From contig JCKJ01000001.1 of assembly GCA_000525025.1 (NCBI GenBank), forward strand, positions 620,001 to 684,000: a stretch of 64,000 nucleotides of DNA, given 5' to 3'. How positions within the stretch are numbered: position 1 is the first letter of the stretch; each line of letters opens with the position of its first letter. Both the position numbers and the translations under genes were made by a program. The DNA comes from Methylophilaceae bacterium 11. GTDB taxonomy: Bacteria; Pseudomonadota; Gammaproteobacteria; Burkholderiales; Methylophilaceae. This document shows positions 1-64,000 of the stretch, in pieces. The notes beneath the pieces were generated by a model that worked only from the letters and a program-made list of their open reading frames with translations, was not told the DNA's origin and made no database searches.

Positions 1-1065
1 TTTAGCGTGGCCAATCCAACGACTGGCATCGCCACCGGCAGTGCATTTACCTACAGTGAGGTCGGCTATTTTAGGTTGTCCCAGTATGGGGTATTTGATA
101 ATACGTTTACCTCGGTAGATTCAACAAATGGTGATTGCGCCACCGGCTTTAACAGCAGTGGCAGCAAGGTTGGCTGTAGCTTTGGTAATGCCGTCAACAC
201 ATCTTATTTTGGACGATTTATCCCAGACCATTTTGCTGTGACTTTGCCAGCAGCAACCCCTGCTTGTAGTGCAGTGTTTACGTATTTTGGACAAGATGGA
301 TTGAGCACAGCGTTTAGTTTGGCAGCACAAAGTGTGACCAATACCACCACGCAGAATTACAACGGTACCTATGCAAAATTAGGTGTGAACAGTTGGTCAA
401 ACTTTAACTTTAGCGCAGCCACATTGCCATCTGGCAGTGCGCTGAGCGGTAGCGCTAACGCGCCTACTGGCACTTGGGCTAACGGCGTTGCTAGTGTAGT
501 AGCCAAACATATTGTGGGCAGACCCACCGCTGCAACTGCACCAACCAATATCACCATCAGTGCTGCACCTATCGATGCTGATGGCGTGACCATGCCAGTC
601 ACGGCTGTGGCGCCGGCTAGCCCATTCCGTTTTGGACGCTTATTTATAGCCAATAGCTATGGCTCTGAATTACTGCCCTTAACGGTGCCTGTGGAAGCGC
701 AGTATTGGACTGGCTTGGCCTACCAGCGTAATCAAGATGATAGCTGTAGCGCTGTGCCCGCAACCAGTTTGGAAATGCGCAACTACCGCGTCAGTCTCAA
801 TCCGTGTGAAACCCAATTAAGCGGTGCAGGCAGTATGAGTAATGGCAAGGCCAATTTACGTTTAAGCAAGCCGGGTGCTGGCAATAGCGGCAGTGTGGAG
901 TTGAAAGCAAATCTGAATACGGCTACTGGCCAAACCTGTAATGGCGCTGTAGAAAGCTCGGCAATTTCTGCGGCAACCCCTTGGTTTGGTAACGTCAACC
1001 CAACGGCCCGTGCCACATTTGGTATTTATAAAAGCCCGGTGATTTATTTACGTGAGAATTTTTAG
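1..1065 (+). CDS. mshQ: MshQ-like MSHA biogenesis protein, C-terminal part (DUF6701), 5' truncated
   Basis: The reading frame is open from the first base, so this is the C-terminal 350 or so residues of a longer protein whose start lies outside the window. The sequence is rich in Ser, Thr, Gly, Ala and Asn with scattered cysteines and ends in FGIYKSPVIYLRENF, which resembles the end of the DUF6701 domain of MshQ-type proteins. MshQ is a large secreted or surface protein encoded at the end of MSHA pilus clusters, and its role is poorly defined. It lies 19 bases before mshI, which supports the assignment. Homology is recognised by eye, not by a search. Confidence 0.75.
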   Translation, partial: FSVANPTTGIATGSAFTYSEVGYFRLSQYGVFDNTFTSVDSTNGDCATGFNSSGSKVGCSFGNAVNTSYFGRFIPDHFAVTLPAATPACSAVFTYFGQDGLSTAFSLAAQSVTNTTTQNYNGTYAKLGVNSWSNFNFSAATLPSGSALSGSANAPTGTWANGVASVVAKHIVGRPTAATAPTNITISAAPIDADGVTMPVTAVAPASPFRFGRLFIANSYGSELLPLTVPVEAQYWTGLAYQRNQDDSCSAVPATSLEMRNYRVSLNPCETQLSGAGSMSNGKANLRLSKPGAGNSGSVELKANLNTATGQTCNGAVESSAISAATPWFGNVNPTARATFGIYKSPVIYLRENF

Positions 1066-1084
1066 AGTTTGAAAAGGCAACGAT

Positions 1085-1999
1085 ATGCAATGGTTTAAAC
1101 AACAGAAGCAGCAGGCATGGACCGCTATTCGTACCACCGGAGAGGTGACGACGATTGTGCAAGTGATGCGACGCACGGGCGAAAAGCCGCTGGTGAATTT
1201 TGCGCATATTGAGCCCAGCAATGCGCGTGAAACCAAAGACGCAATCGCCCTTGCCAAAAAGTACAAACTCAAACATGCACGTTGCAGCTTTGTGCTCAAC
1301 GCCAAAGATTACCAATTGCTGCAAGTGGAATCGCCCAACGTACCGGAACAAGAACGTAAAGAAGCATTGCGTTGGAAAATCAAAGACATGGTGGATTACC
1401 CAGTTGAGCAAGCCACGTTGGATTATATGAAGATTCCGCAAGATCCAGCTTACCCCAACAAGCAAGACTACGTGTATGCCATGGTCGCTAAAAATGTATT
1501 GGTGAGTCAGTTATACAACACCTTTGCCGATGCCGATATTCATTTACAGGCAATAGATGTGCGGGTGGCCGCGCAACGTAATATTGCCGCGTTATTGGAA
1601 GAGAAAGACCGTGGATTGGCCATGCTGAGCTTTGGGCGCGATGGCGGCTTACTCACTTTTACATCGGGCGGAGAGCTTTACCACACCCGTTTTATTGAGA
1701 TTGAAGAAGAACGCAGTGCCGGTGCGTATGAGCGCATTGCCTTAGAGCTGCAACGCTCGCTGGATAATTTTGACCGCCAGTTTCCATTCATTACGGTGAA
1801 TAAGTTACTGGTCGCGCCGTGCGAAGACCGCGATGCTTTGTTGCAGCATTTGAAAAGTGCGTTGTACACACAGGTAGCCAGCTTTGAATTGGAAGATGTT
1901 GTGGACTTTGCATCTGGTGTTGCTGTCGACGGGCTGACCAAACAGGCTTTGGTGTTACATACCATAGGCGCGGCATTACGTGAGGAGGTAGCAGCATGA
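1085..1999 (+). CDS. mshI: MSHA biogenesis protein MshI (PilM-like)
   Basis: A 304-residue cytoplasmic protein resembling MshI, the PilM-like actin-fold component of MSHA pilus machinery. PilM-type proteins link the cytoplasmic motor to inner-membrane PilN/PilO-like proteins. No signal peptide or membrane segment is visible, and the N-terminus starts MQWFKQQKQQAW. The stop overlaps the start of the next gene as ATGA, indicating translational coupling in one msh operon. The assignment rests on overall resemblance and on the unmistakable mshL and mshM downstream. Confidence 0.8.
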   Translation: MQWFKQQKQQAWTAIRTTGEVTTIVQVMRRTGEKPLVNFAHIEPSNARETKDAIALAKKYKLKHARCSFVLNAKDYQLLQVESPNVPEQERKEALRWKIKDMVDYPVEQATLDYMKIPQDPAYPNKQDYVYAMVAKNVLVSQLYNTFADADIHLQAIDVRVAAQRNIAALLEEKDRGLAMLSFGRDGGLLTFTSGGELYHTRFIEIEEERSAGAYERIALELQRSLDNFDRQFPFITVNKLLVAPCEDRDALLQHLKSALYTQVASFELEDVVDFASGVAVDGLTKQALVLHTIGAALREEVAA

Positions 2000-2733
2000 G
2001 TCAACAGATTAACCTCATAAATCCAGCTCTTATCAAGCAAAAGGATTATTTGACAACGCTTAATATAGTAAGCGTATACGGCGCATTGGGTTTGCTGATA
2101 TTGGGGTGGTATGGCTATACCGCACAACAGGTACACACACTCAAAGCGTCACGAGATCAGTTGGTGGGGCAGTTGCAACAGCAGCAAACCACTTTAGAAG
2201 CAATGAATGCCGCGAGGGCGCCAAAAGCGCCAAATCAGGCTTTAGTTGCAACGTTACAATCGTTAGAGGAAAAACACCGCATGCAAACGCAAATATTGCA
2301 GGTGATGCAGCAAGGCAAGCCCTCACAAGACAAGGGTTTGGCTAATTATATGTTAGGGCTGGCGCGCCAAAGCACAGATGGGCTATGGCTCACCGGCTTT
2401 AGTATCGATCAAACGCATCATGCGGTGTCTTTGCGTGGGCGCAGTTTAGATGCGTCCTTATTGCCTGATTATATGCATCAACTTGGGCGTCAAGCTGTAT
2501 TTGCCGGCCAAGCATTCAGTGGATTACGTATTCAGCAACCAACAGAACAAGCCGCTAACCCTGCACCTGCTGTAGCGTCCACAAGCGCTGCATCTACACC
2601 TACCGCAGCGCCGGTACCCAGTGCATTTGTCGAGTTTGAGTTACAAGCGAAAGAAATCCTACCTACCTCTGCTGCATCCTTACCAGCAACACTGGAAGCA
2701 GTAGCGCCTACACCAAACGAGGTGAAGTCTTGA
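1996..2733 (+). CDS. PilN-like fimbrial assembly protein of the MSHA cluster
   Basis: A 245-residue bitopic protein. A short cytoplasmic N-terminus (MSQQINLINPAL) precedes one membrane segment at about residues 24-44, then a coiled-coil stretch rich in Gln and a periplasmic domain. The INL(I/F)NP-type N-terminus is the PilM-binding motif of PilN proteins (family knowledge). The C-terminal 60 residues are a Pro/Ala/Thr-rich linker. It overlaps mshI by four bases and the next gene by four bases. It fills the PilN position between the PilM-like MshI and the PilO-like MshJ. Confidence 0.75.
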   Translation: MSQQINLINPALIKQKDYLTTLNIVSVYGALGLLILGWYGYTAQQVHTLKASRDQLVGQLQQQQTTLEAMNAARAPKAPNQALVATLQSLEEKHRMQTQILQVMQQGKPSQDKGLANYMLGLARQSTDGLWLTGFSIDQTHHAVSLRGRSLDASLLPDYMHQLGRQAVFAGQAFSGLRIQQPTEQAANPAPAVASTSAASTPTAAPVPSAFVEFELQAKEILPTSAASLPATLEAVAPTPNEVKS

Positions 2734-3413
2734 ACGCCATGCTGCAGACAGTTTCTACCAAGTTTGCTGCGTTAAACGCACGCGAACGTTGGATGGTGTT
2801 TTTTGCCGGATTGGCGCTGGTGTATGCCGTGCTCAGCAGTTTGTTGATGAGCCCAGTTCAGCGCCAGCAACAACAAATGCAAACAGAAATGGCGCAATCC
2901 AGTGCGCAATTGGCGGATATAGCGCAGCAAGTGGCTACGCTATCAGAGCACCCGGTCATGAGTGTGGATGAAAGTAATACGCAAAAAATTGCACAACTCA
3001 ATGCCAAGATTCATGCGCAAAAAACAGAAATGTCTGCTTTGCAAGATACCTTGGTGAGCCCGGCACAAATGCCTGGCTTACTCAAAGATTTGATTGAGCA
3101 TCACGCCAGCTTGCGGTTGATTGACATGAAAACGCTGCCACCGGAAAACTTCTTAACTGCTCAACCAATCACGGCACAAGATACCGAAGCCACACAGACG
3201 CATAGCGGTCAGCCACTCATTTATCGCCATGCCATCACCATGACCTTGGCAGGTAACTACATGGAATTGATGCGTTATGCGCAAGCCTTGCAAGCCATGT
3301 CTGCACTAGTATTGTGGGATAAAGCCGTGCTGGTAGCAAAAACTTACCCTGAGAATGAACTCACGATCACAGTGTATACACTGAGTTTGGATGCCACATG
3401 GCTAAGTATCTAA
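2730..3413 (+). CDS. mshJ: MSHA biogenesis protein MshJ (PilO-like)
   Basis: A 227-residue bitopic inner-membrane protein with one membrane segment at about residues 22-42, followed by a Gln-rich coiled coil and a small periplasmic ferredoxin-like domain, the plan of PilO/MshJ. The TTG at 2730 is chosen because a GAGGTG Shine-Dalgarno lies five bases upstream and it overlaps the preceding stop (TTGA). An ATG three codons later is the alternative. It probably pairs with the PilN-like protein to form the inner-membrane alignment complex. Confidence 0.75.
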   Translation: MNAMLQTVSTKFAALNARERWMVFFAGLALVYAVLSSLLMSPVQRQQQQMQTEMAQSSAQLADIAQQVATLSEHPVMSVDESNTQKIAQLNAKIHAQKTEMSALQDTLVSPAQMPGLLKDLIEHHASLRLIDMKTLPPENFLTAQPITAQDTEATQTHSGQPLIYRHAITMTLAGNYMELMRYAQALQAMSALVLWDKAVLVAKTYPENELTITVYTLSLDATWLSI

Positions 3414-3877
3414 TGGGTTTGATTGGGCTTGGCCTATTTACATCCACGCTGATGGCAGAGGTATTGCGTGACCCTACCTTACCGCCCGTGCAGTCTGGCT
3501 TGGTGTCGGCGGAGCGTTTGCCAACTGTGGCGCCACCACCAATGTTGCAATCCATTACCTTAGGCTCTAGCGCCAAGTTTGCCATGATCAATGGGCAAAC
3601 TGTGATGTTGGGCGGCAGCTATGAGGATTGGACATTGATACGGTTAAGCGCTAACGAAGCGGTGTTACGTGCAAAAGATGGCAAGACTAAAGTGCTGGTG
3701 ATGGATTACGCCATTCAAAAACGCAGTGCGTCCGCACAGCCCAGAAAATTACCAATACGAAATAGCACCAAAGCCACTTCTCAAGAGGTGGTAGAAACCA
3801 CGACACGAAATAACTTAACGGAACGTCCTCATGCGCAAGTGCGTGTGCAGGCAGAAAGTCTATGGGTGAAGCAATGA
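3398..3877 (+). CDS. mshK: MSHA biogenesis protein MshK (PilP-like)
   Basis: A 159-residue exported protein with a signal peptide at residues 1-20 (ending TSTLMA). The mature part begins EVLRDPTLPP, and the DPT(R/L)P motif is typical of MshK and PilP-like proteins that contact the secretin. A GspC/PilP-like stretch follows (SITLGSSAKFAMINGQTV). It overlaps mshJ by 16 bases and mshL by four, so it is translated as part of the same message. Confidence 0.75.
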   Translation: MAKYLMGLIGLGLFTSTLMAEVLRDPTLPPVQSGLVSAERLPTVAPPPMLQSITLGSSAKFAMINGQTVMLGGSYEDWTLIRLSANEAVLRAKDGKTKVLVMDYAIQKRSASAQPRKLPIRNSTKATSQEVVETTTRNNLTERPHAQVRVQAESLWVKQ

Positions 3878-5610
3878 ACACACATTTTAAACTAAGCACG
3901 GTGATGGCCATGTTGTTGCTGGTGGGTTGCGCAAGCAATGCCCCACAAAACAACGGGCAGCTCAATAGCAAAATGCAGCAAACCTTAAAAGAGGCGGCTA
4001 AAGCTAAACCTGCTGCGGCCTTGCCAGAAGTGGTGAATGAAGCGTTATTGCCACCGCTCAAAGTAGAGCTACCTAAAAGCAATGCCAAAAAATTAGAGCC
4101 ACGTTTTGATTTGGTGGTGAACAATGCACCCGCTGCACAAGTGTTGATGGGCATCGTGAGCGGTACGCGCTACAGCATGTTGCTACACCCAGACATGGCT
4201 GGCAATGTATCCGTCAATTTAAAAGATGTGACCGTATTTGAAGCGTTAGATGCTTTACGTGATTTATATGGCTATGAATATAAAGTAGACGGCACACGTA
4301 TTATGATTGAGCCGCAAACACTGCAAACACGCGTGTTTCAGGTCAATTATATTGTAGGCCAACGCAAAGGTTCGTCTGATACACAAGTGACTTCTGGCTC
4401 ATTGGGCGCATCCAATAGCAACACAGCGTCACAAAATCCATCCACGGCTACGACCTCTACACCAGGTCAAACCAATCAAGTGGCGCTGATTTCCAGCAGT
4501 ATTTCCACTAATACCAGTAACGATTTTTGGACGGATTTAGGCTTGTCTTTAAACGGCATTGTCGGATCAGAAGCAGGGCGCAAAGTAGTGGTCAACTTGC
4601 AGTCTGGCGTCATCATGGTACGTGCCATGCCTAAGGAAATCCGTAACGTCGAATCTTTCTTGCGCTTGATGCAAGTGAACATTGAGCGCCAAGTGATTTT
4701 AGAAGCCAAGATCTTGCGCGTAGGCCTCAATTCAGACTCTCAAAGCGGTGTGAACTGGTCTGTATTAGGGAGTCGTGGCAGCAGCCGGGCGTTGGTAGGT
4801 AATATCAACAACAACAGCGTGGTCAATACCAATGGCAATGGCCCGCAAGTCTCTGGCTCTTTAGGGGCAGATTTGAATGGCGTTTTGGCGAATGCTGCTA
4901 CCACTGCGATTGGTGGGCCTTTGTTTGCCGTGGCATTACAAGGCGCTAACTTTGCTGCGCTGATGCAATTTTTAGAAACACAAGGCGATGTAGAAGTGCT
5001 CTCTAGCCCAAGAATCGCCACCATTAATAACCAAAAAGCCGTGCTTAAAGTAGGTACGGATGAGTTCTATATTACTGGCGTGAGACAAAGTACAACTGCC
5101 TCTGTGGGCGCAACGACTACGATTCCGGAAGTCACTTTGCAACCATTCTTCTCTGGCATCTCGTTAGATGTAACGCCGCAAATTGATAAAGATGACAACA
5201 TCATCTTGCATATGCATCCATCCATTAGCCAAGTGACGACCGTGACCAAACAATTTACCTTAGGCGGCACGTCTAATCAGTTTAACTTGCCACTGCCTTC
5301 CAGCAGCGTGAATGAGACCGACAGTATTGTGCGCACCCGTGATGGTAACGTGATTGCGATTGGTGGCCTGATGACAGAGAGCAATACCAAAACCGGCTCA
5401 AAAGTGCCTGGTTTGGGCGATGTCAAAGGCATAGGCAAAGCCTTCCGCCAGCATAGCGAGCAATCCAGTAAATCTGAGTTGGTGATTTTACTGAAATCGA
5501 CCGTAGTGCAAGGCAATGAGAGCTGGTCAGAAGACATGCTCAGCGCACAACAACGTTTAGAAGGTATGCGCCAACAACAATACGGACAAGCCAAAGCTGG
5601 AGGTAGCTAA
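3874..5610 (+). CDS. mshL: MSHA pilus outer-membrane secretin MshL
   Basis: A 578-residue lipoprotein secretin that forms the outer-membrane pore for the MSHA pilus. The signal peptide ends in a lipobox with the lipidated cysteine at residue 19 (LLVGC). An N-terminal secretin/TonB short domain follows (residues about 70-150), then a Ser/Thr/Asn-rich linker, and the C-terminal secretin domain with the VEVLSSPRIATINNQKA signature and the VPGLGDVKGIGKAF segment. ATG at 3874 overlaps the mshK stop; an in-frame ATG at 3862 is possible but less likely. Confidence 0.9.
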   Translation: MNTHFKLSTVMAMLLLVGCASNAPQNNGQLNSKMQQTLKEAAKAKPAAALPEVVNEALLPPLKVELPKSNAKKLEPRFDLVVNNAPAAQVLMGIVSGTRYSMLLHPDMAGNVSVNLKDVTVFEALDALRDLYGYEYKVDGTRIMIEPQTLQTRVFQVNYIVGQRKGSSDTQVTSGSLGASNSNTASQNPSTATTSTPGQTNQVALISSSISTNTSNDFWTDLGLSLNGIVGSEAGRKVVVNLQSGVIMVRAMPKEIRNVESFLRLMQVNIERQVILEAKILRVGLNSDSQSGVNWSVLGSRGSSRALVGNINNNSVVNTNGNGPQVSGSLGADLNGVLANAATTAIGGPLFAVALQGANFAALMQFLETQGDVEVLSSPRIATINNQKAVLKVGTDEFYITGVRQSTTASVGATTTIPEVTLQPFFSGISLDVTPQIDKDDNIILHMHPSISQVTTVTKQFTLGGTSNQFNLPLPSSSVNETDSIVRTRDGNVIAIGGLMTESNTKTGSKVPGLGDVKGIGKAFRQHSEQSSKSELVILLKSTVVQGNESWSEDMLSAQQRLEGMRQQQYGQAKAGGS

Positions 5611-5612
5611 TT

Positions 5613-6509
5613 ATGTACCTCGCGCATTTTGGTCTGAAAGAATTCCCGTTCAAGTTGACGCCTGACACCAGCTTTTATTACGCCACGCAAAGCTATCAAG
5701 AAGCATTGAATACGCTGCTGATTGCGATTAGTTCGGGTGAAGGCTTTATCAAAATTACTGGCGAAGTTGGCACTGGTAAAACCTTGCTATGCCGCAAGTT
5801 ACTCAAAAGCTTGGGTGATGGCTTTAAAACAGCATTTATCCCCAATCCTTATTTAGACCCACAAGCATTGTTGATGGCGCTGGCGTCCGAACTTGGGTTG
5901 AGCTTGCCTGCACGCTTAAGCCACCATGAGTTACTAGACGCATTGTCTCAACGATTAATGGCATTGGCCAACGAAGACAAACAAGTAGTGGTGTGTTTGG
6001 ATGAAGTGCAAGCCATGCCGATTGAAACGCTAGAAGCTTTGCGTTTGTTGAGTAATTTAGAAACCGAGAAACGCAAATTATTACAAGTGGTGATTTTTGG
6101 CCAGCCCGAGCTGGAAGAAAAGTTAGATCAGCCTTCGATTCGCCAATTGCGTCAACGCATTAGCTTTGAGTATCGCTTGGGTGCTTTGCAATGGCATGAG
6201 CTGAGTTTTTACCTCAATCACCGTATGCATATTGCTGGCTATAACGGCTGGCGTGTGTTCACACCGGCCAGCTTGCGCTTACTACACCAACATTCTGCGG
6301 GCATCCCCAGATTGGTCAATATTTTGGCGCATAAAGCATTGTTGTCAGCCTATGGCAAAGGCTTGCGCGAGGTGACCGTGCGCGAAATGCGCGATGCCGT
6401 ATTAGATACACATGCCAGTGTGCGTACACAACATGGCTGGTCTTATTCAATCTTTAAATGGTGGCTTGCCATGGGTGTTGCGCGTGCCACGTTATTTTTA
6501 TCTCACTAA
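5613..6509 (+). CDS. mshM: MSHA biogenesis ATPase MshM (ExeA/GspA-like AAA protein)
   Basis: A 298-residue AAA+ ATPase of the ExeA/MshM family, which helps assemble the secretin. The N-terminus MYLAHFGLKEFPF is characteristic. Walker A is GEVGTGKT at residues 50-57, and Walker B with the catalytic acid is VVVCLDE at 125-131. A hydrophobic stretch near the C-terminus (about 279-295) suggests membrane contact. It starts two bases after mshL, so it is in the same operon. Confidence 0.88.
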   Translation: MYLAHFGLKEFPFKLTPDTSFYYATQSYQEALNTLLIAISSGEGFIKITGEVGTGKTLLCRKLLKSLGDGFKTAFIPNPYLDPQALLMALASELGLSLPARLSHHELLDALSQRLMALANEDKQVVVCLDEVQAMPIETLEALRLLSNLETEKRKLLQVVIFGQPELEEKLDQPSIRQLRQRISFEYRLGALQWHELSFYLNHRMHIAGYNGWRVFTPASLRLLHQHSAGIPRLVNILAHKALLSAYGKGLREVTVREMRDAVLDTHASVRTQHGWSYSIFKWWLAMGVARATLFLSH

Positions 6510-6536
6510 TTATCTAAGTGCGATAAGGCGGACAAT

Positions 6537-7763
6537 ATGAGCTTAATCAATCAAATGCTACAAGAGTTAGAGCAGCGCAAGGCCTCTTCGGATGCGCCTA
6601 GTGTACTGACGCAGATGGCACATCCAGTGCATGCAGTAGCGGTACCACGTAAAAACAGGGTGCTGCAATATGCAGTGCTCGGGGCCTTATGTATCGGCGG
6701 CGTCTATGGCGTGCAACTGTTGTCGCAACGTATGCTGTCTACACATGCAACACTGGATTTACCAAGTAACGCCGGCATGATTACGGAGGCCAATGCCAAT
6801 ATGATGCCTCCTGTTGCAGTTACGCTTACACCAACACCAACGCCTAGCGAAATCACTGAAGCCGTAGTGGAAACCAGCGTGAGTTTTACGCCAAGCTTGG
6901 AAAAGACATTGCATCTGTCACAACAAAGCGGTGCACTAGCAGCAGCCCAATCCAATCAGGTCACACAGGCAACAGCATTATCCAAGACCGTGGTGGCTGC
7001 TAATGCCCATGCTGCATCTGTCTTAGATGTGGCGGCGCCTGCGGTACAGCCTAGCACAGTACAATCTGAAGTGGTGCAGCCTGCAGCGCGTGCGCAGGTG
7101 GCCATTGCCAATACAATGCCTTTGCCTAAACAAGCTACGCCTAACGCCATAGAGTCTAAATCGGTGGTGAATAAATCCATGACTGCTGAGCAAAAATCAG
7201 CCCATGCTTATCAGCAAGCCATTAGCTATTTGCAACAAGGGCGTGTGGCCGAGGCACAAGATCAACTAGTGAGTGCGCTGGAGTTATATCCTCAGCATGA
7301 AGATGCGCGCCAGACTTTGGTGGGTTTGTTGGTCGATAACAAACGGTTAGACCAAGCCATGCAGGTATTAAAAAGCGGATTGCAATTGACCTCTAACCAA
7401 GCGCCCAACCATGGCAGCTATGCACAAACGTTGGCACGCTTACAATTGGATGCGGGTTTGGTGGAAGATGCATTGCACACATTGGAGACGCATAGCGCCA
7501 ATGTGCAACAACCAGACGCTTATTACGCCTTAATGGCGGTGGTGCTACAAAAAACAGGGCAGCATGCGCAAGCCATTACACGTTATCAGCAGGCCTTGAG
7601 CCGTGGCGCTACTACACCCGCTTGGCTGATTGGCATGGCGGTATCGTTGCAGGCCGAAGGGCGTGCAGCAGAGGCTAAGCAAGCTTATCAACAGGCACAA
7701 ACCAGCCAACTCAGTCCTGAGCTGGCATTGTTTGTGTCGCAACGCCTCAAGCAAGTGCAATAG
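6537..7763 (+). CDS. mshN: MSHA biogenesis protein MshN (TPR protein)
   Basis: A 408-residue bitopic protein. The N-terminus MSLINQMLQELEQRK is the conserved cytoplasmic peptide of MshN/GspB-like proteins. One membrane segment spans about residues 42-62, then a long Ala/Thr/Pro/Val-rich periplasmic linker, then several tetratricopeptide repeats from about residue 215 to the end. In mshM-mshN pairs the two proteins act together on the secretin (family knowledge). The usual next genes, mshE and mshG, do not follow here. Confidence 0.82.
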   Translation: MSLINQMLQELEQRKASSDAPSVLTQMAHPVHAVAVPRKNRVLQYAVLGALCIGGVYGVQLLSQRMLSTHATLDLPSNAGMITEANANMMPPVAVTLTPTPTPSEITEAVVETSVSFTPSLEKTLHLSQQSGALAAAQSNQVTQATALSKTVVAANAHAASVLDVAAPAVQPSTVQSEVVQPAARAQVAIANTMPLPKQATPNAIESKSVVNKSMTAEQKSAHAYQQAISYLQQGRVAEAQDQLVSALELYPQHEDARQTLVGLLVDNKRLDQAMQVLKSGLQLTSNQAPNHGSYAQTLARLQLDAGLVEDALHTLETHSANVQQPDAYYALMAVVLQKTGQHAQAITRYQQALSRGATTPAWLIGMAVSLQAEGRAAEAKQAYQQAQTSQLSPELALFVSQRLKQVQ

Positions 7764-7776
7764 CGCAACTGTTGGC

Positions 7777-8457
7777 TCAATAAGTTCTTGCCATTACCCA
7801 ACAAGTCACTTTGGCCGCACCTGCGGCTTTCAGTGTTTTGGCTAGCTCGTTTAAGCTAGCGCCGGAAGTCATCACATCATCCACAATCGCTACATGCTTA
7901 CCCACAAAATAATCATCACAGGTAAACGCAGCTTTGATGTTGCTGACTCTACTTTTTAGCGGCAGGCTGGCTTGTGGCGGTGTATTTCTAATGCGCTGAC
8001 AGTGATGCGTTGCCAATGGTTTATGCAACAGCTTGGTGATACGTTTGGCCAGTTCTAATGATTGGTTGAATCCGCGTTGCTGTATTCTCGCTGGGTGCAT
8101 TGGCATCGGTAACACACAATCAACATCGCTAGCACTTACGTGTTTTAAGCTGATGGCTGCAAATAGCCGTGCCAAATGCAATGCATGTTGATACTTGAGT
8201 GCTTGTAATAATGCGTCGATCGGGTATGCATACTCAAAGAGCGCATGCGTGGCATCAAAGAAAGGCGGATCAGTTAAGCAACTGCCACAGGTGTTGCCAG
8301 CAGCAGGCAGTCCGCATTGTGGGCAACCACTCAGTGCTTGCCATGGCAAATTTTGCCAACAATCTGCACAGATGCCGAGTGTGTGATGCGCTTTGGCCTC
8401 GCATAATATGCATGTGGGCTGCATGAATTGGTTGAAAAACGGCTTAATATTGAACAT
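7777..8457 (-). CDS. comF: ComF family phosphoribosyltransferase-like protein
   Basis: A 226-residue ComF protein. The N-terminus carries four CxxC-type pairs (Cys16/19, 30/33, 45/48, 57/60) that form a zinc ribbon. The C-terminal half has the phosphoribosyltransferase PRPP loop VAIVDDVMTSGAS. ComF is needed for handling incoming single-stranded DNA during natural transformation. Here it is divergent from bioB and convergent with mshN, leaving 13 bases between the two stop codons. Its association with type IV pili in the same window is compatible with competence. Confidence 0.9.
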   Translation of the reverse strand: MFNIKPFFNQFMQPTCILCEAKAHHTLGICADCWQNLPWQALSGCPQCGLPAAGNTCGSCLTDPPFFDATHALFEYAYPIDALLQALKYQHALHLARLFAAISLKHVSASDVDCVLPMPMHPARIQQRGFNQSLELAKRITKLLHKPLATHHCQRIRNTPPQASLPLKSRVSNIKAAFTCDDYFVGKHVAIVDDVMTSGASLNELAKTLKAAGAAKVTCWVMARTY

Positions 8458-8487
8458 ATGATTAATTTTTAAACAGTTGTTTAATGT

Positions 8488-8517
8488 TTGCTTGGTTAAG
8501 CCTTAACAGCATATAAT
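8488..8517 (+). promoter_or_regulatory. Promoter of the bio operon with an internal palindrome
   Basis: A TTGCTT -35 (8488-8493), an 18-base spacer and a perfect TATAAT -10 (8512-8517) precede bioB. The spacer contains the 13-base perfect palindrome GTTAAGCCTTAAC at 8495-8507, placed where a bound repressor would block RNA polymerase. It matches neither the BirA operator nor the BioR site as I know them. The bioB ribosome-binding site is AAAGGGA, just before ATG 8556. Confidence 0.6.
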
Positions 8518-8555
8518 TCGGCATCTATTCAAATAACTACGTGTAAAGGGATGCC

Positions 8556-9590
8556 ATGTTAGACACATCATCAGTCACGCCACCCACCGCTATTATAAAC
8601 ACAGATGCACTTACCCAAGGTAAAGGACAAAGTTGCCATACAGACCACGGCTACTCAGTGAATCGCTGGTCGGTCGATGAGATTGTGGCACTCTTTGAAT
8701 TGCCATTCAGTGATTTAATCCATCGCGCACAAACCGTACACCGTGAACACTTTGATCCAAATGCTGTACAAGTCAGCACATTACTTTCTATCAAAACTGG
8801 TGGTTGTAGTGAAGATTGCGGTTACTGTCCACAAGCGGCACGCTACCATACAGATGTAGAAAATGAGCCGCTAATGAAGTTAGATGACGTGTTAGCCGCA
8901 GCACAAGCAGCCAAAGACAATGGTGCCAGCCGCTTTTGTATGGGCGCAGCATGGCGTGGTCCAAAACAACGTGATTTAGAGCCAGTGTTGAAGATGATTT
9001 CTGAGGTTAAAGCCATGGGTTTAGAAACCTGCGCGACCTTAGGCATGCTGAAAGAGGGGCAGGCGGAACAGTTAAAAGATGCGGGCTTGGATTATTACAA
9101 CCACAACTTAGATACCGCCCCTGAATTTTATGGCGATGTGATTACCACGCGCACCTATCAAGACCGTTTAGAAACGCTAGACCGCGTGCGTAGTGTGGAC
9201 ATCAATGTATGTTGTGGCGGCATTATTGGTATGGGTGAGTCACGTAACCAACGCGCTGGCCTGTTGGCACAATTGGCCAATATGGAACGTCCACCGGAAA
9301 GCGTGCCAATTAATCTGCTCACGCAAGTAGAAGGTACGCCATTGCATGGAACAGAAGAGCTAGACCCGTTGGAATTTGTACGTACTATTGCTGCTGCACG
9401 TATTACCATGCCACAAAGCTTTGTGCGTTTGTCAGCAGGGCGTCAAAGCATGCACGAGGGCATTCAAGCCTTGTGCTTTATTGCCGGTGCGAACAGTATT
9501 TTCTACGGTGAGAAATTGTTGACCACAGGCAATCCGGAAGCGGAAACGGATAAGAAGCTATTTGCCAAATTAGGCATTCACCCAATCTAG
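8556..9590 (+). CDS. bioB: Biotin synthase BioB
   Basis: A 344-residue radical SAM enzyme that inserts sulfur into dethiobiotin, the last step of biotin synthesis. The SAM-cluster motif CSEDCGYC has Cys84, Cys88 and Cys91. The [2Fe-2S] region ICATLGML and the segment [12 protein letters not shown] are conserved. The N-terminus has an extra roughly 30 residues compared with compact BioB proteins, but the strong ribosome-binding site supports this start. It is the first gene of bioBFHCD. Confidence 0.97.
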
Positions 9591-9591
9591 T

Positions 9592-10758
9592 ATGTTACAG
9601 GCTCTACAACAGGAGTTAGATAAGCGCAAAGTAGATGGCCTGATGCGTCAGCGCCGCTTGCTGGATTCGCCACAAGCAGAGCACATCGTCGCAAATAATC
9701 AGGCATTTTTATCGTTTTGCAGCAACGATTATCTTGGTTTAGCCAATCATCCCAAGCTCATTGCTGCCATGCAAGAAGCAGCTGGTTTATCCGGTGTCGG
9801 TAGCGGTGCCTCTAACTTGATTACCGGCCATCATCGTTATCACGATAAGCTGGAAAAACGTCTTGCCCAATTTGTAGAAATGCCTGCCGCGTTACTGTTT
9901 TCTGCTGGTTATATGGCCAATATTGGCGTACTGGGTGCGTTAGCAGGCCGCGAAGATGCGATTTTTGCCGATAAGCTTAACCATGCCTGTTTAAATGATG
10001 GCGGTTATTATTCTTTGGCCGATTTCAAACGTTTTTCACACAATGATGTACAAGCGCTGGAAACCTTGCTGAAAGCCAGCACAGCAAAACACAAACTCAT
10101 TGCAGTAGATGCAGTCTTTAGCATGGACGGGGATATTGCGCCTTTGGCAGAATATCTAGCTTTATGTGAACGTTACGATGCCTATTTATATGTAGATGAC
10201 GCGCACGGCTTTGGTGTGCTGGGTCAGCATGGGCAGGGGTCACTGAACCATTTAGGTTTAAAGTCACCGCGCTTGATTATGATGGCCACCTTAGGTAAAG
10301 CTGCTGGTGTGGCTGGTGCATTTGTTGCCGGTGAGCAAGTGGTGGTGGATTATTTGATTCAAAAAGCCAACAGTTATGTGTACTCCACACCTGCGCCGCC
10401 AGCATTATCTGCCACGCTGCTTGCCTCTGTTGATTTGATTGCGCAAGGCGATGCGCTACGCAACCACTTGCAAACCCTTATTGCTACCCTCAAGCAGCAT
10501 TTGCAGGTATCACGCTGGCAGCTCATGCCCTCCATCACAGCCGTACAACCTTTACTGGTCGGCAATAATTACGAAGCGTTGGCGCTGAGTGAACACTTGC
10601 AAGCACAAGGTATTTTGGTGCCAGCCATTCGCCAGCCAACTGTGCCAGTGAATACATCACGCTTGCGTATCTCGCTATCGGCAGCGCATCGTGTCGAAGA
10701 CGTCATACGCTTGGCGGACACTATCAACCAAGCAGAAACTGTGGTGCAAGCAGCATGA
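9592..10758 (+). CDS. bioF: 8-amino-7-oxononanoate synthase BioF
   Basis: A 388-residue PLP enzyme that condenses pimeloyl-ACP with L-alanine. The PLP-binding lysine is Lys236 in ATLGKAAG. FCSNDYLGLA near the N-terminus and VDDAHGFGVLG are family signatures. It starts one base after the bioB stop codon, so the two are co-translated or tightly coupled. Confidence 0.96.
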   Translation: MLQALQQELDKRKVDGLMRQRRLLDSPQAEHIVANNQAFLSFCSNDYLGLANHPKLIAAMQEAAGLSGVGSGASNLITGHHRYHDKLEKRLAQFVEMPAALLFSAGYMANIGVLGALAGREDAIFADKLNHACLNDGGYYSLADFKRFSHNDVQALETLLKASTAKHKLIAVDAVFSMDGDIAPLAEYLALCERYDAYLYVDDAHGFGVLGQHGQGSLNHLGLKSPRLIMMATLGKAAGVAGAFVAGEQVVVDYLIQKANSYVYSTPAPPALSATLLASVDLIAQGDALRNHLQTLIATLKQHLQVSRWQLMPSITAVQPLLVGNNYEALALSEHLQAQGILVPAIRQPTVPVNTSRLRISLSAAHRVEDVIRLADTINQAETVVQAA

Positions 10759-10789
10759 ACTTTCTATTGATAACGACAAGGGATCAAGC

Positions 10790-11554
10790 ATGAGTTGCCA
10801 TGTAGAAATTATTGGTCAAGGGCAACCCTTGGTGTTGCTGCATGGCTGGGGTATGCACAGTGGCGTATGGCAACATCTAGTCAAGCGCTTGTCCGCACAA
10901 TACATGCTCTATTTGATTGATTTGCCCGGCATGGGCAGCAGTCGTCCGGTGGAGCCATATCATCTGCATGCATTGGCAGATGAAGTAGCGCAAGTTATTC
11001 CAGGAGTTTCTGACATCATGGGCTGGTCACTGGGCGGTTTGGTCGCGCAACGTATTGCGCTCAATCAGCCAGACCGTGTGCGCCGCCTGATTTTGGTGGG
11101 CTCAACTCCTTGCTTTGTTTCATCACAAGATTGGCCGCATGGTATCTCACCCGTGCATTTTCACAACTTTGCAGAAAGTGTGAACCGGGATTACAAGGCC
11201 ACCATGTTGCAATTTTTAACCTTGCAATGCATGAAAGCCAGCGATGCGCGCGCAACGTTGCGTCAACTACGCGCTAGCTTTGAGCTGAAACCAACGCCTA
11301 CGCAAACGACTTTAAATCGTTCACTCTCTATATTGCTAGACTCCGATTTACGCGAAGAGATCGTTACATTACGCAAGCCTACATTGTTAATTCATGGGGA
11401 TCGCGATACCTTAGCGCCAGTCGCGGCGGCGCACTGGATGTCACAACATTTGCCGATTGCATTTTTACGTGTGATGGCAGGGGCTGCCCACGCGCCGTTC
11501 TTGTCGCATACCGATCAGTTTGTTGATACGCTTAACCAGTTTCTAGAGCCATAG
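10790..11554 (+). CDS. bioH: Pimeloyl-ACP methyl ester carboxylesterase BioH
   Basis: A 254-residue alpha/beta hydrolase that removes the methyl group from pimeloyl-ACP methyl ester, ending the BioC-primed chain. The nucleophile is Ser80 in GWSLGG; HGWGMHSGVW forms the oxyanion region, and the Asp (HGDRDTLAP) and His (GAAHAPFLSH) of the triad are present. ATG 10790 (MSCHVEIIGQ) is chosen over a longer frame starting inside bioF, because it gives the normal family length and is preceded by a GGAT-type ribosome-binding site. Confidence 0.93.
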   Translation: MSCHVEIIGQGQPLVLLHGWGMHSGVWQHLVKRLSAQYMLYLIDLPGMGSSRPVEPYHLHALADEVAQVIPGVSDIMGWSLGGLVAQRIALNQPDRVRRLILVGSTPCFVSSQDWPHGISPVHFHNFAESVNRDYKATMLQFLTLQCMKASDARATLRQLRASFELKPTPTQTTLNRSLSILLDSDLREEIVTLRKPTLLIHGDRDTLAPVAAAHWMSQHLPIAFLRVMAGAAHAPFLSHTDQFVDTLNQFLEP

Positions 11555-12454
11555 ATGCAAGATGCCTCAATGAAAGACGCCTATTGGATAGACAAAGCAC
11601 GCGTACGTGCCTCGTTTGAGCGTGCAGCCCACACTTACGATGCCGCCGCCGTGCTGCAAAAAAATGTGCGGGAAGAAATGTTGGATCGACTCGATCTCGT
11701 CAATATCAAACCGCAAGCTATCTTAGATGCAGGTTGTGGTACTGGACACGGCAGCTTTGCCTTGCACAAGCGCTTTCCAGATGCGCATATGGTTTCTTTA
11801 GATTTAGCGATGGGCATGTTGCAACAAACCTATGCGCAGCAACCCACCTTAACACGCTGGATGTCACAACTCACCGGCAAAAAAAACTTGGTCTGTGCAG
11901 ACATTGAGGCACTACCACTAGCCAATGCCAGTGTTGATATCGTCTGGTCTAATCTGGCATTGCAGTGGTGTAATGATCTAGATCAAGCATTTACAGAAAT
12001 CAAACGTGTGTTAAAGCCAAACGGATTGCTGATGTTCAGCACCTTTGGGCCAGATACGTTGAGAGAGTTGCGTATTGCCAGTGCGGAAAATGACACAACG
12101 ACGCACGTTAGCCGTTTTATTGATATGCATGACATTGGCGACGCCATGACGCGTGCTGGCTTTAATGCGCCAGTGCTGGATGTGGAGCATTTCACACTCA
12201 CTTATGACGATGTGAAAAGTGTGATGCGCGATTTAAAATCTATCGGTGCGCATAATGCAACTGCAGGGCGGGTGCGTGGGTTGGTCGGCAAGGGATTTTT
12301 TCAGCAATTGGCCACACGTTATGAGCAATTCAGGCTACAAGATGGCAAGCTCCCTGCCACGTTTGAAGTAGTTTATGGGCATGCATGGAAATCAGCCGCT
12401 ACTTCGGACCTCCCCTCTGGTGTGTCACCTATAGCGTTTCGCGCACGCGGATAG
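11555..12454 (+). CDS. bioC: Malonyl-ACP O-methyltransferase BioC
   Basis: A 299-residue SAM-dependent methyltransferase that methylates malonyl-ACP to start pimelate synthesis by the fatty-acid machinery. Motif I is ILDAGCGTGHG at about residues 56-66; the acidic loop (SLDLAMGML) and LVCADIEALPL follow. The frame begins immediately after the bioH stop. It is somewhat longer than the E. coli enzyme, with extra C-terminal residues. Confidence 0.93.
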   Translation: MQDASMKDAYWIDKARVRASFERAAHTYDAAAVLQKNVREEMLDRLDLVNIKPQAILDAGCGTGHGSFALHKRFPDAHMVSLDLAMGMLQQTYAQQPTLTRWMSQLTGKKNLVCADIEALPLANASVDIVWSNLALQWCNDLDQAFTEIKRVLKPNGLLMFSTFGPDTLRELRIASAENDTTTHVSRFIDMHDIGDAMTRAGFNAPVLDVEHFTLTYDDVKSVMRDLKSIGAHNATAGRVRGLVGKGFFQQLATRYEQFRLQDGKLPATFEVVYGHAWKSAATSDLPSGVSPIAFRARG

Positions 12455-12460
12455 TGAACA

Positions 12461-13075
12461 ATGAAGCAGGCCTTTTTTATTACCGGTACAGATACAGGCA
12501 TTGGTAAAACCTTTGTGGCATGCCAGTTAATACGCCAATATGTAGCACAGGGCTATCGTGTGGTGGGCATGAAGCCTATTGCCGCAGGCTGTGATCTTGT
12601 GGATGGACAATGGGTCAATGAAGATGTGAAGCTATTGATGCAAGCAAGTAATGTAGATGCACCGCTGCATTGGGTGAACCCCTACTGTTTTAAAGCCCCG
12701 ATTGCACCCCATATCGCCGCGCAGCAAGAAAATATCGCTATTCAGCTAGAAGTTATTCTGCAAGCTTACCAAGCACTCACCGAGTTAGCAGACATTGTGG
12801 TGGTGGAAGGCGCGGGCGGTTTGCTGGTGCCATTGCATGCTGAATTGACTATAGCCGAGTTAGCTGCTGCATTGAATATCCCGATTATTTTTGTAGTGGG
12901 GATGCGTTTAGGCTGCATTAACCACGCGCTACTTTCACTTGAAGTTATGCAAGCGCGTCATCTGCCGATACAAGGATGGGTAGCCAACCCGATAGAGCCC
13001 GCCATGCAATGTTACGCAGAAAACCTTGCTACGCTACAGCAGCACTTTAAAGGCATTCCACAGTTGCAGTGTTAG
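12461..13075 (+). CDS. bioD: Dethiobiotin synthetase BioD
   Basis: A 204-residue ATP-dependent carboxylase that closes the ureido ring of dethiobiotin. The P-loop GTDTGIGKT occupies residues 9-17. MKPIAAGC supplies the substrate lysine, and VVVEGAGGLLVPL is the conserved strand-loop. It ends the bio operon, six bases after bioC. The bioA gene is not in the window and must be elsewhere if the pathway is complete. Confidence 0.95.
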   Translation: MKQAFFITGTDTGIGKTFVACQLIRQYVAQGYRVVGMKPIAAGCDLVDGQWVNEDVKLLMQASNVDAPLHWVNPYCFKAPIAPHIAAQQENIAIQLEVILQAYQALTELADIVVVEGAGGLLVPLHAELTIAELAAALNIPIIFVVGMRLGCINHALLSLEVMQARHLPIQGWVANPIEPAMQCYAENLATLQQHFKGIPQLQC

Positions 13076-13146
13076 TGCCTCGCACGCTTATTATTGCAGT
13101 AGTGTGTACAACATGCGTGCTTGTCTTATTGCCTATGACCCATCAG

Positions 13147-13180
13147 GGCTATTGAGCGCGTAGCGTATGCCCATTATGAT
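13147..13180 (+). promoter_or_regulatory. Upstream copy of a duplicated promoter module
   Basis: GGGCTATTGAG at 13147-13157 is identical to 13261-13271. It provides a TTGAGC -35 (13152-13157), followed after 17 bases by TATGAT (13175-13180). GCCCAT just before the -10 mirrors GGGC on the left, as in the downstream copy but less perfectly. It may be a distal promoter of the VPxPA-CTERM gene. Confidence 0.45.
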
Positions 13181-13257
13181 GCACCCAATCGCAGTTGTTA
13201 CAGGTCAATCGTCAGCGAACCTAAGCACATAACAGTGATGATCAGTGAGTTTACCCG

Positions 13258-13295
13258 TATGGGCTATTGAGGGAAAAAGGGATAGCCCATATACT
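13258..13295 (+). promoter_or_regulatory. Proximal promoter of the VPxPA-CTERM gene with an embracing inverted repeat
   Basis: TTGAGG (13267-13272), a 17-base spacer and TATACT (13290-13295) form a sigma70-type promoter. A perfect 10-bp inverted repeat, TATGGGCTAT (13258-13267) and ATAGCCCATA (13282-13291), overlaps both promoter boxes. This makes it a good operator candidate. A GGAG ribosome-binding site lies eight bases before ATG 13344. Confidence 0.6.
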
Positions 13296-13343
13296 GGATT
13301 CAAGATTTTTAAATTTAACGTTTGTATAACTGGAGTAAAAAAT

Positions 13344-13961
13344 ATGAAGAAATTGTTGTTAGCGTTAACCATCGCGTTATCTGCAACTGCGGCGCAAGCA
13401 GAAGTGGTCAACCACTTAGCATTAAGCACAGCTGGTTCAGTAACATTCACAACAGAAGCAGCTGGCTACACACAAGGTCATGACGTCATTACTGGCGCAA
13501 CTGGCGGCGTGTTTGGTCAATTATCTGCAACACAAGATACTGCTTTAACAGTAACGTTCTTGGGTAAAGAGGCTTGGAATGTAAACTTCTATATCGCTAA
13601 CGGTTCAGAAGTTGCCGGTACATCTACTAGCGTAGTAAACGTGGGTGATTCATTCACATTCAACGTAGCAGCAGGTTTGATTGACTTTGGCTTTGGTGGT
13701 TCAAGTACTTCAGCTGCAGCTTCAAACTTAACAAACTACATCGGTAAAATTGCTTACATCGAAAACGATGGTTCTTACAAAGATGCGAACGGTAACCCAT
13801 TTGCATTCTTAATCGGCTTCAATGACAGCGGTTCACCAGATGGCGATTACGATGACTACGTTGTTGGCGTAAGCGCAGTGCCAGTACCAGCAGCATTACC
13901 ATTGTTGGCTTCAGCATTGGGTATGTTCGGTGTTGCACGTCGCCGTAAAACTTTAGCTTAA
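13344..13961 (+). CDS. Secreted protein with VPxPA/PEP-CTERM-type sorting signal
   Basis: A 205-residue exported protein. Residues 1-20 are a typical signal peptide ending AAQA. The mature part is rich in Gly, Ser, Thr and Ala and ends with PVPAALPLLASALGMFG followed by an Arg cluster (RRRK): the proline motif, membrane span and basic tail expected of an exosortase substrate. ATG 13344 is preferred over a frame opening at 13245 because it starts the signal peptide and has a proper ribosome-binding site. Codons are biased towards GGT, AAC, TTC and ATC, unlike its neighbours, suggesting high expression. The function is unknown; an adhesin or matrix protein is possible. No exosortase gene is nearby. 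Confidence 0.8.
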   Translation: MKKLLLALTIALSATAAQAEVVNHLALSTAGSVTFTTEAAGYTQGHDVITGATGGVFGQLSATQDTALTVTFLGKEAWNVNFYIANGSEVAGTSTSVVNVGDSFTFNVAAGLIDFGFGGSSTSAAASNLTNYIGKIAYIENDGSYKDANGNPFAFLIGFNDSGSPDGDYDDYVVGVSAVPVPAALPLLASALGMFGVARRRKTLA

Positions 13962-13978
13962 TTCGCTAAAGTAATTAA

Positions 13979-14005
13979 AAAAACCTGCTACGGCAGGTTT
14001 TTTTA
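13979..14005. terminator. Bidirectional rho-independent terminator
   Basis: The stem AAAAACCTGC / GCAGGTTTTT with a TACG loop, with an A-run on the left and a T-run on the right, lies between the convergent VPxPA-CTERM gene and nadD. It can terminate both. Confidence 0.85.
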
Positions 14006-14043
14006 CGTCTATATTTTGCGCAATGAATATTGCTTAGGGCGAA

Positions 14044-14685
14044 TCAATCTCTATATAAGCCATGCTGCTGTATATATCCAATCACGGCTTGTGGGCATAG
14101 ATAAGCCGGATTTTTCTGAGTGCGGATAAGGCCACGAATCTGGCTGGAAGAGATATCTAAAGCGGTCACATCATGTATCGCAATCAGCCCATGTGATTGT
14201 TGTGATAATTGCGTGATGTTGTGTGTTTGATGTTGTTGCAGCCATTGACGTAGCGGATCACTTAGGTTGATCAAACTCCCACCATGTGGACGTGAAACGA
14301 CGATGAGGTGGCAATACTCTAGAACAGATTGCCAGCGGTGCCATTGGTCAAAACGTGCGAATGCATCTGTACCGACGATTAAACATAGTGCATCTTGTGG
14401 ATGTTCTGCATGCAAAGATATCAACGTGTCGATTGTGTATGACGGCCCGATACGCTCCAGCTCACGTGTATCCAGATGAAAAAGTGGGTTAGCGGCGATG
14501 GCAAGTTGCACCATCTCGGCCCTGTGCTTTGCCGCTACATCTGGCTCGGCTTTCAATGGTGGCTTGGCGGCGGGTAAAAACTTTACTTGGCTCAGTGCAA
14601 ATGCCTCGGCAACCTCTTGTGCGATTCTCAAGTGTCCGTAATGTATCGGATTAAACGTCCCACCAAACACGCCAATGCGCTGCAT
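14044..14685 (-). CDS. nadD: Nicotinate-nucleotide adenylyltransferase NadD
   Basis: A 213-residue enzyme that adenylylates nicotinate mononucleotide in NAD synthesis. The nucleotidyltransferase motif GGTFNPIHYGH occupies residues 8-18 with the two catalytic histidines. The second motif is DISSSQIRGL. It is the last gene of leuS-lptE-holA-proA-nadD. The partners rsfS and rlmH, often found next, are absent here. Confidence 0.95.
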   Translation of the reverse strand: MQRIGVFGGTFNPIHYGHLRIAQEVAEAFALSQVKFLPAAKPPLKAEPDVAAKHRAEMVQLAIAANPLFHLDTRELERIGPSYTIDTLISLHAEHPQDALCLIVGTDAFARFDQWHRWQSVLEYCHLIVVSRPHGGSLINLSDPLRQWLQQHQTHNITQLSQQSHGLIAIHDVTALDISSSQIRGLIRTQKNPAYLCPQAVIGYIQQHGLYRD

Positions 14686-14764
14686 GATTATCGGTACCCT
14701 TGCGCGGTGAGCCAGTGAAATGGTGCTGAAAGCTGACCCACCATCATCTTAGTTGCAGGATGGA

Positions 14765-16021
14765 TTAGGCACGTACTTCACCATTACCAAACACAACGTA
14801 TTTGAGTGAAGTCAGCCCCTCTAAACCTACTGGACCACGCGCATGTAGTTTGTCCGTGGAAATGCCAATTTCAGCTCCTAGCCCATATTCAAAGCCATCG
14901 GCAAAACGTGTAGAAGCATTGACCATCACGCTGCTGGAATCTACCTCACGCAAGAACTGGTGTGCCTTGGTGTAGTTTTCCGTGATGATCGCCTCGGTAT
15001 GTTGTGATGAGTGCTGGTTGATATGGGCAATCGCTTCATCTATGCCTGCCACTACTTTAGAAGAAATAATGGCATCCAAATATTCCGTGTAAAAATCCTC
15101 TTCCGTCGCAGGAATGGCTTCTTTCACAATTGCACAGGTTTCTTCGCAACCACGAATTTCAATACCTTTACTCACCAGCATCTGTGCGAGCAATGGCAAC
15201 GCTGTATGCGCAATGCTGCGTGCAACCAATAACGACTCTGCAGTATTGCAGGTGCCTAAGCGTTGAGTTTTTGCATTCTCTAAAATACGCACCGCTTTCT
15301 GTAGGTCAGCATCATCGTCCACATAGACATGACAATTGCCATCCAAGTGTTTAATCACTGGGATGCGCGCCTCATTGGAGATGCGCTCAATCAAACCTTT
15401 GCCGCCACGTGGCACAATCACGTCCACAAAGGCTTTCATGGTAATCAGCTCGCCTACCGCGGCACGGTCGGTGGTCTCTACCACCAATACTGCGTTTTCA
15501 GGCAGCCCAGCTTTGGCAAGGCCTTCGTGGACTAGTTTAGCTAAGGCTTGATTACAATGAATCGCCTCAGAGCCACCGCGCAGAATGCATGCGTTTCCAG
15601 ACTTGATGCATAAGCCTGCCGCATCAATCGTCACGTTCGGTCTGGCTTCGTAAATAATGCCAATCACGCCTAAAGGCACACGCATTTTGCCAATCTGAAT
15701 GCCAGAAGGGCGGTACTTAAAATCACTCATTTCACCAATCGGGTCTGGCAGGTTCGCAATTTGTGAGAGGCCCTCTGCCATATTGGCAATGGATTTCTCT
15801 GTTAAGGTGAGGCGATCTAGCATGGCGTCATCCATGCCATTGGCTTTTGCAGCGGCGATATCTTGCTGATTTGCAGCCAGCAAAGCTTGTGCTTCGCGTT
15901 GAATCGCTGCAGCAATGAATAACAGTGCTTGGTTTTTGGTCTGCGTATCCGCTTTTGCCATCGCGCGCGAAGCCTGGCGTGCCTCTTGCCCAAGTTGTTG
16001 CATGTAATGTTGAATGTTCAT
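14765..16021 (-). CDS. proA: Gamma-glutamyl phosphate reductase ProA
   Basis: A 418-residue NADPH-dependent enzyme that reduces gamma-glutamyl phosphate to the semialdehyde in proline synthesis. The catalytic cysteine is Cys258 in [21 protein letters not shown] and the C-terminal [13 protein letters not shown] are family signatures. It begins nine bases after holA, so the genes are probably co-transcribed. Confidence 0.97.
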
Positions 16022-16030
16022 TCTGCCATT

Positions 16031-17050
16031 TTACCTTGTTCTTGATTTAATGCGAGCAAGGCCAAAACATAGCCGTGAAATTTCCAGCCAAGCATCCCCT
16101 TGCATCACGCCTTTGGCCATACGGTCAATGTCACTGAGCTTTTGTAAAGCGGCTTCTACCTGACGCATGCTAAGTCGCTGCGCTGCTGATTTAATCAGGA
16201 GTTGCCTATCCCCGAACAAGCGCGCACTGGCCATGGCTGATTGTAAATTTTCGCCTTGGGCTTCGGCTTGTTTAATGCGTAGTAACGGACGTATCAGCCA
16301 AATGAGTGGGTTCATCACGGCCACGGCTTGCTCACCTTCGTCTTGTAAGCCTTGCAATATGCGCACTGTGCGCTCGCTATCGCCTTGCAGCATTGCCTCG
16401 CCCAATTGAAATGCATCAAAACGTGCTACATTCAGTACCGCTTCTTTGATTTGTGCAGCGGTGACCTCACCGGCCGAGTATAACAACGCTAGCTTTTGAA
16501 TTTCTTGGTGCGCTGCTAGCATATTGCCTTCTACCTGTTGCGCCATAAAAGCGAGCGCATCGTCATCCGTATGCTGCTGTTGTAACGCTAGCCGTTGTTT
16601 AATCCATGCAGGCAATTGACCAATCGTGACCTCTTTTAGTTCTACCACTAATGCGTGTGTCTGCAAGTTTTGATACCAAGCGCTATTTTTGCTCTCACGT
16701 TCTAGTGCAGGTAGGGTAATGATGGTGGTGGTATCCGGCATAGGCTGTTGCGCCAGTTCTGCCAGTACTTTTGCACCGTCAACACCAGGTTTTCCGCTGG
16801 GGATATGAATTTCCAGAATGCGGTGCGAAGAAAATAACGAAAAGTGCTGACTAAATTGCGTGACGGTTTGCCAGTTAAATTGGCGTTCTACCAATAGGCT
16901 GGTGCGTTCTTCTGCACCGAGTTTGCGCGCATATTGTCTTATACAGTCTAGACATTCTGCTTTGGCCAATGGCTCATCGCCAACTACCACCACCACTGGT
17001 GATAGGGTGGTGGCAAGTTGTTTTGCTAAAGCGGCCGCGGAAATTTGCAC
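16031..17050 (-). CDS. holA: DNA polymerase III subunit delta HolA
   Basis: A 339-residue clamp-loader subunit that opens the beta sliding clamp. The N-terminal VVVVVGDEPLAKAE strand-loop and the overall three-domain length fit HolA. It starts with GTG. Its place directly after lptE is the conserved proteobacterial arrangement. Confidence 0.93.
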   Translation of the reverse strand: MQISAAALAKQLATTLSPVVVVVGDEPLAKAECLDCIRQYARKLGAEERTSLLVERQFNWQTVTQFSQHFSLFSSHRILEIHIPSGKPGVDGAKVLAELAQQPMPDTTTIITLPALERESKNSAWYQNLQTHALVVELKEVTIGQLPAWIKQRLALQQQHTDDDALAFMAQQVEGNMLAAHQEIQKLALLYSAGEVTAAQIKEAVLNVARFDAFQLGEAMLQGDSERTVRILQGLQDEGEQAVAVMNPLIWLIRPLLRIKQAEAQGENLQSAMASARLFGDRQLLIKSAAQRLSMRQVEAALQKLSDIDRMAKGVMQGDAWLEISRLCFGLARIKSRTR

Positions 17051-17069
17051 GGAGATTGGTAATTTCAGC

Positions 17070-17552
17070 TTATGGTTTTAGTTTGGATAATCGACGAATG
17101 ACGTTATTCATCACATCTTTTTGCATATTGAGATTGAGTTGCTTTTCTTCATTTTGTTTGGCCAATAAATTCGCATCGCTGTACGAAAAGTCTCTACGCG
17201 CTTCTACCGTTTGTGGTTGGCTCCACAGGGCTTCTTTCGCTGGTTTTGTACGGTAGATCACACGGTAATACAGCTCATACTCACGTACCACGCCATCGCC
17301 GCTCAATGAAAGGATGCGCTTCTCGCTTTCTTCCTTCATTAAATCAATTTCCATTTCGGCCTGACTTGGGTCGGTTGTCACGACTACGCCATTGGCTGTG
17401 ATGGATTTCTTAAGCGCTTTGGTGATTTGCGTCTGGCCATTGACAAAAATGCTGGTAAACGCAAACTCGCTTGCACCGCGCAAATGAAATCCGCACGCAA
17501 TCAGCGTTAAGCACAATACCGTTAGCGTTACATTTCGCATCCATTGCATCAT
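17070..17552 (-). CDS. lptE: LPS-assembly lipoprotein LptE
   Basis: A 160-residue outer-membrane lipoprotein that plugs the LptD barrel and helps deliver lipopolysaccharide to the cell surface. The signal peptide ends with lipobox LIAC (Cys20), followed by GFHLRG, a hallmark of LptE. ATG 17552 is chosen because a longer frame would start at TTG within leuS. A GGTGGGA ribosome-binding site overlaps the leuS stop. LptD is encoded at 28.6-31.0 kb. Confidence 0.92.
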   Translation of the reverse strand: MMQWMRNVTLTVLCLTLIACGFHLRGASEFAFTSIFVNGQTQITKALKKSITANGVVVTTDPSQAEMEIDLMKEESEKRILSLSGDGVVREYELYYRVIYRTKPAKEALWSQPQTVEARRDFSYSDANLLAKQNEEKQLNLNMQKDVMNNVIRRLSKLKP

Positions 17553-17556
17553 CGTT

Positions 17557-20244
<2,688 letters not shown>

Positions 20245-20253
20245 CTAAATCCC

Positions 20254-23200
20254 TTAGTCTTGCTGGTAAGTCACTGTTAACTTTGTATCTGTGGGGAATG
20301 TGTTGGCCAATTTGACTGAAATCGGCTGATGGCCATCGATCACTACATGCATGGTGCCGTTGCGCCAATGCCAGTCTATGGTATATGCACCTACTTTAAG
20401 TCGCTCTACATCCATGTCGTGCGACATCCAGTCTTCCGGAATACCACCGCCAATGACGAGTGTGTTTTTGTCGTGGCGGTGGTCAATATAACCCAGCATA
20501 TCCATTTGCAGTAACGCCATTTCGGCTGCAGTCCAATAGTGTGGGTTGACGCCTTTGGGCTTGACCCAGCCGCGCACATTTTGCCAGATCCCAAAGCTGT
20601 TTTCTTCGCCATCGCCTTCCCACCAGCTATAGAGATTGGGTGCACTTTGGTGTGCCCAGAACCATGTTAATGTGGACCAAGCGCGCTCTGGGTGCCCCAA
20701 GTATAGCCATTGGTGTGACTCGGCTAGCTGGAAATATGTCCAAAGTGGGCGTTGCTTGAGTTGCTGAGCAGTGTCGTGCTGCGTGAGCCAGCGCTGTTCC
20801 AGTAGCGATTGCAATTTTGGTTCAACACCGGTAGCAATCCAGCTTGGCCAAAGTGCGCTGATGTAGGTGCGTTCATTGTCAATGTGAGGAGGAATAAAGG
20901 CTTTATCCCAAGCTGATTTGAGTTGTTTGGCGAGCAGTTGCCAGTGTTTTGCATCTTCATGTTTACCTATACGCGTTGCCAGGTCTGCGGCCTCCATCAG
21001 TCCAAGATAGCTTACGGCATTCACAAACAACAGCGGACGGTGGTGATCCATAATGCCAATGATGAGTCCATCTTTGGCTGGTTCAGCAATCAGATGTTTA
21101 TATGGGTCTCCCAGAAGTTGGGGGACCACTTTACCTTTAAAGTCGGCATCAATCTTGGTGGTCGTCGTTAGCATGCGCTCAATCAGTTGTGCTTTGCGTT
21201 GCACATGCGGCCACAGCCACTGGTCATAACTGGCATCATTGAGCTGCGCGGCGACCTGATTCAGTGCCCATATTGCTAAACCTGGCGCATCTGCCTCTGC
21301 ACCAAACCCACCAAAAAAATCTGTTTCGGCAAACTCTTGCGCCAGCGCTTTTGCTTTCTTGAGTTGCCCGGCTTTGGTCAGTGCCACTAGTGTATATGTA
21401 CCATCGCGCTGCCAGGCCAGCGGGTAATTGGTCGGGTCACCGGGGCGGGTTTCGTTGTTCACCAGTCCCATCATCATATGGGCAATTTGTGCATTCAGGC
21501 TGTCAGAAAAACGCGCGTCAGGTAGATTGAGCTTGATATTTGCGCCAATGGCTTGCGTTGGCAATGTGTACGTTGCGAGTGATTTCAACGCTTGCATATT
21601 GACAATCGTTGGCTGGCTGGTATCCACTTGGATGCGTGCGAAAGCCCAGCCATCATCACTTTTGATGGCCGTACGTTGGTTGCGCCCATACCAGCTATCT
21701 ATGCCTTCGAGTCCTAATGTCACAAACTGCGGCTGGGGATTAAAAGTGACAGCCCAAGTATCATTAATAATCAGCTGTTGTTGCTCCCAGCGTATGCTAT
21801 GAATTGGACCGCCGGCCGGCCCTACGCTTCTAATTAGCATAGAGGCATCCAGCGTGCTAGGGTTGAAAAAATGCGTCTCATATTGCCAGGACTGATTTTC
21901 TTGAACACTGGCCGTGTTTTTGTAATAGGGTGTTTGCGTGGTGATAGCAGGCATGCCGGTGGCTGACCAATTGAACGATTGTTGTGTTTGCGACGAGGGC
22001 AATGTATCGCTGCTAGCCACTAAGGCATCCTGGGCATCATTTAGCCAAATCGATAAGCCAAAACTTCCGACTTTCGGGCTAAAGCTACCACCCGGCTCAA
22101 TATAAGATTTATCGCCTTCTGTGCTACCGGGAATAGCCAAGATGGCGTGGCTATTGTAGATAGACCATGGGTCGTTGGGACGCAGTTCTCGATGATTAAG
22201 AACATCCTGGCGCGGTGAGACAGCAATGTCACTGGCTTTTTTAAACTGCTGCCAATTGTTAATCATGGATAATGGAATAAGTGCCAACGTAAGCGTAATG
22301 GCGACTGGACGCAGATTGCCAGTAAAGCTAAATGCAGCTAGGCCAATGAGCAGCGGAAGAAAGTGGAGTGAGTATAAAAAGGTTTCTTCGCCATAAAGAA
22401 TATGCAGGCCAATTTGCCCTAGCAGGGTAAGCCCTAAGGTCAGTTTGTAAGCTTTGGGGATATTTGCAATCAAACAAGCACCAACGCCGAGCCCTAATAA
22501 TCCAGCCCAAAGTACGGTAGCAATTTTGCCCTGTAGCGTGGCAGAACCTAAGCTGGCCTCTTGAATAGAGACCATGGTCCAGTTAAATCCACCTTCACCA
22601 AATATATGCGTATTAGGGAGCGTCAAGATGTCTGGTGTGATCATACTGTGCGAGAAGATATTCACTAGCACCGCATAAATACGGTGAAAGTAGGGGTAGT
22701 ACATATAATTGGCTTCTTCGTCATCGCCAATAAAAAAGCCGGCTGCGGGGAAAATCTGCTTTTCAACAAGCCAAAGTACTGTCACCAGTGCAAGTGCGGC
22801 AATCGTCAGCATAATTGCTCTGCGCTTAGGTTGCGTGGTGAAGGTTGCAAGTAGCCCGGACATCCAGTTGGTAATGGTGACGCTCATGGTAAATGCACTC
22901 ATCCCAATATACGCTAGGGGTGATAGGCGGTGCTTGCTGGCTAGCATGGCTGCCATTAGTGCAGCCATGATACTGATTGAGCCCAGTGCGTAAGATTCTG
23001 GAGTTGGTAGCCAAAATAGCGTGGCGGCGCTGGACCACGCGAGCATGATGAGCAAAATAGCATCAATGCGACGACAGCCAAACACACACAGCAAGGCATA
23101 GAGCGTTAAACTCCACAACCCCGCAATGGCGGTGCTAACCAGCTGAATGGCCTCATAATCACTCAGGCCAAGTTTCATCAGAATATAGGTAGGCGGGTAG

Positions 23201-23466
23201 GTTTCAAATGAGAGTAACGGATGCACTTTTAATCGATTGTGTCCCCAGGCAAACCGATCAGTCATATTGTCGGTGATGCGTGGCATATCGCCTTGAAACC
23301 AAACATCTTCACCATCTAACAGTAGGTGTGTTTCATGTAGGTTGTATACATGAAAATAAAATAGGCAACTGAATATAAAAATCGCACAACAGATAGCAAA
23401 GTCTTTTCCGCTTACCAGCCGTTGTAGCCGTTTGCGTAGAGATATATTGTTATTGTTAGTTGGCAT
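20254..23466 (-). CDS. Polytopic membrane protein fused to a six-hairpin glycosidase-like domain
   Basis: A 1070-residue two-part protein. Residues 1 to about 425 hold 9-11 predicted membrane spans; an acidic first periplasmic loop (Asp51, Asp54, Asp60 in DGEDVWFQGD) recalls GT-C-fold glycosyltransferases. Residues about 430-630 look like a beta-rich linker domain. Residues about 640-1000 resemble an (alpha/alpha)6 glycosidase, with WQRD at 685-688 and HYWTAAEM at 976-983, motifs of GH15/GH63-like and related enzymes. The first module is clearly homologous to the neighbouring 420-residue protein. Possible roles are synthesis and trimming of a cell-surface glycan. The exact reaction is unknown, and both domain assignments are by eye. 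Confidence 0.65.
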   Translation of the reverse strand: MPTNNNNISLRKRLQRLVSGKDFAICCAIFIFSCLFYFHVYNLHETHLLLDGEDVWFQGDMPRITDNMTDRFAWGHNRLKVHPLLSFETYPPTYILMKLGLSDYEAIQLVSTAIAGLWSLTLYALLCVFGCRRIDAILLIMLAWSSAATLFWLPTPESYALGSISIMAALMAAMLASKHRLSPLAYIGMSAFTMSVTITNWMSGLLATFTTQPKRRAIMLTIAALALVTVLWLVEKQIFPAAGFFIGDDEEANYMYYPYFHRIYAVLVNIFSHSMITPDILTLPNTHIFGEGGFNWTMVSIQEASLGSATLQGKIATVLWAGLLGLGVGACLIANIPKAYKLTLGLTLLGQIGLHILYGEETFLYSLHFLPLLIGLAAFSFTGNLRPVAITLTLALIPLSMINNWQQFKKASDIAVSPRQDVLNHRELRPNDPWSIYNSHAILAIPGSTEGDKSYIEPGGSFSPKVGSFGLSIWLNDAQDALVASSDTLPSSQTQQSFNWSATGMPAITTQTPYYKNTASVQENQSWQYETHFFNPSTLDASMLIRSVGPAGGPIHSIRWEQQQLIINDTWAVTFNPQPQFVTLGLEGIDSWYGRNQRTAIKSDDGWAFARIQVDTSQPTIVNMQALKSLATYTLPTQAIGANIKLNLPDARFSDSLNAQIAHMMMGLVNNETRPGDPTNYPLAWQRDGTYTLVALTKAGQLKKAKALAQEFAETDFFGGFGAEADAPGLAIWALNQVAAQLNDASYDQWLWPHVQRKAQLIERMLTTTTKIDADFKGKVVPQLLGDPYKHLIAEPAKDGLIIGIMDHHRPLLFVNAVSYLGLMEAADLATRIGKHEDAKHWQLLAKQLKSAWDKAFIPPHIDNERTYISALWPSWIATGVEPKLQSLLEQRWLTQHDTAQQLKQRPLWTYFQLAESHQWLYLGHPERAWSTLTWFWAHQSAPNLYSWWEGDGEENSFGIWQNVRGWVKPKGVNPHYWTAAEMALLQMDMLGYIDHRHDKNTLVIGGGIPEDWMSHDMDVERLKVGAYTIDWHWRNGTMHVVIDGHQPISVKLANTFPTDTKLTVTYQQD

Positions 23467-23480
23467 TCGTTAGGGTGTGT

Positions 23481-24743
23481 TTAACTGGGAGAGGGGGTGC
23501 CTACACTGGGCTGATTATGATGATGCAAGGGTTTAAATGTGTCTGTGGCTTGGTAAAACTGGTTGAGGTTATTGCATAGCAATATCGGGATCAGTACCAG
23601 AGCAAACGTCATGGCAATCTTTCGATATTGCGTCAGTGTGGTCAATGCCGTCAGTACAATGAGCAATGGCAGGAAGTGCAGGGTGTACAAAAAGGTTTCT
23701 TCACCATAGATAGAATGCAACAAGAACTGGCACAGTAGTGTCAGCCCTAATGTGAGTTTAAACGCGTTGCTCAGTCTACATGTGAATAGAGACCACGCGC
23801 CTAGGCCCAACATGACACTCCATAGACTGGATGCAAGCGCACCTAATGTGCCAGATGAGCCAACTGCAGAGGATTGCATGCTTAGCATGGGCCAATTAAA
23901 TTGGTTGTATTGGGTAATATTGAGTGCGGGCGTAATGGTGGAGTGAAAGAAAAACGTATTCAACACCGCGCCTAAACGTGCCATGGTGGGGGCAAATAAA
24001 AATTTATGCTCTTCACTCTCGCCGATAAAAAATCCGCTGGTGGGAAAAATCAGCTTTTGTAGCCCCCATAGCAGGGTGACCGCTAGTAGCGCAATCACAG
24101 AAACTTTCACCGCCCGTTTGAATGGAAGCGAGGTAAACGTACTAAATACGCCAGCCATCCAGTTGGTCACAGTGACGCTAAACGTGAATGCGCTGACGAT
24201 GGCGTAAACACGATCGGGGACCTTTCTGTGCTGCGAGATGACGGTTAGCGTCAGTGCCAGCATGATACTGATGGAGCCTAGGGCATAGGTTTCCGATACA
24301 CTTAACCAAAATAAGGCAGCCGAGCTACTCATGCCCAGTAGCGAAAATACAAAGGCATCTGTTCTGATGCATCCCATCAGGCGCAACAAACGATATAAAC
24401 AGTATAACCACAGCGTAGCAATGCCAACGGTGACATACTTAATGGCTTTAGCATCGTCGGAGAAGATGTTTTTTAATACAAAGGTGGGTGGGTAGGTTTG
24501 CAGTGAATAAAGTGGGTGAACTTTTGCGCGGTAATGGCCAAATGCTAGGCGATTATTCATGTTGCCATACACGCGCCCAATATCGCCCTGAAACCAGACA
24601 TTGTCACCATATTGAGGCAGGTCCGTATCGTGCTGATCATATAAGTAACTGAAAGTAAAGAATAAGCAGAGCGTGGCCGCTAGCGCGAGCAATCGCTTTT
24701 GCCAGCGATTTTTTTCTAGCCAAGTATTTAAATCAACAGTCAT
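23481..24743 (-). CDS. Polytopic membrane protein, paralogue of the N-terminal module downstream
   Basis: A 420-residue integral membrane protein with about ten spans. Long stretches match the first module of the 1070-residue neighbour: VWFQGD, KVHPL, YALGSISIM, ITP, GEETFLY and LHFLPLL recur in the same order. A tandem duplication is therefore evident. No glycosidase domain follows; the protein ends soon after the last span. ATG 24743 is used, with a TTG one codon earlier at a slightly better distance from GGAG. The function is unknown, possibly a GT-C-like glycosyltransferase or glycan-handling protein. Confidence 0.65.
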   Translation of the reverse strand: MTVDLNTWLEKNRWQKRLLALAATLCLFFTFSYLYDQHDTDLPQYGDNVWFQGDIGRVYGNMNNRLAFGHYRAKVHPLYSLQTYPPTFVLKNIFSDDAKAIKYVTVGIATLWLYCLYRLLRLMGCIRTDAFVFSLLGMSSSAALFWLSVSETYALGSISIMLALTLTVISQHRKVPDRVYAIVSAFTFSVTVTNWMAGVFSTFTSLPFKRAVKVSVIALLAVTLLWGLQKLIFPTSGFFIGESEEHKFLFAPTMARLGAVLNTFFFHSTITPALNITQYNQFNWPMLSMQSSAVGSSGTLGALASSLWSVMLGLGAWSLFTCRLSNAFKLTLGLTLLCQFLLHSIYGEETFLYTLHFLPLLIVLTALTTLTQYRKIAMTFALVLIPILLCNNLNQFYQATDTFKPLHHHNQPSVGTPSPS

Positions 24744-24801
24744 CAAAGAAGAACACTCCTCATGAATGGTGCGTACACAGTGTTGTTACATGGCGTTATG
24801 C

Positions 24802-24830
24802 ACCATGGAAAATACGGTATTTTCCATGGT
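24802..24830. repeat. 29-bp perfect palindrome between adk and the membrane-protein pair
   Basis: ACCATGGAAAATAC (24802-24815) and GTATTTTCCATGGT (24817-24830) are exact reverse complements around a single G. It begins nine bases beyond the adk stop. No T-run follows on the minus strand, so it is not a standard terminator. Confidence 0.8.
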
Positions 24831-24838
24831 CGTCACGG

Positions 24839-25507
<669 letters not shown>

Positions 25508-25530
25508 TTACGATTGTTTACAAAGATACC

Positions 25531-25536
25531 ATTATA
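25531..25536 (-). promoter_or_regulatory. -10 box upstream of adk
   Basis: A perfect TATAAT on the minus strand ends at the rsmA stop codon, about 38 bases before the adk start. The -35 region lies inside rsmA and is weak. An AAGGA ribosome-binding site precedes the adk ATG. Confidence 0.4.
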
Positions 25537-26301
25537 TCAGGCAAGAAAATTTGCAATAGCCACAAATTGGGCTACGCTCAAATTTTCAGCGCGTAATTGT
25601 GAATCAATGTCCAGTTGTGCAAAGCCTGCATCGTCCAGCAATCCTTTCAGCGTATTGCGTAAGGTTTTTCTGCGCTGACCAAAGGCCGCCAATACCACTT
25701 TGGCAAATAATTGCGGGTCTTTTGCTACAAAAGGTACGGTTTGATAAGGCACGCAACGCACAAACGCAGACTCTACTTTCGGCGCGGGGTCAAATGCTTC
25801 CGGAGGCACCGTGATTAAATATTCCATTTGCAAATGGTATTGCAACATGACCGAAAGTCGGCCATATGCCGCGGTAGAGGGGGCAGCGACCATGCGCTCA
25901 ACCACTTCTTTTTGCAGCATAAAGTGCATATCAATAACACCCGTTACGTTATCTAGTAAGTGAAACAGAATTGGGCTGGAAATGTTATACGGTAAATTAC
26001 CTACTACCCGAATACGTTCGCCAATACTGCGGAAGTCGAATTTCAGTACATCGGAATGATGGATGTTCACTTTGTCGGCTGGATAGGTCTTCTGCATCCA
26101 TTGAATAATGTCGCGATCAATCTCCACCACATGCAGTTGCTGCAGTTGTTTCAGCAAGGGCTGCGTCAATGCGCCGAGTCCAGGCCCAATTTCCACCATC
26201 AAATCATTCACTTCAGGGTGAATTGCCTCTACTAGGCTATTGATAATGGCTTGGTCGGTCAGGAAGTTTTGGCCGAATCTTTTTTTAGCGAGATGTTTCA
26301 T
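25537..26301 (-). CDS. rsmA: 16S rRNA dimethyladenosine transferase RsmA (KsgA)
   Basis: A 254-residue methyltransferase that dimethylates A1518 and A1519 of 16S rRNA. SAM motif I is VEIGPGLGALT (from residue 36), and the catalytic NLPY is at 102-105. It overlaps the pdxA stop by four bases (ATGA), the usual pdxA-rsmA coupling. Confidence 0.97.
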   Translation of the reverse strand: MKHLAKKRFGQNFLTDQAIINSLVEAIHPEVNDLMVEIGPGLGALTQPLLKQLQQLHVVEIDRDIIQWMQKTYPADKVNIHHSDVLKFDFRSIGERIRVVGNLPYNISSPILFHLLDNVTGVIDMHFMLQKEVVERMVAAPSTAAYGRLSVMLQYHLQMEYLITVPPEAFDPAPKVESAFVRCVPYQTVPFVAKDPQLFAKVVLAAFGQRRKTLRNTLKGLLDDAGFAQLDIDSQLRAENLSVAQFVAIANFLA

Positions 26302-27284
26302 TGTGTGTGTTGTGCGATGTCGATGGCGAGTTGAATGGCTACGAGTAAGCTACCCACTTCTGCTTTGCCTGTGCCGGCAATATCGAGCGCCGTGCCGTGA
26401 TCGACCGAGGTGCGGATAATCGGTAAGCCCAAGGTCACGTTAACGCCCGCGCCGAAACTGGCATACTTCAATACTGCTAGTCCTTGGTCGTGGTACATGG
26501 CCAAGAATGCGTCAGCCTCTTCAATATTTTTTGGGGAGTACATCGTGTCTGCAGGTAACGGGCCAATCAGTTGCATGCCTTGTGCGCGCAAGCTGTTAAG
26601 CACGGGAGTAATCGTAGTAATTTCCTCGTTGCCCAAATAGCCGCCTTCGCCGGCATGTGGGTTTAATCCGGCCACAAAAATTTTGGGGGATGCAATGCCA
26701 AATCGTTGCTGTAAATCGTGATGCAGAATTTGAATCGTCTGCGTTAATGACTCAGTCGTAACAGCAGCGCTAACTTGTGTCAGGGGTAAGTGAATTGTAG
26801 CCAGCGCAACGCGCATGCCGCCACCTACCAGCATCATCACCACACGTTCCGTATGCGTATACTCTGCCAAAAATTCAGTATGCCCAGTAAACGCAATGCC
26901 TGCATCGTTGATAATACTTTTTTGTACGGGGGCAGTCACCATTGCATCGAAGCTATTTTCTAAACAACCATCCATCGCCACTTTGAGCGTATGCAATACA
27001 TAAGGACTATTATTTGCGTCGAGCTTGCCAGTCACAATGGGGGCTGCACTGGGTACATGCGATACACGCAATGTGCTGTTTCCGGAATGCTCAGGCTGTG
27101 ATGCAGAATAGGGATGAATCGTCAACGGTAAGTGGAGTTGCGCTGCACGCGCTAATAGCGCATCTGCATCTGCAATGACGGTAACCTGCGCACTTAGCGG
27201 GGTTTGTGCCAGCATGACACATAAGTCTAACCCAATACCTGCAGGCTCCCCAGCGGTAACGGCGATACGTGGTAGTGCGTTCAC
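26298..27284 (-). CDS. pdxA: 4-hydroxythreonine-4-phosphate dehydrogenase PdxA
   Basis: A 328-residue NAD-dependent metal enzyme of pyridoxal 5'-phosphate synthesis. TAGEPAGIG at the N-terminus, TGHTEFLAE and GLNPHAGEGG are diagnostic, the latter two carrying metal-binding histidines. It starts with GTG. It is part of lptD-surA-pdxA-rsmA. Confidence 0.97.
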   Translation of the reverse strand: MNALPRIAVTAGEPAGIGLDLCVMLAQTPLSAQVTVIADADALLARAAQLHLPLTIHPYSASQPEHSGNSTLRVSHVPSAAPIVTGKLDANNSPYVLHTLKVAMDGCLENSFDAMVTAPVQKSIINDAGIAFTGHTEFLAEYTHTERVVMMLVGGGMRVALATIHLPLTQVSAAVTTESLTQTIQILHHDLQQRFGIASPKIFVAGLNPHAGEGGYLGNEEITTITPVLNSLRAQGMQLIGPLPADTMYSPKNIEEADAFLAMYHDQGLAVLKYASFGAGVNVTLGLPIIRTSVDHGTALDIAGTGKAEVGSLLVAIQLAIDIAQHTQ

Positions 27285-27313
27285 AGGGCGCCTAAGTCGT
27301 GGTGGTGAATGCG

Positions 27314-28624
27314 TTAAAATTTATCTTCAAGACGCATCTCAACGTAGGCTTTATCACGCAGTTCGCGAATCCAGTCGTTGTAAGCTTCTTCTGCCTTGCG
27401 TGCGCGAATCTCTTGGCGTGCTTTTAAACGCGCCGCTTCTTTGGACATGTCTTGTTCGCGGCGCTCTAACACCTGGATAATGTGCCAGCCAAATGGCGTT
27501 AACACTGGCGGGCTGATTTCGCCTAAACCTAAGCTGTTCATTTCTTTTTCAAAGGCAGGTACGGTGTCGCCTGGGTTAACCCAGCCTAGATCGCCGCCAT
27601 TACTGGCGCTGCCGTCTTCTGAATACTGTCTGGCCATTTCTTCAAACTTTGTGCCGTTTTCAATACGTTCTTTAATGCCTTCGATCTTGCGCTTGGCTTC
27701 GCTCTCGGAAACCACTTCACTTTGTTTGAGCAAAATATGGCGTACATGGGTTTGGTTGACCACTAAACTTGAGGCACCGGTACGTCTATCATTGAGTTTG
27801 AGAATGTGAATGCCGCTTTGGCTACGGAAAGGTGGCGAGACGGCGCCAACGGCTAATGTCTTCACCGCCTCAAAAAAAGCGGGGGGTACCTGACTTGCAT
27901 TACGCCAACCAAGGCCGCCGCCATCCAATGCATTGGGCGCATCTGAGTAGGTGGCTGAGGCTTCGGAAAAGCTCATGCCGCCGTCAAGTGCTTTCAGCAT
28001 TTCTTCTGTTTTTGTACGCGCTTTTTGAATATCTTCGGGTGTGGCGTCTTCTGGTAAGCGGATTAGAATATGAGAGATATCAAAATCGTCTTGCTCGCCC
28101 GTGCGGCTGGCTTGCGTGGTTAAGTAGTTATCCACTTCGCCTTCGGAAATCGTTACGCGATTATCCACTTCACGTTCTCTGAGTCGAGAAAGGGTGATTT
28201 CACTACGAATGTCTTCACGGAATTTAATGAAGCTGACGCCGTCAGCCTGTAATACTTTTTTGAACTCGGCCAAGCTTAATTTATTTTGTTCGGCAATGCG
28301 CTCCAATGTTTTATCAAGCTGCCCATCGTCGACCTTGATACCGGTTTGCGCTGCCAGTTGTAATTGCAGGCTATCTACAATCAAACGTTCCAACACTTGT
28401 TTTTGCAATACGTCTTTTGCCGGAAGCTCGCCGCCACGCTTTTCGATTTGAGAGGTGATGCTTTTCATTCGATCAATCAACTCTTGCTCAGTGACGACCG
28501 ACTGGTCAACCACTGCGATGATGCGATCCATTTTTTCAATGTCAGCAGGTTTTGCAAATAACTGGTTATTTGCAATCATGCCAAAAAGTAAGCCAATAGC
28601 GGCAATAGAATGTGTTAATTTCAT
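27314..28624 (-). CDS. surA: Periplasmic chaperone/prolyl isomerase SurA
   Basis: A 436-residue periplasmic chaperone for outer-membrane proteins such as LptD. The signal peptide covers about residues 1-24. It has an N-terminal chaperone domain, then two parvulin domains (about 180-280 and 290-390), each with the GGDLGW/GGGLGW-type motif. It overlaps the lptD stop by four bases. Confidence 0.96.
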
Positions 28625-31008
28625 TGGTTGTAATTTTGCTGTCTGTAATTACTCGGAATCTCGCCGCTAGATAGATAGCCCGGAATATCCCGACGTAATA
28701 AATTGAGTGGATTGGAGCCGATGGACGCTAGCCCACCTAACTCAAGTTGAAAGAAAAACCCATAGTTGGCGTCCGCTGTGGCGGTTTCTACACGTTGCAC
28801 TACAGCACGCGCTTGCCAACAGCCAGCGTCATATTCTACCCCAGCCAAGCTCTCAATGGCATTTTTATCACGTATGGAGTAGTTGTAACGTCCAACGCCA
28901 TACCAGCCCTTGCCCAAGGGCCATTGACCAGAGACGTTAATTTGTTCCAGAAAGTTTTGTGTGTAGCGGTAACCCATGTTCAATAGTTTGCCTGGCTCCG
29001 GATTGTAGCGGGCGAGTAAATTAGATCGGGTCATACTTGAGGCATCCGGATCATATTGCCAGAATGCATCTAGATTCCACTTGCTGGAAAGCCTTGCCGT
29101 AAACCCGGCAATGATGTCCGATGTTTTGCGGTTTGTTGCGGTAACGCCCGGTAAATATACCTTTTGATCTTGGAAATAATAACGTTGACCAACCGTGGCA
29201 GAAATACGTTCAATGCCAGTATCGCTATCAATAAAGCGCGTGGTCATTGCAAGGCTCACTTGATTGGCATTGTTAACGCGATCGCTCCCCGTGAACTGGT
29301 TCTCAGTAAACATTGTCGTCAGGTTAAGGTCGGCCAGCGATGAGTCAAAAACGGGAATGCGGCTTTGGTCATCATAGGGGATATACACATAGTACAGTCT
29401 TGGCTCTATGGTCTGCGTATATTCTTTACCCAAAAAAGTGGACTCTTTATCAATGTATAAGCCGCTATCCAAGCTAAAAATCGGCAAAGTACGCGTGAGC
29501 GTGTTTTCACTCACGGTTTGCCCATTCACCGTAAAGTCGTTGTCGTTTAAATGATAGCTGGATGCATGTAACCCAAGTTTAGGTGTGATAAAACCGTAGC
29601 TACTGGTGAACGGTACATTGATGGACGGGTAAGCGACAATCCGATTGCCGGTGGCGGCTTTAGGCGCGTTATTGTTGCGGTCAAAATAAGTCCATTGGCT
29701 AAACAACTCGCCATTGGCGTATTGCCATTCTTTATTGCCAGACAGTGTCAGCTGTGGCAGACGCTCGTACGGAAACGATAAATCATCCAAGGTTTGGTAT
29801 TTTTGCGCCAAGGCGTTGAAGCTCCAGACATCATCCTGATAATCCACAAAGCCTTCTTGTGGTAAGTTCACCCGGCTGGTGCTGACGATGCGCGTCGACA
29901 TTTCAGAGAAGTATTGATCGTCAGATACTTTTTCAATGTTATAACCCGCTGACCACCCTCCGCCAAAAAGATGGCGATGCATGAAGTTGGCGTAGTAGCG
30001 GTTTTCGTTGCTCAGGCTATCTTTATTCAGATATTCCAAGCTATTAATACCGGAGTAGGACTCATCCAAATAGCGGAACTCGCCTTGCAGTTGTAGGCCG
30101 CGCTTACTTAAATAGCGCGTAGCAAGTGTGGCGTCCATGTCCGGACGGATATTCCAGTAGTAGGGTGTTAATACCTCAAAACCGCTGCGGGACGTGGTAC
30201 CAATCGTGGGTGCCAATAAGCCCGATTTACGCTGATTGTTAAATGAGAAGCTCAGCCAAGGCGTGTATAACAGCGGTACACCTTTAAATTCCACATATGC
30301 ATTTTTGGCCACACCGGATTGCGTGTAATCGTCTAGTTCTAAATCGTTGGCTTTAATATACCAATCATCCACCCCTGCTTCACAGGTGGTATAACGCGCA
30401 CCTTTTAAGCGTTTTTTGTCTTGCCCTTCAAACAGCACCAGCTTTGCATCGCCACGAGAGCCTTCCAAATTGCGGGTCAGCGTTGGCGTGTTGCTTAAAG
30501 CGTTGTTGTTATCTAGATAACGTTTTGGATCGCTAAAAATAACCGATTGATCATTCAGCAGTCTGGAGGAGTTGCTAGTGTTGTCTGGTTGCGGGCTTTT
30601 GTTAAAGGTAATGGAGGCATCGCGCATTTCGCCGATACTTTCACTCAAGCGCATCTTAAGTGCAGGCCCTGTGATGTTGCCATTGTCGATCTCAATTTTT
30701 ACATTGCCATTGACTTGCAACTCATCGTTTTGTACATCGTATTCAATTTGATCGCCATAGACTTTTTGATCGCCTCTGGTGATGACTGCATTGCCACTGG
30801 CACGCATTTTTCGGTCTAAATATAAATCCAGCTTATCGCCTTCAATTTCAATGGCGCCGGGTAACGCAACGGATTCTTGTGAATCTTCAGAAGTGGCAGG
30901 CGAGTCTGTGCTCGTTTCTGCCATAGAGACGCTGCTCATTGCCAGCGTCAGCATAGCAAGAATGAATAGCATTCCTTGATTGTGAAATTGAGATTGGTGT
31001 GTTAACAA
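28621..31008 (-). CDS. lptD: LPS-assembly outer-membrane protein LptD
   Basis: A roughly 795-residue outer-membrane barrel that inserts lipopolysaccharide with LptE. It has a signal peptide (ending SMA), an N-terminal OstA/jellyroll domain ([20 protein letters not shown]) and a C-terminal barrel. Cysteines in the [12 protein letters not shown] segment and near the C-terminus fit the known disulfides. The start is uncertain: TTG 31008 gives the longest frame, ATG 30972 begins nearer the signal peptide, and neither has a good ribosome-binding site. Confidence 0.93.
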
Positions 31009-31200
31009 AGCAGGATTTTTTAAATGACTGGTAATAAATAGTCGCGTTAATTTTTAAGAATAATACAGTGTATTTCGCATGAGTGATAAAATCGCATAAA
31101 ACCTCGTTTTAATCAATAAAAAATTCGTGTTTCAGCATAAGTCAGGCTACTCAAATACTAGTCGGCAATGCTGATGTGGCTTACTTAAATAGGGCAAAGT

Positions 31201-34193
<2,993 letters not shown>

Positions 34194-34197
<4 letters not shown>

Positions 34198-35351
34198 ACA
34201 CGACCGATACCATTGTGATTGTAGGCGGAGGGCCAGTAGGGTTGGCGTTAGCGCTGGCACTGCAACAAAAAGCGATACCGTTCAAAGTATTGGAGGCGCG
34301 CCCGCAAGGTGCTGCACATCAAGATACACGCGCGCTTGCTCTCTCTTATGGTACTAAGTTGATTTTAGAGCGGTTGGGCGTGTGGGCGCAGGTCGAACCA
34401 CATGCGACGGCAATTCAAACCATTCATATTTCGCAGCGTGGCGGTTTGGGGCGCACCAAGCTGCAAGCGCAAGAACATCAATTGCCGGCGTTGGGTTATG
34501 TGGTTTCCTACGGTGCATTAATGCAAGCATTAGATAGTGCGATTGATCATCAGCATGTGTTGTATCAAGCAGCAGCGCGCGCAATTTTGCCGAGAGATCA
34601 TCACGCCGAAGTAAGTTTTGAAGTGGCAGGTAAGACAGAGCAATTGCGTAGCGCCTTGCTAGTGATTGCCGATGGCGGGCGCAGCCTAGAAGAGGTTCCG
34701 GGATTGATGCGCGAAACCAAAGCGTATGGTCACGATGCATTGGTAAGTAAAGTCAAAGCTGAGATGTCTCACAACAATGTTGCCTATGAGCGGTTTACCG
34801 CTACCGGACCAATGGCGTTGCTACCAAACGGTGCAAGTGATTTCTCACTGGTCTGGACTGGTGAGAAAGACATGGTTGATCGTTTGTTGACATTGGATGA
34901 TGCAACATTTTTATCTGAACTGCATGCAGCATTTGGCGATCGTGTTGGCCAGTTTTTGAGTATTGAAAAGCGCATGAGTTTTCCGCTAAAGCTTAGTAGC
35001 TTAAGCATGACGGATGCCGCGCATGTGGTGGTGATTGGTAATGCCGCACAGACCATGCATCCGGTTGCGGGGCAAGGGTTTAATGTGGGCATGCGTGATG
35101 CTTGGACACTAGTGGATTTGATTGCAAATACAAGTGCAGCGCAATTGGGCGGTGCACCCATGCTGGCAGAGTATCGTCAACGTAGACAAGCCGATACCCG
35201 TGGCGGATTGTTATTCACAGACTTTTTGGTCAATGTATTCACCAATCAAACACTAGGCGTTGCAAGCTTGCGTGGCTTGGGGTTGGCAATGTTGCAGCAT
35301 TTCCCGCCTATTAAACGTGTATTGGTCAATAAAATGAGTTTTGGTAAATAA
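34194..35351 (+). CDS. ubiH: Ubiquinone hydroxylase UbiH
   Basis: A 385-residue FAD monooxygenase of ubiquinone biosynthesis. The dinucleotide fold GGGPVGLALA begins at residue 11, and the second FAD motif reads GNAAQTMHPVAGQGFN, the UbiH-type form. ATGA overlaps the pepP stop. Followed directly by a second hydroxylase of the same family. Confidence 0.92.
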
Positions 35352-36547
35352 TGACCAGCACAGCAAAAAAAACAGCGCAAATCATTGAAGTCGATATCGT
35401 GATTGTTGGTGCCGGTCTTGTTGGTTTGACTACTGCGATTGCCATGGCAAAGCAGCACAAGCGTGTGGTGTTGGTGGATAGTCGTCCGCCAAAAAATGAT
35501 GTGCCATCTTCTCATTCATGGGACGCTAGAATCTATGCCCTCACCGAAAACACGATAGCGTGGCTGAAAACATTGGGTATTTGGGCCAAGCTAGATACCG
35601 CACGTGTTAATCCTATTGACGCCATGGAACTATGGGATCCGCAGCACGGTGCTCAACTGATGTTACGCGCTGAAGATGCCAACCTATTGCACATGGGCTG
35701 TATTTTAGAAAATAGCAATTTGATGCGTGCGTGTATACAAGCGCTGGCCGATTTGCATTTGGATGTCACAATCGCCAACCCTATCAGCATTCAACATCAA
35801 GCGCAGTGCGTAGATTTGCTGCTAGATAACAAGCAAACTGTGCGCGCCAAACTGATGATTGCTGCGGATGGTGTGCATTCCTGGGTGCGCCAGCAGATGC
35901 AGATCGGCGTGTCTTTGAAATCATTTCAACAAACAGCGATTGTGGCCAATTTTCATGCGGAACTCCCGCATCGCGATGTTGCCAAACAGTGGTTCCAGTC
36001 ACATGAAACATTAGCCTTATTGCCGCTGCCTAATCAAGTGGTATCTATGGTGTGGTCTGTGACACATGCGCGCGCGCAAGCCTTATTGGCATTATCAGAA
36101 GCGGCTTTAGCGCAGGCAGTCAGAGATGGCAGCCATGATGTAACAGGATCGCTTAGATTATGCGGTGAGGTATTATCGTTTGATTTAAATCAGCAAACTG
36201 CGCAGACTTTTATCGGCGATCGTGTAGTGTTGGTAGGCGATGCTGCGCATCAGGTACATCCCATGGCCGGGCAGGGCGTTAATTTAGGGTTTCGTGATGT
36301 AATGCAATTGACGGAAATGACGACTAAACTAAGTGTGATGCATGATATGGGCGATAGTAGTTTTCTGCGTAGCTACGCGCGCGCGCGTCAGTTAGATATT
36401 ACACGCATGAATACACTAACGTCAGGTTTGGATGCCTTGTTCGCAACCTCTGCTGGCTGGCTGCAAGCGCTGACAGGACATGGCATGCAGGCGATTAATC
36501 GCCAAGCATGGTTGAAAAAATATTTGGTGCAGGCGGCCACTTTATAA
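35351..36547 (+). CDS. UbiH/UbiF/VisC/COQ6 family FAD hydroxylase
   Basis: A 398-residue FAD monooxygenase. IVGAGLVGLTTA near the N-terminus and GDAAHQVHPMAGQGVN are the FAD-binding motifs; the GDAAH form fits the UbiI/UbiF/COQ6 branch. It probably hydroxylates another ring position in ubiquinone synthesis than its neighbour UbiH. Which carbon cannot be told from sequence alone. It starts one base into the ubiH stop (TAATG). Confidence 0.85.
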   Translation: MTSTAKKTAQIIEVDIVIVGAGLVGLTTAIAMAKQHKRVVLVDSRPPKNDVPSSHSWDARIYALTENTIAWLKTLGIWAKLDTARVNPIDAMELWDPQHGAQLMLRAEDANLLHMGCILENSNLMRACIQALADLHLDVTIANPISIQHQAQCVDLLLDNKQTVRAKLMIAADGVHSWVRQQMQIGVSLKSFQQTAIVANFHAELPHRDVAKQWFQSHETLALLPLPNQVVSMVWSVTHARAQALLALSEAALAQAVRDGSHDVTGSLRLCGEVLSFDLNQQTAQTFIGDRVVLVGDAAHQVHPMAGQGVNLGFRDVMQLTEMTTKLSVMHDMGDSSFLRSYARARQLDITRMNTLTSGLDALFATSAGWLQALTGHGMQAINRQAWLKKYLVQAATL

Positions 36548-36604
36548 CGCTATACTGGCTAATTACAAGATTGGTAGATGGCGAATTTTTTAAGAAAGTG
36601 AAGT

Positions 36605-37333
36605 ATGAAATTTAAACAATATGTACTGGCCGCGTTAATGGCTATGAGCGTTTCCGGAATCAGTGTGGCGGACGAAGCTTCGCTTAAAAAAGCGATTGAA
36701 GCAGCTTACCCTAAATTTAAAATAGATAGCGTCACCAAAACGCCTTATCCTGGTTTGTACGAAGTCTTCATGGGCGGCCAAATTGTTTACACCGATGAAC
36801 GCTTGAGTTTTTTAATTGCCGAAGGCCGCTTGGTGGACCCGAAAACAAAGAAAGACATCACTGGTGAGCGATTGGAAGAGTTGACTAAGATTGATTTTAA
36901 TACACTGCCGTTGAATCAGGCAATTAAAGTAGTCAAGGGAAATGGTAGCCGCAAATTGGTCGTGTTTTCTGATGTTGACTGCCCATTTTGTAAACGTTTA
37001 GAGCAGAATGAGCTGACTAATATTGACGACGTGACCATCTACACATTCTTGTACCCAATCGAAAGCTTGCATCCAGATGCAGCCAATAAATCGAAAACTA
37101 TTTGGTGTGCGCCGAATCGTGTCAAAGCTTGGAACGACTGGATTTTTAATAATCAATTGCCTGCCTCTGCTGCCAAGTGTGAGGTGCCACTGGAGCGTGT
37201 AGGTGAATTGGCGAGAAAAGTAGGGGTGACTAGCACACCTACGCTGTTCTTTGCGGATGGCAAACGCATGTTGGGCGCGCAGCCGCATAAAGAAATTGAA
37301 CGTTATTTACAAGCAGCGACTAAAGCAAAGTAA
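36605..37333 (+). CDS. dsbC: Thiol:disulfide isomerase DsbC
   Basis: A 242-residue periplasmic disulfide isomerase. The signal peptide covers about 1-22, an N-terminal dimerisation domain follows, then a thioredoxin-fold domain with active site CPFC at residues 126-129 and the cis-proline loop TSTPTLF. A TATACT box at 36551-36556 suggests its own promoter. A strong terminator follows. Confidence 0.93.
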   Translation: MKFKQYVLAALMAMSVSGISVADEASLKKAIEAAYPKFKIDSVTKTPYPGLYEVFMGGQIVYTDERLSFLIAEGRLVDPKTKKDITGERLEELTKIDFNTLPLNQAIKVVKGNGSRKLVVFSDVDCPFCKRLEQNELTNIDDVTIYTFLYPIESLHPDAANKSKTIWCAPNRVKAWNDWIFNNQLPASAAKCEVPLERVGELARKVGVTSTPTLFFADGKRMLGAQPHKEIERYLQAATKAK

Positions 37334-37358
37334 TTGGTATTGTCGTCGGTAGATATAA

Positions 37359-37390
37359 AAAAAGGCCAACTGAGAACAGTTGGCCTTTGT
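37359..37390. terminator. Bidirectional terminator between dsbC and pilC
   Basis: A perfect 12-bp stem, AAAGGCCAACTG / CAGTTGGCCTTT, with an AGAA loop, flanked by A-rich and T-rich tracts. It separates convergent dsbC and pilC. Confidence 0.88.
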
Positions 37391-37417
37391 CTTTTTTGAT
37401 GGTATGTCCTATTCGGA

Positions 37418-38632
37418 TTAGCCGACTACTTGACCCAGTTTGAAGATCGGCATGTACATGGCAATCACCAAGCCACCAATGAGGCCGCCAAGTACGACCA
37501 TAATCACTGGTTCCATTAGGCTGGAAATGGCCGCTACCGCATCGTCTACCTCAGCTTCATAAAAGTCAGCCACTTTGGATAACATAGAGTCTAATGCCCC
37601 TGACTCTTCGCCAATGGCTGTCATTTGCAACACCATGTTGGGAAAGACATCAGCGTTTTGCATCGCTACGGTTAAGCTTGTTCCGGTACTGATCTCACTT
37701 TGGATACGCTTAGTCGCATCGTAATAGACACGATTTCCTGATGCGCCAGCTACAGAGTCCAGCGCTTCGACCAAAGGTACGCCAGCCGCAAACATGGTGG
37801 AAAGCGTTCTAGCAAAACGTGCAATGGTAGCCTTTCTAATGAGTTCTCCGAAAATAGGCGCTTTGAGAATAAGTCTATCCATGGTGTGTTGCATTTTTTC
37901 TGAGCGTTTCCACGTGTAGAAAAAGAACCATAAGCCAAATCCAATGGAGCCGAAAATGGCCCACCACCATTCTACAAAGATATCGGAAATGTTCATGACA
38001 ATTAACGTGGGCGCTGGGAGCTCGGAACCAAAACTACTAAAGAGTTCTTTAAAAGCCGGAATCACAAAAATCATAATGACTGCAGTAATGATAAACGCTA
38101 CTACAATAATGGAGATAGGGTAAACCAGTGCTGATTTAATCTTGCTTTTAATGGCAAGAATCTTTTCTTTGTAAGTGGCGAGGCGGTCTAGTAATGTATC
38201 TAAAATGCCTGCTTGTTCACCTGCGCCAACCAAGTTACAAAACAAGTTATCAAAATAGAGTGGATATTTCCTGAAAGAAGCACTCAGGCTACTGCCGGTC
38301 TCAACATCAGCTTTAATGTCAGCCAATAATTTAGAGACTTGAGGGTTGCTATGACCCTTGCCCACAATATCAAATGCTTGCAACAACGGCACACCTGCTT
38401 TCATCATGGTAGCAAGCTGGCGTGTAAACAGGGTAATGTCTTTATCTGTAATTTTCCCCTTAGAGGTAAAGCTACTTTGTTTTTTGACTTTGGTGACCGT
38501 AATGCCTTGACGTCTCAAGGTTGCATTAACGACAGCCTCTCCAGAAGCGCGTATCTCGCCTTTGATAATTTTGCCTCTTTTGTCTTTGCCTTCCCACAAA
38601 AAGGTAATCTGTTTTACTGTCTTAGCCGCCAT
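37418..38632 (-). CDS. pilC: Type IV pilus inner-membrane platform protein PilC
   Basis: A 404-residue GspF/PilC protein. Two homologous GspF domains (about 70-190 and 273-395) each contain membrane spans; FTRQLATMMKAGVPLLQAFD and FARTLSTMFAAGVPLVEALD are the paired signatures. It anchors the motor ATPase and handles pilin subunits. It lies just after pilB, separated by 36 bases. pilD, often next, is not here. Confidence 0.96.
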   Translation of the reverse strand: MAAKTVKQITFLWEGKDKRGKIIKGEIRASGEAVVNATLRRQGITVTKVKKQSSFTSKGKITDKDITLFTRQLATMMKAGVPLLQAFDIVGKGHSNPQVSKLLADIKADVETGSSLSASFRKYPLYFDNLFCNLVGAGEQAGILDTLLDRLATYKEKILAIKSKIKSALVYPISIIVVAFIITAVIMIFVIPAFKELFSSFGSELPAPTLIVMNISDIFVEWWWAIFGSIGFGLWFFFYTWKRSEKMQHTMDRLILKAPIFGELIRKATIARFARTLSTMFAAGVPLVEALDSVAGASGNRVYYDATKRIQSEISTGTSLTVAMQNADVFPNMVLQMTAIGEESGALDSMLSKVADFYEAEVDDAVAAISSLMEPVIMVVLGGLIGGLVIAMYMPIFKLGQVVG

Positions 38633-38668
38633 CTATTCTATCCTTCTCATCTTTGAGGTGTGCTAGTG

Positions 38669-40387
38669 TTATTCATTGGTCACAGCTTCCACTTCTTCAA
38701 TGGAAGTGAGCCCTTGCTTGGCTTTAAGTAAGCCAGATTCACGTAAGTCTTTAACACCTTCGCGCTTCGCCTGATCCGCAATGTCATGCGCATTACCATT
38801 GGTCATAATGATGCGGCTAATGGCGTCAGTAATGGGCATCACTTGGTAAATTCCCACGCGGCCTTTATAACCACCATTACACATTTCGCAGCCGCCTTCT
38901 TTGGGGCCGTAAAGCTGCCAGCTACCATCTAAATCTGCTTCTTTATAACCCACGCTCAATAAAGCTTCTTTAGGAAGCGTCAGTGGGACCTTACAGTTTT
39001 TACATAACCTTCTGGCCAAACGTTGCGCAGTAATCAATGAAACCGCTGATGCAATATTAAACGGCGCAACGCCCATATTCATTAGGCGGGTCAAAGTGGA
39101 TGGCGCATCATTGGTATGCAAAGTAGACAACACCATATGGCCGGTAGAAGCAGCTTTGATGGCCATATCGGCAGTTTCCAAGTCGCGAATCTCACCAATC
39201 ATGATAATGTCAGGATCTTGGCGCAGGAATGATTTAAGCGCAGCTGCAAACGTTAAGCCTTGCTTGTCATTGACGTTGACTTGGTTAATCCCTGCCAGTG
39301 GAATTTCGGCCGGGTCTTCTGCGGTGGAGATATTTACACTAGGATTGTTAAGAATATTTAAACAGGTGTAGAGCGAAACTGTTTTTCCTGATCCAGTTGG
39401 CCCGGTCACCAGTACTAAACCATAAGGCCGACTGACTGCTTTTAGTAGCGCTTCTTTTTGTTCTGGCTCATAGCCCAATGCTTCAATCCCAAGCGTGGCG
39501 CTGGTCGGATCCAGAATCCGCATCACAATCTTTTCTCCATGGATAAGCGGCAATGTGCTCACGCGGAAATCAATAGTACGGGTTTTGGATAGCGTCAGTT
39601 TCATCCGCCCATCTTGCGGAATGCGTTTCTCAGAGATGTCCAGATTTGAAATGACCTTGATGCGGGAGGCCAGTTTATCTTTAATCGCCAATGGCGGCTG
39701 TGCGATATCTCTTAATTCACCATCTACGCGGTAACGAATGCGATAAAACTTTTCATAAGGTTCAAAATGCAAGTCGGAGGCGCCCATGTTGATGGCATCC
39801 AATAACATTTTTTGTAGAAACTTAACAACCGGCGCATCGTCCACTTCAAGGGCGATCTCAACTTCATCTTCCTGATCGTTGCCGCCCATGTCCAAATCAA
39901 AGTCGTCCCCCACATCCAAAGATGACATAGAAGTGTCCTTGGATTCAACGATGCGGTCTATCCATTTGCTAAGCTTGTCATCTTCCACCACCACGGGTGA
40001 GAGTGTCATGCCCATCTGGAATTGCACACTATCTAAAGCATGCAGATTGGTGGGGTCTGAAATGGCTACATACAGCACATTGTTGCGGTTTTGTAGCGCA
40101 AACACACGGTTGGCTTGCATCAGTTTCGGGTCTATCGACTTGGCTGGCAAGTAATCGGTATTGATGGCATCTAAGTTTATATAGGGAAAGCCAAAAGCGC
40201 GTGCGGAGGTTTCGGCGATTTTTTCCGCAGATATTTTTTTACTGGCAATAATTTGAGAGATAAATGGAGTTTTTTGAGTGTTAGCTTGGCTCTGCACAGT
40301 GTTTGCTTCTTCTTCGGAAATGAGTTTTTCCTGAACAAGCATGCGTGCAATACCGCTTAATTTACTGGGTGGTGATGTGGTCGCCAT
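38669..40387 (-). CDS. pilB: Type IV pilus extension ATPase PilB
   Basis: A 572-residue hexameric ATPase. The N-terminal MshEN-like domain precedes the motor domain. Walker A is GPTGSGKT at 329-336; the Asp box and His box follow (IMIGEIRDLETAD, TGHMVLSTLHTND). A zinc-binding CxxC pair (CKNC and CEMC) is present. It drives assembly of the PilA pilins encoded at 51.5-52.4 kb. Confidence 0.97.
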   Translation of the reverse strand: MATTSPPSKLSGIARMLVQEKLISEEEANTVQSQANTQKTPFISQIIASKKISAEKIAETSARAFGFPYINLDAINTDYLPAKSIDPKLMQANRVFALQNRNNVLYVAISDPTNLHALDSVQFQMGMTLSPVVVEDDKLSKWIDRIVESKDTSMSSLDVGDDFDLDMGGNDQEDEVEIALEVDDAPVVKFLQKMLLDAINMGASDLHFEPYEKFYRIRYRVDGELRDIAQPPLAIKDKLASRIKVISNLDISEKRIPQDGRMKLTLSKTRTIDFRVSTLPLIHGEKIVMRILDPTSATLGIEALGYEPEQKEALLKAVSRPYGLVLVTGPTGSGKTVSLYTCLNILNNPSVNISTAEDPAEIPLAGINQVNVNDKQGLTFAAALKSFLRQDPDIIMIGEIRDLETADMAIKAASTGHMVLSTLHTNDAPSTLTRLMNMGVAPFNIASAVSLITAQRLARRLCKNCKVPLTLPKEALLSVGYKEADLDGSWQLYGPKEGGCEMCNGGYKGRVGIYQVMPITDAISRIIMTNGNAHDIADQAKREGVKDLRESGLLKAKQGLTSIEEVEAVTNE

Positions 40388-40727
40388 TCGTAATAATTCG
40401 CTTTTAATCTCTATTTTAATTCTTTGTTGTTAAAGAATATTTTAATTATCGAGCAATAATGCACTTTAACTTTTTTTTTGTAAAGTTAATGCCGTTGTTT
40501 TTACAAGGTTTTTGTATTTTAGCTACGATTTCACTTGACAAATTAGCAACACTGTAAAAAAGTCTTGACTTTTTACAATTTGTAACATATAAAGTTCGCA
40601 GGTGTTTGCGTTCGAGTTTTTTGTAGCCGTCTTTAATTTAAGTTTTTTGAATTTGCATTATTGCGACTTGAGTTCTTGAGACAAACTTTTTGGGGCGCCC
40701 CCCTATGTTTTATGTAAGGAAGTAGAA
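40388..40727. other. 340-base AT-rich region between pilB and the cold-shock gene
   Basis: No ORF is supported. It holds the cold-shock promoter, an imperfect palindrome over its -35 box and a roughly 128-base transcribed leader. The pilB promoter should also be here, but I see no clear sigma54 or sigma70 match on the minus strand. Homopolymer A and T runs are frequent. Confidence 0.7.
40565..40593 (+). promoter_or_regulatory. Promoter of the cold-shock gene
   Basis: TTGACT, a 17-base spacer and TATAAA give a near-consensus sigma70 promoter. Transcription would start near 40600, leaving a leader of about 128 bases, a length typical of cspA-type messages. The leader carries GGGGCGCCCC (40692-40701) shortly before the TAAGGAAG ribosome-binding site. 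Confidence 0.7.
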
Positions 40728-40931
40728 ATGGCAACAGGTACCGTAAAATGGTTTAATGATTCAAAAGGTTTTGGTTTTATTACTCCAGATGATGGCGGCG
40801 ATGATTTATTCGCACACTTTTCAGCAATTGTTGAATCTGGCTACAAGAGCCTAAAAGAAGGCCAGCGCGTGAGCTTTGAAGTGACCGAAGGTCCTAAGGG
40901 CAAGCAAGCATCAAATATTCAAAAGGCTTAA
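40728..40931 (+). CDS. cspA: Cold-shock protein, CspA family
   Basis: A 67-residue single cold-shock domain that binds single-stranded RNA and DNA. RNP1 is KGFGFI at residues 13-18, and RNP2 is LFAHF at 27-31 (usually VFVHF). KWFN at 7-10 is also diagnostic. It is a monocistronic gene with a long leader and its own terminator. Confidence 0.95.
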
Positions 40932-40956
40932 GTCTTTTATAGCAATATCAAATAAT

Positions 40957-40984
40957 AAAACGGCTCGCGATGCGAGCCGTTTTT
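40957..40984. terminator. Terminator between the cold-shock gene and icd
   Basis: An AAAACGGCTCGC / GCGAGCCGTTTT stem with a GAT loop and a following T-run. The A-run on the left lets it also serve the convergent icd. Confidence 0.88.
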
Positions 40985-41008
40985 TTTACTGCTGCATTGC
41001 GTGGCTAA

Positions 41009-42262
41009 TTACATATTGGCAATAATCTCATCACCAAATTGCGCGGTGCCCACTTGGGTCGCGCCTTCCATCTGCGATGAAAAATCGATAGTGACACGTT
41101 TGCTGGCAATGGCTTTGCTCACGCCATTGAGAATCAAATCAGCTGCTTCGGTCCAGCCCATATGACGCAACATCATCTCGGCTGACAAAATCAATGAGCT
41201 TGGGTTGGCCAAATCTTTACCGGCAATTTTTGGGGCAGTACCATGTGTGGCTTCAAACATGGCAACGGTGTCTGATAAGTTTGCGCCTGGCGCAATGCCA
41301 ATGCCACCGACTTGCGCCGCTAAGGCATCGCTCATGTAGTCGCCATTAAGATTAAGTGCGGTTACGACATCATAATCGCTTGGGTGTAACAAAATCTCTT
41401 GCAAGAATGCATCGGCAATACAGTCTTTAATTACAATGCCATTTGGCAGTTGGCACCATGGGCCACCATCAATCGGCACCGCCCCAAATTCTTCTTTGGC
41501 TAATTCATAGCCCCAGTCTCTAAAACCACCTTCGGTAAACTTCATAATGTTACCTTTGTGGGTGATGGTCACGGATTTACGATTGTTATCAATGGCGTAT
41601 TGAATCGCCTTGCGAATCAAACGCTTACTACCATCGATAGACACCGGTTTAATGCCGATGGCGGAAGATTCTGGAAAGCGGATTTTCTTGAGCGTGCCCA
41701 TGTCGCTTAAAAAGTTGATTACTTTTTTGACTTGCTCACTGCCGGCTGCCCATTCAATGCCTGCGTAGATGTCTTCCGTATTCTCGCGGAAGATCACCAT
41801 GTCTGTTTTTTCTGGATGTTTTACCGGACTAGGCACGCCGGTAAAGTATTGAATCGGGCGTAAGCAGACATATAAATCAAGCTCTTGACGCAGTGTCACG
41901 TTGAGTGAGCGAATGCCGCCGCCTACTGGTGTAGTCAACGGGCCTTTGATAGAAATGACATAGTCTTTCAGCGCTTTCATGGTTTCGTCAGATAACCATG
42001 TGTCTTTGTCGTAAATCGTCGTGGATTTCTCGCCTGCAAAAACTTCCATCCAGCTGATTTTACGTGTGTTGCCGTAAGCTTTATTGACCGCTGCATCCAC
42101 CACTTTAATCATGGGTGGCGTAATATCAATTCCAATGCCATCCCCTTCAATAAATGGGATAATAGGATCATTCGGTACGTTAAGCGTATTGTCGGCGTTG
42201 ACTGTGATTTTAGTGCCGATAGCAGGAACCTGATACTTTGTAGATTGATTTTTTGATGCCAT
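41009..42262 (-). CDS. icd: NADP-dependent isocitrate dehydrogenase Icd
   Basis: A 417-residue TCA-cycle enzyme that oxidises isocitrate to 2-oxoglutarate. [12 protein letters not shown], the substrate-binding segment [13 protein letters not shown] and [17 protein letters not shown] are diagnostic. ATG 42262 (MASKNQST) is chosen; a frame extending to 42358 would run over rluE and lacks the AGGAA ribosome-binding site that precedes 42262. Confidence 0.96.
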
Positions 42263-42277
42263 TACTAAATTCCTAAT

Positions 42278-42832
42278 ATGTTGATTTTGTTTAATAAGCC
42301 ATTTAACGTTGTATGTCAGTTTAGCACTCATCGATTGCAAGATGGTACGGTCGGGCATCCAACGTTAAAAGACTTTATTGCTATCCCAAACGTCTACGCG
42401 GCAGGTAGGCTTGATACCGATTCCGAAGGATTGCTTATTTTAACTGATGACGGCGCAATACAACACCGTTTAAGTCACCCAAAACACAAAGAAATCAAGA
42501 CCTACTGGGCGCAAGTAGAAGGCGTTCCCACTCAAGCAGATTTGATGCCACTTTTAAGCGGGGTGGATTTAGGCGATTTTGTCACGCAACCGGCACAAGT
42601 GCGGATAATTGAAACGCCAGATCAGTTGTGGCCAAGAACCCCTCCGATTCGAGAACGCAAGGCAATTCCCACTACGTGGCTGGAAATCAGAATCAGTGAA
42701 GGTAAAAACCGCCAAGTAAGGCGGATGACGGCAAACATAGGCTTTCCAACCTTGCGTTTGATCCGATATGCAATCGGGCGTTATAACTTGGACGGAATCT
42801 TGCTTGGTCATTACAAAGTGATTGAAAGTTAA
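42278..42832 (+). CDS. rluE: 23S rRNA pseudouridine synthase RluE-like
   Basis: A 184-residue RsuA-family pseudouridine synthase without an S4 domain, as in RluE. The catalytic Asp46 lies in [34 protein letters not shown] is the conserved C-terminal block. Divergent from icd with only 15 bases between the start codons, and no clear ribosome-binding site precedes ATG 42278. Confidence 0.88.
42291..42319 (-). promoter_or_regulatory. Candidate icd promoter inside the rluE coding region
   Basis: On the minus strand, CTGACA (42314-42319), a 17-base spacer and TATTAA (42291-42296) form a sigma70-like promoter. It lies within the first codons of divergent rluE, which is expected because only 15 bases separate the two genes. 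Confidence 0.5.
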
Positions 42833-42842
42833 AAGGGTAACA

Positions 42843-43550
42843 ATGAAACCGGTTTGTATTTTTAGGCATGCCCGAACAGAAGGTGCAGGCTATTTAGGCA
42901 CTTTTTTGGAGCAAAATGCGATTCCTTGGTGCGAGGTGCGCATTGATTTGGGTGAGGTGATGCCACCTTCTGCCACTGCGTTTAGCGGTTTGGTCTTTAT
43001 GGGCGGACCGATGAGTGTGAATGATGATTTGCCATGGATTAAACATGCGGAGGTATTGATTCAAGAGGCTGTGAGGCTGGATATTCCAGTACTTGGGCAT
43101 TGCTTGGGCGGGCAATTGATGAGTAAAGCGCTCGGTGGTGTGGTGAGTGCAAACCCTTATAAAGAAATTGGCTGGGGCAATGTAGTGGTGGGTGATCATC
43201 CGGAAGCAAAGAGATGGTTTGGTGACACCAAGCAATTTTTAAGTTTTCACTGGCATGGCGAAACCTTTACCCTGCCTGAGGGTGCAACACATTTGCTGAC
43301 GAGCGAGCATTGCGCTAACCAAGCATACGCCTTGGGTAAGCATTTGGGCTTTCAATGCCATATTGAAATGACCTCAGACATGGTCAAAGTATGGTGCGAA
43401 ACTGGCCGTGCCGAAGTGGAGGCCTCAATTACGAGCAATGGCGTGCAAGCACTTGACGAGATTCAGCGCATATTGCCTGAGCGGGTCACGGCTTTGAATG
43501 CTGTTGCGCAGTCTGTATATACAGTGTGGATACAAGGGCTGAAAAGCTGA
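42843..43550 (+). CDS. Class I glutamine amidotransferase-like protein
   Basis: A 235-residue stand-alone type 1 glutamine amidotransferase. The nucleophile is Cys87 in GHCLGG, with the partner His in HWHGETF. MGGPMSVND near residue 54 is typical of the GuaA-like stand-alone subfamily. ATG 42843 is chosen for its GGGTAAC ribosome-binding site and because upstream codons overlap rluE. The substrate is unknown; no synthase partner is adjacent. Confidence 0.85.
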   Translation: MKPVCIFRHARTEGAGYLGTFLEQNAIPWCEVRIDLGEVMPPSATAFSGLVFMGGPMSVNDDLPWIKHAEVLIQEAVRLDIPVLGHCLGGQLMSKALGGVVSANPYKEIGWGNVVVGDHPEAKRWFGDTKQFLSFHWHGETFTLPEGATHLLTSEHCANQAYALGKHLGFQCHIEMTSDMVKVWCETGRAEVEASITSNGVQALDEIQRILPERVTALNAVAQSVYTVWIQGLKS

Positions 43551-43553
43551 GAT

Positions 43554-43582
43554 ATGCTAGAATAATCGATAAACGTTATCGA
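43554..43582 (+). promoter_or_regulatory. Extended -10 and small palindrome upstream of aroC
   Basis: TGCTAGAAT (43555-43563) is an extended -10 element. TCGATAA (43566-43572) and TTATCGA (43576-43582) form a 7-bp inverted repeat with a three-base centre, ending nine bases before the aroC start. Confidence 0.35.
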
Positions 43583-43591
43583 AAGTGATTT

Positions 43592-44683
43592 ATGTCTGGC
43601 AATACCTTTGGCACCTTATTTACGCTCACTTCGTTTGGTGAGTCACATGGACCCGCAATTGGCGGTGTAGTGGATGGATGCCCCCCAGGATTAGCGCTGT
43701 CTGCAGAGGATTTACAGATTGATTTGGATCGCCGTAAACCAGGGACCTCTCGTCATGTGACGCAGCGTAATGAGGCGGATGCGGTGGAGATTCTATCGGG
43801 GGTGTTTGAAGGTAAAACCACAGGTGCGCCTATTGGCTTGTTGATTCGTAATACAGATCAACGCAGTCAGGATTACAGCAAGATCATGGACACGTTCCGC
43901 CCGGGACATGCCGACTATACCTACACCCAAAAATACGGCATTCGCGACTATCGCGGCGGCGGCCGTTCAAGTGCACGAGAAACAGCAGTGCGTGTTGCTG
44001 CAGGTGCAATTGCCAAGAAATGGCTCAAGCAAAAGTACGGCATACAAATTCGCGCATACCTCAGTCAGCTCGGTGAAATTGATATTCCGTTTGTTAGCTG
44101 GGATTGTTTAAATGATCCGGAAAATAAATTATTTTCGCCGAATATGGACATCATGCCTAAGTTAGAAGCGTATTTAGACACAATACGCAGTGAGCGTGAT
44201 TCTGTCGGCGCTAAAATCACTTTGGTGGCTGAACATGTGCCAGTCGGTTTGGGTGAGCCGATATTTGATAGACTGGATGCTGAAATTGCTTACGCCATGA
44301 TGGGCATTAATGCGGTAAAAGGGGTGGAAATCGGCGCAGGATTTGCCTCTGTTGCTCAGCGCGGCAGTGTACATTCTGATGAATTGACGCCAACAGGTTT
44401 TGCAACCAATCATGCTGGTGGCGTATTGGGCGGCATATCAAGTGGGCAAGAAATCGTCGTCAATATTGCGTTTAAGCCAACCTCCAGTATCCCGCAGCCA
44501 CGTAACTCCATCGATAAAACCGGTGAACCGATACTGATGCAAACCACAGGCCGACATGACCCTTGTGTGGGTATTCGTGCGACACCGATTGTAGAGGCAA
44601 TGCTTGCCCTAGTGCTGATCGATCATGCGTTACGCCATCGTGGCCAAAATGCAGATGTGGTGACGACCACACCAGTGATTTAA
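43592..44683 (+). CDS. aroC: Chorismate synthase AroC
   Basis: A 363-residue FMN-dependent enzyme that makes chorismate from EPSP. The N-terminal [14 protein letters not shown], the middle [11 protein letters not shown] and the C-terminal GRHDPCVG are the three family signatures. All are intact and the length is normal. Confidence 0.98.
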
Positions 44684-44706
44684 GCTAATCAGCGATTTTA
44701 CTTGCT

Positions 44707-45879
44707 GTGAGTCACGCTCTCCACGCGAATCTTTCCCGCTTTTACTTTATCTACTATTTCTTCGTAGGTGCTTTTGTACCTTACTGGGGTTTGTATTTAC
44801 AGTCCGAGCAATTTTCGGCTGCTGATATCGGTATCCTGATGTCGCTATTTCAAATTAGCCGTATTTTTGCGCCCAATTTCTGGGGTTGGCTGGCGGATCA
44901 TACTAAGCAGCGTGTCGTTTGGATTAAGCTCACGGCTTCGCTTGGGTTGATAGGCTTTATAGCAGTATTTTGGGCACATGGATTTTGGGCGTTATTTTTT
45001 GTGATGGCGGCGCTCAGCTTGTTTACGAGTTCTACTTTACCTTTGTCTGAATCATTGGTGCTGGCACATTTGGCCACCACCAATGGACACTATAGTCGCA
45101 TACGCATGTGGGGCTCGCTAGGCTTTATTGTGGCTGCGGTTATTTTAGGTTTTTTAATCGATGCCTTTGGCATTCAGAGCCTACTTTGGTTTTTATTGTC
45201 GGTGCAGGTTGTATTGTACCTGCTCACCTTCAAGTTACCCGAGGCTGTTGTTGCCCCGCATAGCCATGATCAGTTTTCAATGTGGCAAATTATCAAACAG
45301 CCTGCTGTCATTGCCTTATTGGTGGGTTGCTCGCTGATGGTGACTGCGCATGGCGTGCTCTATAATTTTTACTCCATTTACTTGGCCGAGCATGGTTACA
45401 GCAAAACGATGATTGGGTTTTTGTGGGCCATCGGTGTCATCTGTGAAATTGTGGTGTTTATGCTGATGCCAAAAATCATGGGGCGCTTTACGCTCAAGAC
45501 CATTTTACTGATTAGCCTAGCGTTAGCCGTTATCCGCTTTAGTATGATTGGCTTAACACCGGATCATGTCTATCTATTGTTATTGGCGCAGTGTTTACAT
45601 GCATTTACGTTCGGTAGTTTTCACGCTGCATCGGTAGAGGTCATCACCCAGTTCTTTAATGGACGCCATCAGGCGAAAGGGCAGGCCATTTATAACAGTG
45701 TTGCTTATGGCGTAGGTGGCGCTGTCGGTGGATTGGCAGGTGGCTTTGCCTTGCAATATTTAGGCGGGCAGTATACCTTTACGCTTGCTGCCGCGTTTCC
45801 ATTATTAGGGTTTGTAGTCATTATGATGGGCTTGAAATTAGCGCAGCCATTTGCATCGAAGGGAATGTTCAGTGAGTAA
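44707..45879 (+). CDS. MFS transporter, HcaT/phenylpropionate-transporter-like
   Basis: A 390-residue transporter with about 12 membrane spans. The N-terminus (FVPYWGLYLQSEQFSAADIG) and WGWLADHT in the loop after span 2 fit the MFS_1-like group that includes HcaT. The start is GTG. The substrate cannot be told. Its stop overlaps the next gene. Confidence 0.82.
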   Translation: MSHALHANLSRFYFIYYFFVGAFVPYWGLYLQSEQFSAADIGILMSLFQISRIFAPNFWGWLADHTKQRVVWIKLTASLGLIGFIAVFWAHGFWALFFVMAALSLFTSSTLPLSESLVLAHLATTNGHYSRIRMWGSLGFIVAAVILGFLIDAFGIQSLLWFLLSVQVVLYLLTFKLPEAVVAPHSHDQFSMWQIIKQPAVIALLVGCSLMVTAHGVLYNFYSIYLAEHGYSKTMIGFLWAIGVICEIVVFMLMPKIMGRFTLKTILLISLALAVIRFSMIGLTPDHVYLLLLAQCLHAFTFGSFHAASVEVITQFFNGRHQAKGQAIYNSVAYGVGGAVGGLAGGFALQYLGGQYTFTLAAAFPLLGFVVIMMGLKLAQPFASKGMFSE

Positions 45880-46528
45880 ATTAATGCAGTTCGGCATCAG
45901 CGCTGTTCTAGTGTTGGGTATGACAGGATTGGCCAGTGCTGATACACAAGTAAATGTAGTGGGACTGTTTGCTGGCAAGGCTTTGGTCACCATCAATGGC
46001 AGCGCTCCACAGACCTTGTCTGTAGGGCAGACAAAAAATGGAGTGAAGTTGGTAGCCGCTGACAGTCAGCAAGCCACACTGTTGATTGAAGGTAAGACTA
46101 AAGTGCTGGGAATGGGACAAGGCGTTTCGGCTGGCGGCGGGGCAGAGTCAACACAAAATCAACCAGTTAATCTGTACGCAGATTCTGCGGGCCATTTTTT
46201 TGGTAATGCGACGGTGAATGGTGCTAATTTACGCTATGTGGTGGATACTGGTGCAACTTCTGTGGCGCTGAATAGTGCAGATGCCAAACGTGCTAATATT
46301 AATTACTTAAATGGCGAGAAAGGCATCGCATCTACTGCGGGCGGTAGAATTGTGGTCTATCGTGTGACATTGAATACACTCAAAATTGGTAGCATTGTGT
46401 TGAACAATGTGGAGGCAGTAGTAAATGAGGGTGGATATCCGGAAGTGGTCCTGCTGGGCATGTCAGCATTGAACCGTATGGATATGAAGCGCGATAATAC
46501 TACGATGACGCTTACAAAAAAATATTAG
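45872..46528 (+). CDS. Retropepsin-like aspartic protease, periplasmic or membrane-anchored
   Basis: A 218-residue protein with an N-terminal signal or anchor (residues about 6-23) and a single retropepsin domain, with the catalytic motif VVDTGATSVAL. This matches the TIGR02281-type clan AA proteases of proteobacteria. GTG 45872 overlaps the transporter stop (GTGAGTAA) and has an AAGGGA ribosome-binding site; an ATG at 45851 lacks one. The physiological substrate is unknown. Confidence 0.85.
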   Translation: MSKLMQFGISAVLVLGMTGLASADTQVNVVGLFAGKALVTINGSAPQTLSVGQTKNGVKLVAADSQQATLLIEGKTKVLGMGQGVSAGGGAESTQNQPVNLYADSAGHFFGNATVNGANLRYVVDTGATSVALNSADAKRANINYLNGEKGIASTAGGRIVVYRVTLNTLKIGSIVLNNVEAVVNEGGYPEVVLLGMSALNRMDMKRDNTTMTLTKKY

Positions 46529-46574
46529 TGGTGCTCTTCGCTAGCAACCCAATTACCTAACAACAAATAAAACA

Positions 46575-46600
46575 AAAAAACGGGCATTCGCCCGTTTTTT
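46575..46600. terminator. Bidirectional terminator between the protease gene and folE2
   Basis: A CGGGC / GCCCG stem with an ATTC loop, flanked by seven A and seven T bases, lies between convergent genes. Confidence 0.87.
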
Positions 46601-46620
46601 TATTAGTCACAATGACCGAC

Positions 46621-47424
46621 CTACTTAATGCGTTTGTCTTTCTCAATTAAAGCGTAAGCACTATGGTTGTGAATGCTTTCAAAGTTCTCAGACTCCACCA
46701 CATAAGCATCGATGCGCTTCTCAGCATTCAATTGTGCTGCGACATCGCGTACCATATCTTCTACAAACTTCGGATTGTCATAGGCGCGCTCCGTCACAAA
46801 TTTTTCGTCAGGGCGTTTGAGCAAGCCATATAACTCACAAGATGCCTGTTTTTCTACAAGCTCAATCATGTCTTCCAGCCACATAAAGTCATTGAGTAGA
46901 GCAGTAACGGTAACGTGTGAACGTTGGTTGTGCGCACCGTAATCAGAGATTTTTTTACTACATGGGCATAGGCTGGTCACAGGCACCAATACTTTTACCG
47001 TGATGCTGAATTCGCCATTTTTGATTTCACCGATGAATGTCACATCGTAATCCAGCAAGCTTTTTACGCCGGAAATCGGTGCGGATTTATTAATAAAATA
47101 TGGGAAATGCATTTCCACGTAGCCTGACTCTGCCTCTAGGCGTTTGACCATTTCACGCAAAATGGTCTCAAAAGACTCAATCGAAATGGCATGTTCGTTC
47201 ATGTTGAGAATCTCAACAAAACGTGACATGTGGGTGCCTTTAAAGTTGTGCGGTAGATGCACGTACATATCAAATACGGCCACAGTGGCTTGCTCGCCGC
47301 CAGACCTGTCTTTGACAATGACAGGGTGGCGGATAGACTTGATGCCAACTTTATTAATATCAAGGTGGCGTACATCCGGCGTGTTCTGAACGTCTTCAAT
47401 GCCTTGTAGTGTGGGTAGATTCAT
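46621..47424 (-). CDS. folE2: GTP cyclohydrolase IB FolE2
   Basis: A 267-residue type IB GTP cyclohydrolase that makes dihydroneopterin triphosphate for folate. The metal-binding Cys lies in [26 protein letters not shown] and the C-terminal NHSAYA are conserved. Start ATG 47424 ([13 protein letters not shown]). FolE2 can work with metals other than zinc, and in some bacteria it is Zur-regulated; no clear Zur box is seen here. A structured leader precedes it. Confidence 0.94.
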
Positions 47425-47446
47425 GATGTAGGTCATCTCCAAAAGC

Positions 47447-47519
47447 GGCGGCAGCTATTTTAATTGGGCCGCCTAAGTTAACGCGTTAATTCGGATGCGT
47501 CAACGTATTGTATGCGTTG
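47447..47519 (-). promoter_or_regulatory. folE2 leader with hairpin and two palindromes
   Basis: GGCGGC (47447-47452) and GCCGCC (47468-47473) can pair just upstream of the ribosome-binding site. Beyond it lie the 12-base palindrome TTAACGCGTTAA (47478-47489) and the near-palindrome CAACGTATTGTATGCGTTG (47501-47519). Confidence 0.4.
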
Positions 47520-47618
47520 TAATGTTAATTGAAACTATTTATCCGTTATATTGTGGCGTCTTCCCTAAACTCAATACCTATCGTGCAAATTATATTGGTG
47601 AAGCAATGATACTGCGCG

Positions 47619-49475
47619 TCATTTGATGTTCAGCACGCTTAGTTTTGTACGGATAGTTTCAATCATGGCTTCTGCGTTCAGACCGCATTGGGACAGCATA
47701 GTTTCATGTACGCCGTGCTCAATAAATGTATCGGGCAAACCAAGGCAAAGTGTAGGGCAGTAAATAGATAGGCTTTGCAGTGCTTCCATGACTGCAGCAC
47801 CTGCGCCGCCCATGGCTGCATTTTCTTCAACCGTCACAATCAGTTGGTGTTGCTTGGCCATAGATTCAATCATGGACATATCTAATGGTTTTACAAAGCG
47901 CATATTCACTACCGTTGCATTCAATGCCTCTGCCGCCAGTAGGCTCTCAGCCAGCATACTGCCAAATGCTAAAATAGCTACTTGCTTGCCTTGGCGTTTT
48001 AGCTCAGCTTTACCGATTGGCAATGTTGTTAACGCTTGATTAATGATTGCGCCAGTACCAGTGCCTCTGGGGTAGCGCACTGCTGCTGGCCCAGGGTGCA
48101 TATAGCCTGTAGTCAGCATTTGTCGGCATTCGTTTTCATCACTAGGGGCCATGATGACCATGTTGGGGATGCAGCGTAAATAGCTTAAATCAAAGCTGCC
48201 AGCATGGGTGGGGCCATCGGCACCGACCAGCCCAGCGCGATCAATCGCCAGTAAAACATCTAGTTTTTGGATGGCGATGTCATGCACTAGTTGGTCGTAA
48301 GCGCGTTGTAAAAATGTGGAATAAATGGCCACGACAGGTTTCAGTCCATCACATGCCATGCCCGCAGCAAACGTGAGCGCATGTTGTTCAGCTATGCCGA
48401 CATCAAAATAGCGATGCGGATATTTTGCAGCAAATGCATTGAGTCCAGATCCGTCACACATGGCTGGGGTAATGCCCACCAGTGCCGGATCCTGATCTGC
48501 CATATCGACCAACCAGTCTCCAAACACTTGCGTATAGGTTTTTTGGCTAGCACTGGCTGTTGTCAGGCCGTTACATGGGTCGAATTTGCTCACGCCATGG
48601 TATTTGTTGGGGTCGTCTTCTGCCGGGGTAAAGCCTTTGCCCTTTTGCGTCACAATATGCAAGAACTGCATGCCTTTGAGTTCGCGAATATTGCTTAAGG
48701 TGTCTAGTAGCGCTGGTAAATCATGGCCATCAATGGGGCCAATATAGTTAAAACCAAACTCTTCGAACAATGTGCCTGGTGTCACCATGCCTTTGGCATG
48801 CTCTTCTGCACGCTTGGCAAACTCTTTGACCGGCGGCACGATATCGAGCATTTTCTTACCACTGCGTCGTACGCTGTCATAAAAACGGCCAGATAGTAGG
48901 CGTGCCAAATAGTTATTGAGCGCCCCCACATTGTTAGAGATACTCATGTCATTGTCATTGAGAATCACCAACAAATTGGCATCCATGTCGCCGGCATTAT
49001 TCAGTGCTTCAAACGCCATGCCGGCTGTCATTGCACCATCGCCGATAATGGCCACACTGCGCCTGTCGGACTTGGCTTCGCGAGCGGCTATTGCCATGCC
49101 TAAAGCGGCTGAAATAGAGGTGCTGGAATGCCCGGTGCCAAAGGTGTCGTAAATGCTTTCGCTACGTCTGGGGAAGCCCGCAATGCCATTTGGCTTGCGT
49201 AGATTATCCATCGCATCACGCCGGCCAGTCAGAATTTTATGCGGATATGTTTGGTGGCCAACATCCCACACCAAACGATCTTCAGGCGTGTTAAATACAT
49301 AGTGCAGCGCAATAGTCAGTTCTACTACGCCTAAATTTGAGGCCAGATGCCCACCCGTTTTTGCCACACTTTCTACTAAAAAAGTGCGTAGTTCCGCAGC
49401 GAGTTCCGGAAGCTGGTGGCGCTCTAGTTTTTTGAGGTCTAGCGGGGATGAAATGTTGGCGAGCAGAGTAGACAT
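47619..49475 (-). CDS. dxs: 1-deoxy-D-xylulose-5-phosphate synthase Dxs
   Basis: A 618-residue thiamine diphosphate enzyme, the first of the MEP isoprenoid pathway. [18 protein letters not shown] is the cofactor-binding motif, and [14 protein letters not shown] the second domain signature. It follows ispA by 13 bases, forming xseB-ispA-dxs, the usual proteobacterial order. Confidence 0.97.
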
Positions 49476-49488
49476 AACTATATGCGGC

Positions 49489-50388
49489 TTAAAATTGACG
49501 TTGAGTGATGAAACTTGCCAGACTTCTTAGCATGTCCGCTTCTTGTGCGTACGCTTCTAGTGGCGCAAGCGCTTGCTGATACAACGATTGTGCCAGTGAT
49601 TTGGCGGTGTCCAACCCTAACAGGGTCACATAAGTGGATTTATCTTGCTCGGCATCTTTACCCGCTGTTTTACCCAAAGTAGCGGTATCTGCTTCAGCAT
49701 CCAAAATATCGTCTACAACTTGAAATGCCAGTCCAATCGCTTTGGCGAATGTATCCACTGCTTGATATTTTTGTGTGTCAGCATTCGGCGCCGTATATGC
49801 ACCCATCATGGCAGCAGCGTGCATTAAAGCGCCTGTTTTTAAAGCATGCATTTGCGCAAGTTGTGGTTGAGATAATTTGATGCCAGTACTTTCTAGGTCA
49901 ATAGATTGTCCGCCAGCCATACCGCGAGAGCCGGTTGCAAAGGCCAAACAGTACAAGATATTGACTTTTTGACTAGCCTCAATGGACAGTTGATTGCTAG
50001 CAATCAGTTCAAACGCCAAACTTTGTAGCGCATCTCCAGCCAGTAAAGCGGTGGCATCCCCAAATTGTTTATGGGTAGAGGGCTTGCCGCGACGTAAGTC
50101 ATCATCGTCCATGCATGGCATATCATCATGCACCAATGAGAATGCGTGAATCAATTCTACGGCAGCCGCAGATAGATCAATATGCGCTAAAGTTGCGCCA
50201 CAAAACTCGCCTGCTGCGTACGCTAATAAAGCTCTTACACGTTTACCTCCACCCAGCACAGCATAGCGCATGGCTTGATGCAAGGTTATAGGTGTTTCAG
50301 TGTCGGCAGGCATCGTAGTCGTCAACACGTGCTCAATGCGCGATTGCATGGCGTGTGACCACTGCTCAAACTGCAAAGGAGTCGTCAT
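49489..50388 (-). CDS. ispA: Farnesyl/geranyl diphosphate synthase IspA
   Basis: A 299-residue prenyl transferase. The first Asp-rich motif [16 protein letters not shown] and the second FQVVDDILD are intact. ATG 50388 ([10 protein letters not shown]) is chosen; the TTG 50409 and GTG 50403 alternatives overlap the xseB stop, and a GTGA coupling is possible. Confidence 0.94.
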
Positions 50389-50395
50389 GGAAGGG

Positions 50396-50629
50396 CTATT
50401 CACTGGCAACGTTGTAGGGCGCTAAAGCATTTGCTTCGGTCAGTATGCTGACTTGCTGCTCAGCCTCTGTGAGCGACTGTTGGCATTGCTTAAGTAGCTC
50501 AGCGCCGCGTTTATAGGCTGCGAGTGACTGCTCAAGCTGTAATTGACCGGACTCTAATTGCGTAACAATAGATTCCAATTCTGCAATGGCAGATTCGTAA
50601 TGAAGGGGTTCGCTATTTGGCGCGCTCAT
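50396..50629 (-). CDS. xseB: Exodeoxyribonuclease VII small subunit XseB
   Basis: A 77-residue helical protein. YESAIAELESIVTQLESGQL is the conserved XseB block, followed by LEQSLAAYKRGAELLKQCQ. ATG 50629 (MSAPNSEP) is used. The first gene of xseB-ispA-dxs. Confidence 0.93.
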   Translation of the reverse strand: MSAPNSEPLHYESAIAELESIVTQLESGQLQLEQSLAAYKRGAELLKQCQQSLTEAEQQVSILTEANALAPYNVASE

Positions 50630-50719
50630 GAGGTGCTTGGCAATATATTGACTTAGAATTTGTCTAGATTTTAACAAAACTCTCGCAACTTGCGGCGTTT
50701 ATCACGCCATAAAGTCGGA

Positions 50720-51370
50720 TTAGGGCAAAATCTTCAGTAAAAATTGACGAATATCCGCTATCTCATTGGCGTTCACGGAATGCGCCATCGGATATTCATG
50801 CCACTCCACAGCGTATCCGGCATCCTGTAATTGCTGGCGGGAGCTCAACGCTGTATCGATGCGAATCACTTCATCTGCAATGCCATGCGCCATAAAAATC
50901 GGAATCGATTGATTTTCAATAGATTTTTGCGCAGGTAGAGTGTGTTTTAATGGCAAGTAAGTCGAAAGTGCCAGCACTCCCGCCAAAGTCTGTGTATGTC
51001 TGAGTGCTGTATGGAGTGCAATGGCACCACCTTGCGAAAATCCGGCAAGCGCAATGCGATTGGTCGGAATGCCAAGCGTGTTTGCATGGGCGATAAGTGC
51101 CTTAATTTCGGTTTGGGATGCCTTGATGCCTACAGCGTCTTGCGGACTGTCTTTGTCTAAACCAAACAAATCGTACCAAGCACGCATTTCATAACCATTG
51201 TTCATGGTAATTTTTTTGTAGGGTGCATGCGGCAACATAAAATAAATGTGTGGCAGGTTGAGCATCTCTACCACGGGTTCAAAATCATACCCATCAGCCC
51301 CTAGGCCGTGTAGCCAGATGACGCATGCGGTGGGGTGCTGTTGGGATGAAACCTTGATGTAGTCTAGCAT
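50720..51370 (-). CDS. Carboxylesterase/phospholipase-type alpha/beta hydrolase
   Basis: A 216-residue serine hydrolase of the EstB/YpfH-like group. The nucleophile is Ser112 in GFSQGG; VIWLHGLGADG forms the oxyanion region, and Asp and His follow in GIADEVIRID and MAHSVN. It is cytoplasmic, as no signal peptide is seen. The start is ATG 51370 rather than the longer frame. Confidence 0.87.
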   Translation of the reverse strand: MLDYIKVSSQQHPTACVIWLHGLGADGYDFEPVVEMLNLPHIYFMLPHAPYKKITMNNGYEMRAWYDLFGLDKDSPQDAVGIKASQTEIKALIAHANTLGIPTNRIALAGFSQGGAIALHTALRHTQTLAGVLALSTYLPLKHTLPAQKSIENQSIPIFMAHGIADEVIRIDTALSSRQQLQDAGYAVEWHEYPMAHSVNANEIADIRQFLLKILP

Positions 51371-51468
51371 TACGAGTTTAAATCTATATGAAATTACACA
51401 TTTTACCTTGTGTAACTGCAATGCTTAGAAAGTTTGTTTAAAACTTAATAAGGATTTTTTAGAAAGTC

Positions 51469-51864
51469 TTAACAGGGCTTAGGCTTGAATTTTTCATCAA
51501 TTGCTGGTGCTTGGCATTCCCACATTGATGTGATAGTAGGGCGGACTAGTTTAATTTCTTTGTTGTTTACTTGAGTTGGTGCGTTAGTGATTCTGCAAGT
51601 GATTGAAGTGTCATTGACTTCAACATCGCAATTGGCTGTGTCTGATAGTCCAATGTCGGATGGCATAGACAAACTTACGCCATCATTACGTTTTAGCTCA
51701 AAGGCGGTCCTACCCCCAGATATTTCTGCGAACGAAGCAGTCACTTTAGTTCTTGATTGATAATCAGAGTAAGCGGGAAGTGCAATAGCAGCAAGAATGC
51801 CAATAATCGCAACAACTATCATCAGTTCAATTAATGTGAAACCTTGATATTTACTTTTTTTCAT
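51469..51864 (-). CDS. Type IV pilin, second PilA-like gene
   Basis: A 131-residue type IVa pilin. Prepilin cleavage follows Gly8 ([11 protein letters not shown]), and the N-terminal helix is canonical. Two C-terminal cysteines could form the D-region disulfide (WEC...PKPC). The N-terminal half closely matches the neighbouring pilin, the C-terminal half much less. No clear ribosome-binding site is seen, and a strong hairpin lies 17-66 bases upstream, so expression may be lower than that of the first pilin. Confidence 0.9.
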
Positions 51865-51880
51865 ATTTGGCTTTGTGTGG

Positions 51881-51930
51881 TGCTATTTTAAAAAAAGCGA
51901 CTTTTAACAGTCGCTTTTTTTAAAATAGCA
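51881..51930 (-). terminator. Long perfect hairpin between the two pilin genes
   Basis: Two 21-base arms (51881-51901 and 51910-51930) are exact reverse complements with an eight-base loop. The core GCGAC / GTCGC is flanked by A and T runs, so it looks like a terminator after the first pilin. An overlapping 9-bp palindrome (TAGCATACT / AGTATGCTA) lies at about 51925-51943. Confidence 0.8.
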
Positions 51931-51956
51931 TACTAAGTATGCTATTTAATTCTGAC

Positions 51957-52367
51957 TTATGTTTGTTTGCAGGTTTTAGGAGCAAATTCAGCTTTACTTG
52001 CACCCGTTGTTACGCAACTCCAAGTGCCATCATTAGCGCGAGTCCATGTAACTTCAGCATTGATTACTTGTGTTGGTGCATTTTCGATTGCACATTTCAT
52101 GGTTGTACCAGTTGCTGTCAATGTGCAGTTACCAGTTGGTGCAGTTGGCATACCAATATCTGCACCGTCCGCGACAGGTTGACCATCGTTTACACGCAAC
52201 TCAAAAGCAGTTTTATAGCCAGAAACTTCTGCAAGTCCAGCTGCTACTTTAGCACGTGACTGATAGTCTGAATACGCTGGAATCGCAATCGCAGCCAAAA
52301 TACCGATAATCGCAACCACGATCATTAACTCGATTAATGTAAAGCCTTTTTGTACTTGTTTCATCAT
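51957..52367 (-). CDS. pilA: Type IV major pilin PilA
   Basis: A 136-residue type IVa pilin. Prepilin cleavage follows Gly8 ([10 protein letters not shown]), and Glu5 of the mature protein is present. C-terminal cysteines frame a D-region (WSCVTTG...KTC). An AAGGA ribosome-binding site lies eight bases before ATG 52367, and a sigma54 promoter is upstream. It is likely the major subunit assembled by PilB and PilC. Confidence 0.93.
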
Positions 52368-52442
52368 GTTGATTTCCTTTATTTAATTAAGTGTTAGTGC
52401 ATACACACTGTGTGTTATTTAAATCAGTGCTTGTAAGGCTAA

Positions 52443-52460
52443 TAGCAATGGCTGTGCCAA
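52443..52460 (-). promoter_or_regulatory. Sigma54 promoter of pilA
   Basis: On the minus strand the sequence TTGGCACAGCCATTGCTA matches the RpoN consensus: GG at -24 and GC at -12, ten bases apart. It would start transcription near 52434, giving a 67-base leader. PilS/PilR-dependent pilA promoters of this type are known in Pseudomonas. Confidence 0.85.
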
Positions 52461-52590
52461 CTTCCAGTTTTTTTTTTAAACTGTTGATTTGTAATCATAA
52501 GTTCAAGTTGAATGGCAACGTTGGTGTGGTTGTAGTAAGTTTTTAATTGGGAGAATAGAGACGAAAACTGCCCTCTATTCAGTGTTTTGC

Positions 52591-52605
52591 TGACAAAAAG
52601 TGTCA
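52591..52605 (-). promoter_or_regulatory. Candidate PilR enhancer site
   Basis: TGACA-AAAAG-TGTCA is an inverted repeat about 130 bases upstream of the -24 element, a usual enhancer distance. PilR of Pseudomonas binds TGTC-type repeats (known). The assignment is inferred. Confidence 0.4.
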
Positions 52606-52690
52606 CTTTTCTACATTTAGGGCAGTTGCAATTGCGTATTAAATTTGCCATGAGTGCTTATATTGCGTACTTGTGGCAATGGCTGAATGA

Positions 52691-52717
52691 AAAAAGACCG
52701 CAGTTGCGGTCTTTTTT
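52691..52717. terminator. Terminator downstream of the MxaD-like gene
   Basis: An AAAAAGACCGCA / TGCGGTCTTTTT stem with T-runs on both strands, about 105 bases after the MxaD-like stop. Confidence 0.75.
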
Positions 52718-52822
52718 TATCACTTCATTTAAATCTGTATTACCAAAATTTCCACCAAGGTTTGTTGGAAGATCCGGTTTGTTTTACATTGTTGGTTGAA
52801 GTTGCGCCAGTTGCCTGGCCAG

Positions 52823-53347
52823 TTACTTTGAGTTTTCGATGACCTTTTTCAAGTTAGCCAAACCGCTGTCGAATACGCCAGTGATAAATTTAACGGCTGT
52901 TTCATCATCTTGACCAGCAGGAATAGGTGGGTTGAGTTTGTAAGTGCGGTAAAAACGGCCTACCCAAGTCACAGTAGATTCACCAGCGCCTGGGCCAGCG
53001 GTCACTTGCATGAATGCGTTGTAATCAGCTACTGGTGCAACGCCGTCTACAATTTCGTATCTCAGTTTCATGTCGGCATCATCGGCAGTACGTAATTTTT
53101 CGTAGATTGTGCCGCCATCTTTTAAGGTTAAGGTTCTGAATGTTTCATCGCCTTTTTTCTCAAGTTTAGTGCTTGCAATGGCTGGGTGCCATGCGTGCAT
53201 ATTGCCAAAGTCTTTTACCACAGCCCATACTTTAGCTGGTGCTGCTTTGATGACAATGGTTTTTTCAACTTTTTGTGGGCTTGGACCGTGTGCAGCTGCG
53301 TTAAAAGAGAGCGCAGTAAGTGCGATAATCGCTAACAACTTTTTCAT
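52823..53347 (-). CDS. MxaD-like periplasmic SRPBCC protein
   Basis: A 174-residue exported START/SRPBCC-fold protein. The signal peptide ends about residue 19, and the mature N-terminus HGPSPQKVEKTI with AAPAKVWAVVKDFGNM resembles MxaD, a periplasmic accessory protein that aids electron transfer between methanol dehydrogenase and its cytochrome (known for MxaD). No mxaF or xoxF is in the window. A GGAG ribosome-binding site supports the start. Just past the stop, the -1 frame continues as a coding-like tail. Confidence 0.8.
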   Translation of the reverse strand: MKKLLAIIALTALSFNAAAHGPSPQKVEKTIVIKAAPAKVWAVVKDFGNMHAWHPAIASTKLEKKGDETFRTLTLKDGGTIYEKLRTADDADMKLRYEIVDGVAPVADYNAFMQVTAGPGAGESTVTWVGRFYRTYKLNPPIPAGQDDETAVKFITGVFDSGLANLKKVIENSK

Positions 53348-53418
53348 TCATATTCTCCACTAATGTACTTAAGCGTACTAAAGATACTTTTGGTAAAGGT
53401 ACCGGGGTACCAAATTAT

Positions 53419-53492
53419 GTAGTTTTAAGGTTGATTAAAACTACGATTCACTACAATCAACAATTATAAAACATTAAGTGTGCATTGCACAC
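53419..53492 (-). promoter_or_regulatory. Promoter region and leader of the MxaD-like gene
   Basis: TATAAT lies at 53463-53468 (minus strand). The place of the -35 is taken by the palindrome GTGTGCATTGCACAC (53478-53492), suggesting an activator site. The leader then contains a 10-bp stem, GTAGTTTTAA / TTAAAACTAC (53419-53444), with a six-base loop. Confidence 0.5.
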
Positions 53493-53533
53493 GCTTCATT
53501 TAACGTCTGACCTTGGCAGTGGTTGACCTATAC

Positions 53534-54481
53534 TTACTGCAAAATAAATTGTCCAAAAGCTCTGCTCTTGTCGCCAGTTTTGATGGTGGAGATGACTTTT
53601 TTCTGTGCAATATCAATCACAGAGACGCTATTGGTTCCCCAATTGGCAACAAGTAGAAGGTTGTTCTCAGTGTCTAGGCTGAGGCCTTCTGGTGTCATGC
53701 CTACATTCATTGTGGTGATAACCTTGCGTGTGGCTAAGTCGATGACGCTAACAGAATCATCTTGTGTATTGGTGACATACAGCTGAGTGTTTTCTGGATT
53801 GGCGATGACGCAGTAAGGGTGCTCGCCGACTTTGATGGTATAGGGTGGTTGGTCGGTATTAGTGATATCCACGACGCTAACGGTGTTGTCATACACATTG
53901 ACGCTAAACAATTGTTTGCCGTCATGGCTGAGCGCAATACCAAAAGGGTGCTTGCCCACATCGATACGCTTTTGAATACTGAGCGATGAGGTATCAATGG
54001 CGACAACCTGATTGCTATCCCTGGCCGCTACGTAGAGCGTTTGATTGTCTGGACTCACGACCAGCCCCGCAGGCGCTTTGCCAGCAATCACTGTGCGTTG
54101 AGAATTAACATTACTGGTGCTGATAGCGAGGATACGGTCGCTATACCAATCTGCTACATACAATGTTTGATTATCTGGTGAAAGAGTGATGCCTACTGGT
54201 GAGCCTTTCACTGGAATGGTTTGGATGACTTTTTGCTGAGTACTATCGATGACTGAAATCGAAGCGCCTTCTACATTCGTCACATAAACACGCTGTAACT
54301 TCTTTGAAACCGCAACGCCAACAGGCGCTTTGCCTACCGTAATGGTATGCATTATTTTTTGCTGGCGTGTATCAATGACAGAAACAGTGTGATCTCCCTG
54401 ATTGGTGATATACGCCAGTGTTTGATGCTGGCAGGCGCTTAGGCTCATGCTTAAAGCCAAAAGCCAAACAAAATTCTTCAT
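53534..54481 (-). CDS. YVTN-repeat beta-propeller lipoprotein
   Basis: A 315-residue lipoprotein with lipobox LSAC near residue 17. About seven repeats of some 42 residues follow, each with a YVTN/YVAD-type motif and VSVID, forming a seven-bladed propeller. Such proteins are often found near PQQ-dependent dehydrogenase genes, but the function is unsettled. It lies upstream of the MxaD-like gene on the same strand, 186 bases away. Confidence 0.88.
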   Translation of the reverse strand: MKNFVWLLALSMSLSACQHQTLAYITNQGDHTVSVIDTRQQKIMHTITVGKAPVGVAVSKKLQRVYVTNVEGASISVIDSTQQKVIQTIPVKGSPVGITLSPDNQTLYVADWYSDRILAISTSNVNSQRTVIAGKAPAGLVVSPDNQTLYVAARDSNQVVAIDTSSLSIQKRIDVGKHPFGIALSHDGKQLFSVNVYDNTVSVVDITNTDQPPYTIKVGEHPYCVIANPENTQLYVTNTQDDSVSVIDLATRKVITTMNVGMTPEGLSLDTENNLLLVANWGTNSVSVIDIAQKKVISTIKTGDKSRAFGQFILQ

Positions 54482-54588
54482 AACATGCCCGTAATGGTTG
54501 ATTTGATTAGATTTTATTCAAAAAAGAATGCTTTCAATAATGCCTAAAATATGAAAAAATTGCACTAAATAATTAAGGTTGTTGCTAA

Positions 54589-55092
54589 ATGTTAGATCGT
54601 GACGGATATCGCCCCAATGTGGGTATTATTCTTTGCAATTCGCACAATCAAGTGTTTTGGGGAAAGCGTATTCGAGAGCATGCTTGGCAGTTTCCGCAAG
54701 GAGGCATCAAGTATGGTGAGAGTCCAGAGCAGGCGATGTATCGTGAGTTGATGGAAGAAGTAGGGCTTAAGCCTGATCACGTCCAAATTTTAGGGCGTAC
54801 GCGGGATTGGTTGCGTTATGAGGTGCCTACTAGCTGGATTCGGCGCGAATGGCGTGGCAGCTACAAAGGACAAAAGCAAATTTGGTTTTTGTTGCGTTTA
54901 ACAGGACGAGATAGTGATGTGTCTTTGCGCGCAACCAATCAACCTGAGTTTGATGCATGGCGCTGGAGCGATTACTGGGTGCCGTTAGAAGATGTCATTG
55001 AATTCAAACGAGATGTATATAAATCTGCTTTGAACGAATTGGCTGTGCATTTGCATACCAAAGGGTTTAAGTTTCCACAGAAGAGAAGCTAA
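54589..55092 (+). CDS. rppH: RNA pyrophosphohydrolase RppH
   Basis: A 167-residue Nudix hydrolase that removes pyrophosphate from 5' ends of mRNA and triggers decay. The Nudix box runs from Gly38 to Leu60, including REL-EE-GL. The N-terminus [15 protein letters not shown] is typical of RppH. An AAGG ribosome-binding site lies 11 bases upstream. Confidence 0.96.
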
Positions 55093-55115
55093 TTTTATTG
55101 TTGAAGTTGGGTCGT

Positions 55116-55856
55116 ATGTTACGAATAAAAGCTGCTTTAGTTCATTTGTTTTTAAGTGTGTTGGTCGTAGGCTTCGTACTATTTTTGATGCTATTTGTTT
55201 GGTATGCAGATGGCTTTTTTAAACTACTAGGGGGCAGTGATCTCATTTACATCATAGCTGGTGTAGATGTATGTTTAGGGCCACTGCTTACGCTGGCAGT
55301 ATTTAATCCAGCAAAAAAATCACTTAAATTGGATTTGGCTGTCATTGGATTGCTGCAAGTTTCTGCATTACTGTATGGCGCGCATGTGATGTTTCAGTCT
55401 CGGCCGGTATTTAATGTATTGGAAGAGAATGTATTTAAAGTCACCCTAGCTTCTGATTTTAAAGATGACGCTGAGTTGCAAAAAGCGAGCAAAGATAAAT
55501 GGAAGTCTCTGTCTTGGACAGGTCCGCAATTGGTTGCTGCAGTCGAGCCTACTGATCCTAAAATTAAGCAGGAGATTGTGTTTGCTGCAGGCAGTGGTGC
55601 TGACTGGAATGTTTTTCCTAAACTGTTTGTAGAGTATGACAGCCAGCGCCAAGTGGCATTAAAAAATGCGAAGCTACTTGCAGAACTTAAAACATTGAGT
55701 GCTGAAAACCGTACCAGTATCGAGCAGTTCGAGCGTCAGCATTCAGCACAAACCTACGTTTATTTACCGATTGTCAGTGGGTACGTTGCTATGGCTGCGG
55801 TGCTAAATGCTAATAATGCTGACTTTATTGAGATTCTTGATGTTCAACTGCCGTAG
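55116..55856 (+). CDS. TfpX/TfpZ family type IV pilin accessory protein
   Basis: A 246-residue inner-membrane protein with about three N-terminal spans and a soluble C-terminal domain. FVWYADGFFKLLGG and VDVCLGPLLTLAVFNP are hallmarks of TfpX/TfpZ, which modulate pilin assembly or stability. ATG 55116 is chosen; a TTG at 55098 is possible. Unusually, it is not next to a pilin gene: the two pilins lie 3 kb away. Confidence 0.87.
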   Translation: MLRIKAALVHLFLSVLVVGFVLFLMLFVWYADGFFKLLGGSDLIYIIAGVDVCLGPLLTLAVFNPAKKSLKLDLAVIGLLQVSALLYGAHVMFQSRPVFNVLEENVFKVTLASDFKDDAELQKASKDKWKSLSWTGPQLVAAVEPTDPKIKQEIVFAAGSGADWNVFPKLFVEYDSQRQVALKNAKLLAELKTLSAENRTSIEQFERQHSAQTYVYLPIVSGYVAMAAVLNANNADFIEILDVQLP

Positions 55857-56727
55857 TGCTTTGCGCTAATGCGCTGTTATTCTTGCCCATCGATTCACCC
55901 AAGCGAATTTTTTTGCTTGGATGCCATGCATCACTAAATGCGATAGACTTGGCTTGAAACAGTATCACCACGGTAGAGCCGAGTAAAAATCTGCCCATCT
56001 CTTCGCCTTGCTTGAGTTTAATAGCTTTATCTTCGTAATTCCATACGTTGATTTGTTTGCTGCGTGGTGGGTTAACGATACCACCAACCGCACCATGCCA
56101 AACAGTAGCCATGCTGCCCACAATGGTTGCGCCTACCAGTACCATCACAAATTTTCCATGCTGCTGAGATTCAAACTCACATACAACACGTTCATTTCTA
56201 GCAAATAGATTGGGTACATTGGCTGCGGTAGTAGGGTTGACGGAAAATAAATCACCCGGCACATAGGTCATGCTGATTAATGTGCCATCGCAAGGCATAT
56301 GGATGCGATGGTAGTCTTTAGGGCTCAGATATAAGCAAGCGAAATGACCATTGTCAAAAGCATTTGCCATTGCCTCGTCCCCTGCCAACAGCATTTGTGT
56401 TGTGTATTGATGGCCTTTTGCTTGGAAAATTTGGTTGTGTTCAATGGTGCCGAATTGGCTGATGGCACCATCCACCGGGCAAATGAAAGCTGTGTTTGCT
56501 AAAGGGCGCGCTCCAGTTTTGAGTGGGCGCGTGAAAAATTCGTTAAAGGTTGCGTAGCTTGCTGCATCTGCATTCAGTGCCTCCGCCATGTTGACTTGAT
56601 AGCGCTTGATAAACCATTGGATCACATTGGTTGTTAGTTTGCCGCAACGTAGATTGGCAAGCTTCCCTGCAATAGCGGTGATGGCTTGTTTGGGAAGTAG
56701 ATACTGAAGCAAAATAGCTGGTTTCAA
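55825..56727 (-). CDS. psd: Phosphatidylserine decarboxylase proenzyme Psd
   Basis: A 300-residue proenzyme that makes phosphatidylethanolamine. Self-cleavage occurs at LGST with Ser251, which becomes the pyruvoyl group. DYHRIHMPCDG holds the conserved His. TTG start with an AGGAA site ten bases upstream. Its 3' end overlaps that of the TfpX-like gene by 32 bases on the opposite strand. Confidence 0.95.
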   Translation of the reverse strand: MKPAILLQYLLPKQAITAIAGKLANLRCGKLTTNVIQWFIKRYQVNMAEALNADAASYATFNEFFTRPLKTGARPLANTAFICPVDGAISQFGTIEHNQIFQAKGHQYTTQMLLAGDEAMANAFDNGHFACLYLSPKDYHRIHMPCDGTLISMTYVPGDLFSVNPTTAANVPNLFARNERVVCEFESQQHGKFVMVLVGATIVGSMATVWHGAVGGIVNPPRSKQINVWNYEDKAIKLKQGEEMGRFLLGSTVVILFQAKSIAFSDAWHPSKKIRLGESMGKNNSALAQSTTAVEHQESQ

Positions 56728-56860
56728 GGCAAGTATTCCTGTGCGTAGTTTAGATATTCGTTAGACGTACTCAGTGGGAATAAAAAAGCACAGAACAGAA
56801 AGATTCTGTATCTGTGCTCAATTGATATATCCACTATGGTTTAGCTGGATAATGCAAAGA

Positions 56861-57892
<1,032 letters not shown>

Positions 57893-57949
57893 TCAATACA
57901 AATGCGTATTAATTAAATTTAAATCAATCTATGGAATGCGGTGGTTTGA

Positions 57950-58441
57950 TTACACTTTTAAAATGCGATCGCCGCGGCCAATGCCAGATGCGCCTGTACG
58001 CACAGTTTCTAGAATGGCGGTTTTATCAATGGCCTCTATAAAGGCGTCTAATTTGCTGCATGAACCGGTGAGTTCGATGGTGTAGCTATTATCTGCAACA
58101 TCAATAATGCGACCTCTAAAGATATCGCACATGCGCTTCATTTCATCTTTGTAAACGCCAGAGGCTTTTACTTTGACTAACATGAGCTCGCGTTCAATGT
58201 GCTTGCCATCGTTGAGGTCGAGTACTTTGACTACATCAATCAGTTTATTGAGTTGTTTGATAATTTGTTCAATCACGTCGTCAGACCCAGTCGTGACGAT
58301 GGTCATGCGTGATAGGGTGGGGTCTTCCGTCGCTGCGACGGTCAGTGATTCAATGTTATAACCACGTGCAGAGAACAAGCCGGCAACACGTGAAAGTGCG
58401 CCTGCTTCATTTTCCATTAAGAGTGAGATGATGTGTTTCAT
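57950..58441 (-). CDS. ilvH: Acetolactate synthase small subunit IlvH
   Basis: A 163-residue regulatory subunit with an N-terminal ACT domain (ISLLMENEAGALSRVAGLFSARGYNIESLTV) that senses valine. It overlaps the ilvI stop by four bases (ATGA), keeping subunit amounts matched. Confidence 0.96.
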   Translation of the reverse strand: MKHIISLLMENEAGALSRVAGLFSARGYNIESLTVAATEDPTLSRMTIVTTGSDDVIEQIIKQLNKLIDVVKVLDLNDGKHIERELMLVKVKASGVYKDEMKRMCDIFRGRIIDVADNSYTIELTGSCSKLDAFIEAIDKTAILETVRTGASGIGRGDRILKV

Positions 58442-60186
58442 TGCTTCACTCCCTTGACTTTAGGCAGCTCCATCTCTGACAAGCCTTTGCCATTTTCCAC
58501 CATTGGGAATACGTTCTCTTTTTGCTCGGTAATAAAGTCCATGAATACAAATTTATCTTTTTTCGCAAACGCTTCTTTTAGAGCACCTTCTACGTCGCTA
58601 GGCTGTGTGATTTGCATGCCAACATGGCCGTAAGACTCAGCTAACTTCACAAAGTCTGGCAAGCTGTCCATGTAAGATTCTGAGTAGCGGTCCTCATAGA
58701 AGAATTCTTGCCATTGACGCACCATGCCCAAATAGCGATTGTTCAGTAGAATCACTTTAATCGGCAGGTGATATTGTGCACAGGTCGACAGCTCCTGAAT
58801 ATTCATCTGTATGCTGCCTTCGCCTGTCACGCAGGCCACTTGTGCATTTCTGTCCGCAAATTGACAGCCCATTGCATAGGGTAAACCTACGCCCATGGTA
58901 CCCAAGCCACCAGAGTTAATCCAACGACGTGGTTTATCGAATTTGTAATATTGCGCAGCCCACATTTGGTGTTGACCTACATCTGACGTCACGTAGGCGT
59001 CACCTTTGGTGACTTCCCAAAGTTTTTCAATTACGTATTGTGGTTTGATAACAGTGCTGGATTGCTCGTAACGACCGCCATGTACCAAACGCCATTCGTT
59101 GATTTGTTTCCACCAGTCGCTGATGTCATTCTTTGCTTTTTCTTGCGCAAGAATCTCGTTCATCTCAGCCAGCACAGATTGCACGTGCCCAACAATTGGC
59201 ACATCTACTTTCACGCGCTTGGAGATGCTAGATGGGTCCACATCAATATGAATAATGGTGCGTTTTACGCTGCCAAAGTGATTGGGGTTGCCAATGACGC
59301 GGTCATCAAAGCGCGCGCCAACGGCAATCAACACATCACAGTTTTGCATCGACATGTTGGCCTCGTAAGTGCCGTGCATGCCTAACATGCCTACATATTG
59401 CTTATCAGTAGCAGGGTAGCCGCCTAAACCCATGAGGGTATTGGTCACAGGGTAGTTTAATGCACGTGCTAATTTAATCAGCTCTTCAGCGCCGTCACCC
59501 AATACCAAGCCACCGCCGGTATAAATCATTGGGCGTTTGGCTTCTAATAGTAATTTGACAGCTTTTTTAATTTGACCGCTGTGGCCTTTTAACACTGGGC
59601 TGTACGAGCGCATTTCTACCGTTTTTGGATAGATAAAGTCCGCGATGTGTGCTGTGATGTCTTTAGGGATATCGACAACTACCGGGCCAGGACGACCAGT
59701 TTTGGCAATGTAAAACGCCTTTTTAATGGTCGATGCGATGTCTTTCACATCTTTCACTAAAAAGTTGTGCTTAACACAGGGGCGCGTAACCCCCACCATA
59801 TCGACCTCTTGAAACGCATCCATGCCGATTGCAGGTACTGGCACCTGACCACTGATGACAACCAAAGGAATAGAGTCCATATAAGCTGTAGCGATGCCTG
59901 TGACTGCATTGGTGGCACCTGGGCCGCTGGTGACTAGCGCTACGCCTACTTCACCTGTTGCACGTGAGAATGCATCGGCCGCATGCACAGCCGCTTGCTC
60001 GTGACGCACTAAAATATGTTTGAAACCGTTTTGTTTGTAGATTGCATCGTAGATGTGCAACACAGCGCCACCCGGATAGCCAAAGACGAATTTGACTTTT
60101 TCCTCATTCAGGCAGCGAATAACGATCTCTGCACCAGTAATTGACTTGGTGCTAGTTTCGGCCGGGGGATGGGCTTTTGAATCCAT
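58438..60186 (-). CDS. ilvI: Acetolactate synthase large subunit IlvI
   Basis: A 582-residue thiamine diphosphate enzyme catalysing the first common step of valine, leucine and isoleucine synthesis. FGYPGGAVL and the catalytic Glu region (RHEQAAVHAADAFSRATG) are intact, and the cofactor motif reads GEGSIQMN. First gene of ilvI-ilvH-ilvC. Confidence 0.97.
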   Translation of the reverse strand: MDSKAHPPAETSTKSITGAEIVIRCLNEEKVKFVFGYPGGAVLHIYDAIYKQNGFKHILVRHEQAAVHAADAFSRATGEVGVALVTSGPGATNAVTGIATAYMDSIPLVVISGQVPVPAIGMDAFQEVDMVGVTRPCVKHNFLVKDVKDIASTIKKAFYIAKTGRPGPVVVDIPKDITAHIADFIYPKTVEMRSYSPVLKGHSGQIKKAVKLLLEAKRPMIYTGGGLVLGDGAEELIKLARALNYPVTNTLMGLGGYPATDKQYVGMLGMHGTYEANMSMQNCDVLIAVGARFDDRVIGNPNHFGSVKRTIIHIDVDPSSISKRVKVDVPIVGHVQSVLAEMNEILAQEKAKNDISDWWKQINEWRLVHGGRYEQSSTVIKPQYVIEKLWEVTKGDAYVTSDVGQHQMWAAQYYKFDKPRRWINSGGLGTMGVGLPYAMGCQFADRNAQVACVTGEGSIQMNIQELSTCAQYHLPIKVILLNNRYLGMVRQWQEFFYEDRYSESYMDSLPDFVKLAESYGHVGMQITQPSDVEGALKEAFAKKDKFVFMDFITEQKENVFPMVENGKGLSEMELPKVKGVKQ

Positions 60187-60223
60187 AAAACCTTGAATTT
60201 CGAAATAAATTGATGAACCCTCA

Positions 60224-60252
60224 ACATTAACTGTTTACGTTAAATAGGTCAA
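60224..60252 (-). promoter_or_regulatory. Candidate promoter of ilvIHC
   Basis: On the minus strand TTGACC (60247-60252), a 17-base spacer and TAATGT (60224-60229) lie about 38 bases before the ilvI start. The leader is too short for a classical attenuator peptide. Confidence 0.4.
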
Positions 60253-60289
60253 GTTTGTAGCAATAATTGCAAATTTTACGATGGCGCAG

Positions 60290-60318
60290 TTGACAATACA
60301 AATGAGAATCATTATTAT
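60290..60318 (+). promoter_or_regulatory. Fur-controlled promoter of the iron operon
   Basis: TTGACA (60290-60295), a 17-base spacer and TATTAT (60313-60318) make a strong sigma70 promoter. AATGAGAATCATTAT at 60301-60315 matches the core of the Fur box (AATGATAATCATTAT) at 14 of 15 positions and covers the spacer and -10, so iron-loaded Fur should repress it. Confidence 0.82.
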
Positions 60319-60342
60319 TTAGATTCTTTGGGAGATGAGTGC

Positions 60343-60657
60343 ATGATGATGCATACAAATCGGATGGCATATAGGAGTGGTTTGTACGATCCTGATTTGC
60401 CAACGGCAGGAGACGTCATGGCGTCGTTATGTTGTGTGGCAACACAGTACGCAAGTGAGCCGTCATTGGATTTGGCGTTGCTGGGGTATGGTTTGGCGCA
60501 GACGCTAACTGCCCCTGAGTATGCCGAGACAGATTTAATTGTGACGGTATCCAAGCAGTTGCTGGATCAGTGGCAATCGCTACTGCAAGCGCATCAGGAG
60601 TTTGAATTGCAGCAACACTCATCTGAATATGTGCCGCAATCGCTAACGGTGCAATAA
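60343..60657 (+). CDS. Unknown protein, first gene of the Fur-controlled operon
   Basis: A 104-residue protein I do not recognise. It starts MMMHTNRMAYRSGLYD at ATG 60343, eight bases after GGAG. It has a Cys pair (ASLCCVAT), no signal peptide and no clear membrane span, with a predicted helical C-terminal half rich in Gln and Leu. It begins only about 20 bases after the predicted transcription start at the Fur box and ends 39 bases before the S4 paralogue. It may take part in iron-starvation adaptation; a metal-related role for the Cys or His residues is speculation. Confidence 0.7.
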   Translation: MMMHTNRMAYRSGLYDPDLPTAGDVMASLCCVATQYASEPSLDLALLGYGLAQTLTAPEYAETDLIVTVSKQLLDQWQSLLQAHQEFELQQHSSEYVPQSLTVQ

Positions 60658-60696
60658 CAAGTATTGATAAAACAAGTTTCATAGAAAGTAGTCAAG

Positions 60697-61314
60697 ATGT
60701 CGAGATTAACAGGCCCTAGGGTCAAAATTATGCGTGCGCTTGGTGTGGATTTGCCTGGGCTTTCACGCAAAACGATAGAAGCAAGACCAACGCCACCGGG
60801 CCAGCACGGCAACAAGGCTTCACGTAAACGCCGTTCCGACTTTGGTGTGAAGCTGGTGGAGAAGCAAAAGATACGTTTTAACTATGGCTTAACCGAACGT
60901 CAAATGCGCATTTTGATTTTAGATGCGCGTAAAGGTAAAGAGCCAACAGGTGAGCGCTTATTGCAGTTGTTGGAACTGCGTATGGATAACGTAGCATTTA
61001 GAGCGGGCTATGCACCGACAGGTATTGCTGCTCGTCAACTGGTGAGCCATGGGCACATGCTGTTGAATGGTAAACGTGTGGATATTCCTTCTATCCGTTT
61101 AAAAGTGGGCGATCAAATTTCGCTGAAACCATCCAGCCAGCAAATCCCCATGGTGGTAGAGACGTTGAAAGCGCTACCGCTCGCACGTCCAGAGTGGTTA
61201 AGCTGGGATGAGCAACATAAAGTGGTGACCGTAGCGCATTTGCCGGCCATTGAAGATGTGCCGTTCCCGGTAGATGTACAACAAGTGGTGGAATATTACG
61301 CAAACCGCGTGTAA
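60697..61314 (+). CDS. Ribosomal protein S4 paralogue
   Basis: A 205-residue S4 protein. APGQHG-like PPGQHG, the YGLTERQMR block and the S4 RNA-binding domain (RMDNVAFRAGYAPTGIAARQLVSHGHMLLNGKRVDIPS) are present. It contains no cysteine and differs much from the E. coli-type S4 expected in a betaproteobacterium, being more like cysteine-free S4 of Gram-positive bacteria. It is not in an rpsM-rpsK-rpoA context, so it is almost certainly a second copy. Its position behind a Fur box suggests expression under iron limitation. Confidence 0.88.
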   Translation: MSRLTGPRVKIMRALGVDLPGLSRKTIEARPTPPGQHGNKASRKRRSDFGVKLVEKQKIRFNYGLTERQMRILILDARKGKEPTGERLLQLLELRMDNVAFRAGYAPTGIAARQLVSHGHMLLNGKRVDIPSIRLKVGDQISLKPSSQQIPMVVETLKALPLARPEWLSWDEQHKVVTVAHLPAIEDVPFPVDVQQVVEYYANRV

Positions 61315-61340
61315 TAAAGGATATGGAAGTTGTGAAGAAT

Positions 61341-61390
61341 TTAAAGCGTCCCTAACAGCGCTTTAAGTGTAGTACCGCATGGAAACATGC
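61341..61390 (+). repeat. Two consecutive stem-loops between the S4 paralogue and hemP
   Basis: TTAAAGCG / CGCTTTAA (61341-61366) has a ten-base loop; GCATG-GAAA-CATGC (61377-61390) has a GNRA-type tetraloop. Neither has a T-run. They could be processing or attenuation signals in the iron operon. Confidence 0.45.
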
Positions 61391-61479
61391 ATCTCCTTTT
61401 ATGGCTGCCTTCAACTTGATGTGTATACATGGGTTGATGTAAGTCGGCCAACTTTTTAGGGTGCTAAGCTAAGGCGATT

Positions 61480-61707
61480 GTGAACATGAAGATTATTACA
61501 AGTATTGCTTCAAAAGCCCTGCTAGATATGGATATTGCAATGGTGACAGATGCTGATGGATGCAGTAATCCAATCAAAATTACCTCTATTAAAAAATTAA
61601 ATAGTGAGAAGTTGTTTTGCGACGGTAACGAAGTAATGATTCAGCACCAAAATGAGACTTATGTACTGCGATTGACTAAACAAAATAAATTAATTCTGAC
61701 AAAATAG
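61480..61707 (+). CDS. hemP: HemP-like hemin uptake protein
   Basis: A 75-residue protein whose C-terminal half (VMIQHQNETYVLRLTKQNKLILTK region) is the HemP family signature. HemP is a small cytoplasmic protein encoded in haem uptake loci, and in some bacteria it promotes transcription of the haem receptor gene. GTG 61480 has AAGG five bases upstream; ATG 61486 is the alternative. It is followed by tonB. Confidence 0.85.
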   Translation: MNMKIITSIASKALLDMDIAMVTDADGCSNPIKITSIKKLNSEKLFCDGNEVMIQHQNETYVLRLTKQNKLILTK

Positions 61708-61746
61708 CGATATGAATCAACAGTATAAAATAGGGTTAAGCTGCGC

Positions 61747-62544
61747 ATGAAGTCAAATATTGCCACTCCAGTGACGTTGGTATACTCGGCAGAGCACGTT
61801 GTGTCTGTGCAGAAAAAGTCTGTGAAAAACCTTATTGCAGTGCAGTCGGAAGTGTTGATGCCTGTGCAGCCAGTGCTTGAGCGCCCCTTAAAATCAAAGA
61901 TCGCATTGCTGATGGTGGTGCTAGCACACGCAGCAAGCATTTATTATCTTGCCAAACAAAATCTAGAAACAATAGAGCCAGTAAAGCCAGCGCAACCGAT
62001 GCAAGTGAGTTTGATTGCGCCACCTACGCCAGAGCCCGAAGTCGTGCCGATTATTGAGCCGCCTAAACCAGTGGTACAGCCCAAACCTAAGCTTAAAAAA
62101 GTAGTTGAGAAAATTCAGCCGCTAGAAGTGCCAGCAGAGCGTATGGTGGAAGCCACAACGGTGGAGGTGAAAGAAGCAACGCCAGACCCAGTGCCGCCAG
62201 TGCAAGAGGTGGTTGAGGCCAAAGCGCCACCAAAATCAGAGCCTGTGGTGGTGGAAGAAAAAATCGAGCCACCCAAATTTGGTGTGGCGTACCTGCAAAA
62301 CCCAGAGCCTGAATATCCGCGCATGTCTAAGCGTTTAGGTGAGCAGGGGCGTGTGCTGTTGCATGTGGTAGTGGATACCGCAGGGAAGCCAACCGAGGTA
62401 ACGCTCAAAAAATCCAGTGGACATGAGCGCCTAGATGAGGCGGCGATTGAGGCTGTAAAAGGTTGGCGTTTTATTCCCGCAATGCGAAATAAAGTGGCGT
62501 TGATTGCTGCTGTGGATGTGCCCGTTAAATTCTCGTTACAGTAA
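61747..62544 (+). CDS. tonB: Energy transducer TonB
   Basis: A 265-residue TonB. A membrane anchor spans about residues 51-68 after an unusually long cytoplasmic N-terminus of some 50 residues. A Pro/Glu/Lys/Val-rich periplasmic spacer follows, then the C-terminal domain with PEYPRMSKRLGEQGRVLL and VKGWRFIPA. It transmits proton-motive force to outer-membrane receptors. Next are exbB and exbD. Confidence 0.94.
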   Translation: MKSNIATPVTLVYSAEHVVSVQKKSVKNLIAVQSEVLMPVQPVLERPLKSKIALLMVVLAHAASIYYLAKQNLETIEPVKPAQPMQVSLIAPPTPEPEVVPIIEPPKPVVQPKPKLKKVVEKIQPLEVPAERMVEATTVEVKEATPDPVPPVQEVVEAKAPPKSEPVVVEEKIEPPKFGVAYLQNPEPEYPRMSKRLGEQGRVLLHVVVDTAGKPTEVTLKKSSGHERLDEAAIEAVKGWRFIPAMRNKVALIAAVDVPVKFSLQ

Positions 62545-62605
62545 TTAGGTAGAGCGCTCAACATTTGTATGAACGATAGTTTTTTTAGTTAGAAAGTAGA
62601 ATGAA

Positions 62606-63367
62606 ATGAACCAAACCCAAGAATTTAACAGCTTAATGTTTATATTAGAGGCTGGACCTGTGGCGATTGCGGTGGCTGCACTGATGTTGGTGATGTCTGT
62701 GGCTAGCTGGTATTTAATGGTGACTAAATATGTGCAGTATGTGCGCATGAAGTCTGCTATTCAGCGCTATATTGCGCAGTTCTGGGCCGCGCCTAATTTG
62801 CAGGCAGCGCTGAACATTGAAGATGCACACTCAGCTGCCTATGCGTTGGCGCATCACGCAGCTACTGCGTCCCAGCATCACCATACGCATGTGCAAACGT
62901 CTGCCAATGCCTGTAGCCATGAAGAGTTTGTCGCACGCAGTATGCGTCGCGATATCGCAGCGACATCCAGCCAATTGGAGTCTGGTTTGTCTGTGTTGGC
63001 ATCGGTGGGTAGTGTTGCGCCGTTTGTGGGCTTATTTGGTACGGTATGGGGTATCTACCATGCGTTAGCTGCAATCAGCGCCAGTGGACAAGCGACATTG
63101 GACAAAGTAGCCGGCCCAGTGGGCGAGGCTTTGATTATGACCGCGATTGGGTTGGCTGTAGCGATTCCGGCTGTATTGGCATACAACGCATTTGTAAAAG
63201 CCAATCGTACGATACTGGGTCAGCTAGATACGTTTGCACAAGATTTGCATGTATTAATGACGACAGGGGCTACCTTAGCAAAAAAGCATACTAGTCCACG
63301 ACAAGCTGTTGTGGATGCCAATGCTACTACGCATGCTGCTAACAAAGTGAACGGAGTGCCTGCATGA
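62606..63367 (+). CDS. exbB: Biopolymer transport protein ExbB
   Basis: A 253-residue inner-membrane channel protein with three spans: about residues 18-38, 125-147 and 165-185. SVGSVAPFVGLFGTVWGI and EALIMTAIGLAVAIPAVLAYN are the MotA/TolQ/ExbB signatures. The cytoplasmic loop carries a histidine-rich insert (His83, 84, 91, 92, 93, 95). It overlaps exbD by four bases. Confidence 0.94.
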   Translation: MNQTQEFNSLMFILEAGPVAIAVAALMLVMSVASWYLMVTKYVQYVRMKSAIQRYIAQFWAAPNLQAALNIEDAHSAAYALAHHAATASQHHHTHVQTSANACSHEEFVARSMRRDIAATSSQLESGLSVLASVGSVAPFVGLFGTVWGIYHALAAISASGQATLDKVAGPVGEALIMTAIGLAVAIPAVLAYNAFVKANRTILGQLDTFAQDLHVLMTTGATLAKKHTSPRQAVVDANATTHAANKVNGVPA

Positions 63368-63789
63368 TTGGGAATAGTCAGCAATCAAGCATGCTGTCGG
63401 ATGCGCATACGCAGCCGATGAGTGAAATTAATACCACACCATTGGTTGACGTGATGCTGGTGCTGTTGGTGATTTTTATTATCACTGCGCCATTGTTAAC
63501 GCATGCCGTAAAGATTGATTTGCCACAAGCCACAAGCCAACCGTTGCCTGAAAAACCAGAAGTGATTTCATTGGCGATAGATGCAGCAGGCAAAACCTAC
63601 TGGAACGATGCGCCGATAGAGCAAGCAACGCTTAAATCACGTTTAGAGGCCGCTGCCAAACAGACGCCGCAGCCAGAATTGCAAATTCGTGCGGATAAAG
63701 ATACACGCTATCAATTGTTGTCAGAAGTGATGGCGGACGCACAGAACGTTGGGATTACTAAGTTAGGCTTTTTAAGTGAGCCGAAATAA
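63364..63789 (+). CDS. exbD: Biopolymer transport protein ExbD
   Basis: A 141-residue bitopic protein. EINTTPLVDVMLVLLVIFI contains the membrane Asp29 needed for proton use. ATGA overlaps the exbB stop. It forms the TonB-ExbB-ExbD motor with its neighbours. Confidence 0.95.
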   Translation: MIGNSQQSSMLSDAHTQPMSEINTTPLVDVMLVLLVIFIITAPLLTHAVKIDLPQATSQPLPEKPEVISLAIDAAGKTYWNDAPIEQATLKSRLEAAAKQTPQPELQIRADKDTRYQLLSEVMADAQNVGITKLGFLSEPK

Positions 63790-63823
63790 TCCTATTTTTA
63801 TTGGCGTTTATTAGGAGCTAGCA

Positions 63824-63970
63824 ATGACAGCGATGTTAACCAAATGGGCCGATACGACTATCGGATTTTCCATGCTCGCACTTGTTGTCATTGCGGCCTT
63901 TTGTTTAATGAGCTTGATCGCCATTAAAGTCATCGAGTTTTTTGCTTTTCGATCTGATACGTTTACTTAA
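63824..63970 (+). CDS. 48-residue single-span membrane peptide downstream of exbD
   Basis: A small ORF from ATG 63824 to TAA 63970. AGGAG lies six bases before the start. Residues about 14-37 form one hydrophobic span, preceded by a short N-terminus (MTAMLTKWADTT) and followed by a charged tail (FAFRSDTFT). It is on the exbD strand, 34 bases after its stop, so it is probably part of the same operon. I do not recognise the family. It may be an accessory subunit of the TonB motor (inference). Confidence 0.55.
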   Translation: MTAMLTKWADTTIGFSMLALVVIAAFCLMSLIAIKVIEFFAFRSDTFT

Positions 63971-64000
63971 ATCTTGAGTTGTACGATATCCAATCTAAAT

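Follow-up and report, generated by a model that had tools for sequence, protein, structure and literature searches.

A cysteine-free paralogue of ribosomal protein uS4 behind a candidate Fur box in Methylophilaceae: a putative iron-sparing exchange

Described S4 paralogues and metal-dependent exchanges

Ribosomal protein uS4 is a primary assembly protein. Cysteine-free (C-) paralogues of it were described by Chen, Roberts and Luthey-Schulten in 2009 (PMC3087516), who presented the C-(IV) type as a zinc-free S4 and treated the four-cysteine site of uS4 as zinc-binding. Their table gives Nitrosomonas europaea both a C+ and a C- S4, and in Methylobacillus flagellatus, where the C+ copy has been lost, it lists C- copies alone, none of them in the alpha operon. 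Cyanobacteria were favoured there as the donor of the paralogue. No Zur site was found there near S4 paralogues in 26 genomes, in a search that lacked a motif for Clostridia. The gene analysed here, termed S4p, is the same type of gene. Its regulation is left open in that paper, where the words "iron" and "tonB" have no match in the main text; the present analysis adds the iron-sulphur logic, the location in an iron operon and the Fur box.

The Zur-controlled exchanges of L31, S14, L28, L33 and other ribosomal proteins are similar in that there is a metal-binding copy and a metal-free copy behind a metal-sensing repressor (PMC3087516). In those systems the metal-free copy is made when the metal is short (PMC3087516), as is proposed for S4p. 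The S4p case differs in having Fur and iron in place of Zur and zinc and, by homology, an iron-sulphur cluster in place of a zinc ion. The sporulation-linked C-(V) S4 of Clostridia is likewise a second, cysteine-free S4 that accompanies a C+ copy and is not part of the alpha operon, but it is of another C- type, is up in sporulation in two species, and has no iron link in the description given (PMC3087516).

A (CXXC)-(CXXXXC) pattern holds an Fe4S4 cluster in the uS4 of Thermus thermophilus (PMC10450194; PMC11791143); the role of ribosomal iron-sulphur clusters is called poorly understood (PMC11791143). The preliminary description of the present DNA did not link the C+ S4 motif to the Thermus cluster, which is the link that would explain the biology. 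It knew of no established iron-responsive exchange of S4. A literature search, with most subscription papers and bioRxiv preprints beyond its reach, found no Fur-controlled S4 and no exchange of S4 based on an iron-sulphur cluster. The paralogue type itself was, however, already described within a zinc framework (PMC3087516).

The S4p operon, its promoter and the partner rpsD

The window is the whole 64,000-nt stretch of DNA analysed. Open reading frames and profile searches give the gene order promoter, orf1, S4p, hemP, tonB, exbB, exbD (Table 1), so that S4p does lie second behind a promoter with a Fur-like box and ahead of hemP-tonB-exbB-exbD, as had been described.

Table 1. Position of the S4p operon and its promoter elements in the window
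Feature	Position	Strand	Description
Sigma-70-like promoter	60290..60318	+	TTGACA-N17-TATTAT; 11/12 hexamer matches; operon promoter
Candidate Fur box	60298..60316	+	ACAAATGAGAATCATTATT; fills the -35/-10 spacer; PWM and consensus scans
orf1	60343..60657	+	first gene of operon; conserved small protein of 104 aa; no Pfam or NCBIfam family above cut-off
S4p	60697..61314	+	second gene of operon; 205-aa paralogue of ribosomal protein uS4 without cysteine (C-)
hemP	61480..61707	+	hemin uptake protein family; PF10636, 60.3 bits (cut-off 25)
tonB	61747..62544	+	Pfam and NCBIfam profile matches
exbB	62606..63367	+	Pfam MotA_ExbB; NCBIfam exbB and tolQ models match below cut-offs
exbD	63364..63789	+	Pfam ExbD/TolR; NCBIfam exbD and tolR models match below cut-offs

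The S4p protein passes the curated S4 cut-offs of NCBIfam NF003717 (225.8 bits, cut-off 116) and TIGR01017 (207.5 bits, cut-off 177.2), and both the Pfam Ribosomal_S4 and S4 domains are matched. The gene is thus a full-length, cysteine-free S4 gene, as was first proposed. An S4 fold is predicted by an AlphaFold model with a mean pLDDT of 82 (residues 1-43 are mostly low). The best Foldseek matches of this model are ribosome uS4 chains, with a query TM of up to 0.75, and the predicted C-terminal domain fits 1qd7_C with an rmsd of 1.1 over 158 columns. Conserved positions are shared across 21 aligned S4p sequences, and cysteine is absent from 20 of these, the other (L080) having one. Nine pairs give dN/dS values of 0.009-0.076, with dS exceeding 1.5 in one of them, and a tenth is saturated; S4p is under purifying selection.

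A search of the 2.79 Mb single contig shows one other S4, the normal rpsD at genome position 379823 in rpsM-rpsK-rpsD-rpoA. The preliminary description depended on there being such a second rpsD, and it is found beside rpoA. The genome has the C+/C- layout, with the C+ copy in the main operon and the C- copy elsewhere. The two proteins have 42-43% identity over about 178 aligned positions. The normal product has four N-terminal cysteines (CxxC...CxxxxC), all in register with those of Thermus uS4, and by homology it would carry a [4Fe-4S] cluster. The cluster is demonstrated in Thermus, whereas here it is read from the cysteine motif. The Thermus papers, in the text available, name no cluster-free partner (PMC10450194; PMC11791143), and the literature search, in the texts it covered, found no demonstrated iron-sulphur cluster in a betaproteobacterial uS4.

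Shuffled sequences yield 3.6 promoter-like sites compared with two found in the scan, so the hexamers alone are no proof of a promoter. The 17-nt spacing and the same register to the Fur box are present in 18 of the 19 in-family loci displayed. The box has a PWM score of 24.5 bits, which is partly by construction as this box is one of the 28 family sites that make up the matrix; the best non-overlapping site on either strand of the 64 kb scores 12.5. When its own genus is omitted from the matrix the box still scores 22.8, equalled by none of 300 shuffles of the 700-bp upstream region. Compared with an E. coli-type consensus there are 14 matches out of 19, equalled in one of 100 shuffles, and two other sites on the + strand of the window match at 14 or 15 of 19. 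Counting matches to the consensus was superseded by the leave-one-genus-out PWM, whose sites were first chosen by consensus, since the degenerate boxes of genus g22 could hardly be told from background by counting.

The box pattern by itself is weakly specific: with up to two mismatches it occurs at six sites in the genome, compared with two for the reversed pattern. Three of the six precede ORFs, namely those of this operon, one resembling a TonB receptor and a small one, and three are elsewhere. A 99-aa ORF with several cysteines lies near genome position 2747036 (L267:1561-1860) and has a Fur-like site with two mismatches directly upstream; small ORFs that resemble it by eye are found downstream of S4p in L136, L137 and L114. 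The genome has a strong Fur gene and a second, weaker Fur-family gene (31.8 bits) that could be Zur. With a box that overlaps the promoter, a Fur gene in the genome and iron genes downstream, the S4p operon has the appearance of a Fur regulon member.

Four terminator-like sites are present in 60150-61800, two of them between S4p and hemP (61377-61390 and 61432-61449). The PWM scan shows no second Fur-like site directly 5' of hemP or tonB, which makes co-transcription of S4p with hemP-tonB-exbBD plausible. There are no Rfam matches in 60000-62000, a result that bears neither for nor against a regulator role. The relatives of orf1 match no named family in Pfam. Members of the orf1 family are directly 5' or 3' of S4p in several families (L135:4673-4984, L083:2155-2439, L170:5609-5911). 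The orf1 protein may be a partner specific to S4p or to the iron operon.

Distribution of S4p, its partner and the box

S4p is present with at least 61% identity in 54 of 150 sampled genomes of the family, and the named relatives that bear it include Methylotenera, Methylophilus, Methylovorus and Methylobacillus. In 30 in-family loci (L003-L032, flanks up to 1.5 kb), orf1 is beside S4p in 25, hemP in 23, and tonB is within the flank in 21; genus g11 is without orf1. Three Methylotenera loci with longer flanks (L124, L125, L127) have tonB about 2.2 kb 3' of the S4p start. Neither hemP nor tonB was seen near S4p in the in-family loci L013, L030, L041 and L049. A second hemP-like stretch follows the first hemP in genus g7 (L010, L012, L015, L017, L124).

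The PWM scan for boxes covers 37 of the 54 in-family S4p genomes, i.e., 28 that keep rpsD, eight without it and G011. A box was called present when no more than 3 of 300 shuffles were as good with the leave-one-genus-out PWM. A box is found 5' of S4p in 27 of the 28 loci whose genome keeps rpsD, the miss being L008 (8/300 shuffles). Of these 28 genomes, 27 have a partner rpsD that was read, and it is C+ in every case. One genome, G120, was considered as having a truncated rpsD remnant; this was rejected, since its locus is cut off at 1631 nt compared with 3126, and a contig edge inside rpsD is assumed. G120 is counted as rpsD-bearing; leaving it out changes the box count to 26 of 27. G011 (L112, genus g12) was kept outside the comparison of 28 and eight genomes; it has both S4 genes and no Fur box beside S4p. 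An apparent gene for a PepSY-type membrane protein is seen by eye upstream of S4p in this genome. In L136, from a Methylotenera MAG, the best box site is equalled by 17 of 300 shuffles and is not convincing.

In the eight genomes without rpsD (genera g2, g11 and g17), S4p accounts for every full-length S4 detected with NF003717. The rpsK gene runs into rpoA with a gap of 59-87 nt, compared with 667-758 nt in four rpsD-bearing genomes measured. Two of the eight, G001 and G062, are single-contig assemblies of 100% estimated completeness. The S4p type can thus serve as the S4 of the ribosome, and relatives with 74-77% identity to this S4p appear to carry all translation in these genomes. None of the eight has a Fur box 5' of S4p by the leave-one-genus-out PWM. 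The difference from the 27 of 28 loci with rpsD has a Fisher p of 3e-7, a value that is overstated as the S4 tree groups the eight genomes in one clade (support 0.84). Since they are one clade, the loss of rpsD and of the box represents one joint evolutionary event. A sole S4 cannot be under iron repression, and the loss of the box together with rpsD is therefore the pattern predicted by an iron switch. The presence of the box with rpsD and its absence without it imply that iron control of S4p goes with a cluster-type partner.

G062, which is without rpsD, has two equal-scoring S4p copies 143 kb apart (C1:915328 and C1:1058360; L116 and L117). Methylobacillus flagellatus KT is reported to have a 140-kb repeat, with which the two copies are consistent.

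Among 399 genomes of the order, S4p-like proteins with at least 53% identity are present in families f1, f6, f21, f29, f39 and f46, and S4p was seen in five sampled families besides Methylophilaceae. Twenty-four S4p-bearing genomes outside the home family were examined. A C+ housekeeping S4 is present in 19, no housekeeping S4 of the C-(I) type was detected in any of the 24, and in five only the C- paralogue was found (three titled MAGs; two 64 and 78% complete). Betaproteobacteria that carry both S4 genes include Azospira, Thauera, Zoogloea, Methyloversatilis and Denitromonas. At the level of families, S4p was seen in 6 of the 12 whose normal S4 is C+ and in 0 of the 16 where it is C- (Fisher p = 0.0025), a test in which one to several genomes were classed per family and the relatedness of families is ignored. 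The test covers the 28 families classed out of 51 in the order sample, with f19 set aside for its odd N-terminus. The S4 of f19 (L092, L096; CRQMGENLWGREKC in L092) has neither the C+ nor the usual C- form.

The 58 loci from outside the family (L144-L201) consist of 19 that are titled Myxococcota, delta or Oligoflexales or are taxonomically unlabelled, and 39 others. Iron-related or orf1-like neighbours are present in the fetched DNA of 27 of the 39 compared with 1 of the 19; a weak tonB match beside L154 would raise the latter to 2 of 19. Scanning the 700 bp upstream detects a box in 22 of the 39, and some of these 22 are closely related. Among the Myxococcota, delta and Oligoflexales loci with enough sequence for the scan, 0 of 15 have a box. 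These box counts omit L179 (45 nt upstream; Myxococcota count) and L181, L182 and L197 (no box; both counts). The other 17 of the 39 are without a detectable nearby box, and several of them follow other iron genes and may lie deep in operons, which would account for part of the 17. In f6 (L080) the box is 116 bp 5' of S4p and keeps the promoter register of the home family. In Nitrosomonas (L135) the best site is equalled by 29 of 300 shuffles, so that there is no convincing box; the Nitrosomonas literature, in the text available, gave no S4 data. L156, from a gammaproteobacterial Methylophaga MAG, has an S4p-type gene with a strong Fur-like box and only a C- S4 was found; the tree places its S4p together with that of g12 as a pair (0.98).

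The S4 tree that had been proposed was built with FastTree from 181 S4 sequences, none of them cyanobacterial. The beta- and gamma-titled S4p form one clade (94 tips, support 0.965) inside a grade of Myxococcota and Oligoflexales C- S4. This position suggests a single entry of S4p from a Myxococcota- or Oligoflexales-like source, followed by spread.

A putative iron-sparing exchange and the alternatives

This locus probably represents a Fur-controlled, iron-sparing exchange in which a cluster-free uS4 takes the place of a [4Fe-4S] uS4. With iron plentiful, Fur-Fe would occupy the promoter box and the operon would be off, and ribosomes would be built with the normal CxxC...CxxxxC uS4 carrying its [4Fe-4S] cluster. 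With iron short, Fur would release the box, S4p would be made along with the HemP-TonB-ExbBD uptake machinery, and new 30S subunits would take up the cluster-free protein. Each ribosome with S4p would save four iron atoms and the making of one cluster, and ribosome assembly would continue when clusters cannot be made. The preliminary description had called S4p an iron-regulated paralogue. The conserved, promoter-locked box, the iron-uptake neighbours, the Fur gene and the loss of the box in sole-S4 genomes all argue for this; the regulation is read from sequence comparison. Counting against the proposed exchange are L156, with a strong box and only a C- S4 found, genus g12, with both genes and no box, the lack of a convincing box in L135 and L136, the 17 out-of-family loci without a nearby box, the weak specificity of the box pattern, the terminator-like sites between S4p and hemP, the single event behind the box loss, and the assignment of the cysteine site to zinc by Chen et al.

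In the framing of Chen et al., C+ uS4 would bind zinc in these mesophiles and S4p would be a zinc-saving copy. The four-cysteine uS4 is described as zinc-binding (PMC3087516), and the weaker Fur-family gene of 31.8 bits could encode the Zur for such control. However, the box here is of the Fur type and the operon is one of iron uptake, the Thermus site holds Fe4S4 (PMC10450194; PMC11791143), and the survey of 26 genomes, though lacking a motif for Clostridia, showed no Zur site near S4 paralogues (PMC3087516), all of which make a zinc exchange distinctly unlikely. An S4p that replaces uS4 when iron-sulphur clusters are destroyed, as in oxidative stress, with low iron being one trigger, would be expected to have the same anatomy as seen here. 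Cluster loss and low iron are linked. The box is nevertheless of the Fur type, and such a damage backup is considered unlikely.

The remaining alternatives concern what S4p does in the cell. In iron shortage it could mainly alter decoding or favour certain mRNAs, rather than save iron; uS4 affects translational accuracy, and S4p is merely 42-43% identical to the normal copy. Yet in a whole clade no S4 was found besides close relatives of S4p, hence the type supports general translation. The presence of S4p also goes with the cluster motif in its partner, an association that would not be expected from a role in decoding. A specialised ribosome is for these reasons improbable. In other bacteria S4 binds RNA to regulate its own synthesis, and S4p could similarly bind the operon mRNA outside the ribosome, or ride along with no ribosomal role at all. 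This is very unlikely in view of the eight genomes where it is the only S4 found, the predicted S4 fold, the conserved positions across 21 S4p, and the dN/dS of 0.009-0.076 in nine pairs. Ribosome remodelling and regulation had both been offered as possible roles; the sole-S4 genomes favour a ribosomal role, and that of a regulator is disfavoured.

The iron-sparing exchange may well extend further, although this is held with somewhat less confidence: Fur would exchange [4Fe-4S] uS4 for cluster-free uS4 in a broad betaproteobacterial set, and in the Methylobacillus clade the iron-free form would have become permanent, with loss of the gene for the cluster-bearing protein and of the Fur box. Zinc-dependent exchanges of ribosomal proteins are well known, and an iron-dependent one was not found in the literature search. 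If the exchange is real, the uS4 cluster would be a regulated iron cost, and translation would be tied to iron status in a new way. The question from 2009 of how C- S4 paralogues without Zur sites are controlled would then gain a direct, testable answer in culturable methylotrophs.
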